Positions 1 to 33,066 of a DNA stretch of 33,066 nucleotides are shown here, piece after piece (the first letter of the stretch is position 1; each line of letters begins with the position of its first letter). The translations under genes and the position numbers were made by a program. Under the pieces are notes generated by a model that was not told the DNA's origin, searched no databases, and worked only from the letters and a program-made list of their open reading frames with translations. The stretch comes from a virus: positions 1 to 33,066 of IMG/VR virus record IMGVR_UViG_3300033141_004006; one strand, written 5' to 3'.

Positions 1-8
1 GAAGTAGA

Positions 9-251
9 ATGAGCAAACTTTGGAAAGAACTTAAAGTAAAATCAACCCCATTCAACATCTATTGCCCAAGATGCGCAAAAAAAATAGACGTCAGCAAAAG
101 CTCCATAGATAACTGGGACGAAATCGAAAAAGAACTCAGACGACGAATACCCAAATGCTCACCAGAATTTGGGGAAATAGTTGAGTTCGCACTAGAAGTC
201 CTACAAGGATCATTGTACACCCCAGAAATGCACAAGGAGGAGGGCGAATGA
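9..251 (+). CDS. small CxxC protein, unknown function
   Basis: An 80-residue acidic/basic protein not recognised as any family. A single CPRC knuckle lies at about residues 19-22; no second cysteine pair is visible, so a complete zinc site would need a partner or a dimer. The remainder is predicted helical and charged. The gene begins nine bases into the window, so its upstream context cannot be judged. It ends in an ATGA overlap with the next gene, which suggests translational coupling with the probable small terminase. Function is not inferred. Confidence 0.6.
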   Translation: MSKLWKELKVKSTPFNIYCPRCAKKIDVSKSSIDNWDEIEKELRRRIPKCSPEFGEIVEFALEVLQGSLYTPEMHKEEGE

Positions 252-754
252 AGCAAAACCCTAAGCCTAGCACGCGTAAACCAACCACAACGATTAAAAT
301 TATCGATCAATACAAAGACCTATTCATGCTTCGCGAGCGTCCAGTGTCCAAAACATTCATCGAACGTCTCGCCTCCGACCTAGTACAATGGGCCATCGAT
401 AACGACGACGCTCTCGTACTTACCCAGTTCCTAAACTCTAGAAAAATATCCTCATACACCTTTTATGCCTGGGTCCGCAAATTCCCTAACCTAGAGAGAG
501 CCAAAGACGTAGCCCTAGAGAGCATCGGATGCCGTAGAGAAATAGGCGCCCTTAGACAAAAGCTATCCGTGCCAATGGTAATGTCTCAACAAGCCAAATA
601 CGACCCCTCATGGATGAAACTCGAACGCGAACGCGCCGAACTGAAAGCATCACTCAACGAGAAACATAACCCCGATATCAAATACGTTATTGCACTTGAA
701 GACTTCGGCGAAGAGAACAAGAAACCAACTAACAACCTACCGGAGACTAAATAG
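248..754 (+). CDS. probable terminase small subunit
   Basis: A 168-residue protein that probably recognises phage DNA for packaging. Residues about 60-90 read as a helix-turn-helix followed by the pattern 'TFYAWVRKFPNLERAKDVA', which resembles the DNA-binding segment of many small terminases (S-x-TFyxWlkxxPeF). A helical region (120-140) and a short hydrophobic strand before an acidic tail follow, as in the oligomerisation part of that family. It lies six genes upstream of the large terminase rather than adjacent to it, which weakens the call. The start has GGAGG just upstream, inside the end of the preceding gene. It could instead be another HTH regulator. Confidence 0.45.
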   Translation: MKQNPKPSTRKPTTTIKIIDQYKDLFMLRERPVSKTFIERLASDLVQWAIDNDDALVLTQFLNSRKISSYTFYAWVRKFPNLERAKDVALESIGCRREIGALRQKLSVPMVMSQQAKYDPSWMKLERERAELKASLNEKHNPDIKYVIALEDFGEENKKPTNNLPETK

Positions 755-1134
755 TGCTAAGCAAGACTATTATGGAGATAGAAGGACAACAGGTTAACTT
801 TATTATCCAGCACGACTACGCATCAGTAGGAGCAGCTGATCTAATGAATCTTGATGAAGAAATAACCACTGCGAAGATCATGAAGGCTTTGTGCGCCAGA
901 CTAGGTGCAGGCGGACTCGCAAACTACTTGGAAATCATAGGGCGCGGTAGACTACGTGCGAAACTGATACTACAGGTATATCGATCCGATACGGATAGCT
1001 ATACACGAAGAGATATACAAACTACCGTCTTTAACCTCTCAGTTACTCACAACATAAAGTTCCTTGCCAGCATTATAACAACCCTAATTGAAGAGCTAAA
1101 CAACCTGCCGGAGGAGACCAATGGACCACGTTAA
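754..1134 (+). CDS. hypothetical protein, tandem family member 1
   Basis: A 126-residue protein of unknown function. The GTG start overlaps the TAG stop of the preceding gene by one base, with CGGAG upstream. An in-frame ATG at 772 is an alternative but has no SD. The middle (about residues 40-75) has the pattern KIMKALCARLGAGGLANYL, which resembles the equivalent part of the 120-residue protein at 1587. Secondary structure looks alpha/beta with a C-terminal helix ending in acidic residues. It overlaps the next gene by 14 bases. I see no catalytic motif. Confidence 0.6.
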   Translation: MLSKTIMEIEGQQVNFIIQHDYASVGAADLMNLDEEITTAKIMKALCARLGAGGLANYLEIIGRGRLRAKLILQVYRSDTDSYTRRDIQTTVFNLSVTHNIKFLASIITTLIEELNNLPEETNGPR

Positions 1135-1597
1135 AATTACCATTGTAATGGACGCTGGACACATAGAGACGTGGCACTCAGTATCCCGCATAACTAAGAA
1201 CTCAAAGCCAGCGCAGATCGTAGACATACTACAGTCAGATACTAACGGATTTTTTAGTGACATTATGGGCAAGGTCTATGAAAACAATTGGAGCTGCAGT
1301 GTCAGCACATTTAACAATAAGAAAGTTACACGGGGCACTAGCGCAGGTATCCCAGCAATAAATAACAAGGAGGCAAATTACCTTAAAGTACTTCGCGACT
1401 ACATAAGCACCGCTCTAGATATTCGGTTTAGGCGCAATGGGTTTGAGAAGGTTGGTGAGGACAGAGGCGAGTCGGGGGAAAGCGAAGAAGAGCGAATAGA
1501 ACTACTGCGCCTATTAAGAAAGCGCAGTATAGAATTGGCCGATCTTAAAGAATATAAAACCAGCCTACCTGAGGGGAGGAGAAGAAATGAGGCCTAA
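1121..1597 (+). CDS. hypothetical protein, tandem family member 2
   Basis: A 158-residue protein. Its N-terminal two thirds have the same order of elements as the proteins on either side: a beta hairpin, then a helix (about 30-55), then strands, then a helix. The C-terminal 50 residues are a highly charged, probably helical extension (SEEERIELLRLLRKRSIELA). The start is preceded by GGAGGAG at a good distance. It overlaps the previous gene by 14 bases and the next by 11. The function is not recognised. Confidence 0.6.
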   Translation: MDHVKITIVMDAGHIETWHSVSRITKNSKPAQIVDILQSDTNGFFSDIMGKVYENNWSCSVSTFNNKKVTRGTSAGIPAINNKEANYLKVLRDYISTALDIRFRRNGFEKVGEDRGESGESEEERIELLRLLRKRSIELADLKEYKTSLPEGRRRNEA

Positions 1598-1949
1598 GGA
1601 CATTACTACCTTTACAGCTACAACAAGAGACTCAGTCATAGGGTGGGACGTACAGTTACCGCAAAGCGAAACAATATCGACTAGCCACGCCATGAACAAG
1701 ATTTTTGACATCATTGGTATCGATGGACTCGAAAGCTTCCTTAACGACGCCGTAAGCCAGAGTAAGGCTGTAGACATAATCATCTTCAACGAAGACGGCA
1801 TAGAGCACTCGCTTGAATACGATCCTTTTACCGCTGAGCACGACTACAAGTACGATATAGGAATATCTCTTTTTAGGGATATGTTATCCACGTGCTTACT
1901 CGAGTTCTTGCAGAAGGTTGCATATGAAGAAGAAGCAAATCACGCATAA
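1587..1949 (+). CDS. hypothetical protein, tandem family member 3
   Basis: A 120-residue acidic protein of unknown function. AMNKIFDIIGIDGLESFL (about 35-52) aligns loosely with KIMKALCARLGAGGLANYL of the gene at 754, suggesting divergent tandem paralogues. A GAGGGGAGGAG SD lies within the end of the preceding gene. The gene overlaps its downstream neighbour by 26 bases. No catalytic signature or membrane segment is seen. Confidence 0.6.
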   Translation: MRPKDITTFTATTRDSVIGWDVQLPQSETISTSHAMNKIFDIIGIDGLESFLNDAVSQSKAVDIIIFNEDGIEHSLEYDPFTAEHDYKYDIGISLFRDMLSTCLLEFLQKVAYEEEANHA

Positions 1950-2118
1950 TAACCTAGAGAGTATAGAAGAATCACTTGAGCGCATATCGTGCTCAGTAGC
2001 TCAAATATATGGTGTTTTAGATGCACTACTACAGGAGGTCTCGGCTGAGAAGGAAAGAACCCCCGATGCACCGGGGCCTCCGCCTAGTTTTGATCATGAG
2101 GAGATAGATGGACACTGA
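1924..2118 (+). CDS. small coiled-coil protein, unknown function
   Basis: A 64-residue protein with a predicted helix or coiled coil (LESIEESLERISCSVAQIY) and an acidic, proline-rich tail. I chose ATG 1924 because AGAAGG (1912-1917) lies six bases upstream; the in-frame TTG at 1918 has no SD at a usable distance. The gene overlaps its neighbours on both sides, as expected in a coupled small-gene run. It is unlikely to be a shadow because its SD, spacing and overlap all fit. The role is unknown. Confidence 0.5.
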   Translation: MKKKQITHNNLESIEESLERISCSVAQIYGVLDALLQEVSAEKERTPDAPGPPPSFDHEEIDGH

Positions 2119-2395
2119 TACGCTTATAGTTCTTTTTCTGGTAGCCCAGTTCAAGATTGGTATCTACGCCTTCTGGCGCCTGAGCAAGAGATTGGAGAAG
2201 ATCGAACGCAAGTCTAACGCTTTAAAGAGAGCGATCATGACGCTGCATCAGGAGGAGTTCAGAGAGTTAAACGATTCAATACACAGGATCAACCTAAGCA
2301 TAGCCGATAAGGAGCTCCGACCTCTCGGCTTAGAGGTAATTGACGAAGAAGCGCGCCAGGTGGAGGAAGAGATGTGGTTGGAGCAGGGAAGATAG
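2108..2395 (+). CDS. small membrane protein with coiled coil
   Basis: A 95-residue protein with one N-terminal hydrophobic segment (about 5-23, TLIVLFLVAQFKIGIYAFW), then a basic turn and a long charged helix of about 65 residues likely to form a coiled coil. This architecture is shared by inner-membrane spanins and by small phage membrane proteins of unknown role. Without a lytic enzyme nearby I do not assign a lysis function. GAGGAG at about 2098-2103 precedes the start, which overlaps the upstream gene by 11 bases. Confidence 0.6.
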   Translation: MDTDTLIVLFLVAQFKIGIYAFWRLSKRLEKIERKSNALKRAIMTLHQEEFRELNDSIHRINLSIADKELRPLGLEVIDEEARQVEEEMWLEQGR

Positions 2396-2453
2396 AGATA
2401 AAGTCTTAGCGGGGAGACGAAGATTTTTACAAGTAAAGTATAGGAGATAGAAG

Positions 2454-2990
2454 ATGTACGAGAAAAGTGTTGAAGAGATAGTTGAAGTGATTGGAACATA
2501 CTTGAATAAGTTCATGGTGGTTGCGCTAATAGCTTTAGGGATATATTTAGTTTACCTGGCAATTAGGGGGATTGCCCGGGCTATCGTAGATAGAAGGCTT
2601 GCAGAGTGTGGCTGTGATCTACTTTCCGGAAGTTTCCGCGAGACCCATTTGAGTAACAGGCTGGAAATACAGCGGCAGACGCTTGAACTGGTAGAGCGTG
2701 CCACTATCGATAACATGAAGGATTTGGCAAGGCTTAAGAAGAGCATGGTGCTGGTAGAGGAGAAGGATAATGGTCTTGATGAGCGTATCTTTGAGAAGGT
2801 AAGGGAGGCGGTCAGTGGAAGGGAAAGGGAGTGGTCGGTAGATACGTCGGAAGAGTTAAAGGAGACAGCGGATACTCTTAAGAAGACTGTTGCTAAGCTT
2901 TCAAAGCCAAAGAAGCTCGGCAGGCCAAAGAAAGAAGTGGTTGCTAAGAAGCGTGGTCGTCCAAGGAAGGTTAGGATGGAGAAGAAATAA
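2454..2990 (+). CDS. membrane-anchored coiled-coil protein with two AT-hooks
   Basis: A 178-residue protein in three visible parts. A transmembrane helix lies at about 20-40 (VVALIALGIYLVYLAI). Charged helical or coiled-coil sequence covers about 60-150. A lysine-rich C terminus carries two AT-hook cores, GRPKK at 156-160 and KRGRPRK at 166-172. AT-hooks bind the minor groove of AT-rich DNA, so the protein could tether phage or host DNA to the membrane. The gene has AGGAGA upstream of its ATG and stops eight bases before the large terminase start, so it may be cotranscribed with packaging genes. The function is inference; the domains are visible. Confidence 0.65.
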   Translation: MYEKSVEEIVEVIGTYLNKFMVVALIALGIYLVYLAIRGIARAIVDRRLAECGCDLLSGSFRETHLSNRLEIQRQTLELVERATIDNMKDLARLKKSMVLVEEKDNGLDERIFEKVREAVSGREREWSVDTSEELKETADTLKKTVAKLSKPKKLGRPKKEVVAKKRGRPRKVRMEKK

Positions 2991-2997
2991 GGGAGCA

Positions 2998-4356
2998 ATG
3001 AATCAGCCAATCGAGGTTAAGATACATCTAAATAAGTTTGTACCGAGGGATTATCAGCGTCCCATCTTCAAGGCGTTCTTTGAGGATAGGTTTCGTCGCA
3101 TGGTAATTGTCATGTGTCGACGTGCTGGTAAAGATCTATGTACGTGGAATATCGTCATACGTGAGGCGATAACGCGGCCGGGGGTCTATTATCTTGTGTA
3201 TCCTACCTACTCACAGGGTAAGAAGATCCTCTGGGCGTCTGTCACTATCCAAGGTGAGCGTTTTCTTGACTATATACCTAAGCAACTGATAGAGGCTACA
3301 AACTCTCAGGACATGAAAGTTATCTTGACCAATGGTTCGATCATACAAATTATTGGTTCCGACAATCCAGACAGGATCGTTGGTACTAACCCGCAGGGTG
3401 TTGTCTTTTCGGAGTACGCCCTACAGAATCCACGGATTTATGCCCTCATGTCTCCTATTCTTGCTGCAAACAAGGGATGGGCTATCTTCCAGTCGACTCC
3501 TAGAGGTCGCAATCACTTTTGGGATCTATATCAGTTGGCGCTCAACTCTCCTGATTGGTGGACGTGTAAGTTAGGTCTCAACGAAACACGTCACATAGAT
3601 CCCAATGAGATAGACAGGGAGATAGCCGAGGGCTTGATGTCACCGGACTTGGTACAACAGGAGTATTACGTTTCCTTTGATGCAGGTGTCGAGGGTTCAT
3701 TCTACTGTAAGTACATAGATCGTATGAGGTTGAACAACCAGATAGGCACAGTACCGTGGGAAACTGGCTTTAAAGTGCACACGGCTTGGGACATAGGAGT
3801 TAGGGATTCTACTTCAATCATTTTCTTTCAGACCATAGGCCAAGTTGTCCGTATTATTGACTACTATGAGAAGAATAAGGAAGGGTTAGAGCATTACGTT
3901 AAGTTTGTATTATCTAAGCCCTACACTTATGGGAAGCATATAGCTCCTCATGACATAAAGGTTAAAGAGTTTGGTTCTGGAATGACTAGGATAGAAAAAG
4001 CTAAGAACTTAGGGATTAATTTCACGGTAGCTCCTGACCTTTCGATAATGGATGGTATAGAGTCGGTACGTTCGGCTTTAAGTAAAATATGGATTGACGA
4101 AAGTCAGTGTGCCAAACTGGTTAGGGCGCTTGAGAACTATCGTCAGGAGTACGACGTTAAGCGGCAGGTTTATAAAGATAATCCACTTCATGACAAGTAT
4201 AGTCACGCGGCAGATTGCATGAGATATTTGTGTATAACTTTGCCTAGGACGAGAGATGGTTTATCTTCTGAAGAGCTGGATAGGATGAGGCACGAGGCGA
4301 TGTATGGTAGTGATTCGAAGCTGCCAGAGTTTTTTAGGTCGGGTAATAAATTCTAG
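2998..4356 (+). CDS. terL: terminase large subunit
   Basis: A 452-residue ATPase/nuclease that pumps DNA into the prohead and cuts the concatemer. Walker A is CRRAGKD (40-46), Walker B is VVFSEYA with E139, and the coupling motif is STPRG (166-170). The C-terminal RNase H-like nuclease begins with WDIGVRD (D265, D270) and closes with HDKYSHAADCMRY (D399, D406 region), giving the usual acidic metal site. The start is ATG 2998 with GGGAG just upstream. The reading frame is open back to an ATG at 2890, but those 36 residues overlap the AT-hook gene, are basic low-quality sequence and are not terminase-like. The length is typical of the family. Confidence 0.95.
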   Translation: MNQPIEVKIHLNKFVPRDYQRPIFKAFFEDRFRRMVIVMCRRAGKDLCTWNIVIREAITRPGVYYLVYPTYSQGKKILWASVTIQGERFLDYIPKQLIEATNSQDMKVILTNGSIIQIIGSDNPDRIVGTNPQGVVFSEYALQNPRIYALMSPILAANKGWAIFQSTPRGRNHFWDLYQLALNSPDWWTCKLGLNETRHIDPNEIDREIAEGLMSPDLVQQEYYVSFDAGVEGSFYCKYIDRMRLNNQIGTVPWETGFKVHTAWDIGVRDSTSIIFFQTIGQVVRIIDYYEKNKEGLEHYVKFVLSKPYTYGKHIAPHDIKVKEFGSGMTRIEKAKNLGINFTVAPDLSIMDGIESVRSALSKIWIDESQCAKLVRALENYRQEYDVKRQVYKDNPLHDKYSHAADCMRYLCITLPRTRDGLSSEELDRMRHEAMYGSDSKLPEFFRSGNKF

Positions 4357-4365
4357 GAGGAAAAC

Positions 4366-4611
4366 ATGCAAAGGAAGAAGATATCGGTTATTTTGTTCTG
4401 CATTGTTAGTTCGGTAGTGATGAGCTCGTGCATGAAGACTACAGCTAATGCCATTGGCACGCCGGTGTTGAATAGTTTTAAGACAGGATGGAATTGTCTT
4501 GAAAGTATTTTTAAGGGTATAGGCAATACGGTTAGGGGTAAGCACCGACATACCCACACTAGAAAGTTCTGTGAAGTTCCTCCTGTAGAAGAAGCACCAG
4601 CGGAGAAATAG
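4366..4611 (+). CDS. candidate small lipoprotein
   Basis: An 81-residue exported protein. Basic residues MQRKK precede a hydrophobic stretch and VMSSC, where C22 could be a lipobox cysteine (M at -3 is tolerated but not ideal). The mature part is short, with two more cysteines and a His-rich patch (GKHRHTHTR). AGGAGG lies directly before the start. It is followed without a gap by a one-TM protein. A small lipoprotein next to a small TM protein is the layout of some outer/inner spanin pairs, but their order and sequence give no firm support. Confidence 0.55.
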   Translation: MQRKKISVILFCIVSSVVMSSCMKTTANAIGTPVLNSFKTGWNCLESIFKGIGNTVRGKHRHTHTRKFCEVPPVEEAPAEK

Positions 4612-4857
4612 ATGAGAGTCGGCTCGTTCATGATGTTCTTAATTCTCATGGTTTTCGGTCTGGTGTTATTGGTTTCATCACCAGAAGAGAAAAGTGTTAT
4701 GTCCGAGTCGGCACTTAAGATATTCCGGGTAGTTGATAGACATATAGGGATTTGGTGGGATAAATATATTGGTCCTGATAAATTTTACATAGAGCAAGAT
4801 GATGAGAGTTTTGGTGGGAAGGTAGTGGGCGGCGATCCTGACATATACGAAGATTAA
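4612..4857 (+). CDS. small one-TM membrane protein
   Basis: An 81-residue protein starting immediately after the upstream TAG, with GGAG seven bases before the ATG. Residues about 5-22 are hydrophobic (SFMMFLILMVFGLVLLV) and form an uncleaved anchor or signal. The rest is a small acidic domain with a tryptophan pair (GIWWDKYIG) and an acidic C terminus. It may pair functionally with the preceding lipoprotein-like product. I do not recognise the family. Confidence 0.55.
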   Translation: MRVGSFMMFLILMVFGLVLLVSSPEEKSVMSESALKIFRVVDRHIGIWWDKYIGPDKFYIEQDDESFGGKVVGGDPDIYED

Positions 4858-4882
4858 GCAAGTAGTGTATGATTAGAAGTGT

Positions 4883-5035
4883 GGATATGTCCCACTGTAG
4901 CCAAGTGGTAAGGCGGCCACAAGCGGTAATTACCCCTGGCTTCGGCTAGGTTCGTGGCTTACGCAGTTTATCTCAAAGAGCTGTGTGGGTAAGGGTGACA
5001 CGGGAGGTTCGATTCCTCTCCTTTGGGGCATATCC
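4883..5035 (+). ncRNA. tRNA-like structured RNA, aberrant
   Basis: The parts of a tRNA occur in order, but the whole is not a normal tRNA. A D arm lies at 4900-4914 (GCC AAGTGGTAA GGC), preceded by T8/A9. A five-base-pair stem in the anticodon position pairs GCCAC 4916-4920 with GTGGC 4954-4958, but encloses 33 bases instead of 7, including a UUCG hairpin (CCTGGC 4935-4940 with GCTAGG 4945-4950). A variable-region hairpin follows (4959-4992). A canonical T arm has GGAGG, loop TTCGATT and CCTCT (5003-5019). The ends pair over 12 bp: GGATATGTCCCA 4883-4894 with TGGGGCATATCC 5024-5035, one G-U. There is no CCA and no clear anticodon. It could be an intron-bearing or decayed tRNA, or a tRNA mimic. 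Confidence 0.6.
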
Positions 5036-5095
5036 CAAAGAGTAATGAAGCATCGTGAGTTAGTAATAGTAACTTTCTAAAGTGAGGGTAGTAAG

Positions 5096-7168
5096 ATGCT
5101 TTTCCCCGAATTGGGTCCTCAGTTCTACGAGGAAAACGATAATTCTCTTCTCGCTCGTATGTCTACCTTCTACAAGGACAGCATTACGATCAATCAGTCT
5201 TTTTGGGAGGAAGCTGATATCGACACGAGGTTTGAAGCAGGTGACCAAACGCTGTGGACGGACATGTATGGGCTTGTACCGCAGAACCGTCGACGTAACT
5301 TCAATTTCAACCGCATACGCCGTGTAGTTAACATGATATCTGGCTGGCAGCGTCGTAATAGAAATTCTACGATCGTTACGCCGGTAGAGAATGGAGATTC
5401 TGAAACTTCAGATCAATTTACAAAGATTTTAATGTGGATTAACCAGAGAGAGGGTGTCTTAGATACGATATCTGAGTCCTTTCATGGTTCACTTGTTACA
5501 GGTATGAACCTTTTGCAGGTCTGGGTGGATTACCGCTCCGATCCTGTATCTGGTTCGATCAAGGTAGATAACTGTGCGCACAACACTTTTCTTATTGACC
5601 CCTATTTCAGGAAAAAGGACCTCTCAGATTGCAACGCTATTTGGAAGCGAACATATTTGACTCGTAGAGAGGTCCTTTCTCTCCTCCCCGATCATCACGA
5701 TGAGATCATGTCTCTTCCTTCAAAGGACGACCGTGATGGAAAATTCAACTACATGCCGGAGTCTTATAACGTAGGTACAAAGAACCTTCTTGCGTACGAT
5801 GAGTTCTATTACAAAGATTATCGTAATCAGAAGATGCTCGTTGATACTGAGACCGGCGAAACAATGGAGTGGCGAGTCAATGACGAAGAGAAGCTAAAAG
5901 AGTATTTAAGATTCTATCCTCAGGTGACTGTTATAGAGAGTGACATACCAACAGTTAACATGGCTGTTGTCGTGCAGGGTAAAGTTATGTACGACGGCCC
6001 TAACCCTATAGGTATCGACAAGTATCCATTCGTTCCTGTTTTTGGGTACTATAACCCGCAGATGTCAGATTATGCTTGGCGAATACAGGGTGTTGTTCGA
6101 GGGCTTCGTGACTCACAGTATCTCTATAACAGAAGGAAGGTTATCGAGCTCGATATTCTTGAGAGCCAAATAACCTCTGGGTTCAAGTACAAGATAGATT
6201 CGCTGGTTAACCCCAAAGATGTATTCCTTTCTGGTCAAGGGAGAGGTCTTGCGCTTAAGCAAGATGCCCAGATGACGGACGTTGAACAGATTCTTCCTCC
6301 GCAGATACCTCCTTCAATGATACAGCTTTCAGAGCTCTTAGGTCGTGAGATACAAGAGATATCGGGTGTTAACGAAGAGCTGCTTGGTTCTGCTACGGAC
6401 GACAAGGCTGGGATACTCTCCATGCTTCGTCAAGGTGCGGGCTTAACAACTCTGCAAATCCTGTTTGATCAGTTAGACAGGTCCCAGAAGTTACTCGGTG
6501 GTCTTATGCTAGACATCGTTCAGAACAACTTCACTCCCGGCAAGGTTCAAAACATCATAGAGCAACAACCTACAGACCAGTTCTATAACAAAGCGTTTGG
6601 CAAATACGATGCAGCTGTTGAAGAGGGTGTTAACACAACAACCCAAAGACAGATGCAGTTCACACAGCTTATGAATCTTAAGGAAGCTGGAATTAACATT
6701 CCTGACAGTGTAATTCTTGAGGCTACAACGCTTCAGAACAAGAAGGATCTTGTTGAAGCTGTTGAGCAAGAGAATAAGAGGGCTCAGGAAATGGAACAGG
6801 CTCAAATGCAAGTCCAGATGGAAGAAATTAAGGCTAACATCGAGCTTACTAAGGCTAGAACAGTTGCAGACCAAGGACTTGGAGTTGAAAGATTCAGTCG
6901 TGTTGAAGAGAATGAGGCATTTGCAGTTGAAAGACGTGCAGAGGCTGAAAAGGATCAGGCACAGGGAGTCCTTAACATGGTTAAGGCCATGAAAGAAATA
7001 GAAGATATTGACATAGGCCAGTTGGAGAAGTTAATTAATCTTTCAAGACTGCTTGCTGCCAAAACGGATGATAATGAACCGAGTGCAGTAGGTAGTCCTT
7101 TAGGGTCCGTTGCAAAGGCAATGAGCAGGGCCCAACAGTCAACAAGTGCAAACACCCGAGTAGGTTAG
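5096..7168 (+). CDS. portal protein (P22-like)
   Basis: A 690-residue protein forming the dodecameric DNA channel at the packaging vertex. The N-terminal half has the typical portal pattern of an early helix, 'NRIRRVVNMISGWQRRNR' (about 73-90) and 'DPYFRKKDLSDCNAIWKR'. Later come 'GVVRGLRDSQYLYNRRKV' and the helical 'SGVNEELLGSATDDKAGI' segment found in P22-type portals. Residues about 550-640 form a long charged coiled coil, as in the barrel of P22 gp1 (725 residues). The start has GAGGG about ten bases upstream. It follows the terminase block as expected and precedes the scaffold and capsid genes. Confidence 0.9.
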   Translation: MLFPELGPQFYEENDNSLLARMSTFYKDSITINQSFWEEADIDTRFEAGDQTLWTDMYGLVPQNRRRNFNFNRIRRVVNMISGWQRRNRNSTIVTPVENGDSETSDQFTKILMWINQREGVLDTISESFHGSLVTGMNLLQVWVDYRSDPVSGSIKVDNCAHNTFLIDPYFRKKDLSDCNAIWKRTYLTRREVLSLLPDHHDEIMSLPSKDDRDGKFNYMPESYNVGTKNLLAYDEFYYKDYRNQKMLVDTETGETMEWRVNDEEKLKEYLRFYPQVTVIESDIPTVNMAVVVQGKVMYDGPNPIGIDKYPFVPVFGYYNPQMSDYAWRIQGVVRGLRDSQYLYNRRKVIELDILESQITSGFKYKIDSLVNPKDVFLSGQGRGLALKQDAQMTDVEQILPPQIPPSMIQLSELLGREIQEISGVNEELLGSATDDKAGILSMLRQGAGLTTLQILFDQLDRSQKLLGGLMLDIVQNNFTPGKVQNIIEQQPTDQFYNKAFGKYDAAVEEGVNTTTQRQMQFTQLMNLKEAGINIPDSVILEATTLQNKKDLVEAVEQENKRAQEMEQAQMQVQMEEIKANIELTKARTVADQGLGVERFSRVEENEAFAVERRAEAEKDQAQGVLNMVKAMKEIEDIDIGQLEKLINLSRLLAAKTDDNEPSAVGSPLGSVAKAMSRAQQSTSANTRVG

Positions 7169-7181
7169 AGGTACTTTACCT

Positions 7182-7197
7182 TGACGCGTGGGCGTCA
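7182..7197 (+). terminator. short intergenic hairpin
   Basis: TGACGC (7182-7187) pairs perfectly with GCGTCA (7192-7197) around a GTGG loop, in the 50 bases between the portal stop and the next start. No T-run follows, so it is a weak terminator at best. It may act in mRNA processing or stability, like other U-less hairpins in this window. Confidence 0.3.
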
Positions 7198-7218
7198 GTT
7201 TCCAAGAAAGGGCATATT

Positions 7219-7446
7219 ATGCCAAAGAAGAGATACTACGATAAGAAGATGTCGAAGAGCGATGGCGCAATGATTGGTGGAGCAACAGGGATCGCCAACA
7301 TGCCTACAGAAGTAGTCCAAAAGTACTATCCTAAAGGCGGCGGCTTCCTTCCAGAAAACATCAATGACGGTCTTAGCGGTATAGACAAGCAAGTATCGCG
7401 AGATGAAGGCAAGACAAAGTCTAATCTTTCGCCAACAAAGTATTAA
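7219..7446 (+). CDS. small conserved virion-region protein
   Basis: A 75-residue basic protein. The segment IANMPTEVVQKYYPKGGG and LPENINDGLSGIDKQV gives it a distinctive look, and I recall small proteins of this style next to portals in environmental short-tailed phages, but I cannot name a function. No membrane segment or catalytic motif is seen. AAAGGG lies upstream of the ATG. Its position between portal and scaffold suggests a minor head or packaging role (inference). Confidence 0.6.
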   Translation: MPKKRYYDKKMSKSDGAMIGGATGIANMPTEVVQKYYPKGGGFLPENINDGLSGIDKQVSRDEGKTKSNLSPTKY

Positions 7447-7466
7447 CCTGGCTTCATTACTACTTA

Positions 7467-7501
7467 AGCTGTGGGAGCGCGACAACGGTGTTCCCACAGC
7501 T
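7467..7501 (+). terminator. 10-bp inverted repeat after small gene
   Basis: AGCTGTGGGA (7467-7476) and TCCCACAGCT (7492-7501) are perfect complements around a 15-base loop, 20 bases after the preceding stop. No T-run follows and the SD of the next gene begins a few bases later. The element may attenuate transcription or stabilise or process the mRNA rather than fully terminate. Confidence 0.4.
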
Positions 7502-7517
7502 ACTATAGGAGAAAAAT

Positions 7518-7724
7518 ATGCCTGTAAATATCAGAAAAGATGGTAAGGCCAAGAGAATAGCTCTAAGTATTTTAGGGCCTCCCCCTGGTGGATTGACCGA
7601 CTCGTTTGGAAACAAGAAGCGGTTTGTAAAGCAGAAGGAGGTTAGGGACGCTGAAACTCTTTACCAAGAAAGACTTGAAGGTGAAAATATCAACCGGCTA
7701 CAAGAAGCGGGCCATCGTTGGTAA
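7518..7724 (+). CDS. small basic protein, unknown function
   Basis: A 68-residue basic protein with AGGAGA upstream of the ATG. The sequence is charged, with a glycine/proline turn (LGPPPGGLTD) and a helical C terminus. It lies in the portal-scaffold interval with two other small genes. I see no known domain, and the virion or assembly role suggested by location is inference only. Confidence 0.55.
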   Translation: MPVNIRKDGKAKRIALSILGPPPGGLTDSFGNKKRFVKQKEVRDAETLYQERLEGENINRLQEAGHRW

Positions 7725-7739
7725 GAAGGAGACTAAGAA

Positions 7740-7925
7740 ATGAGCAATGAAAAAAAGGAGATTCCTAAATCAAACGAATCGGGCGTTGTTAATCGTCCGA
7801 CGAGAGAAGAAAGGACCCTCAACATGCTTATTAGGATATGTAGAGCCATACTCAGGTTTTTTGAAAGAAGAATGATTATTGCGCGCCAGAAAAGGCTGGC
7901 TAAAATGATGGACGGGAAAAAATAG
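7740..7925 (+). CDS. small basic helical protein
   Basis: A 61-residue protein. A polar N terminus is followed by a strongly basic amphipathic helix (LNMLIRICRAILRFFERRM and more) that could bind nucleic acid or membrane surfaces. AAGGAG is placed well before the ATG, and the gene starts 15 bases after the upstream stop. It is not recognised. The clear SD and operon spacing argue that it is real. Confidence 0.5.
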   Translation: MSNEKKEIPKSNESGVVNRPTREERTLNMLIRICRAILRFFERRMIIARQKRLAKMMDGKK

Positions 7926-7939
7926 CTGAAGGGAGATAG

Positions 7940-8503
7940 GTGGATAGTAAAGAAGCATTAAACAAGATTGATCTAGCTGCGGTAAGTAGCGCAAAGAAAA
8001 CAGTGGGGGCTCATTCCTTAGAGCTTTCAGCGAAGGATCCGGGTACGCATAGTGCCGAAGATCAGATGAGGGAGCAGCTTCACGATTACGAAAAGAACGT
8101 GCATGAGTGTGTACAGGATAATATAGGTAAGTTTGAGGAAGAGTTTTACATAGTGTGCCTGACTAAGAAAGAGCGTCTAATGCAGAATGTACTTAGGGGC
8201 TATTTTTTTGCACGTCAATCGTGTCCGACTCCGGACTTTGATCAGGCTGTTTATCGATATATCAAAAAAGATGCAAGGTTAGAGTTTTTATGGGTTCTCC
8301 CTGCGGCCGATATAGTAAATTACATGAAGAACAATCCAAGCTCTGTTGAGCCAGAGAAGTATGGAATATTGAGTTTCGTATTGCAGTTTGTGGATGGTTC
8401 CCTTTTAAGGCTTGCGAAGAAGATAAATGGAGAAAGAAGAGATTCAAATATATTAGAAAACAATAAAGGTGAGATATGGAAGAAGGAAAACAGGAAAATA
8501 TAG
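7940..8503 (+). CDS. conserved protein upstream of scaffold, unknown function
   Basis: A 187-residue protein with a GTG start and GGGAGA just upstream. The N-terminal 60 residues are polar. The core (about 65-170) contains FYIVCLTKKERLMQNVLRGYF and RLEFLWVLPAADIVNYM, a pattern I recall from phage genes in the same position but without a known role. It overlaps the scaffold gene by 28 bases, so the two are probably translationally coupled. There is no signal peptide or TM segment. A role in head assembly is an inference from position. Confidence 0.6.
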   Translation: MDSKEALNKIDLAAVSSAKKTVGAHSLELSAKDPGTHSAEDQMREQLHDYEKNVHECVQDNIGKFEEEFYIVCLTKKERLMQNVLRGYFFARQSCPTPDFDQAVYRYIKKDARLEFLWVLPAADIVNYMKNNPSSVEPEKYGILSFVLQFVDGSLLRLAKKINGERRDSNILENNKGEIWKKENRKI

Positions 8504-9150
8504 TTGAAGAACAGGCCGTAGCTCCTGAGGTTGCCCCGCACGCGGATAATGCTGCTGCAGTAAACATGGCTAACCTACGTGAATCTAAGCTCAAATTAGA
8601 GCGCGAGAAAGCTGATCTTGCTGCACAGTTGAAGGAGTATGAGCAAGCCGCACAGCAGCCAAAAGAAGAAGAGCCTCAGTATGGCGCCGAAGACTTTGTT
8701 GAGGGTAAGCATCTCAAGAAAGAGATAGATGACGTTAAGAAGCAGATTGAGGCCTATAAGGCTCAGCAAATTGCGGATACTGATGCGGCGCAATTGACAA
8801 GGACGTATTCAGACTTTGAAAGCGTAGTTAGTCCAGCCAACATTGCTAAGATGAAGGAGTTAGATCCTGAGACTGCGGATACGATAGCAATGTCTCAGGC
8901 TTCTTTGTACAAGCGAGGATCGGCCGCATATAAAAGAATTAAAGAGCTTGGGATTGTAAGGGAAGATACTCATGTGAATGAGCGTGAACATGCTCAGGAT
9001 AACGCCGCTAAGCCGCGGCCATCTAACAGCGTGTCGCCCCAAACTGGTGATAGTGCTTTGTCTATGGCGAACGCTTTTGCTAATGGGTTAACGGATGATC
9101 TCAAGAAGCAGCTCTGGAAAGAGATGCAGGATGTTTCTAAACGGCACTAA
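8476..9150 (+). CDS. probable scaffolding protein
   Basis: A 224-residue, charged and Ala/Gln/Glu-rich protein lying directly upstream of the capsid gene. The N-terminal third is acidic and coiled-coil (LKLEREKADLAAQLKEYEQ), and helices continue to about 110. The C terminus has a basic helix (LTDDLKKQLWKEMQDVSKRH), the place where scaffolds of P22 and related phages bind the coat protein. Sequence identity with known scaffolds is not visible; the call rests on composition, size and gene order. The start is preceded by AAAGGTGAG. Confidence 0.7.
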   Translation: MEEGKQENIVEEQAVAPEVAPHADNAAAVNMANLRESKLKLEREKADLAAQLKEYEQAAQQPKEEEPQYGAEDFVEGKHLKKEIDDVKKQIEAYKAQQIADTDAAQLTRTYSDFESVVSPANIAKMKELDPETADTIAMSQASLYKRGSAAYKRIKELGIVREDTHVNEREHAQDNAAKPRPSNSVSPQTGDSALSMANAFANGLTDDLKKQLWKEMQDVSKRH

Positions 9151-9163
9151 AGTGCTTCTATCG

Positions 9164-9222
9164 AACCTCTTTCCAATAGAGGTTGTGCGCGATGGCTTGA
9201 CTCTATCTCCACCATCGCGCAC
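9164..9222 (+). terminator. tandem hairpins ending the portal-scaffold unit
   Basis: Two adjacent stem-loops follow the scaffold stop. AACCTCT (9164-9170) pairs with AGAGGTT (9178-9184). GTGCGCGATGG (9185-9195) then pairs perfectly over 11 bp with CCATCGCGCAC (9212-9222). CCCTTTTGT follows, a short T-run. Together they are a plausible intrinsic terminator separating the packaging operon from the capsid promoter. Confidence 0.6.
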
Positions 9223-9249
9223 CCTTTTGTAGGCATTCTTTCAAAATAA

Positions 9250-9279
9250 TTGCACATACTTTGACGTCGTAGTTATACT
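9250..9279 (+). promoter_or_regulatory. sigma70-like promoter of the capsid operon
   Basis: TTGCAC (9250-9255) and TATACT (9274-9279) are separated by 18 bases in AT-rich sequence just after a terminator-like hairpin. Transcription would begin near 9286, which is also where a run of repeated stem-loops starts. This would give the capsid gene a dedicated, strong transcript. Confidence 0.6.
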
Positions 9280-9283
9280 AAAT

Positions 9284-9400
9284 ATGCGTAAGAGGAGTCG
9301 CGACCTCAATTCGACGTAAGGGCCCCGTCATCCCAAAGACGTAAGAGACTCGTCAACTCACTTGTAGTTGTTTTTGCACCTCATGGTGTAAGAGTTTGTT
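9284..9400 (+). repeat. repeated stem-loop leader before the capsid gene
   Basis: Three related units of about 25 bases each contain CGTAAG (9287, 9315, 9340) followed by a purine-rich stretch and a return arm. In units 2 and 3, GACG pairs with CGTC (9313-9316/9326-9329 and 9338-9341/9351-9354) around nine-base loops beginning TAAG. Unit 1 uses TGCG/CGCG (9285-9288/9299-9302). A fourth degenerate copy (TGTAAGAG) begins at 9387. The elements occupy the untranslated leader of the capsid mRNA and look like repeated protein-binding sites on RNA or DNA. Confidence 0.55.
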
Positions 9401-9422
9401 AGTTTTAACTTTAGGATGACCT

Positions 9423-10370
9423 ATGGCTATCACAACGACGAGTGTACTGCCCGCACCGGTGCAGCAAAGTTTCTCAATGAAGCTTCTCTCTGTTCCGGTT
9501 CCTAATTTGATCCACAAAATACCTGCAACTTTGAAGACAATGCCTGCAAAAGGTGGAACAACGCTTAGGATGCGCAGATACAATCCGCTGGATACAGCAA
9601 TGGTTCCTCTCGGAAACACTGGTGTAACTCCTCCAGCACAGCAGCTCACAGCTGTTAATATCGATGCTGAAATCTCTTTTTATGGAACATATATTCAATT
9701 GAATGAACAAGTAACCTTGCAGAATCAGGACCCTGTCTTGAACGAAGCTGCAAAGAGACTTGGCGTTTCTCTTCGACAAACAGAAGATCAATTAACAAGA
9801 GATATGTTGGCAGCGACGGCTTCGTTTCTTAACTGCACAGGCGGTGTAAACGGAGACAACCCAACCGAAATAACAAGATCAGACGTAGATACTGTCGTAA
9901 GAACCCTTCTTGGTGGCGATGCTTATACAGTCTTGGACAACATAGAAGGTCAAAATAAGTTCGGTACAGCTCCAGTACGTGATGCATATTTTGCAATGTG
10001 TAGCACAGACCTTACTGGTGAAATGGATGCTGTTGCTGGGTTTATTCATAAGAACCAATATCCATCACCTATGAATGCTTCATCGTCTGAATGGGGTGCG
10101 ATTGGTAATCTTAGATTCTTGGTTTCTTCCATTGGATCTAAGACCGACGCTGGATCTAATCTGGGCGAAGATGTTTACAACATTTTCTGTACAGGTATGG
10201 AAGCGTATGCATGTGTTGAACAGGATCAGTATTCTGCTCAATTCATCTACCGTCCGCCTATTTACGACGGACCACTCGCACTTAATGCTTCTGTTGGATA
10301 TAAGTTTGCTGAAGTTCCTCGCATCTTGAACGATGAGTGGATCATCAACTTACGCGCAACCCTAGCTTAA
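9423..10370 (+). CDS. major capsid protein, N4-gp56-like
   Basis: A 315-residue protein that builds the icosahedral shell. The N terminus, basic segment (LRMRRYNPLD), 'ISFYGTYIQLNEQVTL' and long spine-helix region (NEAAKRLGVSLRQTEDQLTRDML, about 107-130) follow the pattern of the N4-gp56 family of HK97-fold coat proteins. The size is close to that family. It sits immediately after the scaffold and behind its own promoter and structured leader, consistent with high expression. No cleavable N-terminal delta domain is evident. Confidence 0.85.
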   Translation: MAITTTSVLPAPVQQSFSMKLLSVPVPNLIHKIPATLKTMPAKGGTTLRMRRYNPLDTAMVPLGNTGVTPPAQQLTAVNIDAEISFYGTYIQLNEQVTLQNQDPVLNEAAKRLGVSLRQTEDQLTRDMLAATASFLNCTGGVNGDNPTEITRSDVDTVVRTLLGGDAYTVLDNIEGQNKFGTAPVRDAYFAMCSTDLTGEMDAVAGFIHKNQYPSPMNASSSEWGAIGNLRFLVSSIGSKTDAGSNLGEDVYNIFCTGMEAYACVEQDQYSAQFIYRPPIYDGPLALNASVGYKFAEVPRILNDEWIINLRATLA

Positions 10371-10384
10371 GAAAGGAGTAAATA

Positions 10385-11401
10385 ATGGCATATAATTCAC
10401 TAACCCAACAAGGCGAATTTACTTCTGATGGAACTGATAAGATCATTCCTCTTAGGTCAGATGTAGATTACGTTGATATTTGGAACCTAACCAACATCGC
10501 AGCTTCCACCCAGTGGGCAGGTCTCACATGGCACTGGCAACGTGAAATGGCAGCAAATGATGCTGTAACGGAATTCCACATTGCGGCTGATCAAACGCTT
10601 TCAATGTCTACGTGCGCAATAGGTTACAACGGTGCAACCTATAACGGTGTCAGGCTCATAGACTCATCGGACAGAACTCCTGGCGCAGCAGTCGCTACAA
10701 CAGCTGGTACAAATGCTACACAGCCTGTTTACGACACGGCTGACACAGGAACAATGGCCGCTGGCGCTGTAGTTCGAATTCAGAACACCGCTCACGACAC
10801 CATTGATGGTTTGGATTTCACTGTAGATACAATTACCGCTGATACTAGCTTCAGGCTTGCTAACACATTAGCAACTGCTCCTGGCGTTGTTGCCGGTGCT
10901 GGTACCTACAGAATAATTGCACCAAACACCACGGTCTATAACATGTGGTATCCAAAGAAGCGTGTCATTGCGAATATAACGCAGGCCGCTACAGGTGTTG
11001 TAACAACACTTGTGGATCACGGTTATACAACAGGACAGCTTGTAAGAATGGTTATTCCATCAACAAATGGAATGACTCAGTTGAATGGTCAACTTGTAAC
11101 TGTAACTAACATAGATGCAGCAACATTCTCGATTAATGTTGTTACAACAGGTTATACCGCATTTAATTTCCCACTTCCTGCTATTGCACCATATACACCT
11201 GCACAGGTAATTCCTGTAGGTGAAACTGCTAGCGACACTTACGCAAATACACTTGATGATGCCATGTTGAATACCGCTTTCATCGGTATGATTTTTGGTA
11301 CAAGTGCTGATGCTGCGGTTGCGCTTGGTAGTGCCGGTGGAACAACCGGAGACGTTATTAAATGGGTTGCAGGTAAATCATTTGCAACTGACATAGGCTA
11401 A
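10385..11401 (+). CDS. head decoration or head-fibre protein with FCCH-like domain
   Basis: A 338-residue Ala/Thr/Gly-rich beta protein 14 bases after the capsid gene, with AAAGGAG before the start. Residues about 192-260 (TLVDHGYTTGQLVRM to INVVTTGYTAF) match the small beta-barrel often labelled 'ubiquitin-activating E1 FCCH' in phage structural proteins, where it is a virion fold and not an enzyme. A second beta repeat (about 95-180) looks similar. Position next to the capsid gene suggests a decoration or head-fibre role (inference). Confidence 0.6.
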   Translation: MAYNSLTQQGEFTSDGTDKIIPLRSDVDYVDIWNLTNIAASTQWAGLTWHWQREMAANDAVTEFHIAADQTLSMSTCAIGYNGATYNGVRLIDSSDRTPGAAVATTAGTNATQPVYDTADTGTMAAGAVVRIQNTAHDTIDGLDFTVDTITADTSFRLANTLATAPGVVAGAGTYRIIAPNTTVYNMWYPKKRVIANITQAATGVVTTLVDHGYTTGQLVRMVIPSTNGMTQLNGQLVTVTNIDAATFSINVVTTGYTAFNFPLPAIAPYTPAQVIPVGETASDTYANTLDDAMLNTAFIGMIFGTSADAAVALGSAGGTTGDVIKWVAGKSFATDIG

Positions 11402-11413
11402 TAATATGTCTAA

Positions 11414-11433
11414 GGGGAGGCTCGAGCCTCCCC
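11414..11433 (+). terminator. perfect 20-bp palindrome, intergenic
   Basis: GGGGAGGCTCGAGCCTCCCC is fully self-complementary and folds as an 8-bp GC-rich hairpin with a TCGA loop. It lies 13 bases after the decoration gene stop and before the SD of the next gene. There is no T-run (AACAATT follows), so it may attenuate the capsid transcript or protect its 3' end. Confidence 0.5.
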
Positions 11434-11450
11434 AACAATTAAGGAGTATG

Positions 11451-11852
11451 ATGGAAGAAAAGAAACAGACTTCAGCCTTAGAAGTAAAGGCTGTAAAGAA
11501 GAACTTGAGATACGATAGAGATAAAGACAGAGAAATGGTCAAAGGGATATTTCATTTTTATGAGGTTCCCGGCTCAGTGATGAGATTTGTCTATAAGAAG
11601 TACAAGCAGGATAAGCCTAAAAGATATGCACTTAAGGATGGTGAAGTGTGTAACATACCGCTAGGTGTAGCAAAGCACTTAAATAAAGACTGCTGGTATC
11701 CAGTCCATGAAAACGCTGTGGATACTGATGGCAAGAATATCTACAAGGTTGGTGCAAAAAAGAGAAGATGTGGATTTCAAAGTCTCGAATTCGTAGATCC
11801 GGCTGATTTTGATTCTGTAGATTCAAATATAGTTATGGCTCAAAAGGTATAG
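11451..11852 (+). CDS. conserved structural-region protein, unknown function
   Basis: A 133-residue basic protein. The reading frame opens upstream at ATG 11406, but those codons run through the 20-bp palindrome. AAGGAG (11441-11446) points to ATG 11451, with ATG 11448 adjacent. The core (about 30-125) has VKGIFHFYEVPGSVMRFVYKK, NIPLGVAKHLNKDCWYPVH and GFQSLEFVD, a pattern I recall from head-region genes of related phages but cannot assign. No membrane segment or catalytic site is apparent. Confidence 0.65.
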   Translation: MEEKKQTSALEVKAVKKNLRYDRDKDREMVKGIFHFYEVPGSVMRFVYKKYKQDKPKRYALKDGEVCNIPLGVAKHLNKDCWYPVHENAVDTDGKNIYKVGAKKRRCGFQSLEFVDPADFDSVDSNIVMAQKV

Positions 11853-11926
11853 GGAGTAAGCCTGTGTATTTGTTAAAAAATATGGATTATAACTCCACAA
11901 ATTCATATAAAAATTAGGAGTAGATA

Positions 11927-12934
11927 ATGGCGACAACTGATTCAACTCTTTCTACGCTTACGCAGATTCGCACTAAGGTACGCAGGCTAACTCGTAGTCC
12001 CTCGTCATCTCAGTTAACAGATGCTCAAATTGATGACTATGTGAACACATTTGTTCTTTATGACTTCCCAGAGTTTACAGTTGATAACAAACTAGTTTTC
12101 TTCTTGATGCCAAATGTAGATCAGTATGGAACCAATGAAGAAAACGGGGATGATCCTCTATACAACTTTAAGAACGTTTACCTGAGCGTTAGCAAGCCAG
12201 TATATGTAGCTGGTGAAGAGATAGCATTTTCTCAGTCGAGGGAGCCATTCTTTCGTCAATACCCACAAACAGAATTACTCGAGTCGGTTGGGACAGGTGA
12301 TAACGTTACAACAGCATTTGCTGGAACGCTATCAACGGTTCCCGTACTTGCGCGAACTGTTTCTTTCAGTTCAATAGATGATGATGGGAGCGGAATTGTT
12401 ATTTCTGATGTTCCTATTGTAGACGGAGTAACTGGAATTATAACGACAACTGGTGACCTTACAGAGCCAGATTCAGATGTGAGCGTTGGAGTAATAAATT
12501 ATCTAACTGGCGTATATGCATTCACATTTCCGGTAGCTCCCGGTACAGGTGAGGATGTAGTTGCGCAAACTTACAGATATGCAGCCGCTAAGCCAAGGGC
12601 GGTGCTGTTTGAAGATCGCGTGTTTACCTTTAGGCCCGTTCCGGACAAGACATATAGGGTAGAAATAGACGCCTTTAAGCGTCCAACTGAACTGTTAGAT
12701 GGTACGGATGAGCCAGATATTGCTCAGTGGTGGCAGTATATTTCATATGGAGCATCCAAAAAAGTATTTGAAGACAGGATGGACGTAGAGAGCGTTCAGG
12801 CTATTTCACCGGAGTTTTTCAGGCAGAGGTCGTTAGTGCTTCAAAGATTGGTGGTACAGCAGTCAAGCGAAAGAACGGCCACTATATATACGGAAAGAGG
12901 AGCTGGATCTTATGTGGACAAGGACGCTTTTTGA
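11927..12934 (+). CDS. head-to-tail adaptor protein
   Basis: A 335-residue protein predicted to bind below the portal. The N terminus (TQIRTKVRRLTRSPS then LTDAQIDDYVNTFVLYDFPE) is the helical signature of podovirus connector/adaptor proteins as I know them. Residues about 115-215 look like an inserted Ig-like beta domain (Thr/Val/Asp-rich), which makes the protein longer than a minimal adaptor. The C terminus returns to helices (WWQYISYGASKKVFEDRM and after). AGGAG is close upstream. It precedes the fibre and nozzle genes, as expected for tail assembly. Confidence 0.7.
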   Translation: MATTDSTLSTLTQIRTKVRRLTRSPSSSQLTDAQIDDYVNTFVLYDFPEFTVDNKLVFFLMPNVDQYGTNEENGDDPLYNFKNVYLSVSKPVYVAGEEIAFSQSREPFFRQYPQTELLESVGTGDNVTTAFAGTLSTVPVLARTVSFSSIDDDGSGIVISDVPIVDGVTGIITTTGDLTEPDSDVSVGVINYLTGVYAFTFPVAPGTGEDVVAQTYRYAAAKPRAVLFEDRVFTFRPVPDKTYRVEIDAFKRPTELLDGTDEPDIAQWWQYISYGASKKVFEDRMDVESVQAISPEFFRQRSLVLQRLVVQQSSERTATIYTERGAGSYVDKDAF

Positions 12935-13034
12935 TAATTCCATAGAGCCTTGGATTGCTGTGTTTTCTTGTTTTGTTATAGGATTTCTTGGCTATAAGTT
13001 GTGGAAAGATTATAGGAGGGGTAGATGGTTTTAA
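12912..13034 (+). CDS. 40-residue single-TM miniprotein
   Basis: A short frame overlapping the end of the adaptor gene by 23 bases. It encodes MWTRTLFDNS, a hydrophobic helix (PWIAVFSCFVIGFLGYKLW) and a basic tail (DYRRGRWF), the topology of a small inner-membrane protein. GAGGAG lies about ten bases before the ATG. The gap it fills would otherwise be empty up to the next SD. It could be a small holin-like or superinfection protein, but the sequence does not decide. Chance cannot be excluded for so short a frame. Confidence 0.45.
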   Translation: MWTRTLFDNSIEPWIAVFSCFVIGFLGYKLWKDYRRGRWF

Positions 13035-13063
13035 AGGCTACTTACTTACACCAAATGTCGAGA

Positions 13064-13079
13064 AAGGAGGTGTATCATT
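13064..13079 (+). promoter_or_regulatory. very strong SD pointing to an ATT start
   Basis: AAGGAGGTG (13064-13072) is a nine-base match to the usual 16S rRNA 3' tail. Four bases later comes ATT (13077-13079), in frame with the following gene. No ATG, GTG or TTG lies in that frame at a usable distance. The TTG at 13078 is in another frame. The site therefore decides an AUU start, or marks an ATG-to-ATT change. Confidence 0.65.
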
Positions 13080-13643
13080 GCATTCAAAGATAACATTCCA
13101 ACCGCATCAGATTTATTGTCACAATCTCAAGATGACATTCTAAATAACTTTGCGGGAATACAGACACTAGTTGATGTTAACCACGTTACATTCGATGCTG
13201 CTGGGCAAGGCAAGCATTTCTTCGTTCAGTTTCCAGTGCAGTCCCCAGTTCCAACAACTGGTGCTGGAGAGGTTGGGCTTTATAGTCAAACTTCTACACT
13301 TTCGGGTAATCCTGAATTGGTATATGCACCAGAGAGTGCAGCCACTCCTGTTGAATTTACATCTGCCGTTAATAATGAGCAGGGATATGCTATTTTGCCA
13401 TCGGGTATTATATTTAAGTGGGGCTCTGGAACGGTCAATGCAAATACAACGGCAACCGCAACGTTTGCAGCCGGTGCCGGAGTTCCCACCTTCACTACGG
13501 TTTACAATGTAAGTGTTACTAGAGAGGGAACCACTGGAGAGACAGGGGTTCTTTATTACGAAAGTTATAATACAACCACCATAACTGTTTTTAATACGGC
13601 AGATGCTAGCAAGAAATTCTTCTATACAGTAATAGGGGTCTAA
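13077..13643 (+). CDS. fibre-like protein starting at AUU
   Basis: A 188-residue virion protein. From the ATT codon the product begins (M)AFKDNIPTASDLLSQSQDDI, then NNFAGIQTLVDVNHVTFD. This N terminus fits a family I recall from short-tailed phages (NNIPxATDxLSxSQ). The C-terminal part has LPSGIIFKWGSGT (107-119), typical of the gp53-like fibre tip fold, followed by beta-rich sequence. The only conventional start, TTG 13116, has no SD and would remove the conserved N terminus. The gene sits between adaptor and nozzle. It may be a fibre or an accessory tail protein. Confidence 0.7.
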   Translation: MAFKDNIPTASDLLSQSQDDILNNFAGIQTLVDVNHVTFDAAGQGKHFFVQFPVQSPVPTTGAGEVGLYSQTSTLSGNPELVYAPESAATPVEFTSAVNNEQGYAILPSGIIFKWGSGTVNANTTATATFAAGAGVPTFTTVYNVSVTREGTTGETGVLYYESYNTTTITVFNTADASKKFFYTVIGV

Positions 13644-13644
13644 T

Positions 13645-15927
13645 ATGTACGATCGCTTTTTAATAGCTCCTATGAAAGCTGGTTTAGTTACAGACGTTAA
13701 GGCTTGGCAGATCCCTGAGGATGCCTTTGCTCGTTTAAAAAATGCATATGTAAGCAAGGGAGTAGTTAGAAAGCGATTTGGATCAGAATTGATGGGAGGG
13801 TCTGCGGTAATTTCTCAACTTGATCAACTCAATTCAAGGTTGAGAATAAGCATAGATACTACAAACATTAGTGGTGATGCGACAGGAACAGTTCCAGGGG
13901 CAATATTTGCTGCAGGGCAAATGTTTTCAATAGGAGAAGTAATTTTCACAGTGCCAGATACCGGTACTCCCGTGGATATGTTACAAACCTTTGCGACTCC
14001 AACTGCAACTTACAATACATCAACGGGAGCTTATGCGTTTGTTGGTGCGCTAGCAAGTGAAGACATTTACTTCTATCCGTCTACGCCTGTCATGTGTCTA
14101 TCTCATCACGAAGAAAATAAAGTTACTAACAATCCTACTTATGCATTCGATCAGCAGTTCATTTATAGGTTTAATGGAAACTCCTGGGATAGAGATGGTA
14201 CAGATACTCTCAGTGGTAGTGATTCAGACTTTTACTGGACTGCTAACTGGACCGGCAGAACGCTAGATGAGACAGCTCTGTTTATAACTAACTTCAATGC
14301 GGATATAGGAACGCCTGGTGCAGACGATGACCCAATGTACGTATACAGAAATGGTGCATGGGTGGAATTCAGGCCAGTGTTTGACGTAGCGGCAAATCTT
14401 CCGGATGGATACGTACAGACTGCAAAGATCATACTTCCCTTTAAGGACAGATTGATTCTCTTGAACACAATTGAAAGAGATGTAACAGCTGGAACTAACT
14501 CAGAACACGTTAACAGGTGTAGGTTCTCACATAACGGAACGCCATTTCCGGCCGATGTTCCAGACAATGTTGCAGGGGCCGTCTCAAATGCATGGCTAGA
14601 GGGAAGTCTTAGTTGGACGATTGGTGGAACCACGCGCAGGTCAGACGGAGCTGGGTTTATAGACGCTCCAACTGAAGAAGAGATAGAATCAGCCGAGTTC
14701 ATAAAGGATCGCCTGGTAGTCTATTTTGAGCGCTCTACATGGGAGCTTGCATACACAGGTAATCAGGTACAGCCGTTTATATGGCAGAAAATTAATACAG
14801 AGCTTGGCTCTAAGTCGCTGAAGTCGCCTGTTCCGTTTGACAAGGCTGTTTTCGCGATTGGTCGTACTGAGATACATGGTTGTTCTGGCGCGAATGTTAC
14901 TAAGATTAACGAAGCTATATCGGATCAGGTGTTTGAGATAAGAAATAGTGACGATGGTCTGAAGCGAGTTTGCGGAACAAGGGATTATTTCACGGAGATG
15001 GTCTATTGGTCTTATCCGTCGGTAAATGCTCACAAAGATTCCGGTGTGTATCCAGATAAGGTGCTTATGTATAACTACATAGGAGATGCCTGGGGAGTTG
15101 CCGATGATACGATCACTGCTTTTGGGTATTACGAAGAACAGTCTTCTACTTCTTGGGAGTCTACCGAACTTACATGGATAGAAGCTGGCTTCATGTGGGA
15201 TAGCGGTACAATTCAGACTAAATATCGGCAGATCATAGCGGGTAATCAGCATGGATTTGTCTTCGTATGTGATGCAGACATTTCTACAAATGAAGCAGCG
15301 CTCCAAGTTACAAACATTGAGTATTCCGGGGATGATTTGCATCTGACAATTATGAATCACACGCTGAACGACGACAGCTATATTCAGTTGATAGACATGG
15401 AAGGTGTTTCCTTTACGGAATCTGGAATTTATCGGGTTGCAGTAATTGACGCTGACACTCTTTTAGTTCTAGGTACTGTCATGACTGGTACTTACGAGGG
15501 AGGGGGTAGAGCGGCTAGGGTTTCGCAGATTGACATACTTTCAAAACAATGGAACTTCTACATAGATAAGGGAAAGAATTTCTATCTTGCAAAAATAGAC
15601 TTTGCAGTACTAAAGACATCTGATGGTGAGATAACAGTTGATTATTATCCTTCTGCTACACAGTTATCAATGGTAGAAAGTGGGCAGGCTACTGGGTCAA
15701 TACTTGGAGATAACAACTTACAGACCTATCCGTTTGAACTATATCCCCTTGAGGAATCACAGATAAGGCTTTGGCATCCAGTATATTTCCAGACAGATGG
15801 AGAGTGCGTTCAGATTAGGATCTACCTTGATGAAGAACAAATGTTGGATCCAGCGATATCGGGATCAGACTTTCAGCTTGAGGGCTTAGTTGTTCATGCA
15901 CGTAAAACCTCAGAAAGGTTGCAGTAA
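13645..15927 (+). CDS. tail nozzle / stabilisation protein (P22 gp10, T7 gp12 type)
   Basis: A 760-residue beta-rich protein that should form the hexameric tail nozzle beneath the adaptor. The N terminus (APMKAGLVTDVKAWQIPEDAF, then KGVVRKRFGS) and the central block (KDRLVVYFERSTWELAYTG, KSPVPFDKAVFAIGR, VTKINEAISDQVFEI) have the character of P22 gp10-type nozzles. Length is nearer T7 gp12 (about 794) than P22 gp10 (472). Residues about 55-150 look like an inserted domain. The start follows the upstream stop by one base. The end overlaps the next start by one base. Confidence 0.75.
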   Translation: MYDRFLIAPMKAGLVTDVKAWQIPEDAFARLKNAYVSKGVVRKRFGSELMGGSAVISQLDQLNSRLRISIDTTNISGDATGTVPGAIFAAGQMFSIGEVIFTVPDTGTPVDMLQTFATPTATYNTSTGAYAFVGALASEDIYFYPSTPVMCLSHHEENKVTNNPTYAFDQQFIYRFNGNSWDRDGTDTLSGSDSDFYWTANWTGRTLDETALFITNFNADIGTPGADDDPMYVYRNGAWVEFRPVFDVAANLPDGYVQTAKIILPFKDRLILLNTIERDVTAGTNSEHVNRCRFSHNGTPFPADVPDNVAGAVSNAWLEGSLSWTIGGTTRRSDGAGFIDAPTEEEIESAEFIKDRLVVYFERSTWELAYTGNQVQPFIWQKINTELGSKSLKSPVPFDKAVFAIGRTEIHGCSGANVTKINEAISDQVFEIRNSDDGLKRVCGTRDYFTEMVYWSYPSVNAHKDSGVYPDKVLMYNYIGDAWGVADDTITAFGYYEEQSSTSWESTELTWIEAGFMWDSGTIQTKYRQIIAGNQHGFVFVCDADISTNEAALQVTNIEYSGDDLHLTIMNHTLNDDSYIQLIDMEGVSFTESGIYRVAVIDADTLLVLGTVMTGTYEGGGRAARVSQIDILSKQWNFYIDKGKNFYLAKIDFAVLKTSDGEITVDYYPSATQLSMVESGQATGSILGDNNLQTYPFELYPLEESQIRLWHPVYFQTDGECVQIRIYLDEEQMLDPAISGSDFQLEGLVVHARKTSERLQ

Positions 15928-16454
15928 TGGCACAGGGTACGAATACGGGAGCCTTTGTACCAACTACGTTTGTTTGGGATGCTGGCGAGTTGCAGGATAT
16001 CGATGTTAAGAGTGAGAAGTTCAAGGAGTTGCTAGTTAGGCTCTATCAGAACCTTAACCTTATGCAGCTCAACCTGAACATAAAAGATTCGGCTTATTAT
16101 GATACTAATGAGTTTGTTAATGGACAGGTCTTTCCGCCAAGCTCAGCAGCTCCATCAACTAGCACCCAGGCCATAAATAGGCGACAGGCGTTTAGGAAGA
16201 TGATTGACTTTGGTGCTCTTCCAAATGCTGGTACTAAGAATGTGGCTCATAATATAGATGTTACTCCGGGGTTTTCCTTCACAAGGATTTATGGGTGTGC
16301 TACTGACACGGGTAATCGTTTGGCTACGCCGATACCAAATGCTAACAGTGATATAAGAATTACGGTAACTGCTACCAATGTGGTTATAACAACGTCTGCA
16401 AATTATGCTGCATATGACACAACGTACGTTGTTTTAGAATATTTAAAACAATAG
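15927..16454 (+). CDS. conserved tail-associated protein
   Basis: A 175-residue protein. GAFVPTTFVWDAGEL, FKELLVRLYQNLNLMQLNLN and FRKMIDFGALPNAGTKNVAH recall a widespread phage family of unknown role found beside nozzle and fibre genes. The last 80 residues are beta-rich and may form a small tip domain. The start shares one base with the nozzle stop, a sign of coupling. No enzyme motif is seen. A head-tail or fibre-attachment role is inferred from context only. Confidence 0.65.
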   Translation: MAQGTNTGAFVPTTFVWDAGELQDIDVKSEKFKELLVRLYQNLNLMQLNLNIKDSAYYDTNEFVNGQVFPPSSAAPSTSTQAINRRQAFRKMIDFGALPNAGTKNVAHNIDVTPGFSFTRIYGCATDTGNRLATPIPNANSDIRITVTATNVVITTSANYAAYDTTYVVLEYLKQ

Positions 16455-16464
16455 AGGAGATGAT

Positions 16465-17112
16465 ATGGGTTTTTTGAGTGGTTTAGGCAAAATGTTGATG
16501 GGAAGTAAGCCTGGTAAGCCTGAGTTTAAACAGCTTCAGCGTTTTACGCCTGCGCAGCAAGCATCTTTAAGCCAGTTATTATCACAAGGAATGGCAGATA
16601 CAGATCCAGCAGCATTAGAATCAAAGTACAAGCACCAGTATGAGAGAGAAACCGTTCCTGGTCTTGCCGAAAAATTTACAGCAATGGGAGGTGGTCAGAG
16701 ATCATCTGGATTTGAAGAATCACTTAGGAGAGGTGGTCTTGATCTAGCCGAACAACTTGCGGGGCTTAGAATGCAATCTGGCATGCAAAAGCTTGGATTA
16801 GGGTTGCAGCCTCAATTCGATACGATGATGATACCTGGTGCACCTGGATCGCAGGGGCTGTTGGGAGGGCTCATGGGTGGCATGACAGGTATGCTAGGTG
16901 CGGGCCTAGGAGGTAAGCTTGGTGGAATGCTTGGCATGGGAGGACGAGGCGGAATGGGAGGATTCGGAGGTATGGGTCGTATTCCTCAGTATAGATCTCC
17001 ATTAGGAATGGGTATGGCGTCTAGAGGGCAGTTTATGCCTGGGCAGCCAAGGGGTGGAAGAAGGGGAATGAATCCGGTGTTGTTGAAGATTTTGGAAGGC
17101 ATACAGCTTTAA
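16465..17112 (+). CDS. probable ejection (internal virion) protein, Gly/Met-rich
   Basis: A 215-residue protein. The first 110 residues are helical (FTPAQQASLSQLLSQ; LAEKFTAMGGGQRSSGF; LDLAEQLAGLRMQSG). Residues about 125-180 are an extraordinary Gly/Met/Leu run (GLLGGLMGGMTGMLGAGLGGKLGGMLG), hydrophobic enough to enter a membrane. Small Ala/Gly-rich hydrophobic proteins beside a larger Gln-rich helical protein are the hallmark of P22-like DNA-injection proteins. AGGAGA lies upstream of the ATG. The call is by composition and position. Confidence 0.55.
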   Translation: MGFLSGLGKMLMGSKPGKPEFKQLQRFTPAQQASLSQLLSQGMADTDPAALESKYKHQYERETVPGLAEKFTAMGGGQRSSGFEESLRRGGLDLAEQLAGLRMQSGMQKLGLGLQPQFDTMMIPGAPGSQGLLGGLMGGMTGMLGAGLGGKLGGMLGMGGRGGMGGFGGMGRIPQYRSPLGMGMASRGQFMPGQPRGGRRGMNPVLLKILEGIQL

Positions 17113-17121
17113 GGAGAAGAA

Positions 17122-18507
17122 ATGGCAGTTATAATAGCGCCACGAAAACAGATGTCTAGGTCTGCTGCGCTTGGAGCAACAATGGGTGAAAGCCTTTCTA
17201 AAACTCTTGGAATGCTTACGCAACAAAAGATGATGCAACAGCAGCAGCAGGCTGCAAGATTCCAGCAACAACTTGCTAGGCAGCAACGAGGAGCTGAGGT
17301 AGGACAGGCACTAGCGGGTCTTGGAGTTCCTGAGGAAATGGCACAGAGTGTTGGAATGCTCCCAGAGAAGCAGCAGGAAGCGTTCTTTAAGCAGTTTGTT
17401 GGATCACAGGCATTTGGAGCACAACCGGCTCAAGGAGGTCCTCAGGACTTAATGCAAATGCTTTCACAACAGCCTACTTCGGGAGATGAAATATCTCCTA
17501 GGCAGGCCATGGATATCGCACAGACTCAAAGAGAAGAAGCGCAGACTCCAGAGGGTATGCAGGCTGCGGCTGAAGCCGAAGAAGCTCCTCAAGTTCCTGG
17601 GGCTGGATTTTCTCCAGAAGAGCAGGAGATGGCGACACAGGTTCAAGCTGCAGTAGATAAATTATCGCCAGAGCAGAAGAAAGAGCTTAAGCAGGAAATT
17701 TCAGAACAGCGTAAATTGGCGGCTATTCCTGAAGATGCGAGCAGGGAAGCTAAGGCTGGATATCGCGTTCAAGCTAAGCCAACGGCTAAGAAATCATTCA
17801 AAGATCTTCTCGCTACTCCTAGGCCAACTAAGGCCGACATAAAGAGGGCGCAAGATCTTGAAATGAAAAAGGAGGCTATGTCTTTTGCTAAGCAAAAAGA
17901 GATAAATAAAAACACAAAGTCTTTCTTTGATGAAACCCTTAAAAAGGGTAAGGGCGCAAGAGATAATGACATGAGGCTCAATAGAATGACTGAGCTTCTT
18001 AATAAGGGGAATCTATCAAGTCCGCTAATGTATTCATTGCTTGATACAGTTAACAAGGGAATATTTGGATTTGGTATTAATCTAAAAAGTCTTATGAATA
18101 CTGATTCGCAGGAGTTTGAAAAGCTCACAACTGATTTCACTAAGAATGCTAAAGACATATTTGGATCACGTGTAACACAAAGTGAAATTAACTTATTCCT
18201 GAAGACTATTCCAAACTTATCTCAATCCGATAAGGGCAAGAAGAGGGTTCTCAGGAACTGGAAGTTGTTAAATGAAGGTTCAAAGCTACGCAAGAAGGCT
18301 ATGTTAGAGATAATAGAAATGAATGGCGGCGAGCGTCCCTTAGGCCTTCAAACTTTAGTAGAGAAAAAGGTTGGTCCTAAGTTAGATCAAATCGCAAAGG
18401 CTTTCACTGGAAAAAAGAAAAAGAAACAGAAAGCTGATACTGGAATCCTTGGGTCTATATTTGGTGGTATAGAATCAGCAAGAAAGTACCTGAATCCACG
18501 TAGATAA
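17122..18507 (+). CDS. probable ejection (internal virion) protein, Gln-rich
   Basis: A 461-residue soluble, mainly helical protein, last in the rightward late operon. Residues about 30-60 are glutamine-rich coiled coil (QQKMMQQQQQAARFQQQLA). A disordered Glu/Ala/Pro/Gln linker runs to about 215. A helical domain (about 260-420; LLNKGNLSSPLMYSLLDTVN, GSRVTQSEINLFLKTIPNLS) follows. A Lys-rich tail precedes the end. Helical domains of this kind recur in DNA-injection proteins of podoviruses. AAGGAGAAG lies before the start. A palindrome follows the stop by five bases. Confidence 0.6.
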   Translation: MAVIIAPRKQMSRSAALGATMGESLSKTLGMLTQQKMMQQQQQAARFQQQLARQQRGAEVGQALAGLGVPEEMAQSVGMLPEKQQEAFFKQFVGSQAFGAQPAQGGPQDLMQMLSQQPTSGDEISPRQAMDIAQTQREEAQTPEGMQAAAEAEEAPQVPGAGFSPEEQEMATQVQAAVDKLSPEQKKELKQEISEQRKLAAIPEDASREAKAGYRVQAKPTAKKSFKDLLATPRPTKADIKRAQDLEMKKEAMSFAKQKEINKNTKSFFDETLKKGKGARDNDMRLNRMTELLNKGNLSSPLMYSLLDTVNKGIFGFGINLKSLMNTDSQEFEKLTTDFTKNAKDIFGSRVTQSEINLFLKTIPNLSQSDKGKKRVLRNWKLLNEGSKLRKKAMLEIIEMNGGERPLGLQTLVEKKVGPKLDQIAKAFTGKKKKKQKADTGILGSIFGGIESARKYLNPRR

Positions 18508-18512
18508 AGACA

Positions 18513-18540
18513 TTAGGGAGCCAGTTAACTGGCTCCCTAA
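18513..18540. terminator. 28-nt perfect palindrome between convergent operons
   Basis: TTAGGGAGCCAG, TTAA, then CTGGCTCCCTAA form a 12-bp hairpin that is identical on both strands. It sits between the stop of the last late gene (18507) and the end of the leftward accessory operon (18558). It can serve as a bidirectional terminator. Neither side has a long T-run. Confidence 0.7.
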
Positions 18541-18557
18541 CATCTGAAAGGGACCTA

Positions 18558-19121
18558 TTACAGTCTTAGGTTTGCTTTAGCGCGATCGTTTACAATAGCA
18601 ATTATTTTATTTGCCATTCTTTTGGCATAAGGATTGTCGTTCATACTTTCCAGGAAAGCTTCTTGCTGCCCATGGCTTATGTTCTCGACAAAGTGAGCGT
18701 ATGCGTCAAAGATTCCCGGATATCCGCTTTCTTCTGCCTCTTCAAGAACATTTTGTAAGGATTGGTGTTTTGGAGATGCAGCTTGCGCTTCTGGGCTTGC
18801 CATTTCATGCTGCTGTTGAAGTTTTCTGGCCTGCCTTCTTGCTGATGCTTTCTTTATAACTTTATTGCGCCTTCTGTTTGCTCTGCGATTTCGCCTTCTT
18901 TCAACTACTGCTTCATCGTTTCTTCGTTGGATGTCGATTTGAGTTAGTACTTGACGTCTTTGTTGAAGTAATGCGGTAACATTTCTAATGTCCCCAATCA
19001 GTCGCCTAGTATCTTGCAGTGCATTCTGAAGCTGGCCTCTTTGGTTTTGATTCAACATACCTTCTACAAAAGATGTGCTTACTGTAATTGCGGCCAAGGC
19101 CAATATAAGTACTTTTTTCAT
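18558..19121 (-). CDS. small secreted Arg-rich protein A
   Basis: A 187-residue protein with a Sec signal peptide (MKKVLILALAAITVSTSFVEG, cleavage near 21). The mature part has a Gln/Arg helix, then a very basic stretch (about 75-100, RRNRRANRRRNKVIKK) that resembles nuclear-localisation or RNA-binding sequences. A C-terminal domain of about 55 residues (NVLEEAEESGYPGIFDAYA to NPYAKRMANKIIAI) has a clear relative in the gene upstream. It is the last gene of the minus-strand operon and starts in an ATGA overlap, with GAGGAACAATC as SD context. Family not recognised. Export is predicted; function is unknown. Confidence 0.65.
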   Translation of the reverse strand: MKKVLILALAAITVSTSFVEGMLNQNQRGQLQNALQDTRRLIGDIRNVTALLQQRRQVLTQIDIQRRNDEAVVERRRNRRANRRRNKVIKKASARRQARKLQQQHEMASPEAQAASPKHQSLQNVLEEAEESGYPGIFDAYAHFVENISHGQQEAFLESMNDNPYAKRMANKIIAIVNDRAKANLRL

Positions 19122-19636
19122 GATTGTTCCTCTAGGTATTCTGACCTTAGGTTTGAAATTTCTCTAATGCGGTCTTTGCGCAAAGACCGTTCCACCTTGA
19201 ATTTGGTATGGTAAAACCTTATTTCCATCAATTTCTTAGCAATCTTTTCAGCAAATGGATTGCCTTCCATGCTTTCGATTAGGTCGTCAACGTCGTCGTC
19301 CTGTATATTTTTTATGAAGTATGCGTAAGCCTCAAATACTCCGTGATATCCTTCATCTTCGGCTTCTTCAAGAAGGTTTATCAATTTATAATTAGAAGGC
19401 CTAGGTGGTGCATCTTCAGCTATAGCGTTGGATGCATATTCATTACTCCTTAGCTTTCTCATTTGCCTTGCCACGCATGCCTTTTGTTTTCTTTTTTTAC
19501 GCAATATTCTACGCCTTTGTTTTGTGGCCTCTTCACCGCATCTTTTCTGCTCACCACCAGGTCCAGTTAACATGCACTCTGCAAGCGAAACGCTTCCTGA
19601 TATAACAATAAAACCAATTAGTAATGCTTTCTTCAT
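19118..19636 (-). CDS. small secreted Arg-rich protein B, paralogue of A
   Basis: A 172-residue protein: signal peptide (MKKALLIGFIVISGSVSLAEC), basic region (KQRRRILRKKRKQK), then NLLEEAEDEGYHGVFEAYA to NPFAEKIAKKLMEI, aligning without gaps to the same segment of protein A. The C terminus adds a charged helix. AEC could be a lipobox-like site but lacks a good -3 residue. AAGGAACAATC precedes the ATG. The last codons (EEQS stop) double as the SD of gene A. It is likely a tandem duplication product. Confidence 0.65.
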   Translation of the reverse strand: MKKALLIGFIVISGSVSLAECMLTGPGGEQKRCGEEATKQRRRILRKKRKQKACVARQMRKLRSNEYASNAIAEDAPPRPSNYKLINLLEEAEDEGYHGVFEAYAYFIKNIQDDDVDDLIESMEGNPFAEKIAKKLMEIRFYHTKFKVERSLRKDRIREISNLRSEYLEEQS

Positions 19637-19651
19637 GATTGTTCCTTTTGG

Positions 19652-19972
19652 TTAGTTAGAAAGTCTTAAAATTCTACGGATTAAAATTTGCCTGTCATCG
19701 TCTAATACCGCATGGCTTGCTGCCGTAGCCCAACGCTTAAGCCTTTTACGCAAGCGCTTTGGCATCAACCAAGACCTTTTTTTCATTTTCTGTGATCTGA
19801 ATATCTTATCCATATCTATATGAAACTTATCTCCATGAGTAACCGACAGTTCAATTATTTGTTGTTGCAGGTCAAGCAAAGTTTCTTTATGCAATTTCAC
19901 TTGATCATCCTTTACTGGAAGCAATGGACTACCAAGCACTGAAAGTAAGATTATTAACAAAATCCTCTTCAT
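19652..19972 (-). CDS. small secreted basic protein C
   Basis: A 106-residue protein. The N terminus MKRILLIILLSVLGSPLL is a short signal peptide or anchor. A helical segment (about 25-55) precedes a strongly basic one (KKRSWLMPKRLRKRLKRW, about 65-82) that could bind membranes or nucleic acid. It starts in an ATGA overlap with gene D, with the same GGAACAATC leader as genes A and B. Function unknown. Confidence 0.55.
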   Translation of the reverse strand: MKRILLIILLSVLGSPLLPVKDDQVKLHKETLLDLQQQIIELSVTHGDKFHIDMDKIFRSQKMKKRSWLMPKRLRKRLKRWATAASHAVLDDDRQILIRRILRLSN

Positions 19973-20400
19973 GATTGTTCCTTAAGTAAAAATGCTAATT
20001 TTCTATCGTCTTCGATCTGCTCGTTTATTGCTTCTTGCTCTTCTCTTTGTGCCTCACAAATAGCTATAGCGAAAAGCCTGTCATCTTCTATTTGTTCAGA
20101 CTCATTACCTTCTTCTTCTTCTTCGTGATCATACCCCCTATCAATCATGATCTCTTTATGTACGGTTCCATCCTCTTCTTCGATGTATATGTACTCAGGA
20201 TGATAAGGACGTCGCTCAACAGGAGAGGGTTGGATCTTGTTCTTTCCGTAGAGTATCCACTTTAAAGTGATAAGTGCGGGTGATACTATGGATCCAAGCG
20301 TGTAGAAGAATTTTCTTACATGTTCCATAGGTCTAGCTTCTTGCGTTGTTAGACTTGCTGAAATGACTGCAAGAATTAGTATCTTGGTGATCTTTTTCAC
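19969..20400 (-). CDS. secreted acidic protein D with tandem UIM-like motifs
   Basis: A 143-residue protein with a GTG start (AAGGGACTCAGA upstream; GTGA overlap with gene E). A signal sequence (MKKITKILILAVISASLTTQ, cleavage near EARP) is followed by a second hydrophobic segment (about 31-52). A very acidic region (EEEEEGNESEQ) leads into two copies, 25 residues apart, of an EQIEDDR element followed by a hydrophobic helix: LFAIAICEAQREE at 109-121 and KLAFLLKEQS at 134-143. Acidic lead plus Leu/Ala helix is the style of ubiquitin-interacting motifs; Cys and Lys replace the usual Ser, so this is only a resemblance. Confidence 0.55.
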   Translation of the reverse strand: MKKITKILILAVISASLTTQEARPMEHVRKFFYTLGSIVSPALITLKWILYGKNKIQPSPVERRPYHPEYIYIEEEDGTVHKEIMIDRGYDHEEEEEGNESEQIEDDRLFAIAICEAQREEQEAINEQIEDDRKLAFLLKEQS

Positions 20401-20816
20401 TCTGAGTCCCTTCTGTTGAGCCGAAGCTTTCGTCTTTGCTTTTTAGGTTTAGGATTCATGTGGTTAAGGATTTTAATAATCATATCTAGATACTTAGGGT
20501 CTGTTCTTAGTCTTCGCAATATGGCTTTAGGATCGTCCTTTTCAGGCTTAGCATTACTTTTCAGCTTGCTGTATATATAGCCTATAAGTGCAACTCCACC
20601 GATCGTTGCGCTAATTGCTGGGTGCAAGGCGGCTACAGCTGCTACCTTTATCAGGCCGGCTATTGTGAAGTATCCAGCAACACCTGTTGCAATTGGCTTT
20701 ACCGTATCCATCAATGAGGTCTCTTTAGGTTCTGCCGCTACGCGGTATTGTGTCATTGCTGATGCGTTGATTAAAATTGCAGACAATAGGATTGTTATTG
20801 TTAGTATTTTTTTCAT
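20397..20816 (-). CDS. secreted/membrane protein E
   Basis: A 139-residue protein. The signal peptide MKKILTITILLSAILINASA ends in a good ASA-M cleavage site. One or two hydrophobic segments (about 42-85, GVAGYFTIAGLIKVAAVAAL, ISATIGGVALIGYIY) are followed by a soluble basic C terminus (KPKKQRRKLRLNRR). GGGGGGACTAATT lies before the ATG. The layout of signal, hydrophobic hairpin and basic tail could suit a pore-like or envelope-inserted protein. Not recognised. Confidence 0.6.
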   Translation of the reverse strand: MKKILTITILLSAILINASAMTQYRVAAEPKETSLMDTVKPIATGVAGYFTIAGLIKVAAVAALHPAISATIGGVALIGYIYSKLKSNAKPEKDDPKAILRRLRTDPKYLDMIIKILNHMNPKPKKQRRKLRLNRRDSE

Positions 20817-20841
20817 AATTAGTCCCCCCAGACATTATTAT

Positions 20842-21339
20842 TTAGAGATTGCAGTCTTTTTTATCATAGTCTTCATCGATGTCGGCACAGCCTTCATCCT
20901 CGTCCATGTACTGCTCTTCGCGACGCTTCCTTGATCTGCGTAGTTTTTTGATTTTGCGCATCATTTTAGTGAATCGTCTGTCTTTGCGTCTCATCATGCT
21001 GCTCAATCTACCAACTTCATCTTTGAGTTCTTCTCGGTATTTTACTTCTGCCAAATCCACACCAGATACTTTCTTGGTGATATAGTTGGCGCCCGCTGCA
21101 ATAAGATAAGGTGCGGCTACGGTAGCTACAGGTCCAAGTCCAAACGGAATAAAAGACGAAGCTGCGGCTGTACCAATTGTTCCTAAGGCAGGAAGAGTTT
21201 TGCTAGCTATTGCACCTGCGGTCTTGGCTAGCCAAGAACAATAACCAGTTGATGGAGCCACAGTTCTTGCCTGAGCTTGTTGTCCGAACCCAACTGCCAA
21301 CAACGTCACTAATAATAGTGTTTTCTTAATGTTTTCCAT
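20842..21339 (-). CDS. secreted/membrane protein F
   Basis: A 165-residue protein. I start it at the ATG of MENIKKTLLL, which has AAAGGGAC just upstream, rather than at an in-frame ATG seven codons earlier. The signal peptide ends near AQA. A long Ala/Gly-rich hydrophobic region covers about 40-90. A basic coiled coil follows (MMRRKDRRFTKMMRKIKK, LRRSRKRREEQ) and a very acidic tail (DEDEGCADIDEDYDKKDC). It is the first gene after the promoter at 21400-21428 and heads a six-gene run. The function is unknown. Confidence 0.6.
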   Translation of the reverse strand: MENIKKTLLLVTLLAVGFGQQAQARTVAPSTGYCSWLAKTAGAIASKTLPALGTIGTAAASSFIPFGLGPVATVAAPYLIAAGANYITKKVSGVDLAEVKYREELKDEVGRLSSMMRRKDRRFTKMMRKIKKLRRSRKRREEQYMDEDEGCADIDEDYDKKDCNL

Positions 21340-21399
21340 GATGTCCCTTTCATTTGGCACCCCCCAAGGATGCGTGTTAAAATATAACCATCTATACTA

Positions 21400-21428
21400 A
21401 TTGTAACATTCCCAGTTCTCTTTGTCAA
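21400..21428 (-). promoter_or_regulatory. consensus sigma70 promoter, copy 1
   Basis: Read on the minus strand: TTGACA (21428-21423), 17-base spacer, TACAAT (21405-21400). Transcription would start near 21393 and drive the six-gene operon F-E-D-C-B-A. The 39 bases at 21392-21430 match 22357-22395 at 34 positions, including the entire spacer but one base. Confidence 0.8.
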
Positions 21429-21431
21429 TGT

Positions 21432-21911
21432 TTATTTCAAAGTGTCTATTTCTTTTTCGTATCTAATTGCCTCATTTAGCCTTTTTAGTAGGTATTTTGT
21501 TATTGTTTGGTTGTGTTTTGAGGCTGCCTTCCTGATGTTTTCTACTAGAATTGTTGGCAGGTCAACAGAAAGCCTCTTTCTTCCAGGTACGGCACTTTTT
21601 CTGTTTTTATGAGCTTGCTTGCCGTTGGAAAGGTAAAGGTGTTTAGGATTGGTACATGATACGTTATTGCATGAGTGAAGCACGTACGTATTTTGTGGAA
21701 CCTTTCCATGTTCAGCCATCCACGCAGCCCTTCGTGGGCTAAGTATGTTTCCAGCAACATTAATCCTATGTTTCAGTATGTTTTTGTTTTTAACGGTTCC
21801 CTTCCATCCATAGCACTTTGTTCCATCATCATTTTCTGGAACTATTCTAAGTCTATTTAGTGTTTTGAGAATCGCTTCCTTATATGTTTTTGTTATGTTC
21901 GCTGTTTTCAC
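21432..21911 (-). CDS. HNH homing-type endonuclease with C-terminal RHH-like domain
   Basis: A 159-residue nuclease. LSPRRAAWMAEHGKVPQNT, then VLHSCNNVSCTNPKHLYL, is the HNH_3-type core, with H79, N88 and H91 as expected catalytic or metal residues and paired cysteines. The C-terminal segment (RKRLSVDLPTILVENIRK, then TITKYLLKRLNEAI) looks like a ribbon-helix-helix DNA-binding unit. Such genes are usually selfish, cutting alleles that lack them. The GTG start overlaps the TAG of gene H by one base. It separates gene H from the rest of the secreted-protein operon and lies between two copies of the same promoter. Confidence 0.8.
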   Translation of the reverse strand: MKTANITKTYKEAILKTLNRLRIVPENDDGTKCYGWKGTVKNKNILKHRINVAGNILSPRRAAWMAEHGKVPQNTYVLHSCNNVSCTNPKHLYLSNGKQAHKNRKSAVPGRKRLSVDLPTILVENIRKAASKHNQTITKYLLKRLNEAIRYEKEIDTLK

Positions 21912-22297
21912 TATTTAAACATTCCGAATATCGCGTTTTTGGCTGCTATTGCTAAAGCTTTTATCACTGCTGGATTCTTGATAGCCAGGAATGTTCCAAT
22001 TCCAAGACCAGCTCCTATGAGAAGCTTTAGCAACGAACTAGATGCCCTTCTAACAAACGAAATCTTCTTCTGTTGAGGCTGATGTCTTGCGAACTTGCGT
22101 TCATTGTCTCTGCGCCTTCTGTTTCGCTCTGCTGTGCGCCTATTTACAGGCTCTTTTCTAGTCATTACGAGCTCTTGCTTAGTCATTGGCCACTTTGTAC
22201 CGTCGTCGAGAATTATACGGTCTCTACGGCTGGCATTAACTGCCGTCATGCTAAGACCAATGGTGCATAAAAGTAGTATTTTGATTGATTTCTTCAT
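21911..22297 (-). CDS. secreted/membrane protein H
   Basis: A 128-residue protein. Signal peptide MKKSIKILLLCTIGLSMTAVNA is followed by a basic segment (NRRTAERNRRRRDNERKFARHQ, about 52-75) and a C-terminal hydrophobic helix pair (LLKLLIGAGLGIGTFLAI and VIKALAIAAKNAIFGMF). It belongs by style with genes A-F: exported, Arg-rich, with a second hydrophobic part. AAAGGGACAATAA precedes the ATG. It is first behind the promoter at 22365-22393. No known family. Confidence 0.6.
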   Translation of the reverse strand: MKKSIKILLLCTIGLSMTAVNASRRDRIILDDGTKWPMTKQELVMTRKEPVNRRTAERNRRRRDNERKFARHQPQQKKISFVRRASSSLLKLLIGAGLGIGTFLAIKNPAVIKALAIAAKNAIFGMFK

Positions 22298-22364
22298 TTA
22301 TTGTCCCTTTTTGTTATTAAAACTGCGCTTTGAAATGGCTACAATGCCTATTCCTACTACATTA

Positions 22365-22393
22365 ATCATAACATTCTCAGTTCTCTTTGTCAA
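22365..22393 (-). promoter_or_regulatory. consensus sigma70 promoter, copy 2
   Basis: On the minus strand: TTGACA (22393-22388), 17-base spacer, TATGAT (22370-22365). It drives gene H and the HNH gene. The sequence nearly repeats copy 1. A second TTGACAAAG occurs 12 bases upstream (22396-22405), so the -35 region is partly duplicated. Confidence 0.8.
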
Positions 22394-22410
22394 TGACTTT
22401 GTCAATTAGC

Positions 22411-22457
22411 TGGTATTATGCCATAGGACTCTGTTATTGTGAAATTGATGGTAAAAT
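22411..22457 (+). promoter_or_regulatory. candidate extended -10 promoters for the first fibre
   Basis: TGGTATTAT (22411-22419) and TGGTAAAAT (22449-22457) both fit the extended -10 pattern TGnTAnnAT in the 184-base divergent region between gene H and the first large fibre. Neither has a convincing -35. The first is the better placed, because the second leaves only about 15 bases of leader before the SD. Confidence 0.35.
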
Positions 22458-22481
22458 TTTACTTAAAACAAGGAGGAAGTG

Positions 22482-24755
22482 ATGGCAGTAAATAGACGAA
22501 ATATACAGCTAGATACGTTTAGCCCCGATCAAACAGAGGGTATCTATAAGGATCCTATTGTTTCAGGTGGCAGGGCGCCTACAACTGGAGATAAGGCAGA
22601 TATTGGATCAATTTGGATTAATAAAGCTACTGATACCGCATATATATTGACCAGTATTTCTGCTGGTTTAGCAAACTGGGAAAATTTCACTGATGAAGTT
22701 ACAGCAGCCGGGACAGATGGTCAGTTGTGGATAGGAGCTACGGGGGCAGCAGCAGCGTGGGCCAATCTAACGTCTACAGGTTTATCTGTAACAATCACTA
22801 ATACAGCAAATGGAATCAACCTTGAAGCAGCTGGTGTTGCGGCATTGACTTCTCTTGATGCTGATGGTGGTACGGCTACTCCGGTTGCTGGTGTTATTAT
22901 TGTCGCCGGTGGAACAAATATCACAACGGCAGGTGTTGCTGGAACCCTTACTGTTAATCTTGATGCTAGCCCATCAGTTGCTGGTTCTCTTACCGCAGCT
23001 ACATCTATAACGGCAGGTGTTGACCTCATTATGAGTACCGGAACTTGCACGATAACTTCAGACGACGATAGCTCTGAAGCTATTTATTTGCATGCCGATG
23101 CTGGAACATCCGAGACTATTCATCTTCATGCTAACCAAGGCACAGATCCTGCTGCAATTGAGCTAGAGGCAGATGTTGGTGGAATCACGCTAGATAGTGG
23201 CCTAGCTTCTGCTGACGCTATTAATTTATACGCTTCAGATGCTGGTGGTGGTATCGACATTGATGCTGGAACAGGTGGTGTTAATATCAATGCTACAAAT
23301 GGTGCGATAGTTGTAACTTCTGGAACAGGCAATATAACGCTTGGTACTGATGCTGCGGCGCACAACGTGACAGTTGGCTCTACCAATACAACCTCTGGTA
23401 CAACCATTCAATCTGGTACAGGCGATTTAGCCTTAACGTCTACGGATGATATAACCATTGATGGAGCTGGTGTACTTGAAATCAACTCCTCAGCTGGTGT
23501 AATCGGAATTGGTAATGATGCTGATGCACAAGACATAAATATTGGTACAGGTGCCGCCGCTAGGATAATCACAATCGGTAATGGATCAGCCGCAGCTCAA
23601 GTCGATATCAACTGTGGTACTGGCGATGTCACTGTAGGTGCAAACGCAACAGCTCACACCGTTACAGTAGGATCAACCAATACAACCTCTAACGTAATCG
23701 TACAGTCTGGTACAGGTGGTATTCAGGTAACTAGTGGTGGCGTTTATGCAATGGATGCTACTGATGCTGTAACAATTGAATCCTCTGCTGGAACAATTGG
23801 TATTGGCGCAGATGCGGTTGCTCAGGATATTAATATTGGTACTGGTGCAGCAGCAAGAACAGTAACTATTGGTAATGCAACGGCTGCAGCCTCAGTTGTA
23901 ATTAATGCTGGTACAGGTGCTGTTGATATTGGTGCTAATGCAGTAGCCCACACAACAACAGTAGGTTCGGTAACTGCCGCAGCAGATACAACACTTCAGG
24001 CCGGAACAGGTGCATTAACCATAGATGGTCTTGGTGCTATCGACATTGATGCAGCTGGTGCTTTAGGAATCAACTCTGACGGTGGAGCAATTAACATTGG
24101 TACAGATGCTGATGCTCAAGCCGTAAATGTTGGTACGGGGGGCGCAGCTCGTCCGGTAGCATTAGGCTCTACAAACACAACATCTGCAACAACCGTTCAG
24201 GCTGGTACAGGCGCATTAACAATTGATGGACTTGGCATTATAGATGTAGATGCAGCGGGCGCTCTAAGTCTTAACTCAGACGGCGGCGTGATTAATATTG
24301 GTGACGATGCCGATGCTCAAAACATGAACATTGGTACAGGTGCTGCAGCCAGAGTGATACAAATAGGTAACGCAACAGGTGCTACTGAAGTTGAGATTAC
24401 TGGTGGTTCAGCTGGAATAACTCTTACTCCTACTTTAGGAATAATGACAGCGGAACCATTGGAAACTTCTGATGCTGGCGTTGCAACTACTGCTTCAGGA
24501 AACCTTATTTCTTGTACCTTTACTGGTCAAACAACTGCATCAGCAGCAGAAGAGGAATTTACCATAACTAATACTATTATAACGGTAGGATCCGCGATCT
24601 TTGCCACGGCTTCTAACATTGGAGCGAACGACGCTCAGATGACAGTTACTAGAGTCTTTCCAAAAGCTGGTTCTGTGGTGGTAACGTTGACCAACTACGG
24701 AGCAGCTGCGCTCAACGGAGACGTTATCATTAACCTTTGGGTCATCAAGGCATAG
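22482..24755 (+). CDS. large repetitive tail fibre or spike 1
   Basis: A 757-residue Gly/Ala/Thr/Asp-rich fibre. ATG 22482 has AGGAGG five bases upstream; the GTG one codon earlier is less likely. Residues 41-69 (IGSIWINKATDTAYILTSIS) recur near the N terminus of the fibre at 30712, so they probably anchor both to the virion. A module at about 126-180 recurs in all three fibres. Residues about 180-670 are repeats built from INIGTGAAARTVTIGN, GANAVAHTVTVGS and TLQAGTGALTIDGLG units of beta-helix character. The last 80 residues form a distinct tip. Role in host binding is inferred. Confidence 0.75.
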   Translation: MAVNRRNIQLDTFSPDQTEGIYKDPIVSGGRAPTTGDKADIGSIWINKATDTAYILTSISAGLANWENFTDEVTAAGTDGQLWIGATGAAAAWANLTSTGLSVTITNTANGINLEAAGVAALTSLDADGGTATPVAGVIIVAGGTNITTAGVAGTLTVNLDASPSVAGSLTAATSITAGVDLIMSTGTCTITSDDDSSEAIYLHADAGTSETIHLHANQGTDPAAIELEADVGGITLDSGLASADAINLYASDAGGGIDIDAGTGGVNINATNGAIVVTSGTGNITLGTDAAAHNVTVGSTNTTSGTTIQSGTGDLALTSTDDITIDGAGVLEINSSAGVIGIGNDADAQDINIGTGAAARIITIGNGSAAAQVDINCGTGDVTVGANATAHTVTVGSTNTTSNVIVQSGTGGIQVTSGGVYAMDATDAVTIESSAGTIGIGADAVAQDINIGTGAAARTVTIGNATAAASVVINAGTGAVDIGANAVAHTTTVGSVTAAADTTLQAGTGALTIDGLGAIDIDAAGALGINSDGGAINIGTDADAQAVNVGTGGAARPVALGSTNTTSATTVQAGTGALTIDGLGIIDVDAAGALSLNSDGGVINIGDDADAQNMNIGTGAAARVIQIGNATGATEVEITGGSAGITLTPTLGIMTAEPLETSDAGVATTASGNLISCTFTGQTTASAAEEEFTITNTIITVGSAIFATASNIGANDAQMTVTRVFPKAGSVVVTLTNYGAAALNGDVIINLWVIKA

Positions 24756-24770
24756 TTTAGTCCTTGATCC

Positions 24771-24804
24771 GGCAGTTGGGGTTTAAACTCATGCCCCAGC
24801 TGCC
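24771..24804 (+). terminator. 11-bp hairpin after fibre 1
   Basis: GGCAGTTGGGG (24771-24781) pairs with CCCCAGCTGCC (24794-24804) with one G-U and a 12-base loop. It lies 15 bases after the fibre stop. No T-run follows, but a new promoter-like site comes next, so separation of transcripts is plausible. Confidence 0.55.
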
Positions 24805-24820
24805 ACCAACTCAAGTAAGG

Positions 24821-24829
24821 TGCTACAAT
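24821..24829 (+). promoter_or_regulatory. candidate extended -10 promoter
   Basis: TGCTACAAT fits an extended -10 element just after the hairpin and about 35 bases before the ATG at 24865. No good -35 is present. It would start the small-protein and second-fibre transcript. Confidence 0.4.
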
Positions 24830-24864
24830 AAAACAAAGTAGTTTTTACCTTTAAAGGAGGGAAT

Positions 24865-25203
24865 ATGAAAGCGAAAAATTCAGTACATGCGATCGAAATG
24901 GTATCTATTAATGTCGCGGATTTTACAGGTGTTGATGATTATATAGAGATAAGTGATGGACTCCCTTATCCCTGCTTTATTTTGCGTCTAATAAACAGCT
25001 CTAATACTGATGCGTTCGTTAGTTACAACGGGGTTGATGATCATGATTATTCTATCGCTGAGGGAGTTGTACAAATAACTGTTCCTAATTCTCAGGTCGA
25101 CAGGGCAAACTTTCAAAAAGGCGCACCTGTATACCTTGCTGGATTACCTCAGGGAACAGGGCGTATATATTTAGTTGGATATTATAGAGACCAGACAGCA
25201 TAG
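24865..25203 (+). CDS. small virion-associated family protein, copy 1
   Basis: A 112-residue beta-rich protein with AAAGGAGG upstream. The signature AFVSYNGVDDHDYSIAEG, then VYLAGLPQGTGRIYLVGYY, is shared with the genes at 25213 and 25918. I recall similar short proteins in fibre regions of other phages, without a known function. The compact beta fold and the location between fibres suggest a fibre-tip, attachment or decoration subunit. There is no signal peptide. Confidence 0.65.
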   Translation: MKAKNSVHAIEMVSINVADFTGVDDYIEISDGLPYPCFILRLINSSNTDAFVSYNGVDDHDYSIAEGVVQITVPNSQVDRANFQKGAPVYLAGLPQGTGRIYLVGYYRDQTA

Positions 25204-25212
25204 GAGGTAGTC

Positions 25213-25539
25213 GTGAGTTTTAAAAATTCAATAGCACCCATAGTTATGACTTCTATAAATTCTAACGATATTGATATTGGTGAATACTACATTATAAATG
25301 AAGATGGATTTGATGAGGCGTGCTATATGCTTCGCATAACCAACAGATCAAAAGACGATGTCTTTGTGAGTTACGATGGTGTTACGGATCATGATTATAT
25401 TCCATATGACACATTTATTCAGATAGAGCCTCCAATGATGATCGATAAGTCTAATTTCAGAAAATTAACTAAAGTTTATGTCCGTGGCACAACGAGTGCT
25501 GGGTTCATTTATGTAGCAGCCTATTTTAGAAAACCATAA
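25213..25539 (+). CDS. small virion-associated family protein, copy 2
   Basis: A 108-residue paralogue of the preceding gene: NSIAPIVMTSINSNDID, then VFVSYDGVTDHDYIPYD and KVYVRGTTSAGFIYVAAYF. GTG start with AGGAGGT (25202-25208) that begins inside the stop of copy 1. Copies 1 and 2 share the K-N-S-x-x-x-I N terminus, which copy 3 lacks. Function unknown. Confidence 0.65.
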   Translation: MSFKNSIAPIVMTSINSNDIDIGEYYIINEDGFDEACYMLRITNRSKDDVFVSYDGVTDHDYIPYDTFIQIEPPMMIDKSNFRKLTKVYVRGTTSAGFIYVAAYFRKP

Positions 25540-25554
25540 CAATTAAGGAGCAAA

Positions 25555-25845
25555 ATGAGCGAAGATACGAAGAAGACAGAAACCGCAAAAGTGCCAGAAA
25601 TGGAAATAAATACCATTTATGATCATGTCATAACGGTAAAAGGCGAAGAAGGTAGGGTCTATAGATTCACGATGCCTTTTAGGGCTCCCTTGACTGAGTG
25701 TTACTACGCTGCTGTTAATGCAGCTAATGAAGTATCAAGGCTTTTTAGGGAATTAGTTGAGAAGCAGAAAGCAAAAGAAGCTGAAGATAAGAAGAAGCTA
25801 AGGGGAGAACCGGAAGATAAGAAGGAAGAAGAAACGCCTAAATAA
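25555..25845 (+). CDS. small charged protein, unknown function
   Basis: A 96-residue protein with AAGGAG upstream. A central segment (MEINTIYDHVITVKGEEGR, VYRFTMPFRAPLTECYYAA) looks like a small beta domain followed by a helix. The last 30 residues are a Lys/Glu coiled-coil tail (KAKEAEDKKKL and on). It sits among the small paralogues but is not one of them. It might be an assembly helper for the fibres; there is no direct evidence. Confidence 0.55.
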   Translation: MSEDTKKTETAKVPEMEINTIYDHVITVKGEEGRVYRFTMPFRAPLTECYYAAVNAANEVSRLFRELVEKQKAKEAEDKKKLRGEPEDKKEEETPK

Positions 25846-25857
25846 TAGTTACGGTTT

Positions 25858-25895
25858 TGCGGGGTGTTTTTACACCTTCCATTTTGCACCCCGCA
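25858..25895 (+). terminator. 9-bp hairpin between small fibre-region genes
   Basis: TGCGGGGTG (25858-25866) pairs perfectly with CACCCCGCA (25887-25895). An alternative inner hairpin GGTGT-TTTT-ACACC is also possible. The element follows the preceding stop by 12 bases and has no T-run after it. Confidence 0.5.
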
Positions 25896-25917
25896 TTGCC
25901 ACAAATTAGGAGGTATA

Positions 25918-26262
25918 ATGTCGCAATCTCAAGCAATAAGATTAGTTCCAGAGTCAGTTAGATCATTAGCTTTTGGTTCTATAGCAGGGGGCTATACAGG
26001 TGTAGGAACAGCAATAACCAATCCTGTAAGAATTCTTCACATACAAAATTTAACCGATGTAGTTGTAATGTTCTCGTACGATGGTGTCAATGATCACTTT
26101 CCAATGGCCACAAACTCATTTGTCTTATTGGATATTACTGCGAACAAATCTAGGGACCATGGATTTTATCTTGCGGAAGGAACTCGCATATATGTAAGGC
26201 AAGAAGGTGTTCCTACAAGCGGTTCTGTTTACGTCACTGTATATTACGGCGCAACTGAATAA
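25918..26262 (+). CDS. small virion-associated family protein, copy 3
   Basis: A 114-residue protein. ATG 25918 is preceded by TAGGAGGTATA; the frame is open further upstream, but that part runs through the hairpin. VVMFSYDGVNDHFPMATNS and RIYVRQEGVPTSGSVYVTVYY align with copies 1 and 2, while the N terminus (SQSQAIRLVPESVRSLAFG) is different. It lies immediately before the giant fibre, which suggests an adaptor or chaperone relation to that fibre (inference). Confidence 0.65.
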   Translation: MSQSQAIRLVPESVRSLAFGSIAGGYTGVGTAITNPVRILHIQNLTDVVVMFSYDGVNDHFPMATNSFVLLDITANKSRDHGFYLAEGTRIYVRQEGVPTSGSVYVTVYYGATE

Positions 26263-26273
26263 AGGGAACTAAT

Positions 26274-29200
26274 ATGAGTCAAGCTGGACAATTTTTACAA
26301 AATGGAGCCATCGGGACACTTACTGGTGATGCTGGTGGCGCGATAATGCCAGTAGCCGGCAATATAGATATCCTTGGTGGAGTTGGAATTACTGTAACAG
26401 GTACGCCTGGAACATTAACAATTACCCTTGGAGGGGCCGTATCAGACTCCTTTCCTACCGATGCCGGAACCGCAGTACCGGTAGCAGGGGATACCAATAT
26501 CTTTGGCGGAGCTAACATCAATACCACTGGTGTTGGTGATACAGTAACCATAATTCTAGACGACGACGTTACCCTTGCAGGTTCTCTTACGGCTGGAACA
26601 GGAGTAACCGCTACCACTGGAAATATAGTTACTAGCGCTGGAAATATAACTTCAAGTGGAACTGTGTCGGCAGGAACTGGCATGAATAGTGTCGCTGGAG
26701 ATATTACGGCAAATGCTGGTGACGTTATAGCTACCCTTGGTGATGGAAACTTTGGTGGTAACGTTATAGCAGGCACTGGCGTGGAAGCTACAACTGGAGA
26801 TATAGATGTAGTTCTAGGTGACATTGCAGTCGATGCTGGAGACATAGATGTAACTCTAGGTAACATTACGGTCGATGCTGGAAATATTGAGGCAACGCTA
26901 GGAAGTGTAGAAGCGGGAACAACCTTAACGGCAGGAACAACTCTCACTGTTGGAACTGATGTTACATTCACGAGTATCACAGACGGCGGCCTCATTGTTG
27001 ATGCAAGTGGTGTAGTTGAGGCTTCAGGTGCACTGACAACAGCAACTGGTTTTGCAACTTGGACTGGAGCGGGAAATTATTTCGATGACACAACTCTTGG
27101 TGATTTTGATTTGCTTCGTGGTGGTACGGGTTACATAAAAGGGGTTCCTGTTGCTTGGGCTGGAGGTCAAAATGTAACTGGTATGACTGCTGGAAATGCT
27201 TATTTTATTTACATTGATGATACCGGAACAATTGGAAGCACAGCAGCGAGAACGGCTGCTTTATTTGAAGATAACATTGTTCTGTTTACGTGTTTAAGAG
27301 ATTCAAGTACGCCTAATAATCAGATAACAGTTAAGGAAAACCATCCGTATGATTTTCCAGTGTCTGTTTCAAATTACATGCATGACACTATCGACACTGT
27401 TATAGAGAGTCATCAAGGTGGCGCCAATATAACGCTTAATGGAACTCAGAAGATAGAGATATCGGGTAACGATGAGCTTGCAGACCATGGATTGTATACA
27501 GACATAGATGATAGCGCCGGCGTAGCAGAGACATTTAATCAAATGTATACGCTTGCTACTGGCAAATGGGCAAGGCATTCCATTTCCGATACCTTTGATG
27601 GTTATTGGAATAATGCCGGAACACCAACTGCTTTGGGTGGAAATAAGTTTGCTGTTTATACTTTGTATGTAACAAAAGATAGTTTGAATACTGCTACTGC
27701 AAGGTACGGAGCTGTTTTAAATACTTCACAATATAATAATTTGGCAGCAGCTCAAACGGCTATTGCGGATGGTGCAATATCAACTAGGTCTGGCGAGATA
27801 ACCCTGCTAGAGCAAGCACAACTTGGGTATATTATCTATTCAGAAGGCGCAACAGCAATTGTTGATGTGATAATATCGAAAACAACAGTTGGTAGTCATG
27901 AGACCGTTAGTGGTACAAATGTCGCTTCATTAATTACGACTGATGTAACTAATTTTGATGGGATTTTATCTGCGGGAGATACCAATGTTCAATCTGCTCT
28001 CGAAACTATTGATGAGTGGGGTAAGACAACAACTGATCACGCAGTTCTGATAGGCCAGGGGACCGGTACGCCAATCATTTCTCTTGCTGTAGCAGGAAAT
28101 GGAGAATTGATTATTGGGTCTGCTGGTGCAGATCCAACTGTTGGAAGTATTACTTCTACTGATGGTTCTCTAACAGTAACTGGCGGTGCTGGAACCTTGG
28201 TTCTTGAGGGTACAGACGCAACTGAAACGCAGGATGGTGTAGTCGAACTAGCAACAGATGCCGAAGCGATTGACGGAACCGACACTGTAAGGGCTATTGT
28301 TCCCACCTCTTTGAAGGCTAAGCTAGGCGCACAAACTGATCATGGTGTACTTGTAGGTTCAGGGACTACTGCAGCTATTACGGCTTTAGGGGTTGCCACA
28401 AATGGACAGCTTATAGTTGGCTCAACGGGAGCAGATCCAGTTATAGCTACTTTAGGGTCTACGGATGGTTCCATAACAGTCACAGGTGGCGCAGGAACGC
28501 TAGTCGTAGAAGGTACCGATGCTACAACAACACAGGATGGTGTAGTTGAATTAGCCACTGATGCAGAAGCTATAGATGGTACCGATACGGTACGCGCAAT
28601 TGTACCGACATCGCTTAAGGCTAAACTCGGAACGCAAACGGACCACGGAGTGCTATTGGGATCAGGAACTACTGGGGCTATTACTGCTCTTGGAGTTGCT
28701 GGAAACGGTCAACTTGTTATTGGATCGGCTGGAGCAGACCCAGCAGTAGCGAGTGTTGGAAGTACCGATGGATCACTTACGGTAACCGAAGGCGCTGGAA
28801 CTCTTGTAATAGAGGGAACCGATGCAACGGAAACTCAAGATGGTGTTGTTGAACTTGCTACTGACGCAGAGGCAATTGATGGAACAGACACAGTAAGAGC
28901 GATTGTTCCAACCTCCCTTAAGGCTAAATTGGGAGCCCAGACAGATCATGGCATTTTGGTAGGTGCTGGAACCACAGCAGCCGTAACAGCATTAGCGGTT
29001 GGGACAAATGGACAGGTAGCAGTTGGTTCTACCGGAGCTGATCCAGTATTTGCAACAATTGGTTCTACAGATGGTTCATTAACAATAACGGGGGGTGCCG
29101 GAACGCTGGTTATTGAAGGTACAGCGGCCGGAGAAGCTCAAGTTGGTTCAGTTGAACTTGCGACGGATGCAGAAGCTATCGCTGGAACAGCAAGTACAGT

Positions 29201-29735
29201 CATAAATTGTACTTCCCTTAAGGCTAAGTTGGGTGCTCAAACAGATCATGGTGTTCTTGTTGGTGCAGCAACGACTGCGGCTCTTACGGCATTAGCGGTA
29301 GGTACTAACGGCCAGCTTCTTGTTGGAAGTACGGGAGCGGATCCGGTATTTGCAACGGTAGCATCGGCTGATGGCTCAGTTGCTATAACAGGTGGTGCTG
29401 GAACAATAGATCTTTCTTCAACGGGAACAATAGCTGTAAACAATCAGACTGGAACAACTTATGAGTTAGTTCTTGGAGATAGAGGAAAGATAGTAACGTG
29501 TACGAACGCTGCTGCAATTGACGTCACGATTCCAGTTAATGGTGATGTGGCGTTGGCCATTGGTACAAACGTTCTTATATCACAAAATGGGGCTGGAGTT
29601 GTTACCTTGGTTCCTGAGGGTGGAGTCACTTTGCGCTCTAGGGGCGCGCTGTTGGATTCTGCTGGACAGTATGCTGTTTTGTCTGTGACAAAAATTGCGA
29701 CGGACGAATGGATTTGTGGGGGAGATCTCGCCTAA
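26274..29735 (+). CDS. giant tail fibre 2 with phage tail-fibre repeats
   Basis: A 1153-residue fibre, the largest gene here. The N terminus has two copies of the shared module (about 14-56 and 62-108). Short 'TAGTGVEATTGDIDVVLGD' beta repeats run to about 240. A non-repetitive domain follows (about 270-570, VPVAWAGGQNVTGMTAGNAYFIY, MYTLATGKWARHSISDTFDG). Four full 100-101-residue repeats begin at residue 587, each ending in the PF03406-like pattern 'TQDGVVELATDAEAI..GTD', then half a repeat and a C-terminal tip (1060-1153). AAAGGGA is upstream. Repeats of this kind form trimeric fibre shafts. Confidence 0.8.
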   Translation: MSQAGQFLQNGAIGTLTGDAGGAIMPVAGNIDILGGVGITVTGTPGTLTITLGGAVSDSFPTDAGTAVPVAGDTNIFGGANINTTGVGDTVTIILDDDVTLAGSLTAGTGVTATTGNIVTSAGNITSSGTVSAGTGMNSVAGDITANAGDVIATLGDGNFGGNVIAGTGVEATTGDIDVVLGDIAVDAGDIDVTLGNITVDAGNIEATLGSVEAGTTLTAGTTLTVGTDVTFTSITDGGLIVDASGVVEASGALTTATGFATWTGAGNYFDDTTLGDFDLLRGGTGYIKGVPVAWAGGQNVTGMTAGNAYFIYIDDTGTIGSTAARTAALFEDNIVLFTCLRDSSTPNNQITVKENHPYDFPVSVSNYMHDTIDTVIESHQGGANITLNGTQKIEISGNDELADHGLYTDIDDSAGVAETFNQMYTLATGKWARHSISDTFDGYWNNAGTPTALGGNKFAVYTLYVTKDSLNTATARYGAVLNTSQYNNLAAAQTAIADGAISTRSGEITLLEQAQLGYIIYSEGATAIVDVIISKTTVGSHETVSGTNVASLITTDVTNFDGILSAGDTNVQSALETIDEWGKTTTDHAVLIGQGTGTPIISLAVAGNGELIIGSAGADPTVGSITSTDGSLTVTGGAGTLVLEGTDATETQDGVVELATDAEAIDGTDTVRAIVPTSLKAKLGAQTDHGVLVGSGTTAAITALGVATNGQLIVGSTGADPVIATLGSTDGSITVTGGAGTLVVEGTDATTTQDGVVELATDAEAIDGTDTVRAIVPTSLKAKLGTQTDHGVLLGSGTTGAITALGVAGNGQLVIGSAGADPAVASVGSTDGSLTVTEGAGTLVIEGTDATETQDGVVELATDAEAIDGTDTVRAIVPTSLKAKLGAQTDHGILVGAGTTAAVTALAVGTNGQVAVGSTGADPVFATIGSTDGSLTITGGAGTLVIEGTAAGEAQVGSVELATDAEAIAGTASTVINCTSLKAKLGAQTDHGVLVGAATTAALTALAVGTNGQLLVGSTGADPVFATVASADGSVAITGGAGTIDLSSTGTIAVNNQTGTTYELVLGDRGKIVTCTNAAAIDVTIPVNGDVALAIGTNVLISQNGAGVVTLVPEGGVTLRSRGALLDSAGQYAVLSVTKIATDEWICGGDLA
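28032..29411 (+). repeat. tandem 303-nt coding repeats in fibre 2
   Basis: Units begin at 28032, 28335, 28638, 28941 (300 nt) and 29241 (half unit). Each encodes TDHGVLVGSGTTAAITAL, NGQLIVGSTGADP and TQDGVVELATDAEAIDGTD-type segments. Units 1-3 are almost identical as protein but very different as DNA through synonymous changes. Units 4 and 5 have also diverged in protein. Confidence 0.85.
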
Positions 29736-29760
29736 TGGAAATAAAGTGCAAGGATAATTC

Positions 29761-30693
29761 ATGATAGTATCTCAGCCTGGAATTCTGTCCTCTCACAGGA
29801 GGACGGTTTCTTCTGCATTAACGTGGACTACGGAGACTAGTTCGTTTGGTGCAGATGAAGTTAGTAATGCGGCTTATGATGGGTCGTCTATTTGGACGGC
29901 TGTAGGTGGTTCTACGAAGATCGCAACAGCCCCCGACCCAACTGGAACTTGGACTCAAGAGACATCTCCGTTTGCTGGTTTAGTATTGGATGCTAGATGG
30001 GATGGAACATACTGGGTGGCATGTGGTTTTGAGGGTGAGATTGCGACGGCAACTGACCCTACCGGAACGTGGACTTTAAGAGCTAATCCGTTCTCTGGAG
30101 GTGGTGGAGACTTCATAACATCTGTCTTTTGGGATGGAACATATTGGGTCGCCGTAGGATCAGGAGCTGAGATGGCAACTGCTACCGATCCAACTGGAAC
30201 CTGGACATCTAGGACATCTTCTTTTACGGCTGACAATATTTATGGAGTTACATATGGAAATAGCATTTGGGTAGCTGTTGGAAATGCTGGAAAGATAGCA
30301 ACGGCAACCGACCCTACGGGAACGTGGACCCAGAGGGCCAATCCGTTTGCAAGTATTAATGTAAGAGATGTTGCATATGGAAATGGTATATGGTGTGCAG
30401 TTGCTTATGATGGTGAAATTGCAACGGCTCCTGATCCAACAAGCACCTGGACGCTGACTACTGGTACTGGATATGGAGCTACAGACGACTTTAGAAAGTT
30501 AGATTTTGGTAATGGTAGATTTTGTGCTGTTGGGTTAACTGGGATAGTAACAACTTCGTTTGCTCCTCAGACTTCGTGGGATACAAATTCATCACCATTT
30601 GGTGGGGATGCTGGACTTGGAGTGGGGTATGGATCTGACGGTTATTGGGTAATAACCGGTTCGGCCGGAAAATTATTTACTGCCCCGGGTTAA
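29761..30693 (+). CDS. free-standing seven-repeat beta-propeller-like protein
   Basis: A 310-residue protein made almost wholly of seven repeats of about 41 residues. The consensus is TWTxRxxPFxx, then VxYGNGIWVAVGxxGxIATA and DPTG. Seven four-stranded repeats of this length are typical of a closed propeller. No signal peptide or TM segment is seen, so it probably belongs to the virion tip. AAGGA is seven bases before the ATG. It may bind glycans or act as a fibre cap; sialidase Asp-box motifs (SxDxGxxW) are absent, so no enzyme activity is assigned. Confidence 0.7.
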   Translation: MIVSQPGILSSHRRTVSSALTWTTETSSFGADEVSNAAYDGSSIWTAVGGSTKIATAPDPTGTWTQETSPFAGLVLDARWDGTYWVACGFEGEIATATDPTGTWTLRANPFSGGGGDFITSVFWDGTYWVAVGSGAEMATATDPTGTWTSRTSSFTADNIYGVTYGNSIWVAVGNAGKIATATDPTGTWTQRANPFASINVRDVAYGNGIWCAVAYDGEIATAPDPTSTWTLTTGTGYGATDDFRKLDFGNGRFCAVGLTGIVTTSFAPQTSWDTNSSPFGGDAGLGVGYGSDGYWVITGSAGKLFTAPG

Positions 30694-30711
30694 TAAATAA
30701 AAGGAGATGTG

Positions 30712-32502
30712 ATGGCAAGAACAAAAAGAGTTACAGGTATGCATCCTTTGTCGTACATGGGTGTTGAGGCTACTACGCCTCCTCAGTTGATAGAGAGAGA
30801 TATCGATCCTACTTCAGAATTTAATCAATTCAATATTGGAACTATTTGGGTAAATACCCTTACAGAAGATGTATGGATGCTTACCGATCTTACCGGTGGC
30901 GTAGCGAGTTGGACTCTTATGAGCCATGAAACTCTTGTAATCAATGGTGATACTGGGACTGCTACTGAAGATAACGGTGAAGTAAACATCATAGGAAGTG
31001 GCGTCTTAAATACGGCTGGTGCAACGGATACCCTTACGCTAGGGATGACAGCAGCTACTGATGGGCAGTTGATCATAGCAGGTACAGGCATAGTTCCTGC
31101 GTGGGGAACGGTAACATCGGGTGATGGTACGATTACCATAACGGCTGGCCCTAATTCTTTGGACATAACACGTACTGGCGGCGGTGGAGCAACAACCTTT
31201 CACACTGATGCTGGAAATGCGGTTACTGCAGGTGCGGCTATTACGATAGCTGGTGGTACTAACTTAAACACTGCTGGAGCTGTAAATACCGTAACTGTCA
31301 ACCTGGATAATGATGTAACGATAAGCGGTAAGATGACATCTGCTGCTTTAGAGTGTACTAGTTTGCAGTCTACTGATTTAACGGCTGGCTTTTTGGAGTC
31401 TGATGGAGCGGGTAATGTAACTAACTCTGAGGGTACGGATGGTCAGTTGATCATAGCTGCAACAGGTGCCGCAGCAGCATGGGCTAACTTAACGTCTGCA
31501 GCTGGAACTATGCAGATAACAGAGGGTGCTAACACGATTAATCTGGAATCTATAGCTGGTCTTGCATCTCCGTATGCGCTTATTTGGACAGATGGGGGAC
31601 CAGGTGGAACTGCAATTAGTGGCATTGGCGATGATGGAACAACTTTAGTCGTAACGCATGGTTCAACTGTTTTTGCATCTACTACTCTTCTCGACTCAAG
31701 TTGGACGAACGAGGGTGTGGCTGGTAGTGCTTTGGCTGATATACATGTAAGAGATAATGACGAGACGGCAGCAGTTATGGCTACGCAAGATGGTTCTAAT
31801 TACACGGTATATCATGCCACTACTCCTACTGCTGCTTATACGAAGTACATTATTAATGCCACCAGTACTGGTGATACGTTTACCTCTATTAACCATGATG
31901 GCTTTTATTGGATGATTACTGGAACTAGTATTAACGGAGGTACCAACGGTATACATTACGATGCTAATCCTGCTTCTGGTGCATGGACTTTCAATAGTGT
32001 TGGCTTAACGTCTCAGGCACTTAATGACAGTGCATATGGTGGTGGAAGGTGGGTTGTTGTAGGAGACAATGGGAAAATAGCTTACAACGACACAGATCCT
32101 ATTGGTGCATGGACTGATATTCCGGATACCAACAGTGGATTTGACGAGACAAGCAGTGCTGCAATTCATATTACGTCAATTACATATGCGACAGCTTTAG
32201 GGTTATTTGTAGCAGTCTCTAATGAGGCAAGGATTGCAACATCTCCAGACGGAATAAACTGGACTCAGCGTGATTCTGAAGGGAAAATTACTGGCACATC
32301 CTTCACAGATATTCACTGGGATTCTACTAACGGAATTTTAAGTGCGATGTCCAGTACAGATGTAGTTATGTCTTATAATGGAATTAAATGGTTTCGTGAC
32401 CCGTCAGTATCAGCATCTAATTGCAAAATTATGGGAGATTTAAACGGAAACGGAATTATGTTCACTTCAACGGATGCTGACAAATATTTTGTAGTTAGAT
32501 AA
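30712..32502 (+). CDS. tail fibre 3 with C-terminal propeller-like domain
   Basis: A 596-residue fibre. ATG 30712 follows AAAGGAGATGTG; the GTG one codon earlier is less likely. Residues 42-70 (IGTIWVNTLTEDVWMLTDLT) match the anchor-like segment of fibre 1. Shared modules follow at about 78-120 and 163-208, and TDGQLIIAATGAAAAWANL (242-260) almost repeats fibre 1. From about 287 to the end come seven W/Y-G repeats (INWTQRDSEG, GAWTFNSVG, RWVVVGDNGKIAY) resembling the free-standing protein at 29761. It looks like a fibre with a propeller receptor-binding head. Confidence 0.75.
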   Translation: MARTKRVTGMHPLSYMGVEATTPPQLIERDIDPTSEFNQFNIGTIWVNTLTEDVWMLTDLTGGVASWTLMSHETLVINGDTGTATEDNGEVNIIGSGVLNTAGATDTLTLGMTAATDGQLIIAGTGIVPAWGTVTSGDGTITITAGPNSLDITRTGGGGATTFHTDAGNAVTAGAAITIAGGTNLNTAGAVNTVTVNLDNDVTISGKMTSAALECTSLQSTDLTAGFLESDGAGNVTNSEGTDGQLIIAATGAAAAWANLTSAAGTMQITEGANTINLESIAGLASPYALIWTDGGPGGTAISGIGDDGTTLVVTHGSTVFASTTLLDSSWTNEGVAGSALADIHVRDNDETAAVMATQDGSNYTVYHATTPTAAYTKYIINATSTGDTFTSINHDGFYWMITGTSINGGTNGIHYDANPASGAWTFNSVGLTSQALNDSAYGGGRWVVVGDNGKIAYNDTDPIGAWTDIPDTNSGFDETSSAAIHITSITYATALGLFVAVSNEARIATSPDGINWTQRDSEGKITGTSFTDIHWDSTNGILSAMSSTDVVMSYNGIKWFRDPSVSASNCKIMGDLNGNGIMFTSTDADKYFVVR

Positions 32503-32528
32503 AAAAAGATACTTCTTCATATCTCCAC

Positions 32529-32568
32529 GAGGCGCTCTGGGTGCGCGATTTCACATTTGGAGCGCCTC
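32529..32568 (+). terminator. hairpin after fibre 3
   Basis: GAGGCGCTC (32529-32537) pairs perfectly with GAGCGCCTC (32560-32568) around a 22-base loop, 26 bases after the fibre stop. The sequence CATATTATACT follows. The loop and 3' arm overlap the promoter of the downstream ncRNA candidate. Confidence 0.5.
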
Positions 32569-32578
32569 ATATTATACT
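32550..32578 (+). promoter_or_regulatory. sigma70-like promoter of the ncRNA candidate
   Basis: TTCACA (32550-32555), 17-base spacer, TATACT (32573-32578). Each hexamer departs from consensus at one position (-35) or at one or two (-10). Transcription would begin near 32585, two bases before the first stem of the predicted RNA. Confidence 0.65.
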
Positions 32579-32584
32579 AGGTAA

Positions 32585-32742
32585 ATGGCTTACGGCTATA
32601 TGCGGTAAGTCTGGGCCACTATCAACTGGCCTATTGTGCTCCGCCGTTGCAAGACGGACTTGGAAGGACAAGTTTCTAATAATCAGAAGCAGTTGATATC
32701 TCCACCGCTCTTGGTTGGTCTCAACAGCCAGGGCGGTTTTCT
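32585..32742 (+). ncRNA. candidate structured small RNA, about 158 nt
   Basis: No coding frame of note. Predicted stems: GGCTTAC 32587-32593 with GTAAGTC 32605-32611; TGGGCCA 32612-32618 with TGGCCTA 32627-32633; CCGT 32644-32647 with ACGG 32654-32657; ACTTG 32658-32662 with CAAGT 32669-32673; TTCT 32674-32677 with AGAA 32685-32688; then the terminator stem. The loop and 3' edge of stem 2 (TATCAACTG 32620-32628) are fully complementary to CAGTTGATA (32690-32698), so a pseudoknot or a structural switch is possible. It is bounded by its own promoter and terminator and faces a convergent gene, so it is not a leader. It matches no RNA family I know. Confidence 0.6.
32705..32742 (+). terminator. 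intrinsic terminator of the ncRNA candidate
   Basis: CCGCTC (32705-32710) pairs with GGGCGG (32731-32736), with further interrupted pairing inside (TTGGTTG with CAA..CCA) and a GTCT loop, followed by TTTTCT. This is the only hairpin in the window with a convincing T-run directly after the stem. Confidence 0.7.
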
Positions 32743-32753
32743 AAAGGAGAATA

Positions 32754-33066
32754 TTATAGTTTACTCTTCCCGTCTCTTGAGTTCACGAGTTGTTGTACTT
32801 GACGTTTAACGTCTCTGTATTTTGATTTAGGCATGTCGGCTAAGGTTTGTATTTTAAGAGTCTCTAGAATCTTTTCGGCTATATCAGCGTAGTCTCCTAG
32901 GACATATCTAATCTCGTTCTCTTGATCTTGTGAGATAGTATCAAATGACTCTTCTTTTGCCTTGTAGCGAACGTTTAGTCCGGTACCCTTGTTTTGTGAT
33001 CTTCTTACATCTTCCATATCTCTCTCACCATCGTCGTCGTCTAGGTCGTCAGTGATGGTGATGTTG
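32754..33066 (-). CDS. C-terminal part of a gene entering from beyond the window
   Basis: An ATG exists at 33017 (87 residues), but the frame stays open to the window edge through an acidic stretch (DDLDDDDGERD) and that ATG has only a weak SD, so the true start is probably outside. The visible tail, ISQDQENEIRYVLGDYADIA then LADMPKSKYRDVKRQVQQL, recalls the small helical C-terminal domain found on some phage recombination proteins (RecT/ERF-associated); this is a weak resemblance. It is convergent with the ncRNA candidate. Confidence 0.5.
   Translation of the reverse strand, partial: NITITDDLDDDDGERDMEDVRRSQNKGTGLNVRYKAKEESFDTISQDQENEIRYVLGDYADIAEKILETLKIQTLADMPKSKYRDVKRQVQQLVNSRDGKSKL

Follow-up and report, generated by a model that had tools for sequence, protein, structure and literature searches.

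A 33,066-base IMG/VR virus record, referred to here as the window, carries between its last tail-fibre-like gene and a convergent gene a free-standing non-coding RNA that is almost certainly a TnpB omegaRNA (reRNA) scaffold of the IS200/IS605 type. TnpB is the transposon ancestor of CRISPR-Cas12. The initial annotation of the window had proposed a free-standing RNA gene with a genuine pseudoknot, which is supported by covariation in 20 sequences, the pseudoknot included. Its suggestion of a packaging or host-mimicking RNA found no support; the data point instead to an omegaRNA scaffold without its tnpB. The reading that we moderately favour is that the phage kept this stand-alone omegaRNA after tnpB was lost or left behind, and that the RNA acts with a TnpB in trans.

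Genomic context of the RNA

Besides tail genes, the window encodes a portal (phrog_156) and a major head protein (phrog_1357), and relatives of its TerL were found on more than 240 viral contigs. The record is probably several kb short of the full genome, as close relatives reach up to 40 kb. An HNH endonuclease (PF13392) resembling homing endonucleases is encoded on the minus strand (21432-21911).

The closest relatives were located via the convergent gene (Table 1), and fibre 3 is syntenic in L131, L132, L134, L135, L137 and L143. In the spacer of the relatives, the fibre stop codon is followed by a CTTCTTCATATCTCCTTTT-like motif and a single terminator hairpin; then comes the convergent gene, often preceded by AAAGGAGA. 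A motif like CTTCTTCATATCTCC directly precedes this one hairpin, the position of which is occupied in the window by hairpin A. The same spacer of the six relatives named above contains the terminator only and lacks the RNA, whereas in the window the RNA lies between two copies of ATATCTCCAC, which start at 32519 and 32696 and each precede a hairpin. The RNA has thus been added to a conserved spacer and is flanked by the two ATATCTCCAC copies. The CTTCTTCATATCTCCTTTT motif itself, which directly follows the last fibre gene (32505-32527 in the window and the same place in relatives), is conserved, and its opposite strand reads AAGGAGATATGAAGAAG, which resembles a ribosome-binding site and start codon.

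Table 1 Features of the RNA gene and its surroundings in the window. The last column gives the basis of the assignment or further details.
Feature	Position	Strand	Basis or details
Fibre 3, last upstream tail-fibre-like gene	30709..32502	+	ORF list; stop at 32500-32502
Motif CTTCTTCATATCTCC after last fibre gene	32510..32527	+	Comparison of relatives' spacers
Hairpin A (GAGGCGCTC...GAGCGCCTC)	32529..32568	+	Sequence; comparison with L132
Sigma70-like promoter TTCACA-17-TATACT	32550..32578	+	TTCACA 32550-32555, TATACT 32573-32578; 8 nt before 5' hairpin
P1, extra 5' hairpin GGCUUAC...GUAAGUC	32587..32611	+	Compensatory changes at 5/9 pairs, three sequences
Coding remnant (stop)VWATINWPIVLRRC	32609..32650	+	Six-frame translations
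OmegaRNA stem 1 UGGGCCA/UGGCCUA	32612..32633	+	Loop carries 5' pseudoknot strand AUCAAC (32621-32626)
Stems 2/3 (UUGU...ACAA, inner helix)	32634..32671	+	Covariation
Stem 4 hairpin GUUUCU...AGAAGC	32672..32690	+	Double changes at 4/6 pairs; 98% paired
3' pseudoknot strand GUUGAU, scaffold end	32692..32697	+	Pseudoknot counts; end from three G326 copies
Inferred guide AUCUCCACCGCUCUUGG	32698..32714	+	Homology with G326 copies
Intrinsic terminator hairpin and short U tract	32704..32743	+	Sequence, folding
Convergent gene, C-terminal part, running off contig	32754..33065	-	ORF list; stop at 32754

Promoter-like site and fold

The promoter-like site proposed initially is present and matches the consensus at 10 of 12 positions. 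An equally good site at that spacing occurs at only 0.2% of the same-strand positions of the window; as a class, promoter-like sites were not enriched in the region (2 found vs 6.8 expected). The ORF list agreed with a non-coding interval and a convergent next gene.

Folding of positions 32585-32742, terminator included, gave a minimum free energy of -61.2 kcal/mol (z -4.4), and none of 200 shuffled sequences was as low. Without the terminator (32584-32698) the value was -40.5 kcal/mol (z -3.4; 0 of 300 shuffles as low), so the fold amounts to more than the terminator alone. The five or six stems first listed gave way to a slightly different set, consisting of P1, stem 1 with the pseudoknot loop, stems 2/3, stem 4 and the terminator. 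The terminator hairpin (about 32704-32737) is present, but its U tract is short (TTTTCT). As stated initially, TATCAACTG (32620-32628) is perfectly complementary to CAGTTGATA (32690-32698) over 9 nt; judging from homologues, the conserved part of the pseudoknot spans 6 bp (32621-32626 paired with 32692-32697).

Homologues at the 3' ends of tnpB genes

The remark that the RNA resembles no family holds for Rfam, where a covariance search of the window gave nothing at gathering score (tmRNA, phage pRNA, riboswitches and others); it does not hold for the biology, as relatives of the RNA sit at the 3' ends of tnpB genes. ARAGORN found neither a tRNA nor a tmRNA. BLAST with the window RNA or L232 as query gave no significant match in phage records, nor did the core of the window RNA in plasmids, and short TnpB C-terminal peptides gave nothing useful against plasmids. 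Pattern searches led to candidates that were rejected: matches to CAGTTGATATCTCCACC on 11 viral contigs were judged coding-sequence coincidences, GGCCACTATCAACTGGCC alone matched once (L117) with no likeness outside the stem, and the pattern match L234 contains no RNA according to the covariance model.

A covariance model built from the window RNA alone (R1) was used to scan about 140 related records and matched two, at positions other than that of the window RNA. L232 (in G084; 56 bits, E 3e-10) follows a tail gene and is convergent to another gene, whereas L235 (in G108; 48 bits, E 8e-9) is flanked by structural genes on the opposite strand. Weaker promoter-like sites precede both, and the P1 loop GCUAUAUG is common to the three phage RNAs. 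The proposed search of related phages thus yielded two homologues and none in the spacer of the nearest relatives.

Because TerL relatives in a Simkaniaceae MAG pointed to a host group, 234 genomes of its phylum were scanned with a model of the three phage RNAs (R2). The best match (L237, 64 bits) was an RNA overlapping the 3' end of a gene for a 391-aa protein with a Cas12f1-like TNB domain (PF07282, E 4e-20), the closest solved relatives of which are TnpB and Cas12f. R2 also matched four additional tnpB genes of chlamydiae at their 3' ends (five in all), with TnpB relatives being present in 17 of the 234 genomes. A model of nine sequences (R3) then matched eleven other tnpB genes at the 3' end, none of which had been used in building it, and had no match in any other spacer of the phage relatives. 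At all 16 tnpB loci the RNA lies on the tnpB strand and ends between -54 and +41 nt from the stop codon. An unrelated phage RNA, such as a packaging RNA, a 3'-UTR element or a small regulatory RNA, that merely resembles an omegaRNA would fit the lack of an Rfam match and the position between a tail gene and a terminator. The successive independent matches at tnpB 3' ends make this explanation very unlikely, and a common coding remnant and the covarying pseudoknot (see below) also speak against it, so that we regard it as hardly credible.

Covariation and identity as an omegaRNA

In the three phage RNAs, 13 of 36 pairs are changed on both sides and 96% of cells pair; none of 500 shuffles reached this, and sliding the partners destroyed the signal. 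The nine-sequence alignment showed double changes at 22 of 39 pairs. In an alignment of 20 sequences (A6), which was fitted to a model of the same structure so that its counts lean towards that structure, double changes were found at 26 of 31 pairs with 90% of cells pairing (0 of 500 shuffles as high). The pseudoknot was part of no covariance model used. Its 6 bp are paired in 99% of cells in the 20 sequences, which bears out the proposed pairing, and an A-U/C-G exchange splits them ten to ten. The last scaffold base of the window RNA is U and not the usual C, and it is matched by a loop A instead of G.

The omegaRNA of ISDra2 TnpB consists of four stems and a pseudoknot in which the loop of stem 1 pairs with the final scaffold bases ahead of a 16-nt guide (PMC10097598), and the RNA gene and the 3' end of tnpB overlap (PMC10097598, PMC8612924). 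The window RNA likewise shows stems 1-4, with the pseudoknot from the stem 1 loop reaching the guide edge and its second strand directly before the 3' guide, and its homologues sit at the 3' ends of same-strand tnpB genes. It differs in having no adjacent tnpB and a broken reading frame, in the extra 5' hairpin P1, in its own putative promoter and in a guide that runs into the terminator.

Absence of tnpB and conservation of the scaffold

The L237 protein, which as a query finds chlamydial TnpBs at 27-36% identity, detected no TnpB in the window (G000), in G084, in G108 or in about 130 related phage records. Since the omegaRNA is not encoded together with tnpB in these three records, we file it as a tnpB-less variant derived from omegaRNAs rather than as a canonical omegaRNA locus. 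A cognate TnpB could be encoded by the same phage in the missing part of its genome, apart from the RNA, given that the record is a linear fragment and relatives reach 40 kb. This seems quite improbable, as G084 (35.9 kb) contains the RNA but lacks a TnpB, no related phage record of up to 42 kb has one, and the sole tnpB on a phage-like contig of the family (G203 C21) adjoins its RNA.

Traces of the TnpB C-terminal frame remain in all three phage RNAs. The remnant VWATINWPIVLRRC, which follows a stop codon in the window, matches WATVNWPIVVRRF in L232 and WASVNKPIVIRRLQ in L235 (compare the C-terminus GLPVNQPIV of the L237 TnpB); the frame reads FWATVNWPIVVRRF and then a stop in L232, and EPWASVNKPIVIRRLQ in L235. 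The three RNAs form one clade (97.2% SH-aLRT, 98% bootstrap; FastTree 0.965) in a tree of about 100 columns that serves as a guide only, and a tnpB-linked RNA not yet sampled might branch within it. Assuming a single orphaning event, the double changes among the three RNAs arose after tnpB had gone, and this speaks for selection on the scaffold.

These observations bear on the question whether the RNA is a decaying relic, that is, an IS200/IS605 right end left behind after deletion of tnpB and without current function. Its absence from the nearest relatives would fit a recent relic, and so would its presence in only three of the roughly 140 related records, the broken reading frame and a guide that lies inside the terminator stem. 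A relic should break pairs, yet within one orphan clade about a third of the pairs (see above) carry double compensatory changes, the window pseudoknot is preserved through a matched pair of changes, and a good promoter-like site lies just upstream. We therefore judge a relic somewhat unlikely. The compensatory changes within the orphan clade point to continued selection on an orphan scaffold.

Scaffold end and guide

In the chlamydial genome G326, R2 matched three copies that are truncated at contig ends, as is common for repeated elements; their sequences are the same up to ...GGTAGTTGAC and diverge completely afterwards. The divergence begins directly after GTAGTTGAC (TTGAC), and this point marks where the element ends on its right side and where a locus-specific guide begins. 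The scaffold ends with TTGAC or TTTAC in the chlamydial homologues (TTGAC in most close ones) and, by homology, with TTGAT in the window, from where the inferred guide runs into the 5' arm of the terminator stem. Stem 4 is the counterpart of the right-end hairpin of the transposons; no left end of IS200/IS605 type with a TnpA-recognised hairpin was recognised beside the window RNA, and a comparison of chlamydial elements yielded neither a left-end boundary nor a TAM.

The intact scaffold end and guide position would allow for a retargeted guide RNA that steers a TnpB in trans to a chosen target, e.g. a competing phage or a host gene, or makes it cleave unoccupied alleles, thereby spreading the RNA gene by homing. 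On plasmids, a TnpB of the IS605 family that takes its guide from flanking sequence behaves as a gene drive (PMC11870625), and phage-encoded TnpB-like repressors retarget to host genes (PMC13418256). Against this, the guide (32698-32714) had no second match with 0-2 mismatches in 1.5 Mb of phage loci. Matches in the 234 chlamydial genomes were chance-like, lying in coding frames that read ISTAL-type motifs, with no common upstream motif, and the empty sites of relatives match only about the first six guide bases. Taken together, the steering and the homing version appear unlikely.

Possible host group and other RNAs in related spacers

A chlamydial host of the window phage is plausible, judging from the omegaRNA subfamily in chlamydial genomes, from a contig of a chlamydial bin that carries a terminase-like ORF beyond tnpB and its RNA (L237), and from TerL relatives in another bin; the bacterial genome scan covered one phylum (the 234 chlamydial genomes), and phage-like contigs could be mis-binned. 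TerL relatives of the phage family occur in L230 and L231 (Simkaniaceae MAG) and in L237/L242 (chlamydial bin), which may represent tailed phages of Chlamydiota or mis-binned contigs. One copy of the omegaRNA element (L238, G326 C7) lies near a gene with the product LPVGNPATPKLVDKGFF, which we take to resemble the chlamydial major outer membrane protein.

Other candidate RNAs were noticed in comparable spacers. In the related phage L177 (IMGVR 3300017991_005227, 3360-3600, minus strand), a different structured RNA occupies the same fibre/terminator spacer. It matches Rfam HPnc0580 at 44 bits and, over 36 nt, plasmid-borne intergenic DNA of haloarchaea at 95%, has an IS605-like end GGGGAGTTGTCAA and is possibly a second, unrelated orphan omegaRNA. 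L199 (3400-3520, minus strand) contains a candidate spacer RNA with an end hairpin GAATCGCTGGCTTTTAAGCCAGCTGAGGTTCAA resembling an IS200/IS605 right end. The 210-nt spacer of L189 (3501-3716, minus strand) carries two long hairpin RNAs, both with GGGCTAAT and GCGAAGC and without a match in Rfam. Furthermore, (A)AGCAGTG or AGCAGTT is conserved after the tail-end terminator hairpin in L163, L167, L181, L185, L197, L211, L223, L225 and others. AGCAGTG after terminators in distant relatives was first taken as a common spacer RNA and turned out to be a separate short feature.

Discussion

If the RNA is functional, it would be transcribed from its own putative promoter, end at the terminator and bind a TnpB supplied by the host chromosome or a co-resident element. 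Such action through TnpB in trans has even or slightly better than even chances. The bound TnpB would either be occupied by a decoy, in what would be the TnpB counterpart of RNA anti-CRISPRs, or be lent the guide that starts at 32698. We lean slightly towards the decoy over retargeting, because the scaffold is conserved while the guides are just local flanks, with that of the window lying partly inside the terminator stem, and because this guide has no second match within two mismatches in the phage loci searched and its chlamydial matches look like chance.

Several known systems share single traits with the window RNA. Altae-Tran and colleagues reportedly described in 2021 stand-alone omegaRNAs of IscB elements with no nuclease gene alongside. 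These are similar in that an omegaRNA gene lacks a neighbouring nuclease gene, but they belong to an IscB/HNH system in a bacterial chromosome and neither to TnpB nor to a phage. RNA anti-CRISPRs (Racr) are phage-encoded solitary CRISPR repeats, and thus also guide-scaffold mimics encoded by phages without a nuclease; a decoy would work in the same way, although the target here would be TnpB instead of Cas and inhibition is only our proposal. PATE and MITE derivatives of IS200/IS605 are tnpB-less remnants with transposon ends. The window RNA likewise lacks a tnpB and has the counterpart of a right-end hairpin, but it has no left end that we could find and its scaffold is preserved by compensatory change. 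Like the TldR guide RNAs of prophages, it would be a TnpB-family guide RNA domesticated in phages, and a frameshifted tldR locus has been proposed to supply guide RNA in trans (PMC13418256). TldR loci comprise a nuclease-dead TnpB together with a cargo gene, whereas neither was seen at the window RNA, no TnpB-like protein was found in the record and no target of the guide was found.

TnpB guide RNAs and the TldR guide RNAs of phages are already known. For tnpB-less omegaRNAs kept in phages we found no description in the literature searched, which covered few relevant papers. We tentatively propose, at somewhat less than even confidence, that an orphan TnpB guide RNA has been domesticated in a phage lineage whose hosts are plausibly Chlamydiota, and that it works in trans on TnpB from the host or other elements, either disarming it as a decoy or directing it to other DNA as a guide. 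If this is true, a guide RNA kept alone, with compensatory mutations holding its structure, would imply selection for acting on foreign TnpB. Phages and transposon nucleases would then also be in conflict at a new level, much as with RNA anti-CRISPRs or TldR. The chlamydial TnpB and the phage RNA form a testable RNA-protein pair and offer a lead on tailed phages of Chlamydiota.
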